NCBI RefSeq assembly: GCF_005771675.1
Contig: NZ_VAJM01000011.1
Coordinates: 1-64,000, forward strand
Length of the DNA stretch: 64,000 bases
DNA from: Hymenobacter jeollabukensis
GTDB lineage: Bacteria > Bacteroidota > Bacteroidia > Cytophagales > Hymenobacteraceae
Reading direction: 5' to 3'
Shown: piece after piece, positions 1 through 64,000 of the stretch
Layout of the letters: every line of letters starts with the position of its first letter
Position numbering within the stretch: position 1 is the first letter of the stretch
Notes under the pieces: model-generated
What the model saw: the letters and a program-made list of their open reading frames with translations, nothing else
Databases searched by the model: none
Told to the model about the DNA's origin: nothing
Made by a program: the position numbers and the translations under genes

Positions 1-363
1 GGAGTATTTGTCCCATAGGGCCGTGCGGTAAGTAGCGTCAAAAGGTACACCACGACACCCTGGGACTATACAGCTAGACGGTCGCCGCAACGAGCAGGCG
101 ACTATTCCGCAGGAGGTTTCGGCTCAGCCGGTCCTGCTGACGACCTCGTTTAACGTCAGCAACGACGCAACCACCCCAGCGGCAAGTAAACTTGCCGCGT
201 CCCCTCCTTCAAAAAGGAGGGGAGCTTCCGTTCTGACAAGGGCAGGAGAGTTCAGAACAGTTTCGGGCGAGGTCGAAACTACTTTGCTACTTCTAAGCCA
301 TGTCCCACCCGACGGAGCGGTGACTACTCACTCAGCCCCGCCCGCTAATCCCGCTGCGCGACG
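1..363. other. Non-coding leader with two adjacent hairpins
   Basis: No convincing coding sequence is present. Two perfect hairpins stand side by side: one at 179-198 (arms GCGGCAAG and CTTGCCGC) and one at 201-222 (arms CCCCTCCTT and AAGGAGGGG). They are preceded at 156-165 by TCAGCAACGA, the core end that recurs in other dispersed repeats of this window (3954, 7085 reversed, 11774, 61081). The stretch therefore looks like repeat debris plus the 5' leader of the rhamnose isomerase gene. An AT-richer patch around 285-296 could hold the promoter, but it does not match the Bacteroidota -7 consensus exactly. Confidence 0.5.
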
Positions 364-1644
364 ATGATTGACGCCCAACGCCTACACGATTTCAACCAGA
401 GCAAGCAGGCTGAGCACGGCCTGCGCCTGGGCTACCTCACGGACCTGCTCAGCCGCCGCGGCATCGACGCCCAGGAGGTGATTCGGAAGCTGGTGCAGTT
501 TCAGGTGGCCATTCCGAGCTGGGCGCTGGGCACGGGCGGCACGCGCTTCGGGCGCTTTCCGCTGGGCGGCGAGCCGCGCAATCTGGAGGAGAAAATCCAG
601 GATATCGGCCTGCTTAACCAGCTCAACGGCTCCTCCAACTCGCTTTCCCTGCACATTCCCTGGGATATTCCCTCCGACGTGGCCGCCATCGAGCAGCGGC
701 TGCGGGAGCAGCAACTGGTCATCGACTCGGTCAACTCCAACACCTTCCAGGACCAGAAGGAGCAGGCGTATTCGTACAAGTTCGGCTCGCTCTGCCACAC
801 CGAGCAGGGCGTGCGGGAGCAGGCCATTCAGCACAACATAGAGTGCGTGCGCTACGGCGAGCAGCTGGGCGCCAAAACCCACACCGTGTGGCTGGCCGAC
901 GGCTCGAACTTCCCCGGGCAGCAGCACTTCCGCCGGGCCTACCAACGGACGCAGGAGTCCTTGGCTGCCATCTACGAGGCCCTACCGTCGGACTGGACGA
1001 TGCTCATCGAGTACAAGCCCTACGAGCCGAATTTCTACTCGATGATTATCCCCGACTGGGGTACCTCCTACTCCCTGTGCCAGCAGCTCGGTAAGCAGGC
1101 GCAGGTACTGGTCGATTTGGGTCACCACTTGCCCAATACCAACATCGAGCAGATCGTGGGCCGCCTGCTGCACTTCGGGCGGCTGGGCGGCTTCCACTTC
1201 AACGGCTCCATGTACGGCGACGACGACCTGACCACCGGCAGCATGAAGCCCTTCCAGCTGTTCCTCATCTTCAACGAGCTGGTGGACGGCGCCCAGGATT
1301 CGGCGGTGAACAACCCCGCCGTGGCCTACATGATTGATGCCAGCCACAACACCAAGGACCCGCTGGAAGACCTGCTGCAGTCCGTCGACAACATCTTGGG
1401 CGCCTACGCCAAGGCCCTGCTGGTAGACCGCACGGCGCTGGCCGAGCTGCAGCAGAACAACGACGTAGTGCGGGCCGAGGAGCTGCTACGCGACGCCTTC
1501 CTCACGGACGTGCGGCCGCTGGTGCAGGAAGCCTACCGGCAGGCCGGCGGCGCCCTCAACCCCGTTGCGGCCTACCGCACGGCGGCGGTGCGCGAGCAAC
1601 TCATTCAGCAACGCGGCAAGCTCAGCCTCTCGACCGGCCTGTAA
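364..1644 (+). CDS. rhaI: L-rhamnose isomerase, RhaI type
   Basis: This 426-residue cytoplasmic TIM barrel should convert L-rhamnose to L-rhamnulose, the first step of the phosphorylating rhamnose route. Length and sequence fit the Pseudomonas stutzeri/rhizobial RhaI family, not enterobacterial RhaA. Candidate metal ligands are Glu216, Asp251, His278 and Asp325, with His254, Asp286 and Asp288 at the second metal. Their spacing matches, from memory, the P. stutzeri enzyme with an offset of two to three residues. The start is the ATG opening MIDAQRLHDF. The sugar kinase follows after 11 bases, so the two genes are almost certainly cotranscribed. No aldolase for rhamnulose 1-phosphate is in view; it may lie upstream of the window. 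Other ketose/aldose specificities are possible because these enzymes are promiscuous. Confidence 0.88.
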   Translation: MIDAQRLHDFNQSKQAEHGLRLGYLTDLLSRRGIDAQEVIRKLVQFQVAIPSWALGTGGTRFGRFPLGGEPRNLEEKIQDIGLLNQLNGSSNSLSLHIPWDIPSDVAAIEQRLREQQLVIDSVNSNTFQDQKEQAYSYKFGSLCHTEQGVREQAIQHNIECVRYGEQLGAKTHTVWLADGSNFPGQQHFRRAYQRTQESLAAIYEALPSDWTMLIEYKPYEPNFYSMIIPDWGTSYSLCQQLGKQAQVLVDLGHHLPNTNIEQIVGRLLHFGRLGGFHFNGSMYGDDDLTTGSMKPFQLFLIFNELVDGAQDSAVNNPAVAYMIDASHNTKDPLEDLLQSVDNILGAYAKALLVDRTALAELQQNNDVVRAEELLRDAFLTDVRPLVQEAYRQAGGALNPVAAYRTAAVREQLIQQRGKLSLSTGL

Positions 1645-1655
1645 CGCCAACTCGT

Positions 1656-2984
1656 ATGAAAAAGACCATCTACGCCGTGTTCGACGTGGGCAAGACCAAC
1701 AAGAAGGTCATCCTCTTCGACGAAGACCGGCAGATTATCGAGGAAAAGCAGCACGTGTGCGTGGACACCGTTGATGACGACGGGTTTCCGTGCGAGAGCC
1801 TGGCCCGGCTGACGCAGTGGGTGCAGGACCACTGGCACGCCCTGCTCACCAATTCGCGCTACTCCGTGAAGGGCGTGAACTTCACCTCCTACGGAGCCAG
1901 CTTCGTGCATTTGGGCGCCAACGGGCAGCCGGTGCTGCCGCTCTACAACTACCTCAAGCCCATGCCCGAGCAGTGGCTGGAGCGGTTCTACCAGGAGCTG
2001 GGCCAGTCGAAGGAGGACTTTGCGGCCGCCACCTGCTCGCCGCAGCTGGGCATGCTCAACTCGGGCCTGCAGCTGTACTGGCTGAAGTACGCCAAGCCCC
2101 AGCAGTTTTCGCGCATCCGCACCTCCCTGCATTTGCCGCAGTACCTCTCCTACCTCATCACCGGCGAGGCCTTCAGCGACTACACCTCCGTGGGCTGCCA
2201 CACCGGCCTCTGGGACTACGGCAAGGGCCAGTACCACGACTGGGTGTACCGCGAAGGCATCGACGACAAGCTGGCCCCGCTGACCCAGGACTCGGTGGCC
2301 GGCGTGGTCGACGGCGTGCTGGTGGGCGTGGGGCTGCACGACTCGTCGGCGGCGGTGCTGCCCTACCTGCTGGAGTGCCAGGAGCCGTTTTTGCTCGTCT
2401 CGACGGGCACCTGGGCGGTGGTGCTGAACCCGTTCAACGACCAGCCGCTCACGCCCGAGCTGCTGCGCCGGGACTGCCTGAGCTTCCTCTCGCCCAAGGG
2501 CCGCATGACCAAAGCGGCCCGCTCGTTTTTCGGCCGGGAGCACGACTACCAGGTGCAGCGCATTGCCAACCACTTCCAGGTCCAGCCCGATTTCTACCAC
2601 AGCTTCGTGCTGGCCCGCCCCTACGACCCGCAGGCCGCGCCGTTCCATCCGTGGTGCATGGCCGGCACCGGCCCGTTCCCCGACGAGCCGGTAACTGAGT
2701 GGGATTTGTCGGGCTTCAAGACGGCCGGCGAGGCCTACCACCAGCTCATTCACGGGCTGATGGACATTCTCACCGAGTCGATCAAGCTGGTGTATCAGGA
2801 CGAGCGGATCATCTACGTCGACGGCGGTTTCGCCCGCAACCCGCTGTTTATGCAGGTGCTGGGCTGGAACTTCCCCCAGGCCGATATCCGCACGCTGGAA
2901 GTGCCCCAGGCCACCGCGCTGGGCGCCCTCACGCACCTGGAGCAGGGCGAAGCCTGGACCAAAACGCAGCTGTTGTTTACTTAA
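1656..2984 (+). CDS. FGGY-family sugar kinase, probable rhamnulokinase
   Basis: This 442-residue cytoplasmic kinase should phosphorylate the ketose made by the isomerase 11 bases upstream, giving L-rhamnulose 1-phosphate. FGGY features are visible: the N-terminal phosphate loop FDVGKTNKK (residues 9-17), a second nucleotide-contacting segment STGTWAVV near residue 248, and a C-terminal VDGGFARNP near residue 386 typical of FGGY_C. It resembles the rhizobial RhaK group more than E. coli RhaB. L-fuculokinase is the main alternative, since fucose genes lie nearby, but pairing with a RhaI-type isomerase favours rhamnulose. A 92-base inverted repeat separates it from lutA. Confidence 0.8.
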   Translation: MKKTIYAVFDVGKTNKKVILFDEDRQIIEEKQHVCVDTVDDDGFPCESLARLTQWVQDHWHALLTNSRYSVKGVNFTSYGASFVHLGANGQPVLPLYNYLKPMPEQWLERFYQELGQSKEDFAAATCSPQLGMLNSGLQLYWLKYAKPQQFSRIRTSLHLPQYLSYLITGEAFSDYTSVGCHTGLWDYGKGQYHDWVYREGIDDKLAPLTQDSVAGVVDGVLVGVGLHDSSAAVLPYLLECQEPFLLVSTGTWAVVLNPFNDQPLTPELLRRDCLSFLSPKGRMTKAARSFFGREHDYQVQRIANHFQVQPDFYHSFVLARPYDPQAAPFHPWCMAGTGPFPDEPVTEWDLSGFKTAGEAYHQLIHGLMDILTESIKLVYQDERIIYVDGGFARNPLFMQVLGWNFPQADIRTLEVPQATALGALTHLEQGEAWTKTQLLFT

Positions 2985-2986
2985 TG

Positions 2987-3078
2987 AGTTGTCAGTTGCG
3001 GGTTGCCTGTTGTCAGTTCGTTCTGCCGAAACCGATAGAACGAACTGACAACTGACCACCCGCAACTAGCAACTGACC
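2987..3078. repeat. Inverted repeat between kinase and lutA
   Basis: Long imperfect inverted repeat built from GTCAGTTGCGGGTTG and GTCAGTTCGTTCT on the left and their complements on the right (centre near 3030). The loop is only about 12 bases. It fills nearly the whole intergenic gap and could form a strong RNA hairpin that attenuates transcription into lutABC. It is one of several unrelated-arm repeat families in the window. Confidence 0.75.
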
Positions 3079-3082
3079 GCCC

Positions 3083-3874
3083 ATGAAAGTAGGCTTGTTT
3101 ATTCCGTGCTACATCGACCAGTTTTACCCGCAGGTGGGCATTGCGACCTACCAACTGCTGGAAAAGCTGGGCGTGAAAGCCGATTTTCCGCGGCAGCAGA
3201 CCTGCTGCGGCCAGCCGATGGCCAACACCGGCTGCGAGCAGGACGCCAAGCCGGTGTACCGCCACTTCGTCGATACCTTCGCCGGGTACGACTACGTGGT
3301 GGCGCCCTCGGGCAGCTGCGTGTACCACGTGCGCAAGCACTACGACGTGGTGGAGCAGACCGGCGCGGTGCAGCACGTGCGCCAGGCCACGTACGACCTG
3401 TTTGACTTCATCACCTCGGTAATGGGCGTGACGGAGCTGCCGGGCCGCTTTCCGCACCAGGTAGGGCTGCACCTGAGCTGCCACGGGCAGCGCGGGTTGC
3501 ATCAGGCCAACGAGTCGGAAATGACGCCGGTGCGCGAGGGGCAGCTCAGCCGCCTGCTGCGCTCGGTCGACGGACTGACCTTGACCGAGCTGAACCGCAA
3601 CGACGAGTGCTGCGGCTTCGGCGGCACCTTCTGCATCACCGAGGAAGCCGTGTCGGCGCGCATGGGCCAGGACCGGGTGCAGGACCACGTGCTGAACGGC
3701 ACCGAAGTGCTGACCGGCGGCGATATGTCCTGCCTGATGCACTTGGAAGGCATCGTGCGCCGCCGGCAGCTGCCGCTGCGGGTGATGCACGCGGCCGAAA
3801 TCTTCAACGCGGCGCTGCAGCAGCCCAGCAAGCCGGTTTCGACTTACGTGCCCGGCGCGGTAGCCGCATTGTAG
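3083..3874 (+). CDS. lutA: L-lactate oxidation protein LutA, cysteine-rich Fe-S subunit
   Basis: This 263-residue protein belongs to the LutA/YkgE family. With LutB and LutC it oxidises L-lactate to pyruvate. Two cysteine-rich CCG modules are visible: CCGQPMANTG at residues 41-50 and CCGFGGTFC starting at Cys176, the usual duplicated arrangement that binds a non-cubane Fe-S cofactor. The gene opens the lutABC set. Its placement between the rhamnose isomerase/kinase genes and the oxidative deoxysugar genes is informative, because both L-rhamnose and L-fucose catabolism can yield L-lactate. Its 5' side abuts a long inverted repeat and its 3' side another. Confidence 0.9.
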   Translation: MKVGLFIPCYIDQFYPQVGIATYQLLEKLGVKADFPRQQTCCGQPMANTGCEQDAKPVYRHFVDTFAGYDYVVAPSGSCVYHVRKHYDVVEQTGAVQHVRQATYDLFDFITSVMGVTELPGRFPHQVGLHLSCHGQRGLHQANESEMTPVREGQLSRLLRSVDGLTLTELNRNDECCGFGGTFCITEEAVSARMGQDRVQDHVLNGTEVLTGGDMSCLMHLEGIVRRRQLPLRVMHAAEIFNAALQQPSKPVSTYVPGAVAAL

Positions 3875-3876
3875 CA

Positions 3877-3998
3877 CGTAGTGGTACTACGACTTTTGGA
3901 GTCGTAGTACCACTATCGTTGAACAACCACGGCATCTCCGCTTCGTCCCAACATCAGCAACGATAGTGGTACTACGACTTTGAGTCGTAGTACCACTG
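3877..3998. repeat. REPIN-like double hairpin, AGTGGTACTACGAC arms
   Basis: Two hairpins with arms AGTGGTACTACGAC/GTCGTAGTACCACT (3879-3914 and 3965-3997) flank a core that begins ATCGTTGAACA (3914) and ends TCAGCAACGA (3954-3963). The whole unit is itself an inverted repeat. The core ends match those of the unrelated-arm repeat at 7058-7156 read in reverse. It occupies the lutA-lutB gap. Confidence 0.85.
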
Positions 3999-4010
3999 CG
4001 CCCCAAATCC

Positions 4011-5378
4011 ATGAGTCACCCCCAACGAGCGGCCGCCTTTACCAGCGACGCGGAGCGCACCACCTGGCACGACGAAACGCTCTGGTTTGTACGCCAGAAG
4101 CGCGACAAGGCCGTGTATGGCATCCCCGAGTTTCAGCAGCTGCGGCAGCTGGCTTCCGACATCAAGGAGCACACCCTGAGCCGGCTCGATGAGTACCTGG
4201 AGCAGTTTGAGCAGAACGCCCGCGCCAACGGCGTGACGGTGCACTGGGCCGCCGACGCCGAAGAGCACAACCGCATCGTGCTCGACCTGATCCGCAAGGC
4301 CGGCGCCACCAGCCTCGTGAAGAGCAAATCCATGCTCACCGAGGAGTGCCACCTGAACCCGTACCTGGTCAAAAACGGTATTGCGGTGGTGGATACCGAT
4401 TTGGGGGAGCGAATCGTGCAGCTGCGCGAGGAGGCGCCGAGCCATTTGGTGCTGCCGGCCATTCACCTGAAGAAGGAGGACGTGGGCGAGACGTTTCACC
4501 TGCACCTAGGCACGCCCAAGGGCGAGAAAGACCCGCAGGCCCTCACCGAGGCGGCCCGGCTGCACCTGCGCGAGAAGTTTCTGATCGGCGAGGTGGCCAT
4601 TACGGGCGTCAACTTCGCCGTGGCCGAAACCGGGGCCGTGGTGGTGTGCACCAACGAGGGTAACGCCGACCTGGGCGTGAACCTGGCCCGCGTCCACATT
4701 GCCTGCATGGGCATGGAAAAGCTGATTCCGCGCACCGCCGATCTGGGCGTATTTACCCGCCTGCTGGCCCGCAGCGCCACCGGGCAGCCCGTCACCACCT
4801 ACACCTCGCATTTCGCCCGGCCGGCCGAGGGGCGCGAGATGCACATTGTCATCGTCGACAACGGGCGCACCCGGCAGCTGGGCCGCCCCGACTTCCGCGC
4901 CTCGCTGAAGTGCATCCGCTGCGGGGCCTGCATGAACACCTGCCCGGTGTACCGGCGCAGCGGCGGCCACAGCTACGACTTCACCGTGCCCGGCCCCATC
5001 GGCGCCATTCTCTCGCCCAACATCGATATGCGCCAGCACAGCTCGCTGCCCTTCGCCAGCACGCTCTGCGGCTCCTGCACCGACGTGTGCCCGGTCAAAA
5101 TCGATATCCACGCCCAGCTCTACAAGTGGCGGCAGATCATTGCCCAGGAAGGCGAGCTGCCGGCCGCCAAAAAGTTGGGCATGAAGCTCCTGAGCAGCGT
5201 GCTGGCCCGCCCCGGCATCTACCGCTTCGGCGGCAAAGTGGCCCGCGAAGGTCTGCGCTTCCTCCCCCACGGCCTCACCCACGCCGCCGCCTTCAACCCC
5301 TGGGCCAAAGCCCGCGAGCTGCCCGAACCGCCCAAGCAAAGCTTCCGCGACTGGTACGCACAGCAAGTGGTGAAATAG
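4011..5378 (+). CDS. lutB: L-lactate oxidation Fe-S protein LutB
   Basis: This 455-residue protein is the iron-sulfur subunit of the LutABC L-lactate dehydrogenase complex. The N-terminal two thirds is a LUD domain with the conserved segment VAETGAVVVCTNEGNADL (residues 204-221). It is followed by two ferredoxin-like sites, Cys301/304/307/311 (CIRCGACMNTCPV) and Cys353/356/360 (CGSCTDVCPV). The length is close to Bacillus LutB. The last codons and the TAG stop lie inside a repeat (5369-5478), so the extreme C-terminus (VVK) is repeat-derived. LutC follows about 100 bases later. Confidence 0.92.
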   Translation: MSHPQRAAAFTSDAERTTWHDETLWFVRQKRDKAVYGIPEFQQLRQLASDIKEHTLSRLDEYLEQFEQNARANGVTVHWAADAEEHNRIVLDLIRKAGATSLVKSKSMLTEECHLNPYLVKNGIAVVDTDLGERIVQLREEAPSHLVLPAIHLKKEDVGETFHLHLGTPKGEKDPQALTEAARLHLREKFLIGEVAITGVNFAVAETGAVVVCTNEGNADLGVNLARVHIACMGMEKLIPRTADLGVFTRLLARSATGQPVTTYTSHFARPAEGREMHIVIVDNGRTRQLGRPDFRASLKCIRCGACMNTCPVYRRSGGHSYDFTVPGPIGAILSPNIDMRQHSSLPFASTLCGSCTDVCPVKIDIHAQLYKWRQIIAQEGELPAAKKLGMKLLSSVLARPGIYRFGGKVAREGLRFLPHGLTHAAAFNPWAKARELPEPPKQSFRDWYAQQVVK

Positions 5379-5478
5379 TGAGATGGTGATTGGTGAGTGA
5401 CGTTCCGCTTGCGCCCCCTGCGCGGTTCGCACCACCACAACATCAAACTCACCATTTCACCATCTCACCATCTCACCG
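5369..5478. repeat. Inverted repeat overlapping the lutB stop
   Basis: The left arm (about 5369-5397, GTGAAATAGTGAGATGGTG) pairs with the right arm (5449-5477, ACCATTTCACCATCTCACC). The left arm contains the lutB TAG stop codon. The right arm ends three bases before the lutC ATG. Confidence 0.75.
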
Positions 5479-5480
5479 AT

Positions 5481-6044
5481 ATGTCCTCCCGCGAATCCAT
5501 CCTGGCGGCCGTGCGCCGCAACCGTCCCGAGCCCACTCCCCTGCCCCCGGTGGCCGATTTCGGCGGCGAAGCGACGGTGGAGCAGTTCACCCACTGGCTG
5601 CACTTCATCGGCGGGCAGGTCATCCACATCGACCCCGCGCAGCCGCTCGAAGAGGTGGTGCGCCATCTTTACCCCGAGGCCGTGCGCGTGGCTTCCGACC
5701 TGCTGCCGGCCACCGTGCCCGTCGATGCACACACGCCCACCGCCGTGCTGGAGGCCGTGGACGTGGCCGTGCTGCGCGGGGAGCTGGGCGTAGCCGAAAA
5801 CGGGGCCGTGTGGGTGCCCGAAGCCAATATGCTGCACCGCGCCCTGCCCATGATAGCCCAGCACCTGGCCCTGGTACTCGACCACGCAAGCATCGTGGCC
5901 ACCATGCACCAGGCCTACGCCGCCGTGCAGCACACCGGCCATTACGGCGTGTTCATTGCCGGCCCCTCCAAGACGGCCGACATCGAGCAGTCGTTGGTTA
6001 TCGGGGCGCACGGGGCGCGCAGCCTAGTGGTGCTGCTGCGGTAG
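5481..6044 (+). CDS. lutC: L-lactate oxidation protein LutC
   Basis: This 187-residue LUD-domain protein is the third LutABC component. The family signature GELGVAENGAVWVPEANML is visible in the centre. The start is placed at the ATG giving MSSRESILAAVRRNRPEP, a typical LutC opening. An in-frame ATG 84 bases upstream at 5397 would only add residues encoded by the flanking repeat and is rejected. It is the last plus-strand gene before a convergent junction and is followed by a terminator-like hairpin at 6150-6189. Confidence 0.9.
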   Translation: MSSRESILAAVRRNRPEPTPLPPVADFGGEATVEQFTHWLHFIGGQVIHIDPAQPLEEVVRHLYPEAVRVASDLLPATVPVDAHTPTAVLEAVDVAVLRGELGVAENGAVWVPEANMLHRALPMIAQHLALVLDHASIVATMHQAYAAVQHTGHYGVFIAGPSKTADIEQSLVIGAHGARSLVVLLR

Positions 6045-6066
6045 CGGCGCCTGCCGATAAAGCACT

Positions 6067-6238
6067 TCATCCTGAGCCCAGCGAAGGACCTTGCTCAAAC
6101 CTCGCACCGCCACTATCTACAAAGTGCTGATGTCCTATTAACGAAGGAGGCGCATCCAACAACGTAAAGTCGTTGGTGGATGCGCTTTTCAGTTGGTGCA
6201 GGGTCAGAGGAAGGTCCTTCGCTGGGCTCCGGATGACA
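6067..6238. repeat. Long inverted repeat with GAAGGACCTT arms
   Basis: The left arm at 6068-6092 (CATCCTGAGCCCAGCGAAGG) pairs with the right arm near 6209-6238 (CCTTCGCTGGGCTCCGGATG). The same family recurs at 8852-9003 with nearly perfect arms. The interior here contains a separate terminator-like hairpin. It lies in the convergent gap between lutC and the SDR gene. Confidence 0.8.
6150..6189 (+). terminator. Rho-independent-like terminator after lutC
   Basis: A GC-rich hairpin with stem GCGCATCCA/TGGATGCGC extended by CAACG/CGTTG and a short loop TAAAGT is followed directly by TTTT. It lies about 105 bases past the lutC stop, between converging transcription units, where a terminator is expected. 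Confidence 0.6.
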
Positions 6239-6257
6239 GCCGATTTAACTCATTGTG

Positions 6258-7046
6258 TTAGGCGTTGGCCAGGGCCCTATCAAGGTGCACGTAGCCGCCG
6301 TCGACGTGGATGATCTGGCCGGTGGTGTGCGAGCTGCGGGCCGAGAGCAGGAAAGCTACCGCGTTGGCAATTTCCTCGGGCGTGGTCATGCGGTTTTCCA
6401 GCGGAATCTTGCTGGTGATTTCGCGCAGCTTTTCCTCGGGGTTGGGCAGGGTCTGAATCCAGGTTTCGTAGGCCGGCGTCCAGCTTTCGGCCACCACCAC
6501 GGCATTGACGCGGATACCGTATTTCAGCAGCTCCACGGCCCACTCGCGGGTGAGGGCGTTGCGGGCGCCGTTGGCGGCGGCGTAGGCCGAAGTGTTGCCC
6601 TGCCCGGTTTCGGCCGTCTTGCTGGTGATGTTGACGATGCTGCCCTGGGCCTTTTTCAGCTCCGGCAGCGCGTGGTGGGCCAGCAGGTAGTAATGCACCA
6701 CGTTGCGGTGCAGGGAGGCCATGAAGCCCGCGTAGTCGCCATGCTCCAGCCCCACCCCGTCGTTGACGCCGGCGTTGTTCACCAGCCCGTCGATGCGCCC
6801 GAACTGCTCGACGACCTGCCGCACGGCCCGGGCGCAAGCCTCGGGGTCAGCCAGCTCGGCGGCTACCTGCCCGGCCCGGCCGCCGGCCGCTTCCACGGCC
6901 GCTACGGCCTGGCGGTTATCGGCCTCATTGCGGCCGATGATGACGGGCACGGCGCCCTCGGCGGCCAGCACCCGCACGATACCCTCGCCGATGCCCTTGG
7001 CCCCGCCGCTGACGATAATGACTTTGTCCTGAAGCTCCAGATTCAT
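6258..7046 (-). CDS. SDR sugar dehydrogenase, probable L-fucose dehydrogenase
   Basis: This 262-residue short-chain dehydrogenase probably oxidises L-fucose (or a related aldose) to its lactone with NAD(P). The cofactor loop GGAKGIG lies at 14-20 and NNAG at 90-93, with candidate catalytic Ser142 and Tyr155. The canonical lysine four residues after the tyrosine is Asn159 (YAAAN), confirmed by reading the codon AAC on the minus strand. Similar YAAAN segments occur, as I recall, in related Bacteroidota SDRs. The start is the ATG opening MNLELQDKVI, since the upstream in-frame extension is repeat sequence. It is the terminal gene of a minus-strand group with an amidohydrolase, an FAH hydrolase and a second SDR. 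L-rhamnose dehydrogenase is the main alternative. Confidence 0.65.
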   Translation of the reverse strand: MNLELQDKVIIVSGGAKGIGEGIVRVLAAEGAVPVIIGRNEADNRQAVAAVEAAGGRAGQVAAELADPEACARAVRQVVEQFGRIDGLVNNAGVNDGVGLEHGDYAGFMASLHRNVVHYYLLAHHALPELKKAQGSIVNITSKTAETGQGNTSAYAAANGARNALTREWAVELLKYGIRVNAVVVAESWTPAYETWIQTLPNPEEKLREITSKIPLENRMTTPEEIANAVAFLLSARSSHTTGQIIHVDGGYVHLDRALANA

Positions 7047-7057
7047 GGTTGGTGGGT

Positions 7058-7156
7058 TGTAGAGACGCGACCCATCGCGTCTCGTCGTTGCTGATGTTGT
7101 TTGGGCTGCCCGACGCGGGTCGTTCAACGACGAGACGCGATGGGTCGCGTCTCTAC
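7058..7156. repeat. REPIN-like double hairpin, GTAGAGACGC arms
   Basis: Two hairpins, each made of GAGACGCGA and TCGCGTCTC, flank a core starting TCGTTGCTGATGTTG (7085) and ending GTTCAACGA (near 7120). The arms are inverted copies of one another. The right end (CTAC) contains the TAG stop codon of the amidohydrolase gene read on the minus strand. The same family recurs at 19031-19160. Confidence 0.88.
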
Positions 7157-7983
7157 AGCCGGTAGAACGCGGCCGCGTTTTCGCCCCAGAACCGGCGCTG
7201 CTCGTCGGCGGAGAAGCCGGCCAGGTACTGCTGAACCAGCTCTACCACCTGCCCGTACCGGCCGGCCACCAGGCACACCGGCCAGTCGGAGCCGAACATG
7301 ACGCGCTGCGGGCCGAAGGCTTCGAACACCACGTCGAGGTAGGGCCGGAAGTCGGCGGGCTGCCAGCGGTGCCATTCGGCTTCGGTGATGAGGCCGGAGA
7401 CTTTGCACCACACGTTGTCGTGGGCGGCCAGGGCCTGCAGGTCGCGCTGCCAGCCGTCGATGTCGCCGCGCTTAATGTAGGGCTTGGCAATGTGGTCGAG
7501 CACGAAGGGCTGCTGGGGGTGCGCGGCGGCCAGCGCGGCGGCGTGGCCCAGCTGGTCGGGGAAGATGAGCACGTCGTAGGTGAAACCGTGGGCACTCAGC
7601 GCCTTGATGCCGCGCTGAAACGGGGGCGTGAGCATCAGGGCGCGGTCGGCTTCGCCCTGCAGCACGTGGCGGAAGCCTTTCAGCTTCGCGAACTGGCTGT
7701 AGTAGGCCAGCCGCTCGGCCACGTCGGCGGCCCGCAGATCCACCCAGCCGACCACGCCGCGGATGAAGTCGTTGTCCGCCGCGTTGGTCAGCTGGAATGC
7801 GTTTTCGGCCTCCGTCTGGCCCGACTGCACCACCACGCAGCCGTCGAAGCCGTACTGCTCCAGCAGCGGCGCCAGATCGGCGGGCCCGAAGTCGCGCTGG
7901 ATGACGGCCATGTCGTCGGTTATCCAGGCGTCGCGCTCGGGCTGGTACTGCCAGAAGTGCTGGTGGGCGTCAATCCTGGCCAT
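7153..7983 (-). CDS. Amidohydrolase, probable L-fucono-lactonase
   Basis: This 276-residue cytoplasmic amidohydrolase of the COG3618 group probably opens the sugar lactone produced by the neighbouring SDR, giving L-fuconate. Visible active-site elements are the N-terminal HxH (His7, His9 in DAHQHFW), Asp163-His164 in VLDHIAKP, and the C-terminal GSDWPV (Asp233). The gene starts inside the end of the FAH-hydrolase gene (14-base overlap), so the two are translationally coupled. Its stop codon lies in a repeat. The amidohydrolase type of lactonase argues for the fucose route, because the described oxidative rhamnose route uses an SMP-30-type lactonase. Confidence 0.72.
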   Translation of the reverse strand: MARIDAHQHFWQYQPERDAWITDDMAVIQRDFGPADLAPLLEQYGFDGCVVVQSGQTEAENAFQLTNAADNDFIRGVVGWVDLRAADVAERLAYYSQFAKLKGFRHVLQGEADRALMLTPPFQRGIKALSAHGFTYDVLIFPDQLGHAAALAAAHPQQPFVLDHIAKPYIKRGDIDGWQRDLQALAAHDNVWCKVSGLITEAEWHRWQPADFRPYLDVVFEAFGPQRVMFGSDWPVCLVAGRYGQVVELVQQYLAGFSADEQRRFWGENAAAFYRL

Positions 7984-8830
7984 ACGCCTTCACGGTTTGG
8001 CGCGAAGTGCCCAGCCCGTCGATGCCCAGCTCCACCACGTCGTCGGGCTGCAGGTACACGGGCGGCTTCAGGCCCAGGCCCACGCCCGCCGGGGTGCCGG
8101 TGGAAATCACGTCGCCGGGCAGCAGGGTCATGAATTGCGAGATGTAGCTGATCAGGCGCGGGATGCGAAAGATGAACTCGGCGGTGGTGCCGTCCTGCAT
8201 CTGCTGCCCGTTCACCGTCAGCCACAGGCGAAGGTTGTCCACGTCCCGGATTTCGTCGGGGGTGGCCAGCCAGGGGCCGATGGGCGCGAAGGTGTCGCAG
8301 CCCTTGCCCTTGTCCCAGGTGCCGCCGCGCTCAATCTGAAATTCGCGCTCCGACACGTCGTTGTGCAGGGCGTAGCCGGCCACGTAGCTGAGCGCGTCGG
8401 CCTCCTCCACGTACGAAGCCTTGCGGCCGATAACCACGGCCAGCTCCACTTCCCAGTCGGTTTTCACCGAGTTCCGCGGAATGACGATGTGGTCGTTCGG
8501 GCCGACCAGGGCGGTGGTCGACTTCATGAACAGAATCGGCTCGGCGGGCGTGGCGGCGCCGGTTTCGCGGGCGTGGTCGGCGTAGTTCAGCCCCACGCAC
8601 ACGATTTTGGAGGGCCGGGCCACGGGGGAGCCGAGGCGCACCGCGTCGGGCACGACGGGCAGGTGGCCGGGCTCCACGTTCCGGAGCAGCTCGGCCAGCT
8701 GCTCCAGGCCGCCGTGGGCGAAGAACTTCTCGTCGTAGTCGACAAAGTGAGCCGACACGTCGTAGCGCGTGCCGTCGATAATGACGCCGGGTTTTTCCTG
8801 GTCGGGCTGGCCGAAGCGGATGAGTTTCAT
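7970..8830 (-). CDS. FAH-family hydrolase, probable 2,4-diketo-3-deoxy-L-fuconate hydrolase
   Basis: This 286-residue protein has the fumarylacetoacetate-hydrolase fold. The divalent-metal ligands are the expected Glu127 and Glu129 (WEVEL) and Asp158 (NDVS), with the catalytic-loop histidine at His86 (YADHARE). In non-phosphorylating fucose or rhamnose catabolism this family cleaves the diketo acid to pyruvate and L-lactate, which links the cluster to the nearby lutABC genes. It overlaps the downstream amidohydrolase by 14 bases. Generic FAH hydrolases also act on other acylpyruvates, so the substrate assignment rests on context. Confidence 0.75.
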   Translation of the reverse strand: MKLIRFGQPDQEKPGVIIDGTRYDVSAHFVDYDEKFFAHGGLEQLAELLRNVEPGHLPVVPDAVRLGSPVARPSKIVCVGLNYADHARETGAATPAEPILFMKSTTALVGPNDHIVIPRNSVKTDWEVELAVVIGRKASYVEEADALSYVAGYALHNDVSEREFQIERGGTWDKGKGCDTFAPIGPWLATPDEIRDVDNLRLWLTVNGQQMQDGTTAEFIFRIPRLISYISQFMTLLPGDVISTGTPAGVGLGLKPPVYLQPDDVVELGIDGLGTSRQTVKAYGQD

Positions 8831-8851
8831 GCAGTAGAGGATGTTTCAGGC

Positions 8852-9003
8852 CGTCATCCTGAGCAAGGCGAAGGACCTTCCTCCCACCCTGCACCAGCGG
8901 CTAAGTCCCAGGCAAGTTACCTGAGAAGTGAAAATGCGTTGTGGCCGCGTTCCAGCGGCGGTGCGGGGGATGAGGAAGGTCCTTCGCTTTGCTCAGGATG
9001 ACG
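8852..9003. repeat. Long inverted repeat with GAAGGACCTT arms, second copy
   Basis: Left arm 8852-8883 (CGTCATCCTGAGCAAGGCG and onward) and right arm 8972-9003 are nearly perfect complements of about 32 bases, enclosing a loop of about 88 bases. It separates the second SDR gene from the FAH gene. It is the same family as 6067-6238. Confidence 0.85.
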
Positions 9004-9032
9004 TTCTTTTCCTTCCACCACCGCGCTCAGAA

Positions 9033-9797
9033 TCAATTATTCAGCTTGATGAAGCCCCCGTCGAGCGGGTAGTCGCAGCCGGTGACGAAGCCGGCTTCGT
9101 CGGAGCAGAGGTACAGGGCCAGGGCGGCTACTTCCTCGGGCTTGGCCATGCGGCCGATGGGCTGGCTTTTCGAGAGTTTCTCGAACATTTCCGCCTCCTG
9201 GCCGGGGTAGTTCTTGGCAATGAAGCCGTCGACGAAGGGCGTGTGCACGCGGGCCGGCGAGACGCTGTTGCAGCGGATGCTGTGGGCCATGTAGTCGCGG
9301 GCCACCGACATGGTCATGGCGAAGATGGCGCCCTTGCTCATGCTGTACGCCAAGCGGTCCGACAGGCCGACGTGGGAGGCAATGCTGGCCAGGTTCAGGA
9401 TGACCCCGGCGCCCTGCTGCTTCATCAGCGGCACGGCCGCGTGCAGGCAGTTGTAGGCGCCCTTCACGTTCACCTGGTACACCCGGTCGAGGTCGGCTTC
9501 CGAGGTATTTTCCACGTTGCCGACGTGGGCAATGCCGGCGTTGTTGACCAGGATATCCACCCGGCCGATGGCATCGAACACGGCTTTCACCGGCGCCTGC
9601 TGGCTCACGTCGGCGGCATGGACCTGGGCCGTGCCGCCGGCCTGGCTGATTTCGTCGGCGGTGGCTTGGCCGGCGTCGGCGCTCAGCTCCAGGATGTGGA
9701 CGGTGGCGCCCTGCCGGGCAAACAGCAGGCTGATGGCGCGGCCGATGCCCGAGCCACCGCCGGTAATGACGGCCGTCTTGCCGCTTAGGTTGAACAT
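9033..9797 (-). CDS. SDR, probable 2-keto-3-deoxy-L-fuconate dehydrogenase
   Basis: This 254-residue classical SDR has GGGSGIG at 13-19, NNAG at 85-88, candidate catalytic Ser138, Tyr151 and Lys155 (YSMSK). Unlike its neighbour at 6258 it keeps the lysine. In the oxidative fucose pathway an SDR oxidises 2-keto-3-deoxy-L-fuconate to the 2,4-diketo acid that the FAH hydrolase then cleaves. Position next to the FAH gene supports that step. The start at MFNLSGKTAV is chosen because the 22-residue upstream extension is encoded by repeat sequence. The dehydratase that would make its substrate is not in the window. Confidence 0.68.
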   Translation of the reverse strand: MFNLSGKTAVITGGGSGIGRAISLLFARQGATVHILELSADAGQATADEISQAGGTAQVHAADVSQQAPVKAVFDAIGRVDILVNNAGIAHVGNVENTSEADLDRVYQVNVKGAYNCLHAAVPLMKQQGAGVILNLASIASHVGLSDRLAYSMSKGAIFAMTMSVARDYMAHSIRCNSVSPARVHTPFVDGFIAKNYPGQEAEMFEKLSKSQPIGRMAKPEEVAALALYLCSDEAGFVTGCDYPLDGGFIKLNN

Positions 9798-9835
9798 GGG
9801 AGGTGGTTTGTTGGGGGTTTGTTGGGGGCTTGTTA

Positions 9836-9953
9836 GAACGTCATGTCGAGCTTGTCGAGACATCTCGCTCGGGTGCTATTCTTCTCGTTGAACATGAGTT
9901 TACTATCTGGCATCAGCACGCGAGATGTCTCGACAAGCTCGACATGACGTTCT
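9836..9953. repeat. Family A dispersed inverted repeat
   Basis: Near-perfect arms of about 33 bases (left 9836-9868, opening GAACGTCATGTCGAGC; right 9920-9953) enclose a 51-base loop. Each arm contains its own short dyad, TCGAGC...GCTTGTCGAGA. This is the best-preserved family A copy. Other copies or halves are at 17631, 25871, 39183, 40505, 47944, 49390, 53656, 55161 and 58843. Confidence 0.9.
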
Positions 9954-9977
9954 GGTTTGGTTGTGTAATAGCCCAGC

Positions 9978-11408
9978 TTAGTACTTCATATCCGCGCTGT
10001 TGGTCACGGCTACGGGTTCCTGGTCGTCGGCTTTGATGTCGAGTTTCTTGATGCTCCAGCCCTTGGCGTGGTCGATTTTGCCGGCCGTGGCACCCGTGAT
10101 GGTGATGTTCTCCATCGTGAAGTTGTCGAGCACGGAGGTGGGCAGGCCCTCGGCCGAAATGGCTTCCTTGGCGCCGGTGGCGCGCAGGTTGCGGATGGTC
10201 ACGTTGCGGAAGTGCGGGGTGCCCTGCTCGGGCGTCACCTTGGCCAGCATCTTCTTCCAGTGCTCGGGCAGGGTGGCCTCGGTGTAGCCTGCCGGCAAGG
10301 TGGAGTAGCTGTACGAGGGGTTCCAGTTCATCGTCATGATGATGGGCACGCGCACGGACTCCATTTCGATGTCCTCGACCAGGATATCCTCCACCGTGCC
10401 CCCGCGGTTGGTGGCCGACTTCAGACGGATGCCGTACTTGGTGCCCTTGGCCTTCAGGCCGCGGGCAATGACGTGGCGGATGCCGCCGGACGTCTCGGAG
10501 CCGCAGGTGAAGAGCCCGTCGCCGGCGCCGGCCACGCAGTTCTGGATCAGGATGTACTCGGCGGGGCGGTTGACGCGCAGACCGTCCCAGTCGCGGCCGG
10601 CTTTCAGGCAGAAGTTGTCGTCGTTGCAGTCGATGTCGCAGTTCTGCACCAGCACGTAGCTGCTGGAGTCGATGTCGATGCCGTCGGTGCTCGGGCCGTG
10701 GCCGCCCACGTTGTTGCGGATGACGAGGCCGTCGGCCGTCACGTTTTTGGAGTAGAGGATGTGCACCGTCCAGAAGCCGGCGCGCTGCAGGGTAATGCCC
10801 TTGAGCGTGACGTTCGAGGAGTTGGCCACGATGAGCGTGCGGGGGCGCTTGGCGTCGTAGTCGACAATCCAGCGCAGGCCCTTGGCATCGTACTCCTTGC
10901 GCATGGCCCAGTACTTGTCCCAGAACGGTTTGCCCTGCCCGTCGACGGTGCCTTCGCCGGTAATGGCTACGTTGTCCTGGTTGAGAACATTAATCAGCGC
11001 GGCGGGCCACACCATCTCGATGCCGGCCACGCGGGAGGGCATGTCGGGGTAATCCTTGAGGTCCTGGCTGCCGAGCAGGGTCACCCCCTTCGGCAGGTTC
11101 AGGGTCACGCCCTTTTTCAGGAAAATCGAGCCGGTGAGGTATTCACCGGGCGCGAAGGTGACCACGCCGCCCTTCTTGGCCGCCGCGTCGATGGCCTTCT
11201 GGATAGCCATGGTATTGAGCGTTTTGCCATCGGCCACGGCGCCGTACTTGGTCACCTGGAAGACGGCTTTGCCCGCGGGCTGGGTTTTGGCGCCGGTTTG
11301 CTTGACCCAGTCGGGGTCGGCAGCCGTCTTGGAAACCGGCGTGGCGGCGGGGGCAAAGCTACCGAGCCAGGCCAGCAGGGGCAGCAGAAGGTTCAGGAAG
11401 GAATGCAT
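9978..11408 (-). CDS. GH28 polygalacturonase, exo-type
   Basis: This 476-residue secreted right-handed beta-helix hydrolyses alpha-1,4-linked galacturonic acid. A signal peptide covers about residues 1-22 (LLLPLLAWLGSFAPAA). GH28 signatures are present in variant form: STDGID (240-245, instead of NTD), the catalytic pair Asp263-Asp264 in CNDDNFCLK, GSETSGG (303-309) in place of GHG, and RLKS (328-331) for RIK. The GSETSGG form is the one I associate with exo-acting and rhamnogalacturonan-directed members. The start is the ATG of MHSFLNLLLP. A 397-base repeat-rich gap precedes it. Confidence 0.88.
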   Translation of the reverse strand: MHSFLNLLLPLLAWLGSFAPAATPVSKTAADPDWVKQTGAKTQPAGKAVFQVTKYGAVADGKTLNTMAIQKAIDAAAKKGGVVTFAPGEYLTGSIFLKKGVTLNLPKGVTLLGSQDLKDYPDMPSRVAGIEMVWPAALINVLNQDNVAITGEGTVDGQGKPFWDKYWAMRKEYDAKGLRWIVDYDAKRPRTLIVANSSNVTLKGITLQRAGFWTVHILYSKNVTADGLVIRNNVGGHGPSTDGIDIDSSSYVLVQNCDIDCNDDNFCLKAGRDWDGLRVNRPAEYILIQNCVAGAGDGLFTCGSETSGGIRHVIARGLKAKGTKYGIRLKSATNRGGTVEDILVEDIEMESVRVPIIMTMNWNPSYSYSTLPAGYTEATLPEHWKKMLAKVTPEQGTPHFRNVTIRNLRATGAKEAISAEGLPTSVLDNFTMENITITGATAGKIDHAKGWSIKKLDIKADDQEPVAVTNSADMKY

Positions 11409-11616
11409 GGTCGGGAAGGAATTAGGACGGCGCACTGCGGGGGAGTTCTGGCCAGCGCCCCGAGAGCAGCAGGTGACGCTGCTGCTCCTGCTGCGGCTTA
11501 GGGCCGCGGGCAGCCAGCCAGAACGATTCCCTCGCCGGCAATTTGGGTGGAGGCCGGGCTGCCACCTTCCCGCACCCTCCTGCTATCGACGATTTACCGT
11601 TGCCCACCGGAGGGCA

Positions 11617-11713
11617 ATGGTATGAATTTTCAGGGACGGCTGAAATCTATATCCTCACCCGGGCCCAGACGGGCGTGGTATCAATTTTAGCCCTCCCTGA
11701 AAATTCATACCAT
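11617..11713. repeat. AT-rich inverted repeat, GGTATGAATTTTCAGGG arms
   Basis: Perfect arms of at least 17 bases (11619-11635 and 11696-11712) enclose a loop of about 60 bases. The right half also holds a near copy of the arm (GGTATCAATTTTAG at 11677-11690). The arms are far more AT-rich than the surroundings, which sets this apart from the other GC-rich families. Confidence 0.85.
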
Positions 11714-11773
11714 GCGTACGCCAAAGCAGTTATCCCGTCCTCAAAAGCCGACCGGAAAGCGGTCATGACAACG

Positions 11774-11805
11774 TCAGCAACGATTGCCCGCGCCGTAGCG
11801 CGGGC
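11774..11805. repeat. Core end plus CCCGCG hairpin at an esterase stop
   Basis: TCAGCAACGA (11774-11783) is followed by the hairpin GCCCGCG-CCGTAG-CGCGGGC (11786-11805). The next three bases are the stop codon (TAG, minus strand) of the SGNH esterase gene. This looks like half of a core-plus-hairpin unit and may also end transcription of the minus-strand gene. Confidence 0.65.
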
Positions 11806-13332
11806 CTACAGCCGGCGCCATTGGTCGGTGCGAAAGGGCGAAGCGGGCAGGCCAGCGGCGTTGTAGAGGTTGGGGAAGGGCGTGGGCTTCCAAGCGAAGC
11901 GCACGGCCACGGGCTGCTTGACGTCGGGGCTCCACACCACCAGCTCCCGGCCTTCGATGCGGGCCTGGGCGGGACGGAAGACGCTGTCGGGGCCGGCAAT
12001 GGTGAATTCGCGCAGGGGGCCGTTTTGGGCGACCAGGCCACCTTCGGCGTACTGGAAGCGCAGCCGGATCTGGCCGTTTTCCGGCTGCATGCTCGCGTAA
12101 ATTGGGCCGGAGTACGGACGCTTTTTCTCGCCGTACTCGTGCGCCAAGGCCCACTGCGCGAGGCGGTGGCCGACGACCTGCTTGTTGCGCGGGTGAATGT
12201 CGAGGGAGTCGCCCGCGTCGGTGATGACGGCCATGCCGGTGTGCGGCACCGTTTGCATGGTCAGCAGCTGAGCCTCGCGCAGCTCGGGGCGGGCCGAGCG
12301 GTGCGGGGCAATCTGCACGAAGTAGAACGGCAGCTCGGGCCGGCCCCACTCCTGCCGCCAGCTGCTGATCAGCGCCGGAAACAGGCGGCGGTACTGGTAG
12401 CCACGCTCGGCGTTCGACTCGCCCTGGTACCAGATGACGCCGCGCAGCGTGAACGGCGCCAGCGGGTGAATCATGGCGTTGTAGTTCTTGTAGGGCGACT
12501 TGTTGCTCGTAGGTCCGACAGGCTCTTTCGGGGCGGTCAGGCGCAGCTGCGGGTTAGCGGCTTTCTGCTCCTTGTAGAGCTGCTGGGCGGCTTTGTAAGC
12601 GGCGTAGTCCTGGGGGTAGGTTTCGAGGCCATGCTGGTACCGCTCCACGATGGGGCGCAGGTCGGGGTCGGCGTCCAGCACTTCGCGGCGCGTCCAGGCT
12701 TCGGCGGGGGTGCCGCCCCAGGTGGCGTTAATCAGCCCGATGGGCACTTTGATCTGCTCGTACACCTCCTGGGCGAAGAAATAGGCCACGGCCGAAAACT
12801 CGCCCACCGTCGCGGGGCTGCACGGGGTCCACTGGCCGCCGGGCACGTCGCGCTGGGGCGTATCGGCCGTCTGGGTCGTCACCGTGAACATGCGGATCTG
12901 CGGGTAGCTGGCCCGGGGCTTCACCTCCGCTTCGTTGACGACGCCCGAGTACGAGCCGCTGCCCGGCCGCCTGCTGATCGGAAACACCATGTTGGACTGC
13001 CCGCCGCAAAGCCAGACTTCGCCCAGCAGCACGTCCTGCAGAGTCAGCGTGTTCTGGCCCTGAAACGTGAGCGTGTAGGGCCCGCCGGCCTTGGCGGTGG
13101 ACACGCGCACCAGCCAGTTGCCCTGGGCGTCGGCCGTCACGCGCACCGGCTTCTTCGCCCAGCCGGCCGTTACGGTGACTTGCTCGCCGGGGTCGGCCCA
13201 ACCCCAGAGGGCCACGGTGGTTTTCTGCTGGAGCACGAGGTGGTCGGCCAGCAGCCTAGGCAGGGTGATGGTGGCGCGGGCGGTGAGGCTCAGCAGCAGG
13301 GCGGCGGGCAGCAGGAAAAGGCGGTGGAGCAT
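11806..13332 (-). CDS. SGNH-type sialate O-acetylesterase family protein
   Basis: This 508-residue secreted esterase probably removes acetyl groups from pectic oligosaccharides. A signal peptide ends near residue 20 (LLLSLTARA). The nucleophile motif GQSNM lies at 111-115 (Ser113). Further blocks are GVIWYQGESNAERGY and a late DIHPRNK carrying the Asp-His pair, all typical of the SASA/DUF303 family. An N-terminal beta-sandwich (about 22-105) precedes the esterase domain, as usual. Two paralogues lie at 26089 and 61287. Despite the family name, pectin context makes rhamnogalacturonan acetylesterase activity more likely than sialate. Confidence 0.82.
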   Translation of the reverse strand: MLHRLFLLPAALLLSLTARATITLPRLLADHLVLQQKTTVALWGWADPGEQVTVTAGWAKKPVRVTADAQGNWLVRVSTAKAGGPYTLTFQGQNTLTLQDVLLGEVWLCGGQSNMVFPISRRPGSGSYSGVVNEAEVKPRASYPQIRMFTVTTQTADTPQRDVPGGQWTPCSPATVGEFSAVAYFFAQEVYEQIKVPIGLINATWGGTPAEAWTRREVLDADPDLRPIVERYQHGLETYPQDYAAYKAAQQLYKEQKAANPQLRLTAPKEPVGPTSNKSPYKNYNAMIHPLAPFTLRGVIWYQGESNAERGYQYRRLFPALISSWRQEWGRPELPFYFVQIAPHRSARPELREAQLLTMQTVPHTGMAVITDAGDSLDIHPRNKQVVGHRLAQWALAHEYGEKKRPYSGPIYASMQPENGQIRLRFQYAEGGLVAQNGPLREFTIAGPDSVFRPAQARIEGRELVVWSPDVKQPVAVRFAWKPTPFPNLYNAAGLPASPFRTDQWRRL

Positions 13333-13353
13333 GGTAGACGCGGCGCGGATGGC

Positions 13354-14448
13354 TTAGGTAATCTTGAATACGAAGCTCGACGCGGTCATGAAACGGCCGC
13401 CCTGAGAGGCGCAGAACATATATTCCGGCTTCCCGTCGCGTAGCAGCAGCTGCGGGCGTTCCAGGCGGCCGTAGCGCTTGAGGTTTTTGGGCGCGGGCGG
13501 CTCCTGCACCCCGTACGCGCGGATAGGCAGGAAGGCCACTTTCGGGTAGCTCCACTGCCGGCCGTCATGCGAGTCGAGGTAGAGGCCGACTTCGTGGCTG
13601 TACACGCCCATGTCGCGGGCCAGCAGGTTGAATTTACCGTGCTGATGCCACACGAAGGCGTCCTCGAACTGCTTGTTCTGCTCGTTGTTGCCCAGGCGCG
13701 AAAAGTCGATGACCGGGTTGCCGGCAAACTTGACGTAGGGCCCTTCGAGCCGCTCGGCCACGGCCAGGCCGTACTTGCGGTTGCCGCGCACCACGGGGTC
13801 CTTGGAGGTCTGGTACTCGTTGGTATTCCACGATTTGTAGTACAACCAGCACTGCCCGTTGGGGTGCTTCACGAAGGCCGGGTTGGTGGTGCAGTGGTCG
13901 TCCCAGGCGCCCTCAGGGCCGGGCAGCAGCAGCGGGGCGTCGGGGCGCGTCCAGGGGCCTTCCAGCTTATCCGCCAGGGCCAGGCCGATGCGCTTGGTGT
14001 CGGTCTTGCCATTCGATGTGCCCATGAAAAACAGCGCGTACCGGCCGTCGACGTGCTGAATGTGGGGGTTGTGGCAGGTGGTGGCGTCCCAGAAGCCGGG
14101 GCCGCGCGGGGCCAGCACAACTTCTTGAAAAGCGAAGGGGCCTTCGGGGCGGTCGGCCACGGCCCGGCAGATTTCGCAGCTGTTGAGCCAGCCGCCCATG
14201 CCCTTGCTCTTCGGCCAGCGCGAAAAGAACAGGTGGACGCGCCCGTCGGGCCCGTAGATGGGGCTGTTGCACCACACGAAGTAGTCCTCCATTTCCAGCT
14301 GCCGCCCGACCGGTTTCAGGTGCTTGCTGAATTTGGCAAAGCTGCGTTTGGGCAGCAGCAGGGAGGGTTTTTCATCCCGGATGAAGACGGCCCAGGCCCG
14401 CGCAAACGGCGCCAGGGCCAGACCGGTGAGGAAGGTGCGGCGGTTCAT
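13354..14448 (-). CDS. GH43-like five-bladed propeller protein with Tat signal
   Basis: This 364-residue protein opens with a twin-arginine signal (MNRRTFLTGLALAPFARAWA), so it is probably exported folded. The body shows repeated beta-propeller blades of the GH43/GH117/GH32 superfamily: YGPDGRVHLFFSRW, HVDGRYALFFMGT and NGQCWLYYKSW, with acidic residues at blade starts. I cannot assign a CAZy family or a substrate. Its position between an acetylesterase and a GH106 rhamnosidase, within 21 bases of the former, implies a role in side-chain removal from rhamnogalacturonan. Confidence 0.7.
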   Translation of the reverse strand: MNRRTFLTGLALAPFARAWAVFIRDEKPSLLLPKRSFAKFSKHLKPVGRQLEMEDYFVWCNSPIYGPDGRVHLFFSRWPKSKGMGGWLNSCEICRAVADRPEGPFAFQEVVLAPRGPGFWDATTCHNPHIQHVDGRYALFFMGTSNGKTDTKRIGLALADKLEGPWTRPDAPLLLPGPEGAWDDHCTTNPAFVKHPNGQCWLYYKSWNTNEYQTSKDPVVRGNRKYGLAVAERLEGPYVKFAGNPVIDFSRLGNNEQNKQFEDAFVWHQHGKFNLLARDMGVYSHEVGLYLDSHDGRQWSYPKVAFLPIRAYGVQEPPAPKNLKRYGRLERPQLLLRDGKPEYMFCASQGGRFMTASSFVFKIT

Positions 14449-14456
14449 GGTGGTGG

Positions 14457-14621
14457 ACCTCCCCCCCTAACCCCCTCTCCTTGGGGAGAGGGGGAACTAG
14501 CTTTTAGCTTTAGCTAAAAACCACTGGTTTGGAAGTGAAGAAATTAGAGTTTAACAACTAAACTCCCCCCCTTTCCCGCTTGGTGCGCGGCATCTACGGA
14601 GAGGGGGCTAGGGGGTGAGGT
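14457..14621. repeat. Family B repeat (CCCCTCTCC / GAGAGGGG), composite
   Basis: A left unit (about 14459-14494, with CCCCTCTCC and GGAGAGGGG) and a right unit (about 14561-14621, ending GGGGGTGAGG) flank AT-rich sequence. The right unit is split by an insert related to GCTTGATGCGCGACATC (here GCTTGGTGCGCGGCATC, 14578-14594). It lies between the GH106 and propeller genes. Confidence 0.75.
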
Positions 14622-14622
14622 T

Positions 14623-17517
14623 TCACTGCACCTTCTCCGCCCGCGTGCTGATGGGCGTCAGCGTCACCGGGCCGAGCAGGCCGGACTCCTTCGGCTCCCA
14701 CTTGAGGGCCGTGAACAGGCCCTGCTCGTTGCGGTTTTCCTTGAGCTTAGCGGCCAGGTTCACGTTGTAGAAGTGGCGGTATTCGATGCCGCGCTTATCC
14801 AGGTCGATGATGCGGTTGGCCATGCCGTTGCTGACGAGCACGGTGAGCGTGTTGGAGGCTTTGAGCTGCTCCTTGGGAATGAACACCTGGTAGGTCGGGC
14901 CGATGAGCGTGCCCAGGTCCTGGCCGTTGAGCTGCACCCGGGCGCTCTGGGCCACCCGGCCCAGGTCGAGCAGCCAGCCGTCGGCGGCCGAGCCGGTGGG
15001 CGGGGCGAAAGTGGTCGTGTAGGAGGCCGTGCCCGAAAATGCTTTGGCCGCGTCGCTGAAGGTAGTCCAGGAAGTCAGCTCGCGGGTTTCGGCTTTGGCC
15101 GGCAGTGTGGGGCCGCCCGTCACGAAGCTCACGCTCCAGGGCCCCGCCAGCGGCTGCGCGGCGCCGGCGGGCTTGAGGTAGGCATAGCTCGGGGCACTGA
15201 CCGGCGCTTCGTTGGTTTCCAGAATGCACGACTCGCCCGGGGCCAGCTGCAGGTACACTTCGGGCGTGCCCTGAGTGGAAGTGCGCAGGCCGGCCATGCC
15301 CAGCTTTTCGGTGAGCGGGTTGTAGAGGGCCACGGCTTTGGCGGCCGTGTGCAAGGGCACCCAGCCGTCCACGGCCTTGCCGCTCCAGTTGGTCACGAAG
15401 TAGTAGTGCCCCTTGGCGTGGCGGCGGCGGATAAACTCCAACCCGCTATCCACCATTGTTTCGCGGCGCACCCCGGCGGCGGCCAGCAACGGCTCCACCT
15501 CCGCCCCGACGAGCACCATGCCCTTGCCTACCACGGCCTTCTGCACGCCGTTAGTGGCCGGGCCGGGCTTGATCTGCCCGAGCAGCTTGCGGAAGGCGGC
15601 CCGGCGCGCGTCGAGGTTGCCCAGGCCATTGACATCAACTGGCAGCGCGCCCTGAAATACCACCGTGGCCCCGCCCTGGGCCAGCTTCACCAGCTGCTCC
15701 AGCGTGGGCAGGGGCATGATGCGGGCCGCCGGCACCACGATGGTGCGGTAGCTCGTGCCGCCGGTTTGCAAAGTGGCGCCGCTGCCTTTCAGCTGCTGCA
15801 CCTGCCGGTCCGATATGAAGTCGAAGCCGTAGCCGCGCTTGAGCAATTCCTCGCCGGTCTGGCCCACGGGCATGCCCTTGAAGCCGTGCTCGATGCCGTC
15901 GTAGTGCTGCAGCAGGAGCTTGGCGCGGTCCACGTCGGCGGGGGCGGGCTGCTTGCCCCGCTGGGCGAAGGAGTCGTAGGTGGGCAGGTAGAGCAGCACG
16001 TCGTTGGCGGGCTGCCCGGCCTGCAAAAAAGACTGGCAGTGGGCGGCGTAGCGGTTGAGCTGCCCGAAGTCGGGCCAGAACGAGTTGTTCGGGTTGAAGT
16101 GCACCGCGGCGTAGAACAGCCAGCCCGGCCAGGCGGCGGCCTGCGGCGAGTAGTTGGTACCGTGGTAGAAGATGTGGTTCACGCCGCCGAGCAACATGCG
16201 GTCCACGGCCTTTTTCACGTCGCTCAGGGAAGAGAGGAAATGGTCGTTTTCCCAGGTGGCGGTTTCGGCCGAGGTCAGCGGTTTGCCCGTCACGTGGGCG
16301 GCTGAGGAGGCAAACTTGATGCGCAACAGGTCCTCCCCTTCCGTCTCGGGAATGTCCGTCACGGCGTAGAGGTCCAGGATGTTGGCCGGGGAGCCGTGGG
16401 CCTGGTTGCGGATGAGCGCGTCGTGGGTGCGGGCCCAGTCGCGCCAGGTGCGGGTGTAGTTTTCCAGCAGCAGCTCCGATACGGTTTCGCGGTAGTCGCT
16501 GAGCACGCGGCGGTTCTGCTCGTCGTCCGCGGCCTTGCCCAGCAGGGCGGGCAGGTGCTGGCGCAAATCGTAGCCGCGGCGCCGCTGAAACTCGGTGAGC
16601 AGCTGCGGGGTCCAGTTGGCCTCGCCCTGGGCGTCATCGACCTCGTAGGAGTCGTTGAAAAAGGCGCGCACGGCCTTCAGGTCGCGGCCCTTGAAGGCCT
16701 CGTCGAAGTGGCGCAGGTAGTTGTCGGTGGCGGTTTTGGAAAGGTGGTCGATAACGTCGCCCTCCCCGCCCGGGCCGGCGCGCTCCACCTGCTTGCCGTG
16801 CCAGCCCTGAAACAGGGCGTAGAGCGTCCAGTTGGCCCCGGCCGGCGCGGTCCAGCTCAGCTTGCCGTCGGCGCCCACCTTGCCGGTGAGGTCCACGGCC
16901 TGGCCCTTATCGGAATAAGCCATCAGCGTCTGCAGCGGCAAGGGCTTTTCGAAGCGCACCTGGTCGAAGGCGTGCAGCTGCAGATCGGGGTTTCGGGCCA
17001 CCGGCTGGGCCATGGTTTTCACGTCCAGGGGCTGGCCCACGGCCCGCATGATGGGTTTCTGCAGGTAACTCACGGCCTCACTCAGCTGCCCGCCACCTTG
17101 CACCTCGTAGGTGCGGTAGGTCACGTACTTGCAGGCGTCTTCGGGCGTCACCCAAGGCCCGCCGAAGGGCCAGCCGGAGGCCTGCGCCACGTCGATGCCC
17201 AGGCCCAGGCGGTTGGCCTCGGTGAGCGTGTAGGTGAGCATGTCGACCCACTTGGGCGAGAGAAAGTCGATAAACTGGTTTTCGGCGCCCTTCACCCCGT
17301 AGATGGTGGTAATTTCCAGCCCGCCCAGCCCGGCCTGCTGGTACTGCGTCATCAGGCGCGTGAGGTCCTGCTGGTTCACGGCGCTGCCCTCCCACCACCA
17401 GCGCGTCCAGGGCTTGGTTTGCTGGGTAATGGCGGGCCACTTCGGCGCCTGGGCCCGGGCGGGCGTTTGGGCCAGCGCGGCGGCAAACAGCAGGGAAAGG
17501 GCAAGGGTCTTTTTCAT
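14623..17517 (-). CDS. GH106 alpha-L-rhamnosidase
   Basis: This 964-residue secreted enzyme should release terminal alpha-L-rhamnose from pectic oligosaccharides. A signal peptide ends at about residue 22 (ALAQTPARA). The family opening is clear: PWTRWWWEGSAVNQQDLT, then GLGGLEITTIYG and DVAQASGWPFGGPWV in the catalytic barrel. The C-terminal 150 residues form a GH2-like sugar-binding beta-sandwich (WLLDLGRVAQSARVQLNGQD). The ATG start gives MKKTLALSLLFAAALAQ. A longer paralogue (1171 residues) lies at 55327. GH106 members act on RG-I, RG-II and other rhamnosides, so the exact linkage is open. Confidence 0.88.
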   Translation of the reverse strand: MKKTLALSLLFAAALAQTPARAQAPKWPAITQQTKPWTRWWWEGSAVNQQDLTRLMTQYQQAGLGGLEITTIYGVKGAENQFIDFLSPKWVDMLTYTLTEANRLGLGIDVAQASGWPFGGPWVTPEDACKYVTYRTYEVQGGGQLSEAVSYLQKPIMRAVGQPLDVKTMAQPVARNPDLQLHAFDQVRFEKPLPLQTLMAYSDKGQAVDLTGKVGADGKLSWTAPAGANWTLYALFQGWHGKQVERAGPGGEGDVIDHLSKTATDNYLRHFDEAFKGRDLKAVRAFFNDSYEVDDAQGEANWTPQLLTEFQRRRGYDLRQHLPALLGKAADDEQNRRVLSDYRETVSELLLENYTRTWRDWARTHDALIRNQAHGSPANILDLYAVTDIPETEGEDLLRIKFASSAAHVTGKPLTSAETATWENDHFLSSLSDVKKAVDRMLLGGVNHIFYHGTNYSPQAAAWPGWLFYAAVHFNPNNSFWPDFGQLNRYAAHCQSFLQAGQPANDVLLYLPTYDSFAQRGKQPAPADVDRAKLLLQHYDGIEHGFKGMPVGQTGEELLKRGYGFDFISDRQVQQLKGSGATLQTGGTSYRTIVVPAARIMPLPTLEQLVKLAQGGATVVFQGALPVDVNGLGNLDARRAAFRKLLGQIKPGPATNGVQKAVVGKGMVLVGAEVEPLLAAAGVRRETMVDSGLEFIRRRHAKGHYYFVTNWSGKAVDGWVPLHTAAKAVALYNPLTEKLGMAGLRTSTQGTPEVYLQLAPGESCILETNEAPVSAPSYAYLKPAGAAQPLAGPWSVSFVTGGPTLPAKAETRELTSWTTFSDAAKAFSGTASYTTTFAPPTGSAADGWLLDLGRVAQSARVQLNGQDLGTLIGPTYQVFIPKEQLKASNTLTVLVSNGMANRIIDLDKRGIEYRHFYNVNLAAKLKENRNEQGLFTALKWEPKESGLLGPVTLTPISTRAEKVQ

Positions 17518-17630
17518 GGGGGAAGGCGGGTTCGAGTATTAGGGCGCCAGCGTTGCGTCTAGCTTTCTGCCTGAGTGGAAGCGGCGTCAAGGCAGTTGGA
17601 TTCAGGACCAGAATCGTACTCCTACTCCTG

Positions 17631-17785
17631 GCCGTCATGCTGAGCTTGTCGAAGCATCTCTACCGCTTCGTTAAATAGTATCTGACGAAGCGGTAGAGAT
17701 GCTTCGCGGGGCTCAGCATAACGTGCTAATTCTGGCTGTTCAACGTCGGCACGCGAGATGTCTCGACAAGCTCGACATGACGTTC
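17631..17785. repeat. Family A repeat plus a half copy
   Basis: A full unit at 17633-17722 has arms CGTCATGCTGAGCTTGTCG and its complement, extended by ATCTCTACCGCTTCG. It is followed by a lone right half at 17749-17785 (GCGAGATGTCTCGACAAGC). It fills most of the gap upstream of the GH106 gene. The rest of 17518-17816 shows no gene. Confidence 0.85.
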
Positions 17786-17816
17786 TATTTAATCGGCTCA
17801 ACCAGCCGCTCCAACG

Positions 17817-19016
17817 TCAGCTCTTGGCCGCCGCGGGCGGGTTGTCGACGAGCTTATACAGCTCGGTGCCCGCCAGCAGGAAGCAGCCCAGGCCGTAGTC
17901 CTCGAAGTCGGGCCGGGAGTCGTAGGTGACGGGCTGCCCATCCTTGGGCTCTTTGCCGGTGCCCTGCACGTAGCCCAGGAAGCCGTCCTTGTGCACGCAC
18001 TCGGTGGTCATGGCCGTCCAGGCTTTGGTGATGATGGGCAGGTACTGCTTGGCGTCGAGCAGGCCCTGGTTGATGCCCCAGGCCATGCCATAGACGAACA
18101 GGGCGGTGCCGGTCAGCTCCTTGCCGCCGAAGTGCGTCGGGTCGTGCAGGCTCACGTTCCAGTAGCCGTCCGGGCGCTGCAGCCGGGGCAGGGCTTGCAC
18201 CATGCGCAAATACATCTGCTGGTACTCCTCGCGGTGCGGGGCGCCGGCGGGCAGGATACTGAGCGTGCGCACCATGGCCGCCACCACCCAGCCGTTGCCG
18301 CGGGCCCAGTAGCAGTCCTCGCCGTTAGGCTCCCGGTAGGGCGGCACGAAGTCCTTGTCGCGCCACCAGAGGTTGTCCTCGGGGTTGAAGAGGCCGTTGC
18401 CGCCGTGCCTGGTTTTGGCGTAGTCGTAGAGCTGAAACAGCTTCTCGAAGTACCGCTCCTCCTGGTAGAGCACACCCAGGCGGGCAAACACCGGCATGGC
18501 CATCTGCAGCGCGTCAATCCACCACCAGTCGTCCACCTGCTCGGTTTGCAGCATGCGGTCGATGCTGGCCTTGATGTCGCGCACGCGCTCGGGCTGCGGG
18601 TCGATGGCGTGCAGGGCGAGGTAGGTCTGCCCGCAGCACTGGTTGTCGGCGTTACGGGTTTCCACGCCGCGGTTCAGGCCCCACTGGTGCTTCTGGCCCC
18701 AGTCCACGGCGTAGTCGTAGTAGCGCTTCTGCTTATCCACGCCGTACAGGGCCATCAGCCCCTCGTAGTACACGGCGCGGGTCCAGATGTTGCTGGGCCG
18801 GGCTTTGTTGGTCACGATTTCCTTACCCGTATCCGGCCACTTCTGCATGAAGTAGCTATTGGTCAAAGTCAGCACTTTCAGGATGTCCTTTTTCCGGGGC
18901 AGCTTGGCCGCTTGCGGGGCCGCGGCGGCCCAGTCGGGCAGCAGCAGGCCGGCGCCGAGCAGGCCCAGCGTCTGGGCAAAGGTGCGGCGGGGTATCGGGG
19001 CGGAGAAGGAATGCAT
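17817..19016 (-). CDS. GH105 unsaturated rhamnogalacturonyl hydrolase
   Basis: This 399-residue (alpha/alpha)6 barrel of the YteR/YesR family removes the unsaturated uronic acid left by pectin lyases from the non-reducing end of oligosaccharides. The catalytic aspartate region VDDWWWIDALQMAMPVFARLG is present, with further family segments WARGNGWV and DGYWNVSLHDP. The N-terminus carries a Tat-like signal (IPRRTFAQTLGLLGAGLLL), suggesting folded export. The start is the ATG of MHSFSAPIP, as the upstream 13-codon extension is poor. It sits 140 bases downstream of the PL22 lyase gene on the same strand. Confidence 0.88.
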   Translation of the reverse strand: MHSFSAPIPRRTFAQTLGLLGAGLLLPDWAAAAPQAAKLPRKKDILKVLTLTNSYFMQKWPDTGKEIVTNKARPSNIWTRAVYYEGLMALYGVDKQKRYYDYAVDWGQKHQWGLNRGVETRNADNQCCGQTYLALHAIDPQPERVRDIKASIDRMLQTEQVDDWWWIDALQMAMPVFARLGVLYQEERYFEKLFQLYDYAKTRHGGNGLFNPEDNLWWRDKDFVPPYREPNGEDCYWARGNGWVVAAMVRTLSILPAGAPHREEYQQMYLRMVQALPRLQRPDGYWNVSLHDPTHFGGKELTGTALFVYGMAWGINQGLLDAKQYLPIITKAWTAMTTECVHKDGFLGYVQGTGKEPKDGQPVTYDSRPDFEDYGLGCFLLAGTELYKLVDNPPAAAKS

Positions 19017-19030
19017 GGTGGTCGGAGGCT

Positions 19031-19160
19031 GTAGAGACGCACACTTGCGTCTCAATCGTTGGTGAGGTTGTTAAAACCGGCGCGGCGAAGGACGCTCGTA
19101 AAGCCGTTATTCGTGCTGACGCCGACGTTCTGACGCCGAGACGCAATGATGCGTCTCTAC
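19031..19160. repeat. REPIN-like repeat, GTAGAGACGC arms, second copy
   Basis: Left hairpin GTAGAGACGCACACTTGCG (19031 onward) and right hairpin ending GCGTCTCTAC (19160) enclose a core of about 85 bases. That core starts with a diverged AATCGTTGGTGAGGTTG. The final CTA at 19157-19159 is the stop codon of the PL22 gene on the minus strand, as at 7153. Confidence 0.85.
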
Positions 19161-20398
19161 GAGGCGGTTTTGGCTATTTCGACGGCGTAGACCTGGCTCT
19201 GGCCCTCGAAGTTGGCCCGGAAGATCAGCCATTTGCCGTCGGGCGAGTAGTGCACGTTGGGCTCCAGGTGGTAGTTGTGCTTGGCCAAGTTCACCAGCTT
19301 TTCGGCCTTGAATTTGTCCCCATCGGGCCGGAACAGGTAAATCCACTGCCCGTTGGGCGAGTGCGCCACCGAGGTCGGGTAGCCCCCGTCGCCGGCGAAG
19401 GTTTTCTGGTCGGGGGCGGTGGTGTAGTGCACCGACCACTCGTCGCGGGTCAGCTCGTACTTCCGCTCCTTGCCCGATTTCAGGTCGGTGCCGGTGACGA
19501 AGAACGTGGCCCCGCGCGGCAGTTGGTGGTCAAACCAGATGGTCTTGCCGTCGGCCCCGAACCACTCATGGCCGGCAATTTCGCGCTCCATGGTGCGCTT
19601 GTGCACCAGCTTCACCTCCTTGGTCTTGGTATCGATGGTCCAGATGCGGTCCACCAGTTCCCAGGGCCCCTCGTGGCAGAACATAAGCAGGCGCGGGTCC
19701 GTCGGCGAAAACTGCACGTGGTTCAGCCAGGCCGTGTCAGTGAAGAGCTTGGTGAGCTGCCCGCCCTCAGCACTGACGGTGAAGAGCGTGCGCGGCAGCT
19801 TGGCCTCGTAGATGCGGCGGAAATAGTCCTTTTTCTCCGGGTACTGCCGCGAAATTTCCTTTTCCGCGTCGCTGCTCCAGGCCCCGCCCAGCTGCGTTTC
19901 GTCGGCGTTCAGGGTGGTGATGTTGGCCCGAAAATCGGCCGGAAACACGAACACCAGCCTAGTCTTGCGCGAGTCCACGTGGGTGGCGTACACCGAGTCG
20001 CCGGTCTGGTAAAACACCTCTCGCCGCTTCGGGGCCACGATTTCGCCCCCGACTTTGCGGAAGTAGCGTGTAAGCGGCTGCACCTGCCGGGTTTTCAGGT
20101 TCAGCATGCGCAGCTGCTTGCCCCGCTCGTCGGCGTGGTAAAACACCATCCAGTCGCCGTCCTTGCCCCCCGAAACGAAGGGCCGGTTGTGGAAGTAGAA
20201 GCTCTCGTTTGAGCCGTCGAGCGGGCTGAGGCGCACCACGCGGTGCCCCGTGTCCTGGTCGACCCATTCGGCGGCGGGCATGGGCGTCTGGCTGCCGGTG
20301 GCCAGGCGCTGCTGGGCCCGGGCGGGGGCGCCGGCCAGCAGCATTCCGCCGAGGACGGCCAGGGTGCCAAGGCGGCGAGGATTCAGGGCTGCAAACAT
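19157..20398 (-). CDS. PL22 oligogalacturonate lyase
   Basis: This 413-residue seven-bladed propeller cleaves short oligogalacturonides by beta-elimination into 4,5-unsaturated products. Family hallmarks are WLNHVQFSPTDPRLLMFCHE (metal-binding and catalytic histidines), HEWFGADGKTIWFDH and HNYHLEPNVHYSPDGKW. A signal peptide (TLAVLGGMLLAGAPARA, to about residue 28) indicates a periplasmic enzyme, whereas the well-known enterobacterial Ogl is cytoplasmic. Its TAG stop is part of the flanking repeat. With GH105 downstream it forms the late step of homogalacturonan breakdown. Confidence 0.9.
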   Translation of the reverse strand: MFAALNPRRLGTLAVLGGMLLAGAPARAQQRLATGSQTPMPAAEWVDQDTGHRVVRLSPLDGSNESFYFHNRPFVSGGKDGDWMVFYHADERGKQLRMLNLKTRQVQPLTRYFRKVGGEIVAPKRREVFYQTGDSVYATHVDSRKTRLVFVFPADFRANITTLNADETQLGGAWSSDAEKEISRQYPEKKDYFRRIYEAKLPRTLFTVSAEGGQLTKLFTDTAWLNHVQFSPTDPRLLMFCHEGPWELVDRIWTIDTKTKEVKLVHKRTMEREIAGHEWFGADGKTIWFDHQLPRGATFFVTGTDLKSGKERKYELTRDEWSVHYTTAPDQKTFAGDGGYPTSVAHSPNGQWIYLFRPDGDKFKAEKLVNLAKHNYHLEPNVHYSPDGKWLIFRANFEGQSQVYAVEIAKTAS

Positions 20399-20438
20399 GG
20401 ATTCGGGCGGGTGTTGGGGTGGCAGTAAAGGAGCAGGA

Positions 20439-21233
20439 TCAGTTGGCGGCGGGCTCGGGCGGCAGGTAGCGGGCCAGGTCGCGCAGGGCCACCACGCGGT
20501 AGTGGTGGTCCTTCAGGTAGCGCAGGTATTCCTCGAACAGGGCTGGTGGGGTCGTCACCCAGTCGTGGGCCGTGTCGGGCACGCCGTGCAGGGTCAGCAC
20601 CACCACCTGGCCGCCCCGGGCCTGCGGCAGGGCCGCCAGGATGTCGGCCCGGTTGTCGGCGCCGGTGCTGAAGCTTGGGATGAGGCGCCGGTCGTCGCGG
20701 GCGGGGTCGTAGGCGCGCACGCGGCCTTGTTTGGCGCCGCCGGCGCGGGCCAGGGTGTAGCCGCGGGCCCGCAGCACCGCCAGGGCGGTGGGGTGCGTGT
20801 CGTAGCCGGGGTAAGCGAAGGAAGTAGGCCGCCGAATGCCGTAGCGGCGGCAGCGGCCCTCGATGGAGTCCAGCTCGGCGCCCAGCTCGGCCGCGGTCAT
20901 TTTGTTGACGTGCCGGTGCGTGAGGGTGTGGCTGCCGATTTCAAAGCCCATTTTATCGAGCTGCCGAATCTGCGCCCAGCTCATGTACCGGGTTTTGTCG
21001 GCGAAGGGCGGGTCGCGAAACTCGCACACGAAGAAGGTGGCCCCGAAACCGTACTTGCGCAGCAGCGGGGCCACGTAGGTGGCGTGGCTGAGCACCGAGT
21101 CGTCGAAGGTGAGGACCACCAGCCGCTCGGGCACCCGCGGCGGGCCCTGGGCGGTGCCGGCCGTCAGCAGGCCGGCTGCCAGCCCCAGCGCGGCGGTGCG
21201 CAGACAAACCCGGACGGAAGCAGCGAAGCCCAT
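20439..21233 (-). CDS. Polysaccharide deacetylase (NodB domain)
   Basis: This 264-residue secreted NodB-fold protein probably removes N- or O-acetyl groups from a glycan. Motif 1 is TFDD (42-45), with Asp44-Asp45 as catalytic base and metal ligand. Motif 2 is SHTLTH with His102 and His106. RPTSFAYPGYD forms motif 3 and VLTLHG the last motif. The signal peptide spans about residues 1-29. The start at MGFAASVRVC is preferred over an in-frame ATG 37 codons upstream that lacks a leader. It lies 40 bases upstream of PL22 and may lead that minus-strand group, but the substrate could be pectin, cell-wall glycan or a lipid-linked sugar. Confidence 0.8.
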   Translation of the reverse strand: MGFAASVRVCLRTAALGLAAGLLTAGTAQGPPRVPERLVVLTFDDSVLSHATYVAPLLRKYGFGATFFVCEFRDPPFADKTRYMSWAQIRQLDKMGFEIGSHTLTHRHVNKMTAAELGAELDSIEGRCRRYGIRRPTSFAYPGYDTHPTALAVLRARGYTLARAGGAKQGRVRAYDPARDDRRLIPSFSTGADNRADILAALPQARGGQVVVLTLHGVPDTAHDWVTTPPALFEEYLRYLKDHHYRVVALRDLARYLPPEPAAN

Positions 21234-21392
21234 ACGCAACGGAAGGTAAACCTGCCCCAATAGAGCAAACTGCTGCGGCGAAACCCTCCTGTACTCTGCG
21301 GTGTGCCCACCGCAGAAGTGGGCGGTTACTAACCGGGCCAGCAATAGCAGGCTTAGCGCCGCCCAGCTGTGTCTGTGGATGGGAGAAGCCGC

Positions 21393-21417
21393 ACGTCATG
21401 CTTGATCTGGCGTCCGC
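21393..21417. repeat. 25-base sequence duplicated at 55163-55187
   Basis: The stretch runs ACGTCATGC, then TTGATCTGGCGTCCGC, and is identical at 55163-55187. There it sits inside a family A repeat and replaces the usual TGAG. Here the rest of the family A arm is missing. The remainder of the 21234-21463 gap shows no gene. Confidence 0.6.
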
Positions 21418-21463
21418 CTATTGTCAGCTTACCCGGCCAGCAGGCCATTGCCGCCCTGCGGGC

Positions 21464-22018
21464 TCAGCGGCTCAGCCGGCGCAGGGCCAGCAGGCACAGC
21501 GCCACCGAGCCCGCCACCCGCACCCGGCCGCCGAGCACCCACTGCTCCAGCTCGGCCAGCGGCACGGTCAGCACTTCGATGTTTTCCGTCGCGTCGAGGT
21601 GCTGGGCGGCCACGCGGCGGGCGTTGCGGGCAATGAAGAAGTGCAGCAGGTTGGTGTCCTTGGTGGGGTTGTCCGACACGTCGAGCACGTGCTCCAGCGC
21701 GTCGGCGGCGTAGCCGGTTTCTTCCAGCAGCTCGCGCCGGGCGGCGGCCACCGGGTCGGTTTCGCCGGGGTCGATGACGCCGCCGGGCAGCTCCACGAAC
21801 ACGTCGGCCGCGCCGTGCTTGTACTGGCGCACCATCACCACCTGCTCGTCGGCCGTAAGGCAGAAAATCAGTACCGCGTCGGGCCGCTCGCTCACAAAGT
21901 AGTCGTCCAGCTCCTCGCCCGAGGGCAGGCGCACCCGGTCGCGGCGCAGGCGGTACCAGCGGTGCTCGAATACCAGCTCGGAGCCAATTACTTGCCAGGG
22001 TTTGATGACAGCAGCCAT
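21464..22018 (-). CDS. Nudix hydrolase, ADP-ribose pyrophosphatase-like
   Basis: This 184-residue cytoplasmic Nudix protein likely hydrolyses ADP-ribose or another nucleoside diphosphate derivative. The Nudix box runs from about Gly80 to Gly102 (GVIDPGETDPVAAARRELLE then ETG). It holds one residue more than the textbook spacing between the first Glu and the RE pair. Upstream VMVRQYKHG and FVELPGG are typical of ADP-ribose pyrophosphatases. The start at MAAVIKPWQV leaves 56 bases to the divergent methyltransferase gene. It is a housekeeping gene with no obvious tie to pectin use. Confidence 0.85.
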   Translation of the reverse strand: MAAVIKPWQVIGSELVFEHRWYRLRRDRVRLPSGEELDDYFVSERPDAVLIFCLTADEQVVMVRQYKHGAADVFVELPGGVIDPGETDPVAAARRELLEETGYAADALEHVLDVSDNPTKDTNLLHFFIARNARRVAAQHLDATENIEVLTVPLAELEQWVLGGRVRVAGSVALCLLALRRLSR

Positions 22019-22074
22019 AACAGCGAAACGGGCCTGATGAGCCGGCAAGTTACGCGCCGCCGGCGCGGGGCCGG

Positions 22075-24036
22075 ATGCCGGCCCACCCGGCATTGGCGCA
22101 GATTGCCCGATATTGCGACCTGTTAGGGCCGCTCCGCGCGGTCTGCCCCCTTTCTGCCGGCGTTTCGCGCGCCGCTTTCTGCCCCGTGCCCGCCCGCTCC
22201 GCTCCCACCCCGCCGCCTTCCGCCGACGCCACCGCCGCCAACCGGCAGCAGCTGCGCCAGCTGTTTCCCGAAGCCTTCCGCGCGGGCCGGCTCGACGTGG
22301 ACGTGCTGCGCCAGCTGCTGGGCGAAGCCCCCGCCGACGAGGAGCAGGAGCACTACGGCCTGAGCTGGCACGGCAAGCGCGCCGCCCGCCAGCAGGCCCT
22401 GCAGCCGCCCGCTGCCGCCCTGCACCCCGCCCCCGCCGATAGCCTCAGCTGGGACAGCACCCGGAACCTGGTGGTGGAGGGCGACAACCTCGACGTGCTC
22501 AAGCTCTTGCGCCAGCAGTACGAAGGCCAGGTCAAGCTGATTTACATCGACCCGCCCTACAATACCGGCAAGGATTTCGTCTACCGCGACAATTACCAGC
22601 GCAGCCGCCGCCGCCACCGCCAGCTCACCGGCCAGCCCGATACCGGCCCCGCCGTGCCCGCCGACGCGGCCGAAACCGCCGGCCGCCTGCACACCGACTG
22701 GCTGAACCTGATGTACCCGCGCCTGCACGCCGCCCGCCACCTGCTGCGCGACGACGGGGTGCTGTTCCTCTCCATCGACGACAACGAGCTGGAAAACGCC
22801 CTGCAGCTGCTCAACGAGCTGTACGGGGAGGAAAACCGCCTGGCCATCATCTGCCACAAGGCCCGCGCCTCGGTGTCGAACGACAAGATTATTTCGGCCA
22901 GCCACAACTTCATCCTGCTCTACGCCAAGGACCGCGCGCGCATCCACGCCCAGCGCGCCGCCTTCGGCCTGCCGCCCGATCTGGCGGGCTTCACCCACTA
23001 CGACGTGCGCGGGGCCTACAAACTGGCGCCCGTCGATGGGCCAGGCGGGGCGGCCAAGGGCAATCCGCACTACACCTTTCTGGGCGTGACGGGCTACTTC
23101 CGCTTCGCCCCGGAGCGCATGCAGGCCATGTACGAGCAGGGCCTCATCATCAAGGCCGGCAACGGCCTGCAGCAGAAGCACTACCGCCACGACGCCGAGC
23201 GGGTGCGCAAAACCGACACCACCTGGTGGGACGATAAGTACTACACCGCCACGGCCACCGCCCGCCTCAAGGCCCTGATGGGCGCCGACGTGTTCGACGC
23301 GCCCAAGCCGGTGGAGCTGGTGGAGCGCATGCTGCAGCTCTGGGCCCGCGACCCGACCGATTTGGTGCTCGACTTCTTCGCCGGCTCGGGCACCACCGGC
23401 CACGCCGTGATGAGCCAGAACGCCCAAGACGGCGGCACCCGCCGCTTTATCCTGGTGCAGCTGCCCGAGCCGCTGGACCCGGCCAACAAGGACCAGTGCG
23501 ACGCGGCGGCCTACTGCGAGCAGCTGGGCCGCCCCCGCACCATTGCCGAGCTGACCAAGGAGCGCCTGCGCCGCGCCGCCGCCCAGCTGCGCGCCGCCCA
23601 CCCCGACACCCCGGCCGACCTGGGCTTCCGCGTGTACCGCCTGGCGGAGGGGCCCGCCGCCGCCCCGAAACCGCGCCAACGGCCGGCGCCGGTCAAGAAA
23701 ACGACTGCCCCGCCGGCCACGGCCACGCTGCCCGAGCTGCTGGAGCACCTGGGCCTGCCGCTGAGCACCGCCGTGGAGCAGCGCGAGGTGGCTGGCTACG
23801 CCCTTTTCGCCCTCAACGGCGGGGCGCAGCTGGCCTGCCTGGCGCCGCGCCTGGCCCCGGCCGAGCTGGAAACGCTGGTCGGGCACCTGGCGGCCTGGCA
23901 CGAGGAGCTGGCGCCCGGCCCTGGCACCCAGCTGCTGGTGCGCGCCGCCGCCTGCCGCTCGGCCGAAGCCCGGCGGCGCCTGGCTACCTGCCTGGAGCAG
24001 GCCGGTTTCGGGGCGCAGCAGCTGCGCTGGTTGTAG
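22075..24036 (+). CDS. Site-specific DNA methyltransferase, type III Mod-like, orphan
   Basis: This protein of up to 653 residues resembles Mod subunits of type III restriction systems. Motif IV DPPYNTG (159-165) precedes motif I FAGSGTTGHA (435-444), the beta-class order, which points to N6-adenine or N4-cytosine methylation. NLVVEGDNLDVLKLL (131-145) is the usual segment before motif IV. The start is uncertain: the ATG at 22075 gives a low-complexity Ala/Pro leader, and the GTG at 22186 (VPARSAPTPP) is a reasonable alternative. No Res helicase/nuclease gene is beside it, so it may be a solitary epigenetic methyltransferase. It faces the Nudix gene across 56 bases and splits the pectin locus in two. 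Confidence 0.85.
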   Translation: MPAHPALAQIARYCDLLGPLRAVCPLSAGVSRAAFCPVPARSAPTPPPSADATAANRQQLRQLFPEAFRAGRLDVDVLRQLLGEAPADEEQEHYGLSWHGKRAARQQALQPPAAALHPAPADSLSWDSTRNLVVEGDNLDVLKLLRQQYEGQVKLIYIDPPYNTGKDFVYRDNYQRSRRRHRQLTGQPDTGPAVPADAAETAGRLHTDWLNLMYPRLHAARHLLRDDGVLFLSIDDNELENALQLLNELYGEENRLAIICHKARASVSNDKIISASHNFILLYAKDRARIHAQRAAFGLPPDLAGFTHYDVRGAYKLAPVDGPGGAAKGNPHYTFLGVTGYFRFAPERMQAMYEQGLIIKAGNGLQQKHYRHDAERVRKTDTTWWDDKYYTATATARLKALMGADVFDAPKPVELVERMLQLWARDPTDLVLDFFAGSGTTGHAVMSQNAQDGGTRRFILVQLPEPLDPANKDQCDAAAYCEQLGRPRTIAELTKERLRRAAAQLRAAHPDTPADLGFRVYRLAEGPAAAPKPRQRPAPVKKTTAPPATATLPELLEHLGLPLSTAVEQREVAGYALFALNGGAQLACLAPRLAPAELETLVGHLAAWHEELAPGPGTQLLVRAAACRSAEARRRLATCLEQAGFGAQQLRWL

Positions 24037-24120
24037 CGGGCTGGCCCGGGCGTGGCTGGTTCTCGGCGGTCCGATTCTACAATCTTGGCCCGCTTTGTCG
24101 CCATGCTTATAAGGCGGCCA

Positions 24121-24136
24121 TGCTAAGATGCTACAG
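24121..24136 (+). promoter_or_regulatory. Candidate operator upstream of PL1
   Basis: TGCTAAGATGCTACAG lies 79 bases before the pectate lyase start. It matches TGCTAACATCCTACA at 36224-36238 (13 of 15) and, reversed, the site at 28662-28676. It is a candidate binding site for a shared regulator. The role is inference. Confidence 0.4.
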
Positions 24137-24214
24137 AGGGTCGAAAAAATGGTACACGGTGCCGGCCCGCGCCGTGCCGACCTTTAGCCCCGATCAAATC
24201 AGTCTTTCCCGCCC

Positions 24215-25852
24215 ATGAAAACGCCCGTTGCTTTCCTTGCTTGTTTAGGCCTGACGTTGGCCGCCGCGCCGGTTGCCCTGGCGCAGTATCCTTCCATTCC
24301 GCCCGACATTCAGAAGGCCAGCGACGAGATGATGAAGGAAGCCCGTCGCCAGTCGGATATTGCCTGGAACAAGGCCTACCCCATCATTCAGAAGGAGCAG
24401 CGCGAGGGCAAGCCCTACATTCCGTGGGCGGCCCGCCCGATTGATCTGCCGCAGGCCGCCATTCCGGCCTTCCCGGGTGCTGAAGGCGGCGGAGCGTACT
24501 CGTTTGGTGGGCGCGGCGGCAAGGTCATTGTGGTGACCAGCCTGGAGGACAGCGGCCCTGGTACGCTGCGCGAGGCCTGCGAGCAGGGCGGGGCGCGCAC
24601 GGTGGTATTCAACGTGGCCGGCATCATCCGGCTGAAGTCGCCGCTGATGATTCGGGCGCCCTACATCACCATTGCGGGCCAGTCGGCGCCCGGCGACGGG
24701 GTGTGCGTGGCCGGCGAGTCGGTGTGGATCAACACCCACGACGTGATTATCCGCTACATGCGCTTCCGCCGCGGCGAGACGAACGTGGGCCGCCGCGACG
24801 ACGCCATCGGCGGCAACCCCATCGGCAACATCATGATTGACCACGTGTCAGCTTCGTGGGGGCTCGATGAGAACATGTCGATGTACCGCCACATGTACAA
24901 CGACAGCACCGGCATTCCGGAGCAGAAGCTGGGCACGGTGAACATCACCATCCAGAACTCGATTTTCTCGGAGTCGCTGGATACCTGGAACCACGCCTTC
25001 GGCAGCACGCTGGGCGGGGAGAACTGCACCTTCATGCGCAACCTCTGGGCCGACAACGCGGGCCGCAACCCGTCGATTGGCTGGAACGGGGTGTTCAACT
25101 TCGCCAACAACGTGATGTTCAACTGGGTGCACCGCTCCACTGATGGCGGCGACTACCGGGCCCTGTACAACATCATCAACAACTACTACAAGCCCGGCCC
25201 CTCCACGCCCCAAGGCACCAACATCAGCCACCGCATCCTGAAGCCCGAATCGGGCCGCAGCAAGCTGAAGTACCAGGTGTACGGCCGCGCCTACGTGGCC
25301 GGCAACATCGTGGAGGGCAACGACAAGGTAACCAAGGACAACTGGGACGGCGGCGTGCAGGTGGAGGAGCTGCCCAACGCCGGTAAGTACATGGCTGATA
25401 TGAAGGTAAACTCGCCGTTGCCCATGCCGCAAATCACCATCATGCCGGCCCAGAAAGCCTACGACTACGTGCTGGAAAACGCCGGCGCCACCCTGCCCAA
25501 GCGCGACGCCGTCGACGCCCGCGTGGTGGAGCAGGTGCGCACCGGCAAAATCAACGCGCTGCCGAACGTGAAGCTGCCCGAAACCCAGTTCAAGCACCGC
25601 CGCCTGCCCATCGACTCCTACAAGCAGGGCATTATCACCGACATCAGCCAGGTGGGCGGCTACCCCACCTACGCCGGCACGCCCTACCAGGACTCCGACA
25701 AGGACGGCATGCCCGACCAGTACGAGAAGAAAAACAAGCTCAACCCCAACGACGCCTCCGACGCCAGCCAGGTGCGCGGCAAGGACGGCTACACCAACAT
25801 CGAGGAGTACCTCAACAGCCTGGTGTCCGTGAAAAACGTGAAGCCTTCGTAA
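24215..25852 (+). CDS. PL1 pectate lyase
   Basis: This 545-residue secreted parallel beta-helix should cleave homogalacturonan endolytically by beta-elimination. A signal peptide ends near residue 23 (AAPVALA). The lyase domain opens with AIPAFPGAEGGGAYSFGGRG and continues with VTSLEDSGPGTLREAC, ITIAGQSAPGDG, VIIRYMRFRRG and IDHVSASWGLDENMS, the usual calcium-site region of this Bacteroidota PL1 subgroup. Near the C-terminus DSDKDGMPDQYEKKNKLNPN looks like a calcium-binding thrombospondin type 3-like repeat. An N-terminal helical extension (about 25-75) precedes the lyase domain. It leads the plus-strand half of the locus. Confidence 0.88.
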   Translation: MKTPVAFLACLGLTLAAAPVALAQYPSIPPDIQKASDEMMKEARRQSDIAWNKAYPIIQKEQREGKPYIPWAARPIDLPQAAIPAFPGAEGGGAYSFGGRGGKVIVVTSLEDSGPGTLREACEQGGARTVVFNVAGIIRLKSPLMIRAPYITIAGQSAPGDGVCVAGESVWINTHDVIIRYMRFRRGETNVGRRDDAIGGNPIGNIMIDHVSASWGLDENMSMYRHMYNDSTGIPEQKLGTVNITIQNSIFSESLDTWNHAFGSTLGGENCTFMRNLWADNAGRNPSIGWNGVFNFANNVMFNWVHRSTDGGDYRALYNIINNYYKPGPSTPQGTNISHRILKPESGRSKLKYQVYGRAYVAGNIVEGNDKVTKDNWDGGVQVEELPNAGKYMADMKVNSPLPMPQITIMPAQKAYDYVLENAGATLPKRDAVDARVVEQVRTGKINALPNVKLPETQFKHRRLPIDSYKQGIITDISQVGGYPTYAGTPYQDSDKDGMPDQYEKKNKLNPNDASDASQVRGKDGYTNIEEYLNSLVSVKNVKPS

Positions 25853-25870
25853 GGCTGATACTGTTTCCGA

Positions 25871-26021
25871 TGAACGTCATGTCGAGCTTGTCGAGTCATC
25901 TCGCGTGCTGACATCTGAGAGTAACCGTCATGCTGAGCGCAGTCGAAGCATCTCTACCGCTTCGTTGAACCAATGCAGGCGAAGCGGTAGAGATGCTTCG
26001 ACAAGCTCAGCATGACGTTCT
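25871..26021. repeat. Family A repeat, composite
   Basis: A left half of the TCGAG version (25872-25910) is followed by a full unit of the ATCTCTACCGCTTCG version (about 25928-26020), with arms complementary over about 35 bases. Two subtypes are therefore nested in one gap, between PL1 and the SGNH esterase. Confidence 0.85.
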
Positions 26022-26088
26022 TTTTGCCTGACGTTCTTTTTCTCGCCGACCTTTCCTTCTGACCACGTTTTTCCTCCGCTCACCATAC

Positions 26089-27543
26089 ATGCGCCTCCGC
26101 CCACCCGCCCTGCTCCTGCCCTTCCTGGCCCTGACGGCCCCCGCCGCCCAGGCACGGGTGGTGCTGCCGCGGGTACTGGGTCACGGCATGGTGCTGCAGC
26201 GCGAAAAGCCGGTGCCCATCTGGGGCACGGCCGCGCCGGGCGAGGCGGTGACGGTGCAATTCGGCCAGCAGCAGCTGCGTACTACCGCAGCCGCCGACGG
26301 GAGCTGGCGGGTGAACTTGGCGCCGCTAAAAGCCAGTGCCGCCGGCGCAGAGCTGACCGTCAGCGGCACGAACGTCATCCGTTTAAAGGACGTGCTGGTG
26401 GGGGAAGTCTGGCTGTGCTCGGGGCAGTCGAACATGGAGTACACCATGCGCAAGAACAGCAAGGTGACCGTGCCGCCCCAGCCCGAGCCCAACCCGCTGA
26501 CCGAGCTGGAGCGCGCCCACAACCCGCAGATTCGCATCTTCCTGGTGAACCGCAAGGAGCTGACGAAGCCCGACTCGCTGCACCGGGGCTGGAGCATCGC
26601 GCAGGATTCGGCGCTGCGCGCCTTCTCGGCGCCGGCGTACTTTTTCGCCCAGGAGCTGCAAACCAAGCTCGGCGTGCCGGTGGGCGTCATCAGCTCGGCC
26701 GTGCCCGGCAGCCGCATCGAGCCCTGGATCAGCGAAGCCGCCTTCCGGGCCGACTCGTACTACGCCCAGCCCGTGGGCGGCGACCCGGGCAAGTTCTACG
26801 AGCCGATGATCCGCCCGCTGGCCCCGTTTGCCTTGCGCGGCTTCTGCTGGTACCAGGGCGAGTCGAACTGCTTTCTGGCCGAAACCAGCTCGTACACCCA
26901 CAAAATGCGCACGCTCATCGAGAGCTGGCGCGGGGCCTGGCAGGACGAGAATTTGCCGTTTTACTACGTGCAGCTGGCCCCGTTCAAGTACTCCGAGTCG
27001 AAGGAGCCCAAACAGCCGCTGACGCCCGAGACGCTGCCGCTGTTTTGGGAGGCGCAGGAGGCCGTGCTGGCGCAGGTGCCGCGCACCGGCCTCATCGTCA
27101 CCACCGACCTGGTGACCAAGCTCGACGACATTCACCCGCCCTACAAGTGGCAGATCGGCCGGCGCCTGGCCTACCTGGCCCTGCACGACACCTACGGCCG
27201 CCGCGAAGTAGCCGCCCGCGGGCCGGTGTTTCGCAGCCTGAAAACCAAGGGCCAGACGGCCGAAATCAGCTTTCAGCCGCTGCAAGGGCGCCTCGTGAGC
27301 CAGGACGACCGGCCGCTGACCGGTTTCACGGTGGCCGGCGCCGACGGGCAGTTTGTGCCCGCCCAGGCCCGCATCAAGGGCAAGCGGGTGCTGGTGTCGG
27401 CGCCCGGCGTGGCGAGGCCGGTGGCGGTGCGCTTCGCCTGGCACGAAGCATCGCAACCCAACCTGTTTTCCAGCGCCGGACTGCCCGCCCGCCCCTTCCG
27501 CACCGACAAGCCCGCCGCCGCGCTCAGCCACGCGGCGCGGTAG
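26089..27543 (+). CDS. SGNH-type sialate O-acetylesterase family protein, second copy
   Basis: This 484-residue secreted esterase has a signal peptide to about residue 22 (LLPFLALTAPAAQA). The GQSNM nucleophile block lies at 112-116 (Ser114), followed by GFCWYQGESNCF and a late KLDDIHPPYKWQIG carrying Asp and His. It is a paralogue of the proteins at 11806 and 61287. An acetylesterase role on acetylated pectin is inferred from the flanking PL1 lyase. The gene is isolated by repeats on both sides. Confidence 0.82.
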   Translation: MRLRPPALLLPFLALTAPAAQARVVLPRVLGHGMVLQREKPVPIWGTAAPGEAVTVQFGQQQLRTTAAADGSWRVNLAPLKASAAGAELTVSGTNVIRLKDVLVGEVWLCSGQSNMEYTMRKNSKVTVPPQPEPNPLTELERAHNPQIRIFLVNRKELTKPDSLHRGWSIAQDSALRAFSAPAYFFAQELQTKLGVPVGVISSAVPGSRIEPWISEAAFRADSYYAQPVGGDPGKFYEPMIRPLAPFALRGFCWYQGESNCFLAETSSYTHKMRTLIESWRGAWQDENLPFYYVQLAPFKYSESKEPKQPLTPETLPLFWEAQEAVLAQVPRTGLIVTTDLVTKLDDIHPPYKWQIGRRLAYLALHDTYGRREVAARGPVFRSLKTKGQTAEISFQPLQGRLVSQDDRPLTGFTVAGADGQFVPAQARIKGKRVLVSAPGVARPVAVRFAWHEASQPNLFSSAGLPARPFRTDKPAAALSHAAR

Positions 27544-27571
27544 CGGGCTGGTATCGTCCGGGCCGCCCGCG

Positions 27572-27672
27572 TTGTAGCGCGAACTTTCAGTTCGCGTAGC
27601 CTGCCCGGTTGTCATCAAACGATTCCCCCGCGAGTCGGCCAACGCGACGCGAACTGAAAGTTCGCGCTACGC
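27572..27672. repeat. REPIN-like double hairpin, GCGCGAACT arms
   Basis: Left hairpin GTAGCGCGAACTTTCAGTTC (27574 onward, stem CGCGAACT/AGTTCGCG) and its inverted copy ending GCGCTAC (27670) flank a core of about 45 bases. It has the same architecture as the units at 3877 and 7058 with different arms. Confidence 0.85.
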
Positions 27673-27729
27673 GACGCGGCCGGCCGCCACATTCCCGCTC
27701 ATTTCCCACATTCCGCACATCCGATAGTC

Positions 27730-28623
27730 ATGCTTTCCCGCCGCGACTTTCTCTCCACCGCGCTGCTTGCCACCGGCTCTTTGCTGCTGCCCCGTCCGCT
27801 GGCGGCCTTCGGCAAGCCCAAAAAGCTCACCTACAAGATTGCCGTGGTGGACCTGATGATTCTGAAGCGGCAGAAGCTGGGCGCCCTGCAGCTCACCAAG
27901 GACATCGGGGCCGACGGCGTGGAGGTGGACATGGGCGGGCTCGGCAACCGTGACACCTTCGACAGCCAGCTGTCCAATCCCGAAATCCGCCAGCAGTTTC
28001 TCGATAAGGCCAAGGAGCTGAACCTGGAAATCTGCTCCCTGGCCATGACGGGCTTCTACGCCCAGTCCTTCGCCACGCGCCCCACCTATGAGCGCATGGT
28101 GCAGGACTGCATCGACACGATGAAGCTGATGAATGTGCGGGTGGGCTTTCTGCCCCTGGGCAACCAGGGCGACCTGGTGAAGAACCCCGAACTGCGCCCC
28201 GCCCTTGTGGAGCGGCTGAAGGTGGTGGGCCGGATGGCCGAAAAAGCCGGCGTGGTCATCGGCATCGAAACGGCGCTGGACGCGGCCGGCGAGGTGCGGC
28301 TGCTCCGGGACATCGGCTCGAAGCACATTCAGATTTACTTCAACTTCTCCAACGCGCTCAAGAACGGCCGCGACCTGCACCAGGAGCTGCGCACCCTGGG
28401 CCGCAAGCGCATCTGCCAGATTCACTGCACCGACGACGACGGCGTGTGGCTGCAGAACAATACCCGCCTCGACATGAAGCGCGTGAAGCAGACCCTGGCC
28501 GATATGGGCTGGCAGGGCTGGCTGGTGATTGAACGCTCGCGCGACGCCAACGACCCGCGCAACGTGAAGAAGAACTTCGGCGCCAACACGGCTTACATGA
28601 AGTCCATCTTTCAGGCTATATAA
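27730..28623 (+). CDS. Tat-exported sugar phosphate isomerase/epimerase-like TIM barrel
   Basis: This 297-residue protein has the xylose-isomerase-like TIM-barrel fold (AP_endonuc_2 family). A Tat signal MLSRRDFLSTALLATGSLLL precedes the barrel. Likely metal-site segments are GADGVEVDMG, VIGIETALDAAG, IQIYFNFSNA and ICQIHCTDDDG, ending with WLVIERSRD. Its substrate is unknown, and such proteins include hydroxypyruvate isomerases, tagatose epimerases and sugar-acid enzymes. Export of a protein from this mainly cytosolic family is notable and suggests action on a periplasmic sugar or a cofactor loaded in the cytoplasm. Confidence 0.75.
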   Translation: MLSRRDFLSTALLATGSLLLPRPLAAFGKPKKLTYKIAVVDLMILKRQKLGALQLTKDIGADGVEVDMGGLGNRDTFDSQLSNPEIRQQFLDKAKELNLEICSLAMTGFYAQSFATRPTYERMVQDCIDTMKLMNVRVGFLPLGNQGDLVKNPELRPALVERLKVVGRMAEKAGVVIGIETALDAAGEVRLLRDIGSKHIQIYFNFSNALKNGRDLHQELRTLGRKRICQIHCTDDDGVWLQNNTRLDMKRVKQTLADMGWQGWLVIERSRDANDPRNVKKNFGANTAYMKSIFQAI

Positions 28624-29033
28624 TCAGCGCCACTTAACCGGTAGCGTCCCGGAACCATTACTCTAGCATCTTGGCTTTGGCATAACCGGTGAGTAAGTGC
28701 TTACCGGGTTCCAACTATCCGCCAATGCCAGCCCCCTACGCTACTGCTACCCGACTGTGCCTTACGCACCGAATTCCGACTACAAAATCCTGCTATTCAA
28801 GCAGTAAATACTCTCCTTCGGGCAGATAACCGGCGGTTTGCGACGGGGTGATGCTAACCTTGCAGACCCGCCGGTTTGAGCCGGCGCGGATGGCTTTTTT
28901 GACGGATGTTGGCCGCAAAACGGCAGCGCGTGCAGAGGCATGACAACATTGTACAATAAGTTGGTTAAAAGCTGTATTCCGACGGCCCAAACGGCTAGTA
29001 ATTTGGTCCCACTACAGTAGTCACCCACTGCCT
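28624..29033. promoter_or_regulatory. 410-base regulatory gap upstream of the DUF3826-SusCD group
   Basis: There is no gene here. It is the largest gap in the locus and the only one of its size free of the common repeat families. It holds a reversed copy of the candidate operator at 28662-28676 (reads GCCAAGATGCTAGAG on the minus strand) and a looser relative TGACAACATTGTACA at 28941-28955. An imperfect dyad lies near 28686-28711 (CCGGTGAG...CTTACCGG), and a CGCCGG/CCGGCG hairpin near 28869-28888 is followed within about 8 bases by a T6 run. The last 90 bases are AT-rich, as expected for a promoter. Confidence 0.45.
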
Positions 29034-29726
29034 ATGAATTCCTTGTTCAGAAGTTTGCTGCTTGCCGCCCTGCTGACCACCGGCTCCGCGGCCCTGGCGC
29101 AGGCCCCCGTTTCGCAGCCGACCGAGTCGAAGGACGCCGCCTACACCCGCACCATCACCGAGCGCGCCGACAAAATCGTGGCCAAGCTGGAGGGGCTGAA
29201 GCCCGCCAAGACCACCAAGGTGCGCGACATCATCGTGGGCCAGTACCGGGCGCTGAACGAGATTCACGAGGGCCGCAAAACCAAGCTGGCCGCCCTGAAA
29301 GCCCAGAACCCGGACGAGGCCACCAAAAAGGCCGCCACCGAGAAAATCGAGGCTGAAACCACGGCGGCGCTCGACAAGTTGCACCCCAAGTTCCTCGCCC
29401 AGCTCGGCCGCCAGCTCTCCGCCGCCCAGGTGGATCAGGTGAAGGACGGGCTGACCTACGGGGTGCTGCCCATCACGGTGCGGGCCTACAACGACATGCT
29501 ACCCACGCTGACGGAGGCCCAGAAAGCCCAGATCCTGGCCTGGCTGACCGAGGCCCGCGAAAAGGCCATGGACGCCGGTACCTCCGAGCAGAAACACGCC
29601 TGGTTTGGCAAGTACAAAGGAAAAATCAACAATTACCTATCCGCCGCCGGCATCGACATGAAGCAGGCCGGTAAGGACTGGGATGCCCGGCGCCAGCGCG
29701 CCGCCGCCGACGCCCAGGGCCAGTAA
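29034..29726 (+). CDS. DUF3826 domain periplasmic protein
   Basis: This 230-residue protein belongs to DUF3826, which as I recall is frequent in Bacteroidota pectin loci and has no assigned biochemical function. A signal peptide ends near residue 23 (TTGSAALAQA). The mature protein is strongly helical and charged, with two long amphipathic stretches (about 60-110 and 150-200) rich in Lys, Glu and Ala, and no obvious catalytic motif. It lies 52 bases upstream of susC and is probably cotranscribed with it, which suggests an accessory periplasmic role for the SusCD transporter or its cargo. Confidence 0.8.
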   Translation: MNSLFRSLLLAALLTTGSAALAQAPVSQPTESKDAAYTRTITERADKIVAKLEGLKPAKTTKVRDIIVGQYRALNEIHEGRKTKLAALKAQNPDEATKKAATEKIEAETTAALDKLHPKFLAQLGRQLSAAQVDQVKDGLTYGVLPITVRAYNDMLPTLTEAQKAQILAWLTEAREKAMDAGTSEQKHAWFGKYKGKINNYLSAAGIDMKQAGKDWDARRQRAAADAQGQ

Positions 29727-29778
29727 GCGCCTCACCTCCCCCCGACACGCCCACTGCTTTCCCACACACCAACCTTAT

Positions 29779-32700
29779 ATGAAAAACCTTTACCCCAAGC
29801 TTCAGGCGCCTGGTAGCGCCCCGCGCCTGGCCGGCGCCCTGCTGAGCGGGCTGCTGGTTGGGGCTACGGCCGCCACCGCCGGCACGCCCACGACTCCACC
29901 CGCCGCGACGACCGATGCGCAGATCAACGTGAACATCACCGGCACGGTGCGCGACGCCAAGGGCGGCGTGGTGCCCGGCGCGAGCGTGGTGCTGAAAGGA
30001 ACCACCACCGGTACGTCGACCGACGCGCAGGGCGTGTTCCGCATCAACGTGCCGACCGGCAACGAGACGCTGGTTATCAGCTCGGTGGGCTTTCAGAAGC
30101 AGGAAGTGGCGCTGAACGGGCGCACCACCCTCGACGTGACGCTGGCGGAGGAAACCTCCAAGCTGAATGAGGTAGTGGTCGTAGGTTACGGCACCCAGTC
30201 GCGCGTGAGCCTGACCGGCGCGGTAGCCACCGTCGACATGAAGGCCATCGAGGAGCTGCCGGTGGGCAGCCTCTCCACGGCCATTGCCGGCCAGAACCCC
30301 GGCGTGGGCGTGAGCGGCGGCACGGCCCGCCCGGGCGAAAAAGGCGCCATCACGGTGCGCCGGCCGCTGGTGCTGTCCAAGGACGGCGGCACGGAGCGGC
30401 CCCTGTTCGTCATCGACAACGTGGTGCGCACGGAGGAAGACTTCAACCTGCTCGACCAGTCGGAGGTAGAAGCCATTTCGATCTTGAAAGACGCCGCGGC
30501 GGCCATCTACGGGGCCCGCTCCAACCAGGGCGTGGTGGTGGTGGCCACCAAGCGCGGCAAAGCCGGCCCGCCGAAGTTCACCTACAGCGGCTCGGTGGGG
30601 GTATCCGACGCCGTGCGCCTGCCCACGATGATGAGCGGGCTGGAGCACGCCACCTACCTGAACGACTACAACTTCTACCGGAACCGCCCCGCCACCGACG
30701 CGTCCATCTACACGCCGGACGAGCTGGAGTATTTCGCCAACAACAACAACAACTGGCTGGAGCAGGCCTGGAAGCCCTCGACCACCACGCGCAACGCGCT
30801 GAACGTGAGCGGGGGCGGCGAGCGGGCCACGTACTTCGCCAGCGTGACGTACAACCGCCAGAACGGCAACTTCGACAACGTAAAATCGGACAAGTGGACC
30901 TTCCGGGCCAGCACCGACGTGAACGTGGCCAAGGGCCTGAAGGCCGGCCTGGCGTTGAGCGGCGACCTGTTTAAGCGCAAGACGTACTGGTTTAAGCAGG
31001 GCCAGGAAAGCGCCGACAACGACGCCCGCTCGCTGCTGCTGACGCCGGCGTTCCAGGCCTTCTACGTGAACGGCGTGCCCAACTACACCACGCCCGGGAC
31101 GACCAACGTGAACACGCTGGATGCCACGAACTTCTTCGAGGTGCAGAAGTCGAACAACTACACCTCCCAGCGCAACACCGGCCTGAACCTGACGGCCAAC
31201 GTCGACTACGAGCTGCCGTTCGTGAAGGGCCTGCGGGCGCGGGTGCTGTATGCGCGCACCCTCGACAACAACTTCGGCAAGAACTTCGGCACCAGCTACG
31301 TCGTCAACGAGTACAAGGGGCTGGGGGAACACCGCCACATTCCGGGCGGCGAATTTGTGCAGCAGCGCACCATTCCCAACGGCAACCAGATCTTCATCGT
31401 CCCGACCTACACGGACACCTACCAGCTCAACGGCTACCTGAACTACGACCAGCAGTTTGGCCGGCACCAGATTTCGGCCCTGGCCTTCTTCGAGCAGCAG
31501 GAGCTGCAGTACGACGAGGTCCGGTCTTCGAAGTCGACGGTGGTACCGGGCGGGCTCGACAACATGAACTTCACTATCGGCGAGGTGAACCTGACGGAAA
31601 CCGCCCGCGAATCGGGGATTCTGTCGTACGCCGGCCGCATCAACTACAGCTTCGCCAACAAGTACTTCGCCGAGCTGGCCCTGCGCTACGACGGGTCCAC
31701 CAACTTCGCCCCGGAATACCGCTGGGGACTGTTTCCCTCGCTGTCGGCGGGCTGGGTGATTTCCGAGGAAAACTTCTTCTTCCAGAGCAACGCCATCAAC
31801 TTCCTGAAGGTGCGGGGCTCGGTGGGTTTGCTCGGCGGCGACGCCACCAAAGCCTACAACTGGCAGGAGAACTACAAGTTTGAGGTAGGCAAAGGCGCCG
31901 TGTTCGGGGGCAACACCGACCGCACCATCACCATCGCGCCCAACAACGCGCTGGCCAACCGCCGGGCCCGCTGGGACAACAACGAGAAGTACAACGCCGG
32001 CATCGACGCACGCTTCCTGGACAACCGCCTCTCGCTTAGCGTCGACGGCTTCCTGGACAAGCGCTACAACATGCTGACGCAGCTGAACTCGGCCGCTACG
32101 GTGGTGATTGGGGCGGCGCTGCCCTCCGAAAACTACTCGGCCGTGAACAGCTTCGGCACGGAAGTGTCGGTGGGCTACGCGGACAAAATCGGCTCCGACT
32201 TCACCTACCGCCTCAACTCGTTCTTCTCCTGGAGCGACACCCGCAACGTGAAAGTAGACGTGGAGCGGGGCAAAATCGGGCAGTGGGACGACCCGACCGG
32301 CAAGTCGCGCGACCAGGGCGTGGTGGGCTACGAGTACCTGGGCATGTTCCGCACCCAGGCCGACGTGGACGCGTGGCTGGCCGACAACCCCGGCTACACC
32401 CTGTTTAAAGATGTACCCAAGCCGGGGATGCTCTACTACCGCGACATCCGCGGCCCCAAGGATGCCTCCGGCAACTACACCGCCCCCGACGGCAAGATTG
32501 ATGAGGAAGACCAGACCTTCCTGACCAAGAAAGCCAGCAACCTCTACAGCATCGGCCTGAACCCGAGCATCAGCTACAAGGGCCTGACCGTGCAGCTGAC
32601 CATGGGCGTATCGTTTGGCGGCATGGACCTGGTGGAAAGCGCCGCCCGCAAAGCCGCCACGGCCACTTCCAACCGCCCCGCCTTCTGGGCTGACCACTGG

Positions 32701-32997
32701 ACCGAGGCCACCCCGGATGCCAAGTATCCGGCGCCGTTCACCAGCAACAGCTATGACCGGGCCTCGGCGTTCTGGTTTAGAAGCTCGACGACGGCCAACA
32801 TGCGCAACGCCACCATTTCCTACTCCCTGCCGACCGCGCTGGTGAACCGGGCCAGCCTCAGCAGCGTGAAGGTGTACTTCGTCGCGGTGAACCCCCTCAA
32901 CTTCTACAATCCCTACGACTACAAAGTCTATAGCGGGAGCTTCGACGTGTACCCCACCCTCCGCACGTTGTCGCTGGGCCTGAATGTTGGCTTCTAA
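29779..32997 (+). CDS. SusC-type TonB-dependent outer-membrane transporter
   Basis: This 1072-residue protein imports oligosaccharides across the outer membrane with its SusD partner. A signal peptide (LAGALLSGLLVGATAATA) is followed by a carboxypeptidase-regulatory-like domain (about 50-125, opening INVNITGTVRDAKGGVVPG) and the TonB-box region NEVVVVGYGTQ (130-140). The plug ends with ILKDAAAAIYGARSNQGVVV (235-254). There is no N-terminal STN domain, so it should not signal through an anti-sigma factor. The start at MKNLYPKLQA is chosen because the ATG 32 codons earlier overlaps DUF3826 and spoils the signal peptide. Pectic oligosaccharides are the inferred substrate. Confidence 0.93.
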   Translation: MKNLYPKLQAPGSAPRLAGALLSGLLVGATAATAGTPTTPPAATTDAQINVNITGTVRDAKGGVVPGASVVLKGTTTGTSTDAQGVFRINVPTGNETLVISSVGFQKQEVALNGRTTLDVTLAEETSKLNEVVVVGYGTQSRVSLTGAVATVDMKAIEELPVGSLSTAIAGQNPGVGVSGGTARPGEKGAITVRRPLVLSKDGGTERPLFVIDNVVRTEEDFNLLDQSEVEAISILKDAAAAIYGARSNQGVVVVATKRGKAGPPKFTYSGSVGVSDAVRLPTMMSGLEHATYLNDYNFYRNRPATDASIYTPDELEYFANNNNNWLEQAWKPSTTTRNALNVSGGGERATYFASVTYNRQNGNFDNVKSDKWTFRASTDVNVAKGLKAGLALSGDLFKRKTYWFKQGQESADNDARSLLLTPAFQAFYVNGVPNYTTPGTTNVNTLDATNFFEVQKSNNYTSQRNTGLNLTANVDYELPFVKGLRARVLYARTLDNNFGKNFGTSYVVNEYKGLGEHRHIPGGEFVQQRTIPNGNQIFIVPTYTDTYQLNGYLNYDQQFGRHQISALAFFEQQELQYDEVRSSKSTVVPGGLDNMNFTIGEVNLTETARESGILSYAGRINYSFANKYFAELALRYDGSTNFAPEYRWGLFPSLSAGWVISEENFFFQSNAINFLKVRGSVGLLGGDATKAYNWQENYKFEVGKGAVFGGNTDRTITIAPNNALANRRARWDNNEKYNAGIDARFLDNRLSLSVDGFLDKRYNMLTQLNSAATVVIGAALPSENYSAVNSFGTEVSVGYADKIGSDFTYRLNSFFSWSDTRNVKVDVERGKIGQWDDPTGKSRDQGVVGYEYLGMFRTQADVDAWLADNPGYTLFKDVPKPGMLYYRDIRGPKDASGNYTAPDGKIDEEDQTFLTKKASNLYSIGLNPSISYKGLTVQLTMGVSFGGMDLVESAARKAATATSNRPAFWADHWTEATPDAKYPAPFTSNSYDRASAFWFRSSTTANMRNATISYSLPTALVNRASLSSVKVYFVAVNPLNFYNPYDYKVYSGSFDVYPTLRTLSLGLNVGF

Positions 32998-33011
32998 TCT
33001 GCACTGAACTC

Positions 33012-34817
33012 ATGAAACTTACGCGCATAACTGCCCTGCTCGCTTTTGCGGCCGCTTCGTTCACGGTGGCCGGCTGCAAAGACACGCTGGATAAGATGGA
33101 CCTGACGGCAGCCAACGAGGAGTTGGTGTTTCAGAACGAAACCACGGCCTTCCTCTACCTGAGCTACATCTACGAGCAAAACCTGCCGAGCTGGTTCGGC
33201 CAGAGCAACCTGGGCATCGGGACGACCAACCCCAGCATCCTGTCGGAGGAAGTGGCCGGTGACAGCAAGTACTTGGCGGGCACCATCGCCCAAAATGATG
33301 TGCAGGATATCGGCATCGCCGTTGGCCCGAACACCAACTACGGCAAGATCCGCACCATCAACATGTTTATCCAGGGCATCGGCCGGTCGCCTATTCCGAT
33401 GCAGCCCCGCAACCAGCTGAAGGGGGAAGCCCTGTTCTTCCGCGCCTACCGCTACTTCGACCTGGTGCGCGTGTACGGCGGGGTGCCGCTGGTGCTGACG
33501 CCGCTCGGCGCCGTGGGCGACGAGGCGCGGGCCGAGGCGTTCGTGCCCCGCAACTCCACCACCGAGTGCTTCAACCAGATTGCGACCGACCTGGACTCGG
33601 CTATTTCCTACCTGCCCGGCCGCTGGACGGGCAACAACACCTGGGGCCGCATTACGAAGGGCGCCGCCGCCGCCTTCAAGGCCCGGGTGCTGCTGTACGC
33701 CGCCAGCCCGCAGTTCAACCCCGGCGACGACGCGGCCAAGTGGGCGCGGGCCTTCGCCGCCAGCCAGCAGGCCCAAACCCTGCTGACGGCCAACGGCTTC
33801 CGCCTCAACGCCTCCTACGACCAGCTCTGGTTTGAGGAAGAAAACAACGTGGAGGCGGTACTGGTGACCAACTACAACACCACGGCCAACGGCACCCAGA
33901 ACGCCAAAAACAACCAGTACGACAACGCCACCCGGCCGTCGTACACGGGCACCGGCGGGGGCTCCAACCGGCCGACCTGGGACCTGGTGAAAGCCTACCC
34001 GATGCTGGACGGCAAGAAGCCCGGCGAATCGACCAAGTACCCCTACAACCTGCAGCAGTTCTACAAAAACCGGGACCCGCGCTTCGACAAAACTATTGCC
34101 TACAACGGGGCTACCTGGCCGCTGAACGGCAACACCAACTACAAGCTCTGGACCTACCTGCGGGGCACCACCACCGTCGAGGCCACCAGCAACCCCACGC
34201 CCACCAGCTTCTACCTGCGCAAGGCTATCAACCCGACGACGCCCGCCAGCAACGTGATAAATGTGGGCACCAACTGGATTGAGATTCGCTACGCCGAGGT
34301 GTTGCTGAACCTGGCCGAAGCCGCCTGCGGCGTGGGCAACCTCACCGAGGCTTACACCCAGCTCAAGGCCATCCGGCAGCGGGCGGGCATCGAAGCCGGC
34401 GACGGCAACTACGGCCTGCAGGCGGGCATGAGCCGCGACCAGATGTTCGAGGCTATCCTCTACGAGCGGCAGATCGAGCTGGCCTTCGAAGGCAAGCGGT
34501 TCTGGGACCTGCGCCGCTGGAAAAAGATGGAAAGCACCCTCAACAACAAGCGTCGCGAGGGCCTGACCATCACCTTGAAAACCACGGGTGTGCCGGCCGA
34601 CTTTGCCACCACCCGCGACAATCTGAACATCGACCAGGTGTACGCGAACTATTTCACCATTGCGACGCGCGTGTTGGATACGAATGGTAGCTTCCCCAGA
34701 GCCATCGATTGGCAGCCTTCCTACTACTTCTTCGCTATTCCGCAGCAGGCCATCGACAACAACCCGCAACTGGTGCAGAACAACACCTGGAACGGCGCCT
34801 TCAACCCGCTGCAGTAA
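33012..34817 (+). CDS. SusD-type surface glycan-binding lipoprotein
   Basis: This 601-residue lipoprotein caps the SusC barrel and binds glycans at the cell surface. A lipobox (SFTVAGC, Cys22) follows the signal sequence. RagB/SusD family segments are clear: GEALFFRAYRYFDLVRVYGGVPLV with its TPR-like helices, then WIEIRYAEVLLNLAEAAC and ILYERQIELAFEGKRFWDLRRW. The protein begins 14 bases after susC ends, and a strong terminator-like hairpin at 34876-34931 follows it, which closes the DUF3826-susC-susD unit. Confidence 0.93.
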   Translation: MKLTRITALLAFAAASFTVAGCKDTLDKMDLTAANEELVFQNETTAFLYLSYIYEQNLPSWFGQSNLGIGTTNPSILSEEVAGDSKYLAGTIAQNDVQDIGIAVGPNTNYGKIRTINMFIQGIGRSPIPMQPRNQLKGEALFFRAYRYFDLVRVYGGVPLVLTPLGAVGDEARAEAFVPRNSTTECFNQIATDLDSAISYLPGRWTGNNTWGRITKGAAAAFKARVLLYAASPQFNPGDDAAKWARAFAASQQAQTLLTANGFRLNASYDQLWFEEENNVEAVLVTNYNTTANGTQNAKNNQYDNATRPSYTGTGGGSNRPTWDLVKAYPMLDGKKPGESTKYPYNLQQFYKNRDPRFDKTIAYNGATWPLNGNTNYKLWTYLRGTTTVEATSNPTPTSFYLRKAINPTTPASNVINVGTNWIEIRYAEVLLNLAEAACGVGNLTEAYTQLKAIRQRAGIEAGDGNYGLQAGMSRDQMFEAILYERQIELAFEGKRFWDLRRWKKMESTLNNKRREGLTITLKTTGVPADFATTRDNLNIDQVYANYFTIATRVLDTNGSFPRAIDWQPSYYFFAIPQQAIDNNPQLVQNNTWNGAFNPLQ

Positions 34818-34875
34818 GGCGGATGACCAAGCCGGCTCGCCGGAACGGTCGCCACCCCTAGCAACCAACGCAACC

Positions 34876-34931
34876 GCGGCTCAGGCCGGGTGGGTCCAGG
34901 AGGGCCGCCCGCTGCCTGAGCCGCAGTTTTG
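34876..34931 (+). terminator. Terminator-like hairpin after susD
   Basis: A perfect 11-base stem GCGGCTCAGGC/GCCTGAGCCGC (34876-34886 and 34914-34924) with a 27-base GC-rich loop is followed by AGTTTTG. It lies about 60 bases after the susD stop and 54 bases before the next ATG. Confidence 0.6.
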
Positions 34932-34984
34932 TAAACGGGCCGTTCCGCGGGCCTTTCCCGCCGCCATTCTTCTTTTTCCGACGC

Positions 34985-36001
34985 ATGAATACTCTTGTCT
35001 GCCGCCGACCCGGCCAGCTGGCCTACGAGCAGCGCCCCGCCCCCGCCGTGCCGCCGGGCCACGCCCTGCTGCGCATTCGCCGTATCGGCATCTGCGGCAC
35101 CGACCTACACGCCTACGAGGGCACGCAGCCCTTCTTCAGCTACCCGCGGGTGCTGGGCCACGAGCTGGCCGGCGAGCTGCTCGACGCCGACGGCGCCCCG
35201 GGCTTCCGCGCCGGCGAGGCCGTCACCTTCATTCCCTACTTCAGCTGCGGGCGCTGCGTGGCCTGCCGCCGCGGGCTACCCAACTGCTGCACCCAGATCA
35301 ACGTGTGCGGGGTGCACATCGACGGGGGCATGACGGAGCTGCTGGCCGTGCCCACGGCCGCCCTGGTGCCCGGCCAGGACCTGAGCTACGACGAGCTGGC
35401 CCTGGTGGAGCCGCTGGCCATCGGCGCGCACGGCGTGCGCCGGGCCGGGGTGCAGCCGGGCGAGTTTGTGCTGGTGGTGGGCGCCGGGCCCATCGGGCTG
35501 GGCGTGATGGAGTTTGCCCGCATTGCCGGCGGCCGCGTCATTGCCCTCGACCTCAACCAGCAGCGGTTGGATTTCTGCCGCCAGAAGCTCGGCGTGGAGT
35601 ACACCATCAACGCCGGTTCCGCCGACGTAGCCGAGCAGCTGCGCTCCATTACCAGCGGCGACATGCCCACGGTGGTTATCGACGCGACGGGCAGCCAGCG
35701 GGCCATCAACGGGGCTTTTTCCTACCTGGCCCACGGCGGACGCTTCGTGCTGGTGGGCCTGCAGAAGGGCGACATCAGCTTCGCGCACCCCGAGTTTCAC
35801 AAGCGCGAGGCCACGTTGATGAGCAGCCGCAACGCCACCCGGGAAGATTTCGAGCACGTCATTGCCAGCATGAAAGCCGGGCTGGTGCAGCCGACTACCT
35901 ACATCACGCACCGCGTGGCGTTTGGCGACGTGCAGCAGCAGTTTGCCGGCTGGCTCGACCCGGCCACGGGCGTCATCAAGGCCATGGTGGAGCTGAATTA
36001 G
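34985..36001 (+). CDS. Zinc-dependent medium-chain alcohol/polyol dehydrogenase
   Basis: This 338-residue MDR enzyme has a complete zinc chemistry: catalytic ligands Cys37 and His59-Glu60 (GHE), structural Cys88, Cys91, Cys94 and Cys102, and Glu142 in the VEP segment. The Rossmann loop GAGPIG lies at 166-171. It resembles sugar-acid dehydrogenases such as L-galactonate or L-gulonate 5-dehydrogenase, which would fit catabolism of an unusual pectin sugar, but specificity cannot be read from sequence. It has no signal peptide and is probably cytoplasmic. It follows the susD terminator, so it may have its own promoter. Confidence 0.82.
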   Translation: MNTLVCRRPGQLAYEQRPAPAVPPGHALLRIRRIGICGTDLHAYEGTQPFFSYPRVLGHELAGELLDADGAPGFRAGEAVTFIPYFSCGRCVACRRGLPNCCTQINVCGVHIDGGMTELLAVPTAALVPGQDLSYDELALVEPLAIGAHGVRRAGVQPGEFVLVVGAGPIGLGVMEFARIAGGRVIALDLNQQRLDFCRQKLGVEYTINAGSADVAEQLRSITSGDMPTVVIDATGSQRAINGAFSYLAHGGRFVLVGLQKGDISFAHPEFHKREATLMSSRNATREDFEHVIASMKAGLVQPTTYITHRVAFGDVQQQFAGWLDPATGVIKAMVELN

Positions 36002-36029
36002 GGTCATTCTTTTGCGTCGTTCGACTGGA

Positions 36030-36074
36030 TTTTAGCCCGCAGAGGGCGCAGAAGAAGCGCCGAGGACGCAGCGG
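36030..36074. repeat. Family F repeat fragment (AGCCCGCAGAGGGCGCAGA)
   Basis: TTTAGCCCGCAGAGGGCGCA and the GCGCCGAGGACGCAGCGG that follows match the left half of the intact inverted copy at 62732-62826. Only one arm is present here. Confidence 0.7.
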
Positions 36075-36223
36075 CTTTTGTAGGAAGCTTGCATAGGGCC
36101 GTGGGCACCGGCAGCAGTCCGGGGCCGCCCGCCACGTAGCGCCAGAGCTGATTAAAGCTTTTTCATCGACCTGCACTGCGTCATTCTTGGCGGAATGCCC
36201 GGCTGCTGGCGGCTGCGCGCCTG

Positions 36224-36238
36224 TGCTAACATCCTACA
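36224..36238 (+). promoter_or_regulatory. Candidate operator upstream of GH78
   Basis: TGCTAACATCCTACA matches the site upstream of PL1 (24121) at 13 of 15 positions and lies 43 bases before the candidate -7 element. A regulatory role is inferred only from recurrence and position. Confidence 0.4.
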
Positions 36239-36280
36239 ACAACTTGCCAAATGCCGCCAAGGGCCGGGGGGCGGGGCGGT

Positions 36281-36288
36281 TACTTTTG
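36281..36288 (+). promoter_or_regulatory. Candidate Bacteroidota -7 element for GH78
   Basis: TACTTTTG fits the TAnnTTTG consensus of the Bacteroidota primary sigma factor and lies 85 bases before the GH78 ATG. No TTTG is found at the expected -33 spacing, so the call is tentative. Confidence 0.35.
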
Positions 36289-36372
36289 TAAAGGCTCCGA
36301 CTATGCCCGCACCGCGCACCCGCCCGGGCGCCCCCGGAGTCTTCGCCCCGCCTGCCTCCCACCCGCCTGCCC

Positions 36373-39183
36373 ATGCGCTGTTTCCGCCCGCTCGTTGCCG
36401 CCTTGCGTACCCTGCCCCTGCTGGCCGGGCTGCTGCTGAGCGGGCTGGCGGCGGTGGCCGGGGCCCCGACGGTGAGCAACCTGCGCTGCGGCTACCGCCC
36501 CAATCCGCTGGGCGTGCAGCAAGCGGCCCCAAACCTGAGCTGGGAGCTGCAGGCCGACCACCGCAACGCCCGCCAAAGCGCCTACCGCCTGCTGGTGGCC
36601 GACGACGAAAAGCTGCTCCGCCGCAACCAGGGCAACGTCTGGGACTCGCAGAAAACCGCTTCGGCCGCCTCCATCCAGGTACCCTACGCCGGCCCGGCTC
36701 TGCAGGCCACCAAAACCTACTACTGGAAGGTGATGGTGTGGGACGACCAGCAGCAGGCCTCCGGCTGGAGCCAGCCCGCCCGTTGGCAGATGGGTTTGCT
36801 GACGGCCGCCGACTGGCGCGGGGCCCAGTGGATTGCCTACGAGAAGCTACCGGCCGAGCACGTGACGGTGCTGCCCGTCGACGGCAAAAAAGACAGCTAC
36901 CAGGGCGGCAACGTGCTGCCGCTGCTGCGCAAGGATTTTACCATCAAGAAAAAGCTGCGGCGGGCCACGGCCTATGTCTGCGGGCTGGGGCAGTTTGAGC
37001 TGCACCTGAACGGGCAGAAAGTCGGGGACCATTTCCTCGACCCGGCCTGGACCAAGTTCGACCAGCACGCCCAGTACGTGACCTTCGACGTGACCGGGCA
37101 GCTGCGCAAGGGCAACAACGCGGTGGGCGTGATGCTCGGCAACGGCTTTTACTACGTGCCGCCGGTGAAGGGCCGCTTCCGCAAGCTCAAAGCCGCCTTC
37201 GGCCTGCCCAAGCTGCTCTGCCGCCTGCAGCTCGACTACCAGGACGGCACGCAGGACAACGTCATCAGCGACGCCAGCTGGCAGACCGCGCCGGGGCCGG
37301 TGACCTTCAGCAGCATCTACGGTGGCGAGGACTACGACGCCCGCCGGGAGCAGCCGGGCTGGGACGCGCCGCGCTTCAAGGCCACGGGCTGGAAGCCGGT
37401 GCTGCTGGTCGATGGTCCGGCGCGGCTGGATGCCCAGCAGGCCGAGCCGCTGCGGGTGCACGAGCAGTTCCAGCCCCGGCGCGTCAGCCAGCCCCAGCCG
37501 GGCCGGTTCGTGTACGATTTCGGGCAGAACGCCTCGGGCATCGTGGAGCTGCAAGTGCAGGGCCGCGCCGGCGACACGGTGCGCCTCGCCCCGGCCGAGC
37601 TGCTGAACGCAGGCGGGCTGGTGACCCAGAAAAACAGCGGCGGGCCCTACTACTTCACCTACGTGCTGCGCGGCTCGGGCGTGGAAACCTGGCGGCCCCG
37701 CTTCAGCTACTACGGCTTCCGCTACGCCCAGCTGGAAGGCGGCGTGCCCGCGGGCGAAACCAACCCCGCAAACCGCCCGGTGGTGCAGACCCTCACGATG
37801 CTGCACACCCGCAACGCGGCGCCCGAAGTGGGCGCCTTTAGCTGCTCCAACGAGCTGCTGAACCAGACCAACACGCTCATCGACTGGTCGGTGAAGAGCA
37901 ACATGGCCAGCGTGTTTACCGACTGCCCCCACCGCGAAAAGCTGGGCTGGCAGGAGCAGAACCACTTGATGGGCAGCTCCATCCGCTACCGCTACGACAT
38001 TGCCGCGCTCAGCCGCAAGGTCATCCAGGATCTGCAGGTGTCGCAGCTCGACAACGGGCTGGTGCCGGAAATTGCCCCCGAGTTCGTGAAGTTCGAGTGG
38101 GGCGGCGACATGTTCCGCGACTCGCCCGAGTGGGGCAGCAGCGCCATTCTGCTGCCCTGGTACGTGTACCAGTGGTACGGCGACCGGCAGGTGCTCGAAG
38201 GCAGCTACCCGATGATGCAGCGCTACGCGGCCTACCTCGCCACCAAGGCCAACGGCCACATCCTCACGCAGGGCCTCGGCGACTGGTACGACCTCGGCCC
38301 CAAACTGCCCGGCACCTCGCAGCTCACCCCGATGGGCGTGACGGGCACCGCCATCTACTACTACGACCTGACCACGCTGGCCGACATTGCCCGCCTGCTC
38401 GGCAAGGCCGATGATGCCGCGAAATACACCCAGTTGGCCGGCGAGGTGCGCACGGCCTTCAACGCGAAGTTCTTCAACCCCGAAACCAAGCAATATGCCA
38501 CCGGCAGTCAGGCCGCCAACGCCGTGGCCGTGTACATGGGTTTGGTAGCGCCCGAGCATAAGGCCGCCGTCGTCGACAACCTGGTGCGCGACATCCAGAG
38601 TCGCCAGAACGCGCTGACGGCCGGCGACATCGGCTACCGCTACGTGCTGCGGGTGCTGGAAGACGCGGGCCGCTCCGACGTCATCTTCGCCATGAACAGC
38701 CGCTCCGACGTGCCCGGCTACGGCTACCAGCTGGCCCAGGGCGCCACCGCCCTCACCGAAAGCTGGGCCGCCCTGCCGACGGTATCGAACAACCACCTGA
38801 TGCTCGGGCACCTGCAGGAATGGCTGTACGGCGCGCTGGCCGGCATCCGCCCCGCCCCGGGCGCGGTGGCCTTCAACCAAATCGACATCCGCCCCGAGCC
38901 GGTGGGCGACGTAACCTCAGCCCGGGCCACGCACCACTCGCCCTACGGCCTGATCGGCAGCGAATGGAAGAAAACCACCGCCGGCTTCGAGCTGACGGCC
39001 ACCATTCCGGCCAATACCACGGCCACGGTGTACCTGCCCGCTGCTTCCGCCGCTGCCATCACCGAATCGGGCCAGCCGCTTACGCAGCACCCGGAGCTGC
39101 GGCTGCTGGGCGTGGAGGGCGGCCGGGCGCGCATTGCGGTGGGCTCGGGCACGTACCGCTTCCTGGTCCAACCGCTGGAATAG
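36373..39183 (+). CDS. GH78 alpha-L-rhamnosidase
   Basis: This 936-residue secreted enzyme should hydrolyse terminal alpha-L-rhamnosides. A signal peptide (LLAGLLLSGLAAVAGA) precedes an N-terminal fibronectin-like domain (VSNLRCGYRPNPLGVQQAAP) and Bac_rhamnosid_N beta-sandwiches. The (alpha/alpha)6 catalytic barrel contains TDCPHREKLGWQEQ (Asp517, Glu522) and ATALTESWAALPTVSNNHLM (Glu796), which I take as the catalytic acid/base region by comparison with known GH78 enzymes. A C-terminal beta-sandwich completes the protein. It leads a plus-strand series of glycosidases and carries its own candidate promoter. Confidence 0.9.
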   Translation: MRCFRPLVAALRTLPLLAGLLLSGLAAVAGAPTVSNLRCGYRPNPLGVQQAAPNLSWELQADHRNARQSAYRLLVADDEKLLRRNQGNVWDSQKTASAASIQVPYAGPALQATKTYYWKVMVWDDQQQASGWSQPARWQMGLLTAADWRGAQWIAYEKLPAEHVTVLPVDGKKDSYQGGNVLPLLRKDFTIKKKLRRATAYVCGLGQFELHLNGQKVGDHFLDPAWTKFDQHAQYVTFDVTGQLRKGNNAVGVMLGNGFYYVPPVKGRFRKLKAAFGLPKLLCRLQLDYQDGTQDNVISDASWQTAPGPVTFSSIYGGEDYDARREQPGWDAPRFKATGWKPVLLVDGPARLDAQQAEPLRVHEQFQPRRVSQPQPGRFVYDFGQNASGIVELQVQGRAGDTVRLAPAELLNAGGLVTQKNSGGPYYFTYVLRGSGVETWRPRFSYYGFRYAQLEGGVPAGETNPANRPVVQTLTMLHTRNAAPEVGAFSCSNELLNQTNTLIDWSVKSNMASVFTDCPHREKLGWQEQNHLMGSSIRYRYDIAALSRKVIQDLQVSQLDNGLVPEIAPEFVKFEWGGDMFRDSPEWGSSAILLPWYVYQWYGDRQVLEGSYPMMQRYAAYLATKANGHILTQGLGDWYDLGPKLPGTSQLTPMGVTGTAIYYYDLTTLADIARLLGKADDAAKYTQLAGEVRTAFNAKFFNPETKQYATGSQAANAVAVYMGLVAPEHKAAVVDNLVRDIQSRQNALTAGDIGYRYVLRVLEDAGRSDVIFAMNSRSDVPGYGYQLAQGATALTESWAALPTVSNNHLMLGHLQEWLYGALAGIRPAPGAVAFNQIDIRPEPVGDVTSARATHHSPYGLIGSEWKKTTAGFELTATIPANTTATVYLPAASAAAITESGQPLTQHPELRLLGVEGGRARIAVGSGTYRFLVQPLE

Positions 39184-39298
39184 AACGTCATGCTGAGCTT
39201 GTCGAAGCATCTCTACCGCTTCGTCTGAGCTCATGCAACGACTTCGGTAGAGATGCTTGGCTGCGCCTTCCTTCGGTTCGACAAGCTCAGCATGACGC
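39183..39298. repeat. Family A repeat touching the GH78 stop
   Basis: Arms GAACGTCATGCTGAGCTTG (39183 onward) and the complement ending CAGCATGACG (39297) are joined through CATCTCTACCGCTTCG. The right arm is interrupted by about 20 extra bases (39260-39279). The element starts at the last base of the GH78 TAG stop codon. Confidence 0.85.
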
Positions 39299-39327
39299 CC
39301 TTTATTGCTCTTCCTTCCTACTTGCGC

Positions 39328-40485
39328 ATGAAACTGAAACTTGCCTGCCTGCTACTCTCCGGTCTGCTCGCCCAGATGGCGGCCCGTGCCCAAGCCCCGG
39401 CCAAGCCCAAAGAAGTATCGGCTGCGGTGATGCAGAAGGTGTACGAGGAGGTGAAAACGCCCTACAAGTACGGCCTGGTGCTCGTCACCGACGACAACCA
39501 GCGGAAGATGGACTGTCCCAGCGTGTTCCGCAAGGGCAACAAGTGGTACATGACCTACATCATCTACGACGGCCGGGGCTACGAAACCTGGCTGGCGCAG
39601 AGCAAGGACCTGCTGAAGTGGGAAACGAAGGGCAAAATCATGGCCTTCACCGACACTACCGACTGGGACACCAACCAAAAGGCCGGCTACGTGGCCCTAC
39701 AGGACTACAAATGGGGCGGCTCGTACGAGTGGCAGCAATACCAAGGCAAGTACTGGATGTCGTACTTCGGCGGCCGGAGCCGGGGCTACGAGAAGGGCCT
39801 ACTCTCCATCGGCATAGCATCCACCGATAAGGACCCGACGACGGTACACCCCTGGCAGCGCCTGCCCCAGCCGGTGCTTCGGCCCGACGACAAGGACGTA
39901 CGCTGGTGGGAAAACCACACCATCTACAAAAGCTCCATCATCTGGGATAAAAGCAAGCTCACCGGCCACCCCTTCGTGATGTACTACAACGCCAACGGCG
40001 ACTCGCTCGACGCCAAGCGCGGGGCCGAGCGCATCGGCATGGCCGTGTCGGATGACATGGTGCACTGGTCGCGCTACCTGAAGAACCCGGTGCTGAACCA
40101 CCACAAGGGCATCACCGGCGACGCCTACCTGCAGAAGCTGGACGGTATCGATAAGGACCTGTGGGTGATGTTCTACTTCGGCGCCTTTTACCCCGGCGTG
40201 AAGGGCGCGGTGAACCGCTTCGCCTGCTCTTACGACCTGGTGAACTGGACCGACTGGAGCGGCCAGAACCTGGTAGAGCCCTCCGAGCCCTACGACGAGC
40301 TGTTTGCCCACAAGTCCTTCGTGGTGAAACACAAAGGCGTGGTATACCACTACTACTGCGCCGTGAACAAGCCCGACCAGCGCGGCATTGCCGTGGCCAC
40401 GTCCAAGGATTTGGGCAAGAGCAAGGTGACGTTCATCGCCCCGCCCGAGAAGAAGAAAAAGGAGGCCAAGGCCTCCACGAACTAG
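39328..40485 (+). CDS. Secreted five-bladed propeller glycosidase, family unassigned
   Basis: This 385-residue secreted protein (signal LLLSGLLAQMAARAQA) resembles GH43/GH130-type five-bladed propellers. Blades are visible at KMDCPSVFRKGNKWYMTYII, YQGKYWMSYFGG, HPFVMYYNANGD, DLWVMFYFGAF and VVYHYYCAVN, with acidic residues near the blade openings. A lysine-rich tail (PPEKKKKEAKA) ends it. I cannot choose a CAZy family. Its place between GH78 and GH2 makes an exo-acting side-chain glycosidase likely. The start at MKLKLACLLL is chosen because upstream codons belong to the repeat. Confidence 0.68.
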   Translation: MKLKLACLLLSGLLAQMAARAQAPAKPKEVSAAVMQKVYEEVKTPYKYGLVLVTDDNQRKMDCPSVFRKGNKWYMTYIIYDGRGYETWLAQSKDLLKWETKGKIMAFTDTTDWDTNQKAGYVALQDYKWGGSYEWQQYQGKYWMSYFGGRSRGYEKGLLSIGIASTDKDPTTVHPWQRLPQPVLRPDDKDVRWWENHTIYKSSIIWDKSKLTGHPFVMYYNANGDSLDAKRGAERIGMAVSDDMVHWSRYLKNPVLNHHKGITGDAYLQKLDGIDKDLWVMFYFGAFYPGVKGAVNRFACSYDLVNWTDWSGQNLVEPSEPYDELFAHKSFVVKHKGVVYHYYCAVNKPDQRGIAVATSKDLGKSKVTFIAPPEKKKKEAKASTN

Positions 40486-40504
40486 CCGCCCGAACGCCAA
40501 ACCA

Positions 40505-40637
40505 GAACGTCATCCAGAGCATTCTGCGCATCAAGCAGAGTCGAAGAATCTCGCTGGATAGTATTCTTCTCGTTGAGCTTACTATCTGGCATCAGCACGC
40601 GAGATGTCTCGACAAGCTCGACATGACGCTCTAACGA
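40505..40637. repeat. Family A repeat with inserted GCGCATCAAGC
   Basis: The left arm starts CGTCATCCAGAGC, is interrupted by about 20 bases containing TGCGCATCAAGC (40525-40536), and resumes GTCGAAGAATCTCGCTGG. The right arm is a standard GCGAGATGTCTCGACAAGC copy ending near 40637. Confidence 0.8.
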
Positions 40638-40666
40638 ATCGGACGATCCGCCAAAACCCAAACCGC

Positions 40667-43147
40667 ATGCGCCCATTCCTCCCCTTTCTGCTGCTCCTGT
40701 TGCTCAGCGTCGCCCGCCCCGCGGATGCGGCCCAGCCGCCGGTGCGCGGGGTGGAGAACTTCAACAAGGGCTGGAAGTTCTTCCTCGGCGACGAGGCCCA
40801 GGCCAAGGAAGCTGGCTTCAACGACGCCGGCTGGCGCAGCCTGGCCCTGCCCCACGACTGGAGCATCGAAGGCAAGTTCGACGCGCTGAACCCGGCCAAG
40901 CCCGAGGGCGGCGGGCTGCCGACGGGCATCGGCTGGTACCGCAAGTCGTTCAGCACCAAGGCCGGCAAAGGCCAGCGCGTCTACATCGAGTTTGACGGGG
41001 TGTACCAGCAAAGCGAGGTGTGGCTGAACGGGCAGCTGCTCGGCAAGCGGCCCAACGGCTACATTTCCTTCCGCTACGAGCTGACCCGGCACCTGCGGCC
41101 CAACGGCCAGGCCAACGTGCTGGCCGTGCGCGTCGACAACTCGGCCCAGCCCAACTCGCGCTGGTACTCCGGCTCGGGCATCTACCGCAACGTGCGCCTG
41201 GTAACGACCTCCGCCGTGGCCGTGGACCACTGGGGCACCTTCGTGACCACGCCTAAGGTCATGGCCGAGGCAGCTACGGTGCAGTTGCAGACGACCATCC
41301 GCAACGCGGGCGGCAAGGGCACCAAGCCCGTGCGGGTGGAAACGCTGCTGCTGGATGCGCAGGGCAAGACGGTAGCCCGGCAGGCCACCGACAACGTAAA
41401 GCTGACCGATTCGACCACCGTGCTGACGCAGACGCTGAACCTGCCGAAGCCGCAGCTGTGGTCGGTGCAGCGGCCCTACCTGTACCGGGTGCAGACGCGC
41501 ATCAGCCAGGGCAAAACGGCCGTTGACGAGTACACCACGCCGCTGGGGGTACGCACTTTTGAGTTCAACGCGCAGACGGGCTTCTCGTTGAACGGGCAGC
41601 CGCTGAAGATTCTGGGCGTCAATCAGCACCACGACCTCGGCGCGCTGGGCGCGGCTTTCAACGTGCGGGCGGCCGAGCGGCAGCTCGAAATCCTGCAACG
41701 GATGGGCTGCAACGCCATCCGCATGTCGCACAACCCGCCCGCGCCGGAGCTGCTGGACCTCTGCGACCGGATGGGCCTGCTCGTCATGGACGAGGCCTTC
41801 GACATGTGGCAGAAGAAAAAGAACGGCAAGGACTACCACCTGGACTTCAAAGAGTGGCACCGCCGCGACCTGCAGGACATGGTGCGCCGCGACCGGAACC
41901 ACCCCAGCATCATCGTCTGGAGCATCGGCAACGAAATCCGGGAGCAGTTCGACAGCACCGGCGTGCGGCTCACCAGGGAGCTGGTAGCCACCGTGAAGCG
42001 GCTGGATAAGACGCGGCCCGTGACGTCGGCGCTGACCGAGCAGGAGCCGGAAAAGAACTTTATCAGCCAGGCCGGCGTGCTCGATATCCTGAGCTTCAAC
42101 TACAAGCACGAAGGCTACCCCAAGCTGCCCCGGAGCTTCCCCGGCAAGCCCTTCCTGGCCACCGAAATTGCCGCCGCCTTCGAGACGCGCGGCCATTACG
42201 ACCTGCCCTCCGACAGCGTGCGGGTGTGGCCCCTCGACGGCAAAACCAAACTCACCACCGGCAACGCGGACTTCACCGCCTCGTCGTACGACAACGCCCG
42301 GCCCTACTGGGGCTCCACGCACGAGCCGGCCTGGCTGGCCGTCAAGCGCAGCCCGTTCATGGCCGGCACTTTCGTGTGGTCGGGCTTCGACTACCTGGGC
42401 GAGCCGCTGCCCTACCCCTGGCCGGCGCGCAGCTCCTACTTCGGCCTGATCGACCTCGCGGGCTTCCCCAAGGATGCCTATTACCTCTACCAGAGCGAGT
42501 GGACCACCCAGCCCGTGCTGCACCTGCTGCCGCACTGGAACTGGCGCCCCGGCCAGCCGGTGGACGTGTGGACCTACTTCAGCCAAGCCGACGAAGTGGA
42601 ACTGCTGCTCAACGGCAAGTCACTGGGCGTAAAGAAGAAGGGCGCCGACCAGCTGCACGTGATGTGGCGCGTGCCCTTCGCGGCTGGTACCCTGCAGGCC
42701 GTGTCGCGCAAGAGCGGCAAAACCGTGCTGACGCGCACGATTAAAACTGCCGGCCCGGCCGCCAAAATCGAGCTGACCGCCGACCGCAGCGCCCTGCGCG
42801 CCGACGGCCTGGACCTCTCGTTCGTGACCGTGCGCGTGCTCGACGCCCAAGGCAATCTGGTGCCCGACGCGGCTCAGCAGGTGAAGTTCGACCTCGGCGG
42901 CCCCGCCACCCTGGCCGGCGTCGACAACGGCTACCAGGCCAGCCTGGAGCCCTTCAAGGCGACGGAGCGCAAAGCCTACAACGGGCAGTGCCTGGCCATC
43001 GTGCAGACCACCGAGCAGGCCGGCACCATCACCCTGAAGGCCACGGCCGAGGGCTTGCAGCCGGCCAGCATCAGCCTGAAAAGCGGCGCCACCAGCTCCG
43101 CTTCCACCAAGAATAACCCCGCTACTTCGGTAGCCGCAGGTAACTAA
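40667..43147 (+). CDS. GH2 glycosidase, beta-galactosidase-like with DUF4982
   Basis: This 826-residue secreted GH2 enzyme probably removes beta-galactosyl (or beta-glucuronyl) residues from pectin side chains. A signal peptide (LLLLLLSVARPADA) precedes the sugar-binding domain (NKGWKFFLGDE, LPHDWSIEG). In the barrel the acid/base is Glu423 (WSIGNEI) and the likely nucleophile Glu500 (FLATEIAAAF), with HNPPAPELLDLCDRMGLLVM between. The C-terminal part matches DUF4982 (VDVWTYFSQADEVELLLNGK) and an immunoglobulin-like domain. The start at MRPFLPFLLL is chosen because the longer reading lies in repeat sequence. It is followed after 8 bases by a second GH2 gene. Confidence 0.85.
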   Translation: MRPFLPFLLLLLLSVARPADAAQPPVRGVENFNKGWKFFLGDEAQAKEAGFNDAGWRSLALPHDWSIEGKFDALNPAKPEGGGLPTGIGWYRKSFSTKAGKGQRVYIEFDGVYQQSEVWLNGQLLGKRPNGYISFRYELTRHLRPNGQANVLAVRVDNSAQPNSRWYSGSGIYRNVRLVTTSAVAVDHWGTFVTTPKVMAEAATVQLQTTIRNAGGKGTKPVRVETLLLDAQGKTVARQATDNVKLTDSTTVLTQTLNLPKPQLWSVQRPYLYRVQTRISQGKTAVDEYTTPLGVRTFEFNAQTGFSLNGQPLKILGVNQHHDLGALGAAFNVRAAERQLEILQRMGCNAIRMSHNPPAPELLDLCDRMGLLVMDEAFDMWQKKKNGKDYHLDFKEWHRRDLQDMVRRDRNHPSIIVWSIGNEIREQFDSTGVRLTRELVATVKRLDKTRPVTSALTEQEPEKNFISQAGVLDILSFNYKHEGYPKLPRSFPGKPFLATEIAAAFETRGHYDLPSDSVRVWPLDGKTKLTTGNADFTASSYDNARPYWGSTHEPAWLAVKRSPFMAGTFVWSGFDYLGEPLPYPWPARSSYFGLIDLAGFPKDAYYLYQSEWTTQPVLHLLPHWNWRPGQPVDVWTYFSQADEVELLLNGKSLGVKKKGADQLHVMWRVPFAAGTLQAVSRKSGKTVLTRTIKTAGPAAKIELTADRSALRADGLDLSFVTVRVLDAQGNLVPDAAQQVKFDLGGPATLAGVDNGYQASLEPFKATERKAYNGQCLAIVQTTEQAGTITLKATAEGLQPASISLKSGATSSASTKNNPATSVAAGN

Positions 43148-43155
43148 GTACCAGC

Positions 43156-46100
43156 ATGAGTCAGCAAAACTACCCCCTATTCAGCAGCCGAGAAATTCGT
43201 CTGGCTCCCCCTCTCCCCCATGCTGCGCATCAAGCAGGGGAAGGGGGCCGGGGGGTGAGGCGCACCGTCTGGGCGGCCCTCCTGGGGCTATGCTCACTCA
43301 CTGCCCAGGCCCAGGAAGCCAGCGTATATTTCTTCCCCGGCGTGTCGCACCCGCCGCAGGTGTACCAGGGGCCCGAGGCCGACGGCTGGCAGATTCCGCA
43401 GATTACCGAGCTGAACCGCGACCGGGCCCGCGCCACGGCCTATTCCTTCGCCTCCGAAGCCGCCGCGCTGGAAGGCAACCGCGAGAAATCGGGCCGGCTG
43501 CTGTCACTCAACGGCCCCTGGGACTTCAGCTTCGCGCCGAAGCCGGCCGATGCGCCCAAAGACTTTCAGCGCAGCCGCGTGCAGGGCTGGAAGCAGCTCA
43601 CCGTGCCCTCGAACTGGGAGATGAACGGCTACGACCTGCCCATCTATAAGTCGGCCAAGTACCCCTTCCGGCCCGTCGATCCGCCCTTCGTGCCCCAGGA
43701 CTACAACGGCGTGGGCTCGTACCAGCGCAGCTTCTCGGTGCCAGCCGACTGGAAGAGCATGAACGTGACCCTGCACTTCGGCGGGGTCAGCTCGGCCTTC
43801 AAGGTGTGGGTGAACGGCAAGTTCCTGGGCTACGGCGAGGACAGCTGCCTGCCCTCGGAGTTCAACGTGACGCCCTACCTGCAGGCCGGCGAAAACGTCG
43901 TTTCGGTGCAGGTGATGCGCTGGTCGGATGGCAGCTATCTGGAAGACCAGGACCACTGGCGCCTCAGCGGCATCTACCGGGAAGTGCTGCTGCTGGCCGA
44001 GCCGAAAATGCGCCTGGCCGACTTCCACTGGCAGGCCAAGCTCGACAAGCAGTACCAGGACGCGGTGCTCAGCGTCCGCCCGCGCCTGGAAAACTTCACC
44101 GGCGACAACGACCTGAAGGGCTACGAAGTCCGGGCCCAGCTCTACGATAAAGCCGGTAAACCGGTGCTGGCCCAGCCGCTGCAGCGCACCGCCGAAAGCA
44201 TCATCAACGAGCCATACCCGCGCCTCGACAACGCCAAGTTCGGGCTGCTGGAAACCAAGATTCCGGCGCCGCTGAAGTGGAGCGACGAGGCGCCTAACCT
44301 GTACACGCTGGTATTGACGCTGACCGATAAATCGGGTGCGGTGCTGGAAAGTAAGAGCTGCAAGGTGGGCTTCCGCAGCGTGGAGTTTGATAAGCAGACG
44401 GGCAAGCTGCTCATCAACGGCAAGCTGACCTACCTGTACGGCGTCAACCGCCACGACCATCATCCGACCAAGGGCATGGCCGTGAGCAGGGAGGACATCC
44501 GCAAGGACGTGCTGACGCTCAAGCAGTTCAATTTCAACTGCATCCGCACCTCGCACTACCCCAACGACCCGTATTTCTACGACCTCTGCGACGAGTATGG
44601 CATCCTGGTCATGGATGAGGCCAACCTGGAAACCCACGGCCTCGGCGCCAAGCTCAGCAACGACCCGGCCTGGACCGCCGCCTACCAGGAGCGCAGCATG
44701 CGCATGGCCCTGCGCGACAAAAACCACCCCTCGGTGGTGTTCTGGAGCCTCGGCAACGAATCGGGCCGGGGGCCCAACCACGCTGCCATGGCCGCCTGGC
44801 TGCACGACTTCGACATCACCCGCCCGCTGCACTACGAGCCGGCCCAGGGCGACCCGCACCTCGACGGCTACATCAGCCCCTCCGACCCCGGCTACCCCAA
44901 AAACCACGCCTACCGCATCCAGGTCCCCCGCGACCAGGCCTACGTGGACATGGTCAGCCGCATGTACCCCGGCATCTTCACCGCCGAGCTGCTGGCCAAT
45001 CAGCCCAACGGCGACAACCGCCCCATCTTCTTCTGCGAGTACGCCCACTCGATGGGCAACGCCACCGGCAATATCAAGGAGTTCTGGGACGCCTGGCGCG
45101 CCACCAAGCGCATCATCGGCGGCTGCATCTGGGAGTACCGCGACCAGGGCCTGCTCAAGCGCGACTCGGTGGGCACGGCTTACTACGCCTACGGCGGCGA
45201 CTTCCAGGAGAAGTACTACGACGACTTCACCATCAAGGGCATAGCCGACTCCGAAGGCAATCCGAAAGCGGCCCTCTACGAGTGCAAGCGCGTGAATCAG
45301 CCGCTGGAAACCACGCTGGCCGACGCCGGCCAGGCGCTGGTGAAGGTGCAGAACCGCCACGCGTCGAAGTCGGCCGCCGACTACCTGCTGACCTTGACCC
45401 TGCGCGAAGACGGCCGCGTGGTGGCTACCAAGCCGCTGCCCCGCCTGCGCCTGGCCGCCCAGCGCGACACCGTCATCAACCTGCAGCCCTACTTGCCCAA
45501 GCTGAAAGTCGGCGCGGAGTACCTGGCCACGGTTTCGTTCACCTTGCCGGAGGCTACCGGGTGGGCGCCGAAAGGCCACGAAGTAGCCGCTAACCAGCTA
45601 GCCTTGACCGGCCTGGCCCAGCCGCAGAAGCCCGCCAAAAGCTTCCCCGCCGTGGCCGTGCGCGACGAGGCCAAGAGCTACGTCATCAGCGGCAAGGGCT
45701 TCACCGTCAGCATCGACAAAACAACGGGCGCGCTGACCAGCTACCAGCAGAACGGCGCCGAGCAGCTGGCCGCCCCGCTGCTGCCCCACTTCACCCGCCC
45801 GCTCACCGACAACGACCGGCGCGGCTGGAAGGCCCCGAAGAAACTCAAGCCCTGGTTTGAGGCCCAGCCCAAGCTCGAAAGTCTGACCCTCGACAAATCC
45901 ACTACCGGCCAGGCCAGCCTCACCAGCACCTACGCCCTCATCGACGCCACCACCAAAGTGCGCGTGACTTACACCGTAAACGGCGACGGAGTGCTGAAAG
46001 TAGACTACGCCCTCACGCCCGCCGCCGGCCTGCCGAACCTGCCCCGCGTGGGTTTGCGGGGCGGCATCCGGCGCAGCTACGACCAGCTCAGCTACTACGG

Positions 46101-46608
46101 CCGCGGCCCCTGGGAAAACTACATCGACCGCCGCTACGGCATCGACGCGGGCATCTACAGCCACGCCTTGCCGGGCGCTGCTGATTCCTACGTGGTGCCC
46201 CAGGAATTCGGCACCCGCACCGATATCCGCTGGCTGCAGCTCTCCGACAAGCAGGGTCGCGGGCTGCTGGTAGTGGCCGATTCGCTGCTGAGCATGACCG
46301 CGCTGCCCTTCACCGAGCAGAATATCCAGTCGGCCCGCCACACCAACCGCCTCAAGGATGCCGGCTTTATTACCCTGAACCTCGACCTGGCCCAGATGGG
46401 CGTGGGCGGCAACACCAGCTGGGACGACCAGGCCGCCCCGCTGCCGCAGTACCAGCTGCCCGCCAAGCCCTACCGCTACAGCTTCTACCTGCTGCCGGTG
46501 GCTGGGAAGAAGAAGCCCGCCGACCTGGCCCGCCGCATCCGGTTTCCGACCTCAACCGCCCGCCAGACCACCACGCCGCCCGCTGGAGCAACCGGCTCCT
46601 TGCGCTGA
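43156..46608 (+). CDS. GH2 beta-galactosidase, LacZ type
   Basis: This enzyme of up to 1150 residues has the five-domain LacZ layout including the C-terminal Bgal_small domain. It hydrolyses terminal beta-galactosides, fitting galactan or arabinogalactan side chains of RG-I. Catalytic residues counted from the ATG are Glu535 (SLGNESGRGPNH) and Glu628 (FFCEYAHSMGN). The start is uncertain. From the ATG at 43156 the first 33 residues are partly encoded by a family B repeat and hide the leader. A GTG at 43255 gives a clean signal peptide (VRRTVWAALLGLCSLTAQAQ). The repeat may have displaced or created the start. Confidence 0.88.
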   Translation: MSQQNYPLFSSREIRLAPPLPHAAHQAGEGGRGVRRTVWAALLGLCSLTAQAQEASVYFFPGVSHPPQVYQGPEADGWQIPQITELNRDRARATAYSFASEAAALEGNREKSGRLLSLNGPWDFSFAPKPADAPKDFQRSRVQGWKQLTVPSNWEMNGYDLPIYKSAKYPFRPVDPPFVPQDYNGVGSYQRSFSVPADWKSMNVTLHFGGVSSAFKVWVNGKFLGYGEDSCLPSEFNVTPYLQAGENVVSVQVMRWSDGSYLEDQDHWRLSGIYREVLLLAEPKMRLADFHWQAKLDKQYQDAVLSVRPRLENFTGDNDLKGYEVRAQLYDKAGKPVLAQPLQRTAESIINEPYPRLDNAKFGLLETKIPAPLKWSDEAPNLYTLVLTLTDKSGAVLESKSCKVGFRSVEFDKQTGKLLINGKLTYLYGVNRHDHHPTKGMAVSREDIRKDVLTLKQFNFNCIRTSHYPNDPYFYDLCDEYGILVMDEANLETHGLGAKLSNDPAWTAAYQERSMRMALRDKNHPSVVFWSLGNESGRGPNHAAMAAWLHDFDITRPLHYEPAQGDPHLDGYISPSDPGYPKNHAYRIQVPRDQAYVDMVSRMYPGIFTAELLANQPNGDNRPIFFCEYAHSMGNATGNIKEFWDAWRATKRIIGGCIWEYRDQGLLKRDSVGTAYYAYGGDFQEKYYDDFTIKGIADSEGNPKAALYECKRVNQPLETTLADAGQALVKVQNRHASKSAADYLLTLTLREDGRVVATKPLPRLRLAAQRDTVINLQPYLPKLKVGAEYLATVSFTLPEATGWAPKGHEVAANQLALTGLAQPQKPAKSFPAVAVRDEAKSYVISGKGFTVSIDKTTGALTSYQQNGAEQLAAPLLPHFTRPLTDNDRRGWKAPKKLKPWFEAQPKLESLTLDKSTTGQASLTSTYALIDATTKVRVTYTVNGDGVLKVDYALTPAAGLPNLPRVGLRGGIRRSYDQLSYYGRGPWENYIDRRYGIDAGIYSHALPGAADSYVVPQEFGTRTDIRWLQLSDKQGRGLLVVADSLLSMTALPFTEQNIQSARHTNRLKDAGFITLNLDLAQMGVGGNTSWDDQAAPLPQYQLPAKPYRYSFYLLPVAGKKKPADLARRIRFPTSTARQTTTPPAGATGSLR
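43205..43262. repeat. Family B repeat inside the 5' end of the GH2 gene
   Basis: CTCCCCCTCTCCCC and GGGGGCCGGGGGGTGAGG flank the insert ATGCTGCGCATCAAGCA (43220-43236). The element is translated if the ATG at 43156 is used, and it contains the alternative GTG start at 43255. Confidence 0.8.
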
Positions 46609-46666
46609 GTTTCAAAATTCATTTCCTCCAATCCGCTGCATCCCGCGTCTGGCCCCCCGAAGAAAT

Positions 46667-46716
46667 GCTTGATACGCATTTCCCTTTTCCGGAGAGGGGG
46701 CCGGGGGGTGAGGCGC
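46667..46716. repeat. Family B repeat before the SBP gene
   Basis: GCTTGATACGCATTTCCC is followed by GGAGAGGGGGCCGGGGGG and TGAGG. It ends 11 bases before the ATG at 46728. The left CCCCTCTCC arm is missing. Confidence 0.7.
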
Positions 46717-46727
46717 AACGCTCCACC

Positions 46728-47924
46728 ATGTCCGCCGAACACATTCACCTGAAAGGCATTACCTGGAACCACAGCCGCGGCTTCGTGCCGATGGCCGCCA
46801 CCGCGCAGCGCTTTGCGGAGCTGCACCCGCACGTGAGCATCAGCTGGGAAAAGCGCAGCCTGCAGCAGTTCGCCGACGAGTCCATCCAGCAGCTGGCCGA
46901 GCGGTTCGACCTGCTGGTTATCGACCACCCCTGGGCCGGCTTCGCCGCCCGCACCGGCTCCATTCTGCCGCTGAATGAGCATCTACCCGCCGCCTTCCTG
47001 GCCGATCAGCAGGCCAATACCGTGGGCCACTCCTACGAAAGCTACGGTTTCAGCGGCCACCAGTGGGCCCTGCCCATCGACGCGGCCACGCCCGTAGCCG
47101 CCAGCCGCCCCGATCTGCTGGCCCGGCACGGCTTGTCTGTTCCGAAGACGTTCGAGGAGCTGCTGCAGCTGGCCGACCGGGGCCTGGTGGCCTTCGCGCT
47201 GATTCCCATCGACACGCTGATGAGCTTCTACATGTTCTGCTGCTCGCTGGGCGAAGACCCCTGCCAGCGCGAGGACGAGGTGGTGAGCGAAGCCGTGGGC
47301 GTGCAGGCCCTGCAAATGTTCCGGGAGCTGGCCCGCAAAGTCGACCCGGCCTGCTTCCAGCGCAACCCCATCCAGGTGTACGAGGCCATGACGCAGACCG
47401 ATGAGCTGGCCTACTGCCCCTTCGCCTACGGCTACAGCAACTACGCCCGCCGCGGCTACGCCCGCCAGCTGCTGCACTTCCACGACCTGGTGGCCCTGCA
47501 GCCCGGCGGCACGCCCATGCGCAGCACCCTGGGCGGCACCGGCCTGGCTATTTCGGCCAAGTGCCAGCACGTGGAGGTGGCGGCCAAGTACGCCGAGTTC
47601 GTGGCCTCGCCCGGCTGCCAGCAGACGCTGTACTTCGACAACGGCGGGCAGCCCGGTCACCTTGCTGCCTGGCAGGCCGAGCACCCGAATCAGCAGAGCC
47701 ACGACTACTTCCGCGCCACCCTGCCCACGCTGCAGCGCGCCTTTCTGCGCCCGCGCTACCACGGCCACATGTTCTTCCAGGACCACGCCGGCGAGCCGGT
47801 GCGCCAGTACCTGATGCACGGCGGGGACGAGCGGGCTTTGCTCCAGCAGCTCAACCAGCTGTACCGCGAGTCGCGGCAGATGCAAGCGGCAGAACCGCAA
47901 GCCGCAACGGCTGAACAACGCTAA
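46728..47924 (+). CDS. Leaderless solute-binding-protein homologue 1
   Basis: This 398-residue protein has the fold of ABC extracellular solute-binding proteins (SBP_bac_1/COG1653): FAELHPHVSISWEKRSLQQF, FDLLVIDHPWAGF, GHQWALPIDAATPVAASRPD and LGGTGLAISAKCQHVEVAAK. It has no signal peptide, lipobox or membrane segment from either possible start, and no ABC permease or ATPase lies in the window. It should therefore be cytosolic, perhaps binding a ligand or CoA-linked intermediate for the next enzymes. The start at MSAEHIHLKG is preferred because the ATG at 46665 reads through a repeat. A CoA-transferase gene follows, and a paralogous SBP lies at 50604. Confidence 0.75.
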   Translation: MSAEHIHLKGITWNHSRGFVPMAATAQRFAELHPHVSISWEKRSLQQFADESIQQLAERFDLLVIDHPWAGFAARTGSILPLNEHLPAAFLADQQANTVGHSYESYGFSGHQWALPIDAATPVAASRPDLLARHGLSVPKTFEELLQLADRGLVAFALIPIDTLMSFYMFCCSLGEDPCQREDEVVSEAVGVQALQMFRELARKVDPACFQRNPIQVYEAMTQTDELAYCPFAYGYSNYARRGYARQLLHFHDLVALQPGGTPMRSTLGGTGLAISAKCQHVEVAAKYAEFVASPGCQQTLYFDNGGQPGHLAAWQAEHPNQQSHDYFRATLPTLQRAFLRPRYHGHMFFQDHAGEPVRQYLMHGGDERALLQQLNQLYRESRQMQAAEPQAATAEQR

Positions 47925-47943
47925 CCGAACGACTACCCCAGCC

Positions 47944-48065
47944 CGTCATGTCGAGCTTGTCGAGACATCTCGCGTGCTGACGTCCGGCAGTAATCAACCT
48001 GACGAAAGGAATTACTACCGGACCTCAGCACGCGAGATTCCTCGACTTCGCTCGGAATGACGGTC
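47944..48065. repeat. Family A repeat, diverged
   Basis: Left arm CGTCATGTCGAGCTTGTCG (47946 onward) and right arm GCGAGATTCCTCGACTTCG (48021 onward) have drifted apart. The interior adds a second dyad (GTCCGGCAGTAAT...ATTACTACCGGAC). Confidence 0.8.
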
Positions 48066-48093
48066 TGGAAGCCAAAGTCTAAATCAACATCCC

Positions 48094-49251
48094 ATGTCAC
48101 TTCCCCTGGAAGGTCTGCTCGTCATCGAGTTCAGCCAGTTTCTGGCCGCGCCCTCGGCGGGGCTGCGGCTGGCCGACCTCGGCGCGCGCGTCATCAAGAT
48201 TGAGCGGCCGGGCGCGGGCGAGGCCGGCCGGCAGATTGCCATCAAGAACCTGTTCGTCGACGGCAGCAGCCTGGTGTTTCACACCATCAACCGCCACAAA
48301 GAATCCTACGCGGCCGACCTGAAGAATCCCGAGGACCTGGCCCGCGTGCGGCAGCTGCTGGCCCGGGCCGACATCATGACCCACAACTTCCGGCCGGGCA
48401 TCATGGAGAAAATCGGCCTTGATTACGACTCGGTGCGCGCCCTGAACCCGCGCATCGTCTACGGCGTGGTGACGGGCTACGGCCCGACGGGGCCGTGGGC
48501 CACCAAGCCGGGGCAGGACTTGCTGGTGCAGTCGATGGCGGGGCTGACCTGGCTGAGCGGCACCGCCCAGGACGGCCCCACGCCCTTCGGCATTGCCGTG
48601 GCCGATATCATCTGCGGCTCGCACTTCGCGCAAGGGCTGCTGGCGGGGCTGCTGAAGCGCGGCAAGACGGGCCGGAGCGTGCTGGTGGAAGCCAGCCTGC
48701 TGGAATCGGTGCTGGACATGCAGTTTGAGCTGCTGACCACCCACCTCAACGACGGCGGGCAGCTGCCCCGGCGCGGCGCCGTGCGCGGCACCGCCCACCC
48801 CTACCTAAGCGCGCCCTACGGCATCTACCCCACCCAGGACGGGCACCTGGCCCTGGCTATGGGCAACCTGCCCCAGCTCGATGAAACGCTCGGCTGCGGC
48901 ATTCTGGCGGCGTTTCCGGAGCCGGCGTCCTGGTTTGAGTTCCGCGACGCCATTGCCGACAAGCTCACCGCCGCCCTGCGCGAGAAGCCCACGCAAGAAT
49001 GGCTAGCCACGCTGGAGCCGCTGGGCATCTGGTGCGCCGAGGTGCTGAACTACCAGCAGGCCACCAGCAGCCCCGGCTTCCAGGCCCTGGGCATGCAGCA
49101 GCAGGTGCTGCTGCCCGACGGCCAGGAGCTGGCCACCACCCGCTGCCCCATCCGCATCGACGGTGAGAAGCTGTACGCGGCCCAGGCCGCCCCGCGCCCA
49201 GGCCAGCACACCGCCGAAATCGACGCGGAATTTCAACTGAATAACCACTAA
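48094..49251 (+). CDS. Class III (CaiB/BaiF) CoA-transferase 1
   Basis: This 385-residue cytoplasmic enzyme should move CoA between carboxylic acids. Family segments are [20 protein letters not shown] (10-29) and [10 protein letters not shown] (31-40). The likely catalytic aspartate is Asp171 in [20 protein letters not shown], aligned from memory with Asp169 of formyl-CoA transferase. It is closely similar in pattern to the neighbour at 49448 (both have DFG or DLG then ARVIKIERP, and TWLSG), so the two are tandem paralogues. Two-gene class III transferases such as BbsEF act as heteromers, and the same is possible here. Donor and acceptor are unknown. Confidence 0.88.
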
Positions 49252-49311
49252 CCTAAGCCACCAAAGAAAGAGCGTTAGACCAAAACCGCGCCCCAATCCG
49301 CCCGCGCCGCC

Positions 49312-49429
49312 GTGGCTCCCCCTCTCCTTTTTCATGTCGCGCATCAAGCGAGGTAGGGGGCCGGGGGGTGAGGCGTATATAGCGCGACGAAGCACGCGAG
49401 ATGTCTCGACAAGCTCGACATGACGTTCT
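49312..49429. repeat. Family B repeat followed by half a family A repeat
   Basis: CCCCCTCTCC at 49318-49327 and GGGGGCCGGGGGGTGAGG at 49356-49373 flank the insert CATGTCGCGCATCAAGCG (49333-49350). A right-half family A arm (GCGAGATGTCTCGACAAGC, 49397 onward) ends 19 bases before the next ATG. Confidence 0.8.
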
Positions 49430-49447
49430 GATTCAATCGTTTTACCC

Positions 49448-50611
49448 ATGAAACCGCTCGAAGACTACTTAGTGGTTGATTTCAGCCAGTTTCTCTCCGG
49501 CCCCTCGGCGGCCCTGCGCCTGGCCGATTTCGGGGCGCGGGTCATCAAGATTGAGCGGCCCGAAACCGGCGACATCTGCCGACACCTGTACACCTCCAAC
49601 GTCATCATGAACGGGGAGTCGTCGGTGTTTCACGCCATCAACCGCAACAAGGAAAGCTTCGCCGCCGACCTCAAAAACGACGCCGACCGCGCCCAGGTGT
49701 GGGAGCTGGTGCGCCGCGCCGACGTGGTGATGCACAACTACCGCCCCGGCGTGATGGAGCGCCTGGGCTTCGACTACCAGAGCGTACGGGCGCAGAATCC
49801 CACGGTGGTTTACGGCGAAATTTCCGGCTACGGTCCCGACGGCCCCTGGCGCGACAAGCCCGGCCAGGACTTGCTCCTGCAGTCGGTTTCGGGCCTGACC
49901 TGGCTGAGCGGCAACGACGGCAGCGGCCCGGTACCGATGGGCCTCTCCATCGTGGACATGCTGGCCGGGGCGCACCTGGCCCAGGGGCTGCTGGCCTGCT
50001 TGGTGCGGCGCAGCCTGCGCGGCGAAGGCGGACTGGTGCAGGTGAGCATGCTCGAATCGGCCATCGACTTCCAGTTCGAGACGCTGACCACCTTCTTCAA
50101 CGACGGCGGGCAGCTACCCCAACGGACCCGGCACAACAGCGCCCACGCCTACCTCGGCGCGCCCTACGGCATCTACCAGACCCAAAACGGCTACCTGGCC
50201 CTGGCCATGGGTTCCATCCCGAAGCTGGGCGAATTGCTCGGCTGCCCGGCGCTGCTGAATTACCCCGAGCCGAAACAGGCCTTCGACCAGCGCGACGAAA
50301 TCAAAGCCACGCTGGCCGAGCACCTGCGCACCAATACCACCGAGGCCTGGCTGGCCGTGCTGGAGCCCGCCGATATCTGGTGCGCCAACGTGCTGCGCTG
50401 GGACGAGCTGCTTCGGCACGAGGGCTTCCGCGGCCTGGAAATGACGCAGACCGTGCGGCAGCTCGACGGCTACGAGTACCAGACCACCCGCTGCCCCATC
50501 CGCCTCGACGGGGAGCGGCTGACTTCGCCCGTCGGCTCGCCGAAGCTGGGCCAGGACAACGCCCGGCTGCAAGAGGAATTCATGACCAGCAACGCCCGCC
50601 AAGATGCCTGA
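49448..50611 (+). CDS. Class III (CaiB/BaiF) CoA-transferase 2
   Basis: This 387-residue protein is a paralogue of the preceding CoA-transferase. It shows [20 protein letters not shown] (9-28), [10 protein letters not shown] (30-39) and the putative catalytic Asp170 in [18 protein letters not shown]. Its last 8 bases overlap the start of the second SBP gene, which signals translational coupling and a joint function. Whether the two transferases form one heteromeric enzyme or act on different acids cannot be told from sequence. Confidence 0.88.
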
Positions 50612-51860
50612 GCAACAGCCTTTCCGCGTGGCCGTGCGCAAGTTCGCGCCCTTCGAAGCCCACATGCAGAAGCTCTGGGCGGCCTTCTGCGCCCACTCCG
50701 GCTGCACGCTGCCGGCCGAGTTCGTGGCCCTGGACCTGCACCCGCTGCACCAGAGCCTGCTGACCGATCAGGGCCTGGCAACCGGCGCCTGGGACCTGGC
50801 CCACATCAACACCGACTGGCTGCCCGAAGCCCAGGCCGCCAGCGCATTGCTGGACCTCGCGCCACTGATTCGGCAGAACCCGCCGGCCGATTTTCCGCAG
50901 GGCTGGAGCCCGTCGTTGCTGGGGATGCAGGAATACGGCGGCACCACGCTCGGCCTGCCCTTCCACGACGGCCCGGAGTGCCTGATTTACCGCAAGGACC
51001 TGTTCGACAGCCCGACGGAGCAGGCCGAGTTCCGGCAGCTGCACGGCCGGCCGCTGCAACCGCCTGCTACCTGGGAAGAGCTGCAGCAGGTGGCCCGCTT
51101 TTTTCACCGCCCCGAGCAGAACCTCTACGGCTTCGTGGCCGCCGGCTACCCCGACGGGCACAACACCGTTTTCGACTTCTGCCTGCACCTCTGGACCCGC
51201 GGCGGCCAGCTGCACGACGGGCAGGACCGGCTGCAAATCGACTCCGAGGCGGCGCGGGCGGGCCTGAGCTTCTACCGCCAGCTGCTGCGCGACACCAACG
51301 CCATTCACCCGCAGTCGATGCAGTACGAGTCGGTGCGGGCGGGGCAGGCCTTTGCCCGAGGCGAGGCGGCGCTGATGATCAACTGGTTTGGCTTCGCGGC
51401 CGTGTGCGAGGTGGACGACGCCTGCCCGGTGCGCGGCAAAGTCGACATCACCGCCGTGCCCAGGGGCGAAAACACCGTGGGCAGCTCCGCGTCGCTGAAC
51501 GTGTACTGGCTATATGCAATAGGTTCTGGCAGCCGGCACCAGCAGCTGGCCTACGACTTCATCCGCTTCGCCCTCAGCCCGGAAAACGACAAGCAGCTCA
51601 CGCTGGAAGGCGGTATCGGCTGCCGGCTCAGCACCTGGCACGACCCGGACATCAACGCCCGGGTGCCCTACTACCACAAGCTGGCGGAGCTGCACGAAAA
51701 GGCCGAAACGCTGCCGCAGAAAGCCAACTGGGCCCAGCTGGCCGCCGTCATCGACGAAGCAGTGCTGCGGGCCCTGAATACCGACGAGCCTGTAGCCGAG
51801 CTACTGGCCGCCGCGCAACTGAAAATCAACGCCCTGGACAACCCTCTGGATTATGTTTAG
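50604..51860 (+). CDS. Leaderless solute-binding-protein homologue 2
   Basis: This 418-residue protein resembles sugar-type ABC solute-binding proteins (SBP_bac_1), with [55 protein letters not shown] and [19 protein letters not shown]. It begins [20 protein letters not shown] and has no signal peptide or lipobox. The 8-base overlaps with the upstream CoA-transferase and downstream oxidoreductase genes leave no room for a different start with a leader. It should be cytosolic and may form a functional pair with the SBP at 46728. Ligand and role are unknown. Confidence 0.78.
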
Positions 51861-52971
51861 CATCGACGGCACCCCGATTCCCTACCAGCCGGTGCGGCCC
51901 GCCCGGCCCCTGCCCATCGTCATCGTCGGGGCTGGCGGCATCGTGGGCGACGCGCACCTGCCCGCCTACCGCAAGGCCGGCTTCGAAGTGGTGGGCATCA
52001 CCAACCGCACCCGCGCTAGGGCCGAAAAACTGGCCGCCGAGTGGAACATTCCGCACGTCTACGACTCGGTGGCCGAAGCCGTGCAGCACGCCCCCGCCAA
52101 CGCGGTGTACGACGTGACCATCATGCCCGAGCAGTTCGTGGCCACCCTGGAGCAGCTGCCCAACGGCGCGGCCGTGCTCATCCAGAAACCGATGGGCGAC
52201 TATTTCTGGCAGAGCCAGGAAATCCTGGAAGTCTGCCGCCGCAAGCATCTGGTGGCCGCCATCAACTGCCAACTGCGCTTCGCACCCTACGTGGCCGCCG
52301 CCCGGCACATGCTCAGCCAGGGCCTCATCGGTGAGCTGTACAATCTGGAAGTGCGCGTAACTTTGGAGACGCCCTGGGAGCTGTTTCCGCACGTGATGGT
52401 GCACCCGCGCCTGGAAATCCAGTACCACAGCATCCACTACATCGACCTGATTCGCAGCTTCCTCGGGGAGCCCGGCCGCGTAATGGCCAAGACGCTCCGG
52501 CACCCGGCCAAGGTGCTGTCCTCCACGCGCTCCACCATTTTGTTCGACTACGGCGACACCTTGCACGCCGTCATCAACACCAACCACGACCACTCGTTCG
52601 GGCCGCACAACCAGGAAAGCTTCATCAAGTGGGAAGGCACGAAAGGCGCCATTAAAGCCCGCATGGGCCTGCTGATGGACTACCCCCACGGCGTGCCCGA
52701 CAAGTTCGAGTACTGCCTGCTGCGCGAAAACGAAGCCCCGGCCTGGCACACCGTCGAGCTGGAAGGCTCCTGGTTCCCGGACGCCTTTATGGGCACGATG
52801 GGCAGTTTGATGCAGTTCAAAAACGGCGAAACCAGCGTGCTGCCCACCAGCGTGGAGGACGTCATCAAGACCATGGCCGTGGTGGAAGCCGCCTACGCAT
52901 CGAGCGACGGGAAGCCCGGCGCCCCGGGCGCGGCGGCCGCCTCAGCTGCCACTACCAACGAAAAGCGGTAG
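51853..52971 (+). CDS. Gfo/Idh/MocA family oxidoreductase
   Basis: This 372-residue NAD(P)-dependent oxidoreductase has the Rossmann loop [14 protein letters not shown] and the dinucleotide-side motif QKPMGDY (normally EKP). It also has a late [16 protein letters not shown] that normally carries the catalytic His/Asp region. It overlaps the SBP gene by 8 bases. The family oxidises or reduces sugars, inositols and related cyclic polyols, so the cassette probably handles a sugar-derived compound. It has a low-complexity Ala/Gly tail and no export signal. Confidence 0.85.
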
Positions 52972-53060
52972 AGAGCAGGACACTTGCCCGGCTTTCCTAC
53001 CGCATCTTACACGCTCAATAACTCCTCAAAACCACTCAACAAAACCACTCAACGACTCCC

Positions 53061-53172
53061 CACACCGTCAGCCGGTAGCAATTAAAGCAGCCCGCGCCGC
53101 TTTGACTGCGCTGCGTCGTCAGGCTCCCCCTTCCTCGCTTGATGCGCGACATCCCAGGAGAGGGGGCCGGTC
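53061..53172. repeat. Extended family B repeat with insert
   Basis: A 5' extension (AGCCGGTAGCAATTAAAGC..., then CTGCGCTGCGTCGTCAGGC) matches 61190-61240. It is followed by CTCCCCCTTCC, the insert CGCTTGATGCGCGACATC (53136-53153) and GGAGAGGGGGCCGG. It ends about 29 bases before the MaoC start. Confidence 0.78.
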
Positions 53173-53200
53173 CCGGAAGGGTTTCGCGAGGCCACCACCT

Positions 53201-53653
53201 ATGTACTTCAAATCCACCTTCTTCGAAGACTACACCCTCGGCGACAAGCGCGTGACGCTGGGCCGCACGCTCACCGAAACCGACTTCGTGGTCCACGCCG
53301 GGCACACCGGCGACTTTTTCCCCCACCACCTCGACGCGGAGTGGTGCAAGACGCAGCCCTTCGGCCAGCGCATTGCCCACGGCACGATGGTGTTCAGCAT
53401 CGGTATCGGCCTGACGGCCTCGGAAATCAACCCGGAAGCCTTTTCCAAGGGCTACGACCGGCTGCGCTTCATCAAGCCCGTGTTCATCGGCAACACCATC
53501 CGCTCGGAAGTCACGATTTCGGAGAAGACGGAGGGCAAGAAGCCCGGCTACGGACAGGTAACTGAGCACGTGGAAATCTTCAACGAGCACGGCGAAGTGG
53601 TGCTGGCCTGCGACCATCTGCTGGTGGTGAAGCTGCGGCCACAACACGCCTAG
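53201..53653 (+). CDS. MaoC-like enoyl-CoA hydratase
   Basis: This 150-residue single hot-dog protein probably hydrates or dehydrates an acyl-CoA. The hydratase-2 signature is present as [15 protein letters not shown] then [10 protein letters not shown], with catalytic candidates Asp38 and His43 at the usual five-residue spacing. The asparagine normally beside them is Phe40. The start at [10 protein letters not shown] is chosen because the upstream in-frame extension is repeat-encoded. It is the last gene of the SBP/CoA-transferase/MocA cassette and supplies the step expected after CoA activation. Confidence 0.82.
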
Positions 53654-53655
53654 TT

Positions 53656-53770
53656 GAACGTCATGTCGAGCGAAGTTGAGACATCTCGCGTGCTGATGGC
53701 GGATAGTAAGCCTTGTTCAATGAGCAGATTACTATCGAGCGAGATGTCTCGACTTCGCTCGACATGACGA
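53656..53770. repeat. Family A repeat after the MaoC stop
   Basis: Left arm GAACGTCATGTCGAGCGAAG and right arm GCGAGATGTCTCGACTTCG with GACATGACGA enclose a loop containing GATAGTAA...TTACTATC. It starts two bases after the MaoC TAG. Confidence 0.85.
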
Positions 53771-53838
53771 CCTGACGAGGGCCGGATGACAGCCCGCCAG
53801 AATCCCCCAACTACCCCACCCAAAACCCGCTCCGCCCG

Positions 53839-55143
53839 ATGGCCCTTGCCCCTGCTCCCACCCCGCCGCCGGTAGTCACCGGCAGCCCCACCAGCGCCCG
53901 CGCCTACCTGCTTCCGTTCATCCTGGTGGTGGGCGTGTTCTTTCTCTGGGGCATGGCGCACAGCCTGGATTCCATCCTGATTCCGCACCTGCAGAAGGCC
54001 TGCCAGCTCAACAACCGGCAGTCGACGCTGGTGGACACGGCCGTGTTTCTGGCCTACTTCCTGATGGCCATTCCGGCCGGGATGCTGCTCAAACGCCTGG
54101 GTTACAAAACCACTATTATCCTAGGCCTGCTGGCCTTTGCGGGCGGGGCGTTCCTCTTCATCCCCGCCGCCGATGCCCGCTCCTACGGCATGTTCCTGAC
54201 GGCCTTATTCATCATCGGCTGCGGGCTGACCACGCTGGAAACCGCCGCCAACCCCTACGCCGCCGTGCTCGGGCCGCCCGAGGGCAGCACCAGCCGGCTG
54301 AACCTGGCGGCCTCGTTCAACGGCCTGGCCGTGTTCGTGGCCCCGATTATCGGCGCCAACATGATTCTCTCGGGCACGGAGTACAGCAAGGCCCAGCTGG
54401 CGGCCATGCCCACGGCCGAGCGCATTGCCTACCTCAACCACGAAGCCGCCGCCGTGAAGCTGCCCTACCTGGTGCTGGGCGCGGTGCTGGTGGCCGTGGC
54501 GGTGCTGTTCTTTTTCAGCAAGCTGCCCGAGGTAAAGGCCGCCGAAGCTGAGCCCTCCCAGGGCGGCGGCTTTTTCGCCGTGCTGAAACACCGGCACCTG
54601 ACCTGGGCCGTGGTGGCGCAGTTTTTCTACGTCGGGGCGCAGGTCTGCGTGACGAGCTTCTTTATCCGCATGGCCAAGCAGGGCGCGGGCGTCGATGAGA
54701 AAACCGCCGGCTACTACCTGGCCGTGTACGGGCTGCTGTTTATGATCGGGCGCTTCGCCGGCACGGCCCTACTCAAGTACGTGGCCTCGCAGCGGCTGCT
54801 CTCGATTTACGCCGTGGTAGCCGTGGCCCTGTGCGCGGTGGCCGTGTTCGGCGACGGGGCCTACGTCATCTACGCCCTGGGCGGCATCGGCTTTTTCATG
54901 AGCATCATGTTCCCCACCATCTTCGCCCTGGGCATTGCCGGCCTCGGCGACGACACCAAGCCCGGCTCGTCCTGGCTGGTCATGTCCATCGTGGGCGGGG
55001 CCATCCTGCCCTACCTAATGGGCACGCTCATCGATATGCGCGGCGACAATATCCAGATCGGCTACCTCATCCCGCTGGGCTGCTTCCTGGTGATTCTGCT
55101 CTTCGGTCAGTACGGCTACCGCATCAACCGCAAGCTGGTGTAA
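53839..55143 (+). CDS. FucP-like sugar:H+ symporter (MFS)
   Basis: This 434-residue inner-membrane protein has twelve predicted membrane segments and belongs to the FucP group of the major facilitator superfamily. It should import L-fucose or a related monosaccharide with protons. FucP landmarks are FFLWGMAHSLDSILIPHL, IPAGMLLKRLGYK, LETAANPY (Glu134) and RLNLAASFNG (Asn161). By my recollection these align with E. coli FucP Glu135 and Asn162 at an offset of one. At the same offset E. coli Asp46 falls on Ser45, with an Asp one residue earlier (Asp44). It links the oxidative fucose genes to the glycosidases. Other aldoses remain possible. Confidence 0.82.
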   Translation: MALAPAPTPPPVVTGSPTSARAYLLPFILVVGVFFLWGMAHSLDSILIPHLQKACQLNNRQSTLVDTAVFLAYFLMAIPAGMLLKRLGYKTTIILGLLAFAGGAFLFIPAADARSYGMFLTALFIIGCGLTTLETAANPYAAVLGPPEGSTSRLNLAASFNGLAVFVAPIIGANMILSGTEYSKAQLAAMPTAERIAYLNHEAAAVKLPYLVLGAVLVAVAVLFFFSKLPEVKAAEAEPSQGGGFFAVLKHRHLTWAVVAQFFYVGAQVCVTSFFIRMAKQGAGVDEKTAGYYLAVYGLLFMIGRFAGTALLKYVASQRLLSIYAVVAVALCAVAVFGDGAYVIYALGGIGFFMSIMFPTIFALGIAGLGDDTKPGSSWLVMSIVGGAILPYLMGTLIDMRGDNIQIGYLIPLGCFLVILLFGQYGYRINRKLV

Positions 55144-55160
55144 GTCAGTGCTGATCTACT

Positions 55161-55299
55161 GAACGTCATGCTTGATCTGGCGTCCGCGCAGTCGAAGCAT
55201 CTCTACCGCTTCGACGGATAGTAAACTCCGCAGACAGGCCCATGAATCGAGTACAATGAAGCGGTAGAGATGCTTCGCGGGGCTCAGCATGACGTTCTG
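55161..55299. repeat. Family A repeat carrying the TTGATCTGGCGTCCG insert
   Basis: The left arm reads GAACGTCATGC, then TTGATCTGGCGTCCG in place of TGAG, then CGCAGTCGAAGCATCTC. The right arm is a standard GAAGCGGTAGAGATGCTTCG copy ending CAGCATGACGTTCT. The insert-bearing 25 bases recur at 21393-21417. Confidence 0.82.
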
Positions 55300-55326
55300 A
55301 ATTCTCTCTTGCCCATTACCACCCCC

Positions 55327-58300
55327 ATGCAAAACCGGCGCAACCTTCCCCTGTCCCTACTGCTCCTGACGCTGCCCGCCCTGAGCTGGCTGCCGTCGGT
55401 ATCGGCCTGGGCGCAGGCGGCGCCGGCCACTGCGGCCACTACCGAGGCGGAGCTGCAGGCCGCCTTCCAGAACCCGCCCGAAGCGGCCCGGCCCTGGGTT
55501 ATCTGGTACTGGATGAACGCGGCGGTGACGCCCGAGGGCCTCACCGCCGACCTGGAGGCCATGCAGCAGGCCGGTATCGGCGGGGCCTTTTTGATGCCCA
55601 TCCGCGGTGCGGGTGACAAGCCGCTTATTGACCCGCCGGCCCAGCAACTCTCGCCGCGCTGGTGGCAGATGGTGCGCCACGCCATGACCGAGGCCGACCG
55701 CCTCGGCCTGAAGCTGGCCATGCACGTGAGCGACGGATTCGCCCTGGCCGGCGGCCCCTGGATTACGCCCGAGCTGGCCATGCAGAAGGTGGTTTCCAGC
55801 GAAACGCGCATCAGCGGCGGGCGCCGGCAAACTATCCAGCTGCCCCAGCCGGCGGCGGTGAAAGGCTACTACCGCGACATTGCCGTGTACGCCTACCCCA
55901 CGCCCACCGGCGGCGGGGTGTCGACCTACACCGTGAAGCCCGCCGTGACCAGCAGCGCCGCCGAGGGCAAGCCCGAGCGGCTAACCGTGGCCGGCAACAA
56001 GGACGGCTTCAAGCTCACCGAGCCGGGCTGGATTCAGTACGCTTTCGAGCGGCCCTTCACCGCCCGCAGCCTGCGCATCCGCTCCAACGGCTATAACTAC
56101 CAGGCCAACCGGCTCATCGTGGAAGTTAGCCAGGACGGGCAAACCTTCCGGCCCGTCCTGCGCCTGACGCCGCCGCGCAGCGGCTGGCAGGACAGCAGCG
56201 CCGTCACCCACGCGCTGCCGACCACCACGGCCCGTTTCTTCCGCTTCCGCTACGACCCCGCCGGCTCCGAGCCGGGCGGCGAAGACCTGGACGCGGCCAA
56301 GTGGAAACCCGCGCTGAAAGTCTCGGAAATCCGGCTGTCGGCGGAGGCGCGCATCAACCAGTACGAGGGCAAAAACGGGGAAGTCTGGCGCGTGAGTCCG
56401 CGCAACACCGCCCAGCAGTTGCCCGATTCGCTGTGCGTGCCGCTGGGCAAAGTCCTTAACCTTACCGATAAGCTCGGCCCCGACGGCCGTCTGAACTGGA
56501 CGCCCCCGGCCGGGCGCTGGACGATTCTGCGCGTGGGTCACACCGCCACCGGCTACACCAACTACACCGGCGGCGGCGCATTGGGCCTGGAGTGCGACAA
56601 GTTCAACCCCGCGGCCGTGAAGCTGCAGTTCGACAGCTGGTTTGGCGAAGCCCTGCGCCAGGGCGGGCCGGAGCTGGCCGGGCGGGTGCTCACGACCCTG
56701 CACGTCGACAGCTGGGAGTGCGGCTCCCAGAACTGGTCGAGCAATTTCGCCGCCGAGTTCCGGCAGCGCCGGGGCTACGATTTGCTGCCCTACCTGCCGG
56801 TGCTGGCCGGGGTGCCCCTGCAGAGCGCCGAGGTGTCGGAGCGGGTGCTGTTCGATTTGCGCCAGACCATTGCCGAGCTGATCGGCGACAAGTTTTACGC
56901 CACGCTGGCCGCCGAAGCCCGGGCCAAGGGCGTGACCATTTCGGCCGAGGCGGTGGCGCCCACGATGGTCAGCGACGGGCTGCTGCACTACCAGTACGCC
57001 GACGCGCCGATGGGCGAGTTCTGGCTGCGCAGCCCCACCCACGACAAGCCCAACGACATGCTCGACGCCATTTCGGGCGCGCACATCTACGGCAAGAACA
57101 TCGTGCAGGCGGAGGCTTTTACCGAGCTAAAAATGGCCTGGGACGAGCACCCGGCCATGCTGAAAACCGTGCAGGACCGCAACTACGCCCTGGGCGTCAA
57201 CCGGCTGGTGTACCACGTTTTCGCCCACAACCCCTGGCTGGACCGGCAGCCGGGCATGACCCTGAACGGCGTGGGCCTCTACTTCCAGCGCGACCAGACC
57301 TGGTGGCGCCCCGGCCGCGCCTGGGTCGACTATGCCCGCCGCTGCCAGGCGCTGTTGCAGCTCGGCCGCCCGGTGGTCGACGTGGCGGTGTTCAACGGCG
57401 AGGAAACCCCGCGCCGCGCCCTGCTGCCCGAGCGCCTGACCCGCACGCTGCCCGGCATCGTGGGCGCGGCGAAGGTGCAGAGCGAGCAAAAGCGCCTGGC
57501 CAACGTCGGCTCCCCGATGCGTGAGATGCCCGAAAAGGTGTCGGCCACGGCGAATAGCTTCACGGCCGATATGCTGGTAGACCCGCTGCACGGCTACGCC
57601 TACGACTCGTTTAACCCCGACGCGCTGCTGCGCCTGACCCGGGTGCGCGACGGCCGCATTGAGCTGCCCGGCGGGGCCAGCTACGCGCTGCTGGTGGTGC
57701 CCGGCGCCACCTCCCTCTGGCCCGACAGCACCTCCATGACGCCCGCCGTGGCCCAAAAGCTGCGGGAGCTGGTGCAGGCCGGCGCCACCGTGCTGCTCGA
57801 CCGGCAGCCCGGCCGCAGCCCCGAGCTGCGCGGCTATCCGCAGGCCGACCAGCAGGTGCAGCAGCTCACGGCGCAGCTCTACGCGGCGGGCGCCGCCCAG
57901 GCTACCGCCGCCGCCACCGGGGTGCCCGCGCCGGCCGGCTCGGGGCGGGTGCTGCGCGGCCCCTACGCCGCCGACTCCTTCGAGCCGCTGGGCCTCCCGC
58001 GCGACGTGACGGCCCACTACGCCAGCGGCCAGCGGGCCCGCGGCCTGGCCTGGACGCACCGCACCGCCGAGCAGTTCGATATCTACTTCATTGCCAACCA
58101 GCTCGACTCCACGCAGACCATCGATTTGTCGTTGCGCGTGGCCGGGCGGCAGCCGGAGCTGTGGGACGCGGTGACGGGCGAAATCCGGTCCGCGCAGGAC
58201 TGGCAAACCGACAACGGCCGCACCCGCCTGCCGCTGCGCCTGGAGCCCAGCGGCTCGGTGTTCGTGGTGCTGCGCCAGCCGACTTCGCAGACGGCTGTTC

Positions 58301-58842
58301 ACAACGGCCCGAACTGGCTGACCACCACGCCCGCCCAGCCACTGAGCGGCCCCTGGCAGGTGCAGTTCGACCCGAAAGCCGGCGGCCCGGCCCAGCCCGT
58401 GGCCTTTGCGCAGCTCACCGACTGGAGCCAGCACCCGGACGCGGCCATCCGCCACTACTCCGGCACGGCCGACTACCGGCAGACCTTCCGCTGGAAGACC
58501 AAGAAACGCCCCGGCCAGCGCGTGTACCTGGAACTCGGGCAGGTGAACAATCTGGCCGAAGTGGAGCTGAACGGCCAGCCCGTCGGCACGGCCTGGACGG
58601 CCCCCTACCGCCTCGACATCACCGACGCCGTGCGCAAGGGCGACAATCAGCTGCGCATCCGCGTGACCAACACCTGGGCCAACCGCCTCATTGGCGACGC
58701 GGCCTTGCCCCCGGAGCAGCGCCGCACCAGCCTGACCACGGCGCCCGCGCCGGCTGCTACCCGGCCGCTGTTGCCGGCCGGCTTGCTGGGGCCGGTGGTC
58801 ATCAGCACGGCTACTGAAACTGATTCAAAGACCTCGAAATAG
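55327..58842 (+). CDS. GH106 alpha-L-rhamnosidase, long form
   Basis: This 1171-residue secreted enzyme is a second GH106 member, about 200 residues longer than the one at 14623. A signal peptide ends near residue 28 (LPSVSAWAQA). The catalytic part opens with ARPWVIWYWMNAAVTPEGLT, GIGGAFLMPIRG and LAMHVSDGFALAGGPWITPE. Extra length lies in an inserted carbohydrate-binding-like region (about 190-330). The C-terminal beta-sandwich (VYLELGQVNNLAEVELNGQP) is shared with GH106 and GH2. The start at MQNRRNLPLS excludes repeat-encoded codons. It probably trims rhamnose in a context different from that of the shorter enzyme. Confidence 0.85.
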   Translation: MQNRRNLPLSLLLLTLPALSWLPSVSAWAQAAPATAATTEAELQAAFQNPPEAARPWVIWYWMNAAVTPEGLTADLEAMQQAGIGGAFLMPIRGAGDKPLIDPPAQQLSPRWWQMVRHAMTEADRLGLKLAMHVSDGFALAGGPWITPELAMQKVVSSETRISGGRRQTIQLPQPAAVKGYYRDIAVYAYPTPTGGGVSTYTVKPAVTSSAAEGKPERLTVAGNKDGFKLTEPGWIQYAFERPFTARSLRIRSNGYNYQANRLIVEVSQDGQTFRPVLRLTPPRSGWQDSSAVTHALPTTTARFFRFRYDPAGSEPGGEDLDAAKWKPALKVSEIRLSAEARINQYEGKNGEVWRVSPRNTAQQLPDSLCVPLGKVLNLTDKLGPDGRLNWTPPAGRWTILRVGHTATGYTNYTGGGALGLECDKFNPAAVKLQFDSWFGEALRQGGPELAGRVLTTLHVDSWECGSQNWSSNFAAEFRQRRGYDLLPYLPVLAGVPLQSAEVSERVLFDLRQTIAELIGDKFYATLAAEARAKGVTISAEAVAPTMVSDGLLHYQYADAPMGEFWLRSPTHDKPNDMLDAISGAHIYGKNIVQAEAFTELKMAWDEHPAMLKTVQDRNYALGVNRLVYHVFAHNPWLDRQPGMTLNGVGLYFQRDQTWWRPGRAWVDYARRCQALLQLGRPVVDVAVFNGEETPRRALLPERLTRTLPGIVGAAKVQSEQKRLANVGSPMREMPEKVSATANSFTADMLVDPLHGYAYDSFNPDALLRLTRVRDGRIELPGGASYALLVVPGATSLWPDSTSMTPAVAQKLRELVQAGATVLLDRQPGRSPELRGYPQADQQVQQLTAQLYAAGAAQATAAATGVPAPAGSGRVLRGPYAADSFEPLGLPRDVTAHYASGQRARGLAWTHRTAEQFDIYFIANQLDSTQTIDLSLRVAGRQPELWDAVTGEIRSAQDWQTDNGRTRLPLRLEPSGSVFVVLRQPTSQTAVHNGPNWLTTTPAQPLSGPWQVQFDPKAGGPAQPVAFAQLTDWSQHPDAAIRHYSGTADYRQTFRWKTKKRPGQRVYLELGQVNNLAEVELNGQPVGTAWTAPYRLDITDAVRKGDNQLRIRVTNTWANRLIGDAALPPEQRRTSLTTAPAPAATRPLLPAGLLGPVVISTATETDSKTSK

Positions 58843-58936
58843 AACGTCATGCTGAGCTTGTCGAAGCATCTCTACCGCTTCGCCTGCAACCATTCAACGA
58901 AGCGGTAGAGATGCTTCGACGGGCACAGCATGACGA
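58843..58936. repeat. Family A repeat after the GH106 stop
   Basis: Compact copy: GAACGTCATGCTGAGCTTG and CATCTCTACCGCTTCG on the left, the complement on the right (CGAAGCGGTAGAGATGCTTC then ACAGCATGACG), with a loop of only about 16 bases. It directly follows the TAG stop. Confidence 0.88.
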
Positions 58937-58958
58937 CCTCATTTACTCCGTTTGCTCC

Positions 58959-61013
58959 ATGAATTTTCCCACCCATAAGCTCCTCACCGCCGCCCTGCTA
59001 GCTGGCCTGGCCGTGGCCGCCCGCCCGGCCGCGGCCCAGGACAAGGGCCTCGTCAATACCACCGCCAGCAAGCACGTCAAGCTCAGCAATGTTGATATGG
59101 GCAGCGTGCAGTGGCAGCCGCAGGGCTTCTGGGGGGAGCGGTTCCAGGTCTGCCGCGAGGCGATGATTCCGACCATGTGGGCGCTGTACCACGACCCGGT
59201 GCGCAACCACGCCTTCCGCAACTTTGAAATTGCGGCGGGGCTGGAGAAAGGCACCCACATGGGGCCGTCGTTCCACGACGGCGACTTTTACAAGCTGTTG
59301 GAATCGGTGGCGGCGACGTACGCGGTGACCCGGGACCCGAAGCTCGACCAGATGATGGACGAAGCTATTAGCGTCATTGCCAAGTGCCAGCGGGCCGATG
59401 GGTATCTGAATACGCAGGCCACCATTGCGGCCATCAATACGGGCAAGAGCACCGCGTTTCAGAACCGGCTGAACTTCGAAAGCTACAACCTGGGCCACCT
59501 GATGACGGCCGCCTGCGTGCACTACCGCGCCACCGGCAAGACTTCGATGCTGGATCTGGCCCGCAAGGCTACCGACTACCTCTACGCCTTTTACAAACGC
59601 TCCTCGCCCGAGCTGGCCCGCAACGCCATCTGCCCCTCGCACTACATGGGCGTGGTGGAAATGTACCGCACCACCCAGGATGCGCGCTACCTGGAGCTGG
59701 CCCGGCAGCTGATTGACATCCGCGGGCTGGCCGGCGACATCGGCACCGACGACAACCAAGACCGACTCCCGTTCCGGCAGATGCAGAAGGCCGGCGGCCA
59801 CGCCGTGCGCGCCAATTACCTCTTCGCCGGGGTGGCCGACGTGTACGCCGAAACCGGCGACGCGACGCTGCTCACGACGCTCAACAAGATGTGGGACGAC
59901 GTGACCCAGCACAAGATGTACGTGACCGGGGCCTGCGGGGCCTTGTACGACGGCGTGTCGCCCGACGGGACGGCCTACAAGCCCGACACGGTGCAGAAAA
60001 TCCACCAGGCCTACGGCCGCGACTACCAGCTGCCCAACCACACGGCCCACGGCGAAACCTGCGCCAACATCGGCAACGTGCTCTGGAACTGGCGCATGCT
60101 GCAGCTCACCGGCGAGGCCAAGTACGCCGATGTGATGGAAACGGCCCTCTACAACAGCGTCCTGAGCGGCATTAGCCTCGACGGCAAACGGTTCCTCTAC
60201 ACCAACCCGCTGGCCTATTCCGACGCGCTGCCCTTCCACCAGCGCTGGTCGAAGGACCGCGTCGACTACATCAGCCTCTCCAACTGCTGCCCGCCCAACG
60301 TGGTGCGCACCGTGGCCGAAGTCGGCAACTACGCCTACAGCGTGTCGGACAAAGGCCTGTGGCTGAACCTGTACGGCGCCAACGACCTGACTACCAAGCT
60401 CCGCAATGGCGCGGCCGTGAAGATCCGGCAAACGACCAACTACCCCTGGGACGGCGCCGTGCAGCTGACGGTGCAGGAAGCCCCGGCCGCGGCGTTTTCC
60501 GTGTTCCTGCGCATTCCCGGCTGGGCCGCGGGCGCCAAGCTGCTGGTAAATGGCAAAGTGCAGTCGGTAGCGCTGACGCCGGGCAGCTACGCCGAAGTCA
60601 ACCGCGGCTGGAAAAGCGGCGACCAGGTGGAGCTGATGCTGCCCATGCCGGCGCAGTTGGTGGAAGCCAACCCGCTGGTGGAGGAAACCCGCAACCAGGT
60701 AGCGGTGAAGCGCGGCCCCATCGTGTACTGCCTCGAAACCAAAGATTTCCCGGCGGGTCAGCCGCTGTCGGCCCTTACCATCCCGGCCGACGCCAAGCTC
60801 ACGCCCAAGGCCATTACCATCGACGGCAGCCGGGTGATGAGTTTGACCGGCAAGGGCCTGCTGGCCGCCGACCCGCAATGGACGGGCAGCCAACTGTACC
60901 GCCCGGTACCGGCCCGCAAGCCCACCACCGTGCCGCTGACGCTGGTGCCCTACTACGCCTGGGGCAACCGCGGCCACGCCGACATGGAAGTGTGGATTCC
61001 GCTGAGCCGGTAG
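58959..61013 (+). CDS. GH127 beta-L-arabinofuranosidase family protein
   Basis: This 684-residue secreted (alpha/alpha)6-barrel enzyme probably removes beta-L-arabinofuranose from pectin side chains. The zinc-thiol site is intact: Glu366 and Cys368 (GETCANIG) with Cys443-Cys444 (NCCPPNVVR), the spacing known for GH127 in which one cysteine is the nucleophile. A signal peptide (LLAGLAVAARPAAAQ) ends near residue 27. A C-terminal beta-sandwich (VFLRIPGWAAGAKLLVNGK) follows. GH127 members occur in both arabinan and RG-II systems, so the exact linkage is open. The start at MNFPTHKLLT leaves repeat codons outside. Confidence 0.87.
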   Translation: MNFPTHKLLTAALLAGLAVAARPAAAQDKGLVNTTASKHVKLSNVDMGSVQWQPQGFWGERFQVCREAMIPTMWALYHDPVRNHAFRNFEIAAGLEKGTHMGPSFHDGDFYKLLESVAATYAVTRDPKLDQMMDEAISVIAKCQRADGYLNTQATIAAINTGKSTAFQNRLNFESYNLGHLMTAACVHYRATGKTSMLDLARKATDYLYAFYKRSSPELARNAICPSHYMGVVEMYRTTQDARYLELARQLIDIRGLAGDIGTDDNQDRLPFRQMQKAGGHAVRANYLFAGVADVYAETGDATLLTTLNKMWDDVTQHKMYVTGACGALYDGVSPDGTAYKPDTVQKIHQAYGRDYQLPNHTAHGETCANIGNVLWNWRMLQLTGEAKYADVMETALYNSVLSGISLDGKRFLYTNPLAYSDALPFHQRWSKDRVDYISLSNCCPPNVVRTVAEVGNYAYSVSDKGLWLNLYGANDLTTKLRNGAAVKIRQTTNYPWDGAVQLTVQEAPAAAFSVFLRIPGWAAGAKLLVNGKVQSVALTPGSYAEVNRGWKSGDQVELMLPMPAQLVEANPLVEETRNQVAVKRGPIVYCLETKDFPAGQPLSALTIPADAKLTPKAITIDGSRVMSLTGKGLLAADPQWTGSQLYRPVPARKPTTVPLTLVPYYAWGNRGHADMEVWIPLSR

Positions 61014-61285
61014 GGGCCTCACCCCCCGGCTCCGATGGCCTCACCCCCGGCCCCTCTCCCGTGGAGAGGGGAGCCAGCCATCAGCAACGATTCCGTTCAA
61101 CGACGCGGGGCTGCTCCGCTCGCGCTCCGCAGCCCCGCCAACGATTCAACTATTTTCACCCGCATCATTTAACCTCCCCAGCCACTACAGCTGGTAGCAG
61201 TTGCAGCGGCCCGCGCTGCTGCAACTGCGCTGCCGTCGTCAGGCTCCCCTCTCCCCTAGGAGAGGGGGCCGGGGGGGTGAGGCCC
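61014..61285. repeat. Composite repeat block (family B, core and hairpin)
   Basis: The gap is almost entirely repeats. It starts with a family B unit at 61016-61076 (GGCCTCACCCCC..., CCCCTCTCCCGTGGAGAGGG). The core end TCAGCAACGA follows at 61081, then GTTCAACGA and a GCGGGGCTGC/GCAGCCCCGC hairpin at 61105-61138. An extended family B unit at 61190-61285 ends GGGGGGGTGAGG, one base before the esterase ATG. No gene is present. Confidence 0.82.
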
Positions 61286-61286
61286 C

Positions 61287-62717
61287 ATGAAACACCTGCT
61301 GCTTTCCGCCGCCCTGCTCCTGGCCCCGCTGCTGCTGCGGGCCGAGCTGCGCCTGCCCTCCATCTTCACCGACAACATGATTTTCCAGCAGCAGGCCGAG
61401 TGCGCCGTCTGGGGCTGGGCCAAGCCGGGCAGCCGCATCACCGTGGCGCCGTCGTGGGGCAAGCCGAAGTATCAGGCCCAGACCGACGACAAGGGCCGCT
61501 GGAAGCTGAAGGTGAAGACGCCGGCCGCCGGCGGCCCGTACACGTTCAGCGTCAGCGGGGATGAGAAGCCGGTGACTTTGCAGAACGTGCTGGTGGGCGA
61601 GGTGTGGCTGTGCGGGGGGCAGTCGAACATGGAAATGCCGATGAAGGGCTTCAAGGGCCAGCCGATTCTGGGCTCCAACGAGGCTATTCTGCACGCCAGC
61701 AACCCCAATATCCGCCTCTACAACGTGCCGCGCAGCTCCCGCACCGCGCCCAAGGACAACAGCAAGCCCTTCGCCTGGAAGGTGGCCGAGCCCGAGGCGG
61801 TGGCCAATTTCAGCGCCACGGCGTACTATTTCGGGCGGCTCTTGCAGGAGCAGCTGCACGTGCCGGTGGGGCTGATTAACTGCAGCTACGGCGGTTCCAC
61901 CATCGAGGCCTGGCTGAGCGAGGAGACGCTGCGGCAGTTCGCGGGCGTGACGATTCCGCCCCGCACCGACTCCATCAAGGTGGTCAACCGCACGCCCACC
62001 ACGCTCTACAACGGCATGCTGCACCCGGTCGTCGGCTACGGCATCCGGGGGGCGTTGTGGTACCAGGGCGAGTCGAACTACGAGCACCCCGACGAGTACC
62101 CGGCCCGGCTGCAGGCGCTGGTGAAGCAGTGGCGCGCGGAGTGGAACATGGGTGAGTTTCCGTTCTACTACGCCCAGATTGCGCCCTACAACTACGCCCA
62201 GCTGCCGCCTTACAACAAGGGCGGTAAGTTCAACTCCGCCTTTATTCGCGACGCTCAGCGCAAGGCGGAAGCCACGATTCCCAACGCCGCCATGGCCGTG
62301 CTGCTCGACGTGGGCGAGGAGGCCAGCATCCACCCCATGCGCAAGGAGCCAGGCGGGCAGCGGCTGGCCTTGCTGGCGCTACAGAAAACCTACGGCCGCA
62401 AGGGCTTCGGGGCGGTCAGCCCGGCGTATGAGTCCATGGAAGTCAAGGAGGGCACGGCCGTGGTGAAGTTCCGCGACGCGCCGAACGGCATGACCTCGTT
62501 CGGCGAGCCGCTGACGGGCTTCGAGGTGGCTGGGGCCGACCAAAAGTGGTTTCCCGCCAAAGCCAGCATCGACGGCAGCGTGGTGAAGGTATCGGCGGAG
62601 CAGGTGAAGCAGCCGGTAGCGGTGCGCTACGCCTTCCAGGACTTCACCCGCGCCACGTTGTTCAGCACCGAGGGCTTGCCGGTGTCGTCGTTCCGGACTG
62701 ATGATTGGGCACAATGA
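61287..62717 (+). CDS. SGNH-type sialate O-acetylesterase family protein, third copy
   Basis: This 476-residue secreted esterase has a signal peptide to about residue 19 (LLLAPLLLRA), GQSNM at 111-115 (Ser113), GALWYQGESNYEHPDEY and a late EEASIHPMRKEPGG with the catalytic histidine. It is closer in pattern to the copy at 11806 (both have CGGQSNM) than to the copy at 26089 (CSGQSNM). Its start codon directly follows a family B repeat. Its stop overlaps the start of the next gene by an ATGA junction, which couples them. Confidence 0.83.
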   Translation: MKHLLLSAALLLAPLLLRAELRLPSIFTDNMIFQQQAECAVWGWAKPGSRITVAPSWGKPKYQAQTDDKGRWKLKVKTPAAGGPYTFSVSGDEKPVTLQNVLVGEVWLCGGQSNMEMPMKGFKGQPILGSNEAILHASNPNIRLYNVPRSSRTAPKDNSKPFAWKVAEPEAVANFSATAYYFGRLLQEQLHVPVGLINCSYGGSTIEAWLSEETLRQFAGVTIPPRTDSIKVVNRTPTTLYNGMLHPVVGYGIRGALWYQGESNYEHPDEYPARLQALVKQWRAEWNMGEFPFYYAQIAPYNYAQLPPYNKGGKFNSAFIRDAQRKAEATIPNAAMAVLLDVGEEASIHPMRKEPGGQRLALLALQKTYGRKGFGAVSPAYESMEVKEGTAVVKFRDAPNGMTSFGEPLTGFEVAGADQKWFPAKASIDGSVVKVSAEQVKQPVAVRYAFQDFTRATLFSTEGLPVSSFRTDDWAQ

Positions 62718-64000
62718 GGCATTTTCTTGACTTTTTAGCCCGCAGAAGGCGCAGAGGTTTTACGCAGAGGGCGCAGAACGTTCAGCGCCCTCTGCGTAAT
62801 CTTCTGCACCCTCTGCGGGCCAAAAACGCATGGGTACTCCTGCTGCTGCTAAGCACGAAATCCGTTGCCCAGAGCCCCGAGCTGCCCACCAACAACATCA
62901 CCTGGACCAGCCCGAGCCGCAACAGCGCCGAATCCATGCCCTGCGGCGGCGGCGACGTGGGCCTGAACGTGTGGAGCGAAGCCGGGGACGTGCTGTTCTA
63001 CGCCGCCCGCAGCGGCACTTTCGACGAGAACAACAGCCTGCTCAAGCTCGGCCGCGTGCGCCTGCGCCTCACCCCGAACCCGTTCGGAACCGGCGGCCGC
63101 TTCCAGCAGACGCTGAACCTGCCGCAGGGCGACGTGACGCTGACCGGCACCAACGGCAACACCACCGCCCAGGTCCACATCTGGGTCGACGTATTCCGGC
63201 CGGTGGTGCACGTCGAGGTGAGCAGCAACCAGCCGCTGCAGGCCGAGGCCCGCTACGAAAGCTGGCGCGTGGAGGACCGCATCCTCAAGGGCAAGGAAAA
63301 CAACCAGAATTCCTACAAATGGGCGCCGCAGGGCGAGGTCAAAACCCGCCACGACAGTCTCAGCTTTCGGGGGCAGACGGTCGAGTTCGTGCACCAGAAT
63401 CGGCCCGAGACGGTGTTCGACGTGACCGTGCGCCAGCAGGGCCTCGACGCGGTGAAGGCGCAGCTCTACAACCCGCTCCAAGACCTGATTTTTGGCGGCA
63501 TCCTGTGGGGAAACCGCATGCTGCCGGCCGGCACTACCGACGGAACGTACCAACGCACGCCCTTCCGCGCCTACACGCTGAAAAGTCAGGCCCCAGCCCG
63601 CTCGCACACCCTCACGCTGGCCCTGCACACAGCGAAGGTGGTGCCCCAGCAGCGCCAGGGGCAACTGCCGGTTGCCTCCCCGGCACAAGAGCAGTGGCGG
63701 GCGGGTTTGCAGCAACTGCTGGCTACTTCCCCAAATCCCAAAGCCGCCCGGCAGCAGACGCTGGCCTGGTGGCGCAGTTTCTGGCAGCGCAGCTTCATTC
63801 ACATCCAGCCCACGCAAGCCGCCGCCAACGCGCCCCAGTGGCAGGCCGGCCGCAACTACCAGCTGATGCGCTATATGCTCGGCTGCAACGCGCTGGGCCA
63901 GTGGCCGACCAAGTTCAACGGCGGCCTGTTTACCTACGACCCGGCCCTGACCGACTCCACGCTCCGGTTCACGCCCGACTTCCGCAACTGGGGCGGCGGC
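62714..64000 (+). CDS. DUF5703 domain protein, probable GH95-like glycosidase (3' end cut)
   Basis: This reading frame is open from the ATG at 62714 (overlapping the esterase stop as ATGA) to the window end, 429 codons. The N-terminal domain matches DUF5703 (ITWTSPSRNSAESMPCGGGD, VLFYAARSGTFDENNSLLKL, GRVRLRLTPNPF). It is followed by the start of an (alpha/alpha)6-like region (NYQLMRYMLGCNALGQWPTK). The first 38 residues (MRHFLDFLARRRRGFTQRAQ and onward) are encoded by a family F repeat. The real leader is AWVLLLLLSTKSVAQ. The true start may be the ATG or a non-ATG codon within the repeat. The fold suggests a GH95-related exo-glycosidase, with the catalytic part beyond the window. Confidence 0.72.
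   Translation, partial: MRHFLDFLARRRRRGFTQRAQNVQRPLRNLLHPLRAKNAWVLLLLLSTKSVAQSPELPTNNITWTSPSRNSAESMPCGGGDVGLNVWSEAGDVLFYAARSGTFDENNSLLKLGRVRLRLTPNPFGTGGRFQQTLNLPQGDVTLTGTNGNTTAQVHIWVDVFRPVVHVEVSSNQPLQAEARYESWRVEDRILKGKENNQNSYKWAPQGEVKTRHDSLSFRGQTVEFVHQNRPETVFDVTVRQQGLDAVKAQLYNPLQDLIFGGILWGNRMLPAGTTDGTYQRTPFRAYTLKSQAPARSHTLTLALHTAKVVPQQRQGQLPVASPAQEQWRAGLQQLLATSPNPKAARQQTLAWWRSFWQRSFIHIQPTQAAANAPQWQAGRNYQLMRYMLGCNALGQWPTKFNGGLFTYDPALTDSTLRFTPDFRNWGGG
62732..62826. repeat. Family F inverted repeat inside the 5' end of the DUF5703 gene
   Basis: Left TTTTAGCCCGCAGAAGGCGC and ACGCAGAGGGCGCAGAACG are followed by the complementary CGCCCTCTGCGTAATC and CACCCTCTGCGGGCCAAAAA on the right. It is an intact inverted copy of the fragment at 36030 and is translated in frame as a basic N-terminal extension. 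Confidence 0.82.

Follow-up and report, generated by a model that had tools for sequence, protein, structure and literature searches.

A conserved six-gene cassette of Hymenobacter jeollabukensis that probably attaches CoA to an acid from a fucose-like sugar

Dehydration of sugar acids is normally the task of metal or iron-sulfur enzymes. In the oxidative (non-phosphorylating) L-fucose/L-rhamnose pathway the dehydratase is of the enolase or UxaA type, and to our knowledge this pathway has no CoA step. The CaiB/CaiD system for carnitine dehydration consists of a class III CoA-transferase that converts a hydroxy acid to its CoA ester and a crotonase that eliminates water from this ester, and the CoA is recycled. 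The cassette described here was found in the window, that is, the whole 64,000-nucleotide stretch of H. jeollabukensis DNA that was analyzed. As in the oxidative pathway, genes for a dehydrogenase, a lactonase, an SDR and an FAH-type hydrolase lie in the vicinity of the cassette or of its relatives, and cassette loci include a symporter of the FucP or RhaT type. As with CaiB and CaiD, the route proposed below would pair a class III CoA-transferase with a hydratase and recycle CoA; the cassette differs in its substrate context, in usually having MaoC instead of the crotonase, and in its two CoA-transferases and two partners with a solute-binding-protein (SBP) fold. Its CoA-transferase would feed a MaoC-type hydratase, as in the itaconate and mesaconate CoA pathways, and weak matches to succinyl-CoA:mesaconate CoA-transferase and to RipB/Ich were obtained, all far below cut-off; unlike those pathways, the cassette forms part of a sugar locus, with no CitE-type lyase among the genes scanned. 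The SBPs share their fold with those of ABC sugar transporters (MalE/UgpB type), but they are leaderless and stand beside CoA-transferases in an operon, and no ABC permease or ATPase was found among the scanned window neighbors, which are glycosidases and FucP.

The six genes probably represent an undescribed route in which CoA is attached to an acid from a fucose-like sugar, followed by elimination of water or an alcohol. No title or abstract start recovered by the literature search described this gene set. A rhamnose pathway of unknown nature, with a mutarotase and six genes lacking a clear role, has been noted in a Rhodobacteriaceae bin (PMC5507952). If the proposal is true, sugar-acid dehydration through CoA esters would be chemically distinct from the usual solution, and could explain how bacteria handle fucose or rhamnose that comes in modified form from plant cell walls and algae. 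Cytosolic SBPs would also gain a metabolic job, and recurrent genes now labelled only "CoA transferase", "extracellular solute-binding protein" or "MaoC" could be annotated.

Gene content and predicted products

All six genes lie on the plus strand. SBP1 (46728..47924) and SBP2 (50604..51860) encode leaderless proteins of 398 and 418 aa with the SBP fold (Pfam SBP_bac_1/8), and enclose the genes of two class III CoA-transferases, CT1 (48094..49251; 385 aa) and CT2 (49448..50611; 387 aa), which scored 307.4 and 327.3 bits against PF02515 (cut-off 23.3). They are followed by MocA (51853..52971), a Gfo/Idh/MocA NAD-dependent oxidoreductase of 372 aa with PF01408, PF22725 and PF02894 above cut-off, and by MaoC (53201..53653), a hot-dog-fold hydratase of 150 aa (PF01575, 77.8 bits, cut-off 27). 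Directly 3' of the cassette is the gene for a FucP-type sugar/proton symporter (53839..55143, plus strand; TIGR00885, 369.5 bits, cut-off 280.4). The order A-B-B'-A', MocA, MaoC given by the sequence-only reading was confirmed by the ORFs and by Pfam matches above curated cut-offs. Of the three overlapping or nearly overlapping junctions that it claimed, CT2/SBP2 and SBP2/MocA were found, with overlaps of 8 bases each, while the remaining three junctions have gaps of 169, 196 and 229 bases. These gaps are partly occupied by repeat sequence.

CT1 and CT2 are 55% identical, and SBP1 and SBP2 are 24% identical across 206 residues. In a tree of 39 chosen CoA-transferase rows CT1 formed its own clade (support 98/100), and CT2 is a paralog separate from CT1. 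Residue conservation was scored after removal of ORFs beyond 0.8-1.35 of the expected length, which left 66 to 79 rows. Asp171 of CT1 and Asp170 of CT2, which we take to be the catalytic position by analogy with formyl-CoA transferase, are conserved in at least 97% of 67 and 69 rows, respectively, and the Asp is present in 39/39 rows of a mixed alignment that includes another class III enzyme of genome G000. Neither protein reached the NCBIfam equivalog cut-offs for carnitine, oxalate, succinate-glutarate or mesaconate CoA-transferases (best 214 against 750 bits, and 180 against 522); on the L-carnitine CoA-transferase model CT1 and CT2 scored 58 and 75 bits (cut-off 413), which sets them apart from the carnitine system.

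No NCBIfam model reached its cut-off for MocA. The nearest solved structure for MaoC was 4ffu (E 1.3e-63), and Asp40 and His45 (numbered from base 53195), presumably the Asp/His motif of (R)-specific enoyl-CoA hydratase, belong to the residues conserved in at least 97% of 66 rows. The SBP1-CT1-CT2 genes of genomes G391, G459 and G740 are accompanied by those of a crotonase and an aldehyde dehydrogenase (463 and 491 of 500 bits with the PRK10090 model), with neither MaoC nor MocA in view at these loci.

Link to 6-deoxy-L-hexose oxidation and the proposed route

An L-fucose-oxidation operon, the likely partner of the cassette, is located 37 kb from it within the window, on the minus strand. It comprises an SDR-type L-fucose dehydrogenase (6258..7127; NF052481, 415 bits, cut-off 300), an L-fucono-1,5-lactonase-like amidohydrolase (7153..7983; NF052480, 290 bits, below the cut-off of 400), an FAH-fold hydrolase of the 2,4-diketo-3-deoxy-6-deoxyhexonate kind (7970..8830; NF053535, 371 bits, below the cut-off of 500) and a second SDR (9033..9863; PF13561/PF00106), which is likely a 2-keto-3-deoxy-acid dehydrogenase and whose gene adjoins the FAH gene in most examined relatives. 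The FAH protein is 57% identical to a Roseibium protein adjoining L-fuconate dehydratase. The cassette is genomically linked to this pathway: among 395 independently drawn Bacteroidota genomes, FAH was present in 16 of the 19 with SBP1 and in 53 of the 376 others (p ~1e-10, uncorrected for kinship; 11 of the 19 belong to one family).

The same link is seen in Alphaproteobacteria, where mostly a single CT is present. A single cluster in each of Nitratireductor, Roseibium and Pararhizobium combines CT+SBP1 and MocA+MaoC with IclR, a lactonase, a mutarotase, L-fuconate dehydratase and FAH (2,4-diketo-3-deoxy-acid hydrolase). Neither lactonase nor FAH was in view in the Shinella cluster, and CT+SBP1 of S. 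meliloti are about 10 kb away.

Among 80 loci collected via SBP2 (L001-L009 excluded), the FucP cluster is present in 51 and a RhaT-type symporter in 26; cassettes with the latter were found in Flavobacteriaceae, several of marine genera. An alpha-L-fucosidase occurs in five of the 80 loci and a sulfatase in six. A 6-deoxy-L-hexose of the fucose or rhamnose type is the theme shared by cassette loci. The earlier suggestion of a pectin-derived acid or sugar as the specific substrate was not supported, and a pectin-only function was rejected on the basis of the RhaT/fucosidase loci of Flavobacteriaceae and the alphaproteobacterial clusters, where none of the genes annotated or scanned encodes a pectin enzyme. 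Aceric-acid catabolism was considered because the GH127 and GH106 neighbors resemble RG-II enzymes; it was discarded as a misfit with the fucosidase and sulfatase loci, and nothing on it appeared among the papers listed by the literature search. BT1003 is identified as an aceric-acid hydrolase (PMC5698469).

The cassette may be a CoA-thioester branch of oxidative 6-deoxy-L-hexose catabolism, a reading to which we give slightly less than even weight and in which the reactions, the substrate and the role of the SBPs are those that we infer. The sugar would be imported by the FucP- or RhaT-type symporter and oxidized by MocA, alone or together with L-fucose dehydrogenase, the lactone then giving the aldonate. 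CT1 and/or CT2 would place CoA on the aldonate. The C2 proton being acidic because of the thioester, MaoC (or the crotonase) would remove it and the C3 group would leave as water (or an alcohol), yielding a 2-keto-3-deoxy acyl-CoA. The next acid would then receive the CoA, in a manner resembling CoA recycling by CaiB for CaiD, and the free 2-keto-3-deoxy acid would be converted by the SDR and the FAH-type hydrolase to pyruvate and lactate. The likeliest substrates would be aldonates unusable by ordinary dehydratases, for example O-methylated or otherwise modified fuconate or rhamnonate. The outline in the sequence-only reading, namely sugar oxidation, conversion of a carboxylate to a CoA ester and hydration or dehydration, fits the picture from relatives. 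Two SBPs and two CTs exceed the strict needs of the scheme.

Another explanation is that the cassette is just the L-fuconate dehydratase, and that plain L-fuconate is esterified with CoA, loses water through MaoC and is then released. The window operon has the dehydrogenase, lactonase, SDR and FAH genes and no enolase- or UxaA-type dehydratase within 7 kb of FAH; the single UxaA match of G000 is elsewhere, in a UxaB/UxaC galacturonate operon; and the cassette directly adjoins such L-fucose operons in L139, L146 and L147. Against this, the galacturonate-operon UxaA might do both jobs, and the alphaproteobacterial clusters carry an annotated L-fuconate dehydratase together with a second enolase-family protein. 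Five SBP1 genomes have a second FAH copy, at a UxaA-type locus, besides that at the cassette locus (two copies occur in 1 of the 53 FAH-bearing genomes without SBP1). Similar operons without a nearby dehydratase also exist in SBP1-free genomes, four of which have an FAH operon with a zinc dehydrogenase and without UxaA or FucD; one of these (G480) keeps MocA and FucP at the FAH place, where none of CT1, CT2, SBP1, SBP2 and MaoC was seen. In a survey of all 75 FAH places, from which L100-L110, picked via cassette genomes, were kept apart, 27 were in SBP1-free genomes and had no UxaA, FucD or zinc dehydrogenase within 7 kb, so that an absent neighboring dehydratase is weak evidence. SBP1 adjacency (within 7 kb) tested against dehydratase gave p = 0.037, with all seven SBP1-adjacent places in one genus (g63). 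A separate count, sharing L139, L146, L147, L154, L155, L158 and L163 with this survey, gave nine loci with UxaA and no zinc dehydrogenase, and six with the reverse. Given these results, and since UxaA homologs were found in 15/15 cassette genomes of one set and 17/18 of another, the missing-dehydratase explanation is retained as a rival and considered unlikely. Ordinary dehydratases are also present in many cassette genomes.

It is also rather improbable that the CoA enzymes act on an acyl or ether substituent of the sugar, or on the end-product lactate, and not on the carbon chain. A SASA (sialate-esterase-like) protein does follow the glycosidases in a cluster of 27 loci, and the FAH operon has lactate-utilization genes nearby in the window as well as in L100, L102 and L108. 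However, only 2 of the 75 FAH places have LldF within 7 kb, the MocA-MaoC pair sits within the alphaproteobacterial sugar-oxidation cluster, and the crotonase-type loci have an aldehyde dehydrogenase in place of MocA.

Solute-binding-protein folds without leaders

The absence of leaders noted in the sequence-only reading was supported by a hydropathy test for export signals, in which the maximum was 1.11 among 78 SBP1 and 1.33 among 79 SBP2 proteins. The values for four annotated ABC binding proteins were 2.5, 2.35, 1.65 and 0.87, the last indicating that the test overlooks some leaders. Structure models built from 30 chosen SBP1 and 29 chosen SBP2 rows, window included (row L014 was left out owing to a stop codon), predict a complete sugar-binding-protein fold for both. 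SBP1 and SBP2 seem to act inside the cell and not in transport; they would remain cytosolic, most likely binding the sugar acid for the adjoining CoA-transferases.

Alternatively, the SBPs could be transport remnants or transport sensors outside the CoA chemistry, and the full sugar-binding fold retained in both would be in keeping with this. No SBP2 match was obtained in L142-L145, suggesting that SBP2 is not always needed, and one locus (G555; L141/L242) has SBP1 with no CT in view. The probability of this alternative is nevertheless low. SBP1 and CT1 overlap or are at most 25 bp apart in 54 of the 65 loci with both ORFs called separately (median overlap 4 bp), as do CT2 and SBP2 in 75/77 and SBP2 and MocA in 70/75; fused or missing ORFs were dropped, leaving 64 to 77 loci, and the gaps appear smaller because ORFs were begun at the earliest possible start codon. 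Gene coupling is tighter in relatives than in the window. In addition, SBP1 has 106 and SBP2 has 124 residues that are conserved in at least 97% of rows, and Alphaproteobacteria keep CT+SBP1 together although their clusters have an ABC transporter with a different binding protein (clear leader in two of three tested).

Conservation of the cassette and a broader reading

The order SBP1-CT1-CT2-SBP2-MocA is identical in 76 of the 80 loci, with MaoC downstream as well in 69. CT1 is adjacent to SBP1 in 18 of the 19 SBP1 genomes among the 395 drawn independently. The co-occurrence search set beforehand for the six families therefore upheld the cassette as one unit, and a chance cluster, for which nothing was found in favor, is excluded as next to impossible by the conserved order and adjacency.

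It is conceivable, if doubtful, that the SBP1-CT1-CT2 core serves a general CoA-thioester breakdown of sugar acids and feeds exchangeable lyases. An ABC-type binding protein would have been recruited to deliver substrate in the cytosol, as a subunit of a class III CoA-transferase encoded by two genes. MaoC would be the lyase for 6-deoxyhexonates, perhaps O-methylated ones with loss of methanol, and the crotonase would act on further aldonates, the 3,6-anhydrogalactonate of agar being an example. The range would cover Bacteroidota, Alphaproteobacteria and, in a related form, a haloarchaeon, whose locus has an additional AMP-binding CoA ligase. An extra MaoC gene is located between CT1 and CT2 in 5 of the 80 loci.

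Conservation of the cassette in Bacteroidota

The placement and family names given by the sequence-only reading to the six plus-strand genes SBP1, CT1, CT2, SBP2, MocA and MaoC (two solute-binding-protein folds, two class III CoA-transferases, an oxidoreductase and a hot-dog-fold hydratase) were both confirmed by sequence and profile match. Three overlapping or nearly overlapping junctions had been claimed; two junctions overlap, by 8 bases each, and the remaining three are gaps of 169 to 229 bases. Related inverted repeats, several centred on GTCGAGACATCTCGC, were identified in intergenic gaps at positions 47928-48065, 49334-49441, 53126-53152 and 53656-53769 of the window and may be insertions separating otherwise coupled genes. 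The closest relatives of this cassette in the genome collection were from Hymenobacter, with SBP2 of H. edaphi showing 92% identity. The window corresponds to bases 1-64000 of contig C3 in a genome (G000) of 6.18 Mb, whose sole further class III CoA-transferase match (L001, contig C6, 174764-175861) has 36% identity to CT2.

Co-occurrence and gene order in other Bacteroidota, the check proposed with that reading, were examined by scanning the contigs of GTDB genomes with SBP2 and retaining the best 80 loci of 132 relatives. In 76 of these best 80, SBP1, CT1, CT2, SBP2 and MocA were found in the same order and on the same strand; five of the 76 carry an additional MaoC gene between CT1 and CT2. 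MaoC was located downstream of MocA in 69 of the 80. The four exceptions were two short contigs (L033, L054), a locus in which matches to SBP1 and MocA were not found (L036) and one in which a CT1 match was not found (L050). Carriers included Hymenobacter, Pedobacter, Mucilaginibacter, Pontibacter, several Flavobacteriaceae, Fulvivirga and Carboxylicivirga, among others. Since this first set had been selected by SBP2, a second draw used an SBP1 profile instead. SBP1 was present in 19 of 395 Bacteroidota genomes (10 of 171 genera); all 19 matches scored at least 527 bits, and no weaker ones were found in these genomes down to an E value of 1e-10. The window's own genome is among the 18 of these 19 in which CT1 adjoins SBP1; the exception is genome G555 (L132, L141, L242). 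The cassette is a unit. A bare seven-gene run, from SBP1 to the FucP symporter that follows MaoC, was found in two Mucilaginibacter loci (L032, L035) and in an unclassified Bacteroidetes bin (L028); matches to the glycosidases of the window were found at none of the three.

Every part of the cassette is a member of a known family; what is surprising is that CoA-transferases and leaderless binding proteins are conserved as partners. A description of this gene set was not found in searches of open-access full text.

Several neighbouring genes were also observed. At L141/L242 of G555, an SBP1 relative (57%) with no CoA-transferase in view adjoins a 468-aa protein without a Pfam match, among relatives of L-rhamnose isomerase and kinase, an IclR protein and a GH29 relative. 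RuBisCO-like proteins lie near the cassette in L088 (14104-18748, with an SBD_N/NBD_C-type kinase after it), L026 (19820-21064; 506 of 700 bits on the apiose-pathway model OiaX) and L091 (24202-25173). DUF5703 proteins, assigned by Pfam (L031, L045), annotation (L096) or sequence cluster (L043, L061, L036), are near, adjoining or within it; that of L045 is GH95-like.

CoA-transferases and a proposed CoA-ester elimination

In a tree of 39 chosen CoA-transferase rows CT1 formed a supported clade (98/100); the placement of the haloarchaeal CoA-transferase is unsure because of long branches. The catalytic CoA-transferase Asp was retained in at least 97% of 67 CT1 and 69 CT2 rows, and in 39/39 rows of the chosen set. 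Because it is retained in both CT1 and CT2, the proteins could form two homodimers or a single heterodimer with two sites. In 11 Hymenobacteraceae loci (L014-L023, L025) CT1 and CT2 form a single open frame of 792-835 codons, which in L014 (7561-10008) is joined by a linker resembling repeat sequence. These in-frame fusions favour a partnership of the two proteins but may themselves be products of repeat insertion.

Two observations point to CoA-ester elimination as a step of the cassette, a scheme which would work in a manner like that of CaiB/CaiD. The first is that the CoA-transferases are recurrently paired with a hydratase, the family of which can differ (MaoC or the unrelated crotonase). 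The catalytic Asp40 and His45 of MaoC are retained across 66 rows (at least 97%). In genomes G459 (L140) and G740 (L237) an enoyl-CoA hydratase of the crotonase family and an aldehyde dehydrogenase come after SBP1-CT1-CT2, and in G391 (L138, L241), a locus also encoding agarase-CBM-like and GH16 domains, these two precede it; MaoC, MocA and SBP2 were not found in the 16-19 kb in view at these loci. Among 397 genomes of family f55, six crotonase relatives were identified (E 1e-70 or better), of which those of G459, G740 and G391 lie with the SBP1-CT1-CT2 core. That of G818 (L238) is on a contig equal in length to the one carrying cassette locus L085, where matching unlabelled ORFs occur downstream, and probably belongs to the same neighbourhood; at those of G675 and G677 the core was not found in view.

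The second observation concerns the FAH-fold hydrolase (FAH) of the 2,4-diketo-3-deoxy-6-deoxyhexonate kind. Five genomes (G447, G593, G585, G495, G203), four of them from one genus, have two FAH loci each, one with a UxaA-type sugar-acid dehydratase and one at the cassette, where this dehydratase was not found. One of 53 SBP1-free FAH genomes (G256) has two copies. The dual loci in single genomes suggest parallel routes for two related sugars converging on the same hydrolase.

Relatives outside Bacteroidota

Alphaproteobacterial relatives were reached via plasmid searches. Nitratireductor, Roseibium and Pararhizobium share a cluster in which a CoA-transferase and a leaderless SBP1 relative (39-40% identity) occur with an amidohydrolase, IclR, an enolase-family protein, L-rhamnose mutarotase, MocA, MaoC, an SDR, an annotated L-fuconate dehydratase, an FAH-type hydrolase and an ABC transporter with a binding protein of its own. 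In the stretches in view, amidohydrolase and FAH were not found in the Shinella cluster, and the CoA-transferase-SBP1 pair of S. meliloti lies about 10 kb from the remaining cluster genes. Rhizobium sp. RCAM05350 has the same gene set in its DNA, with few genes annotated and MocA split in two. In Croceibacterium, CoA-transferase-SBP1 is divergent from CoA-transferase-MaoC, after which come an ABC transporter, whose binding protein belongs to a different family, and then SBP2-MocA, with alpha-L-fucosidase and beta-galactosidases alongside. A haloarchaeal plasmid encodes relatives of the CoA-transferase, SBP2, MaoC and MocA (36-42% identity) together with an AMP-binding CoA ligase, L-rhamnose mutarotase and alpha-L-fucosidase.

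Genomic link to oxidative 6-deoxyhexose catabolism and the possible substrate

FAH was present in 16 of the 19 SBP1 genomes versus 53 of the 376 others, both counts coming, as far as handles show, from the same 395 genomes. In L139, L146 and L147 an operon of lactonase, L-fucose dehydrogenase, zinc dehydrogenase and FAH runs divergently from the cassette. L143 carries on one strand mutarotase, MaoC, SBP1, CT1, CT2, a weak lactonase relative, a RhaT-type symporter, MocA, a second MaoC, an SDR and FAH. Based on profiles, the window encodes on the minus strand (6258-9863) an L-fucose dehydrogenase (over cut-off), lactonase- and hydrolase-family proteins and a second SDR. This operon, beside which no dehydratase was found, and the cassette are 37 kb apart. 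At 364-2984 the profiles identified a protein of the L-rhamnose isomerase type (496 of 647 bits, TIGR02629) and an FGGY kinase. Among 15 chosen cassette genomes, 11 have FAH at 51% identity or more, one has an L-fuconate dehydratase at 43% and three more have distant matches (26-33%); fucose isomerase was over cut-off in two and RhaA-type rhamnose isomerase in one. The names of the Roseibium proteins are at family level because the scores are below model cut-offs: FAH had 417 of 500 bits (2,4-didehydro-3-deoxy-L-rhamnonate hydrolase), the amidohydrolase 104 of 400 (L-fuconolactonase) and the mutarotase 54.5 of 99.6. The designation "L-fuconate dehydratase" in Roseibium comes from the sequence record; among NCBIfam models that protein matches L-talarate/galactarate dehydratase best (123 of 500 bits).

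Several findings argue against a cassette that simply supplies a dehydratase for plain L-fuconate. UxaA homologues are present in 15/15 and 17/18 cassette genomes of two sets, and that of the window's genome, located in a galacturonate operon, could be used for fuconate too. UxaA or FucD (L-fuconate dehydratase) lies within 7 kb at 31 of the 75 FAH places from the Bacteroidota phylum draw, some of which are shortened by contig ends; the other 44 have neither in that range. Since 37 of these 44 are without SBP1 within 7 kb and 31 are in SBP1-free genomes, the lack of a nearby dehydratase is common and has no diagnostic value; the seven SBP1-adjacent places are all from genus g63. FucD lies beside FAH in the crotonase-type genome G459. 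At L190 (G480), from a genus shared with carriers of the full cassette, an FAH operon containing zinc dehydrogenase occurs with FucP and MocA, and CoA-transferases, SBPs and MaoC were not found at that place, which is a natural test of which cassette genes are dispensable. These findings, together with the annotated L-fuconate dehydratase already present in Alphaproteobacteria, make a modified or isomeric substrate more likely than plain L-fuconate. O-methyl sugars and 3,6-anhydrogalactonate are candidates that the context suggests.

Zinc dehydrogenase was seen in Bacteroidota FAH operons at L102-L104, L139, L146, L147, L169, L177, L190, L209 and others. Among those seen, only L178 has UxaA within 7 kb, its operon of FAH and L-fucose dehydrogenase being followed two ORFs on by UxaB-UxaA.
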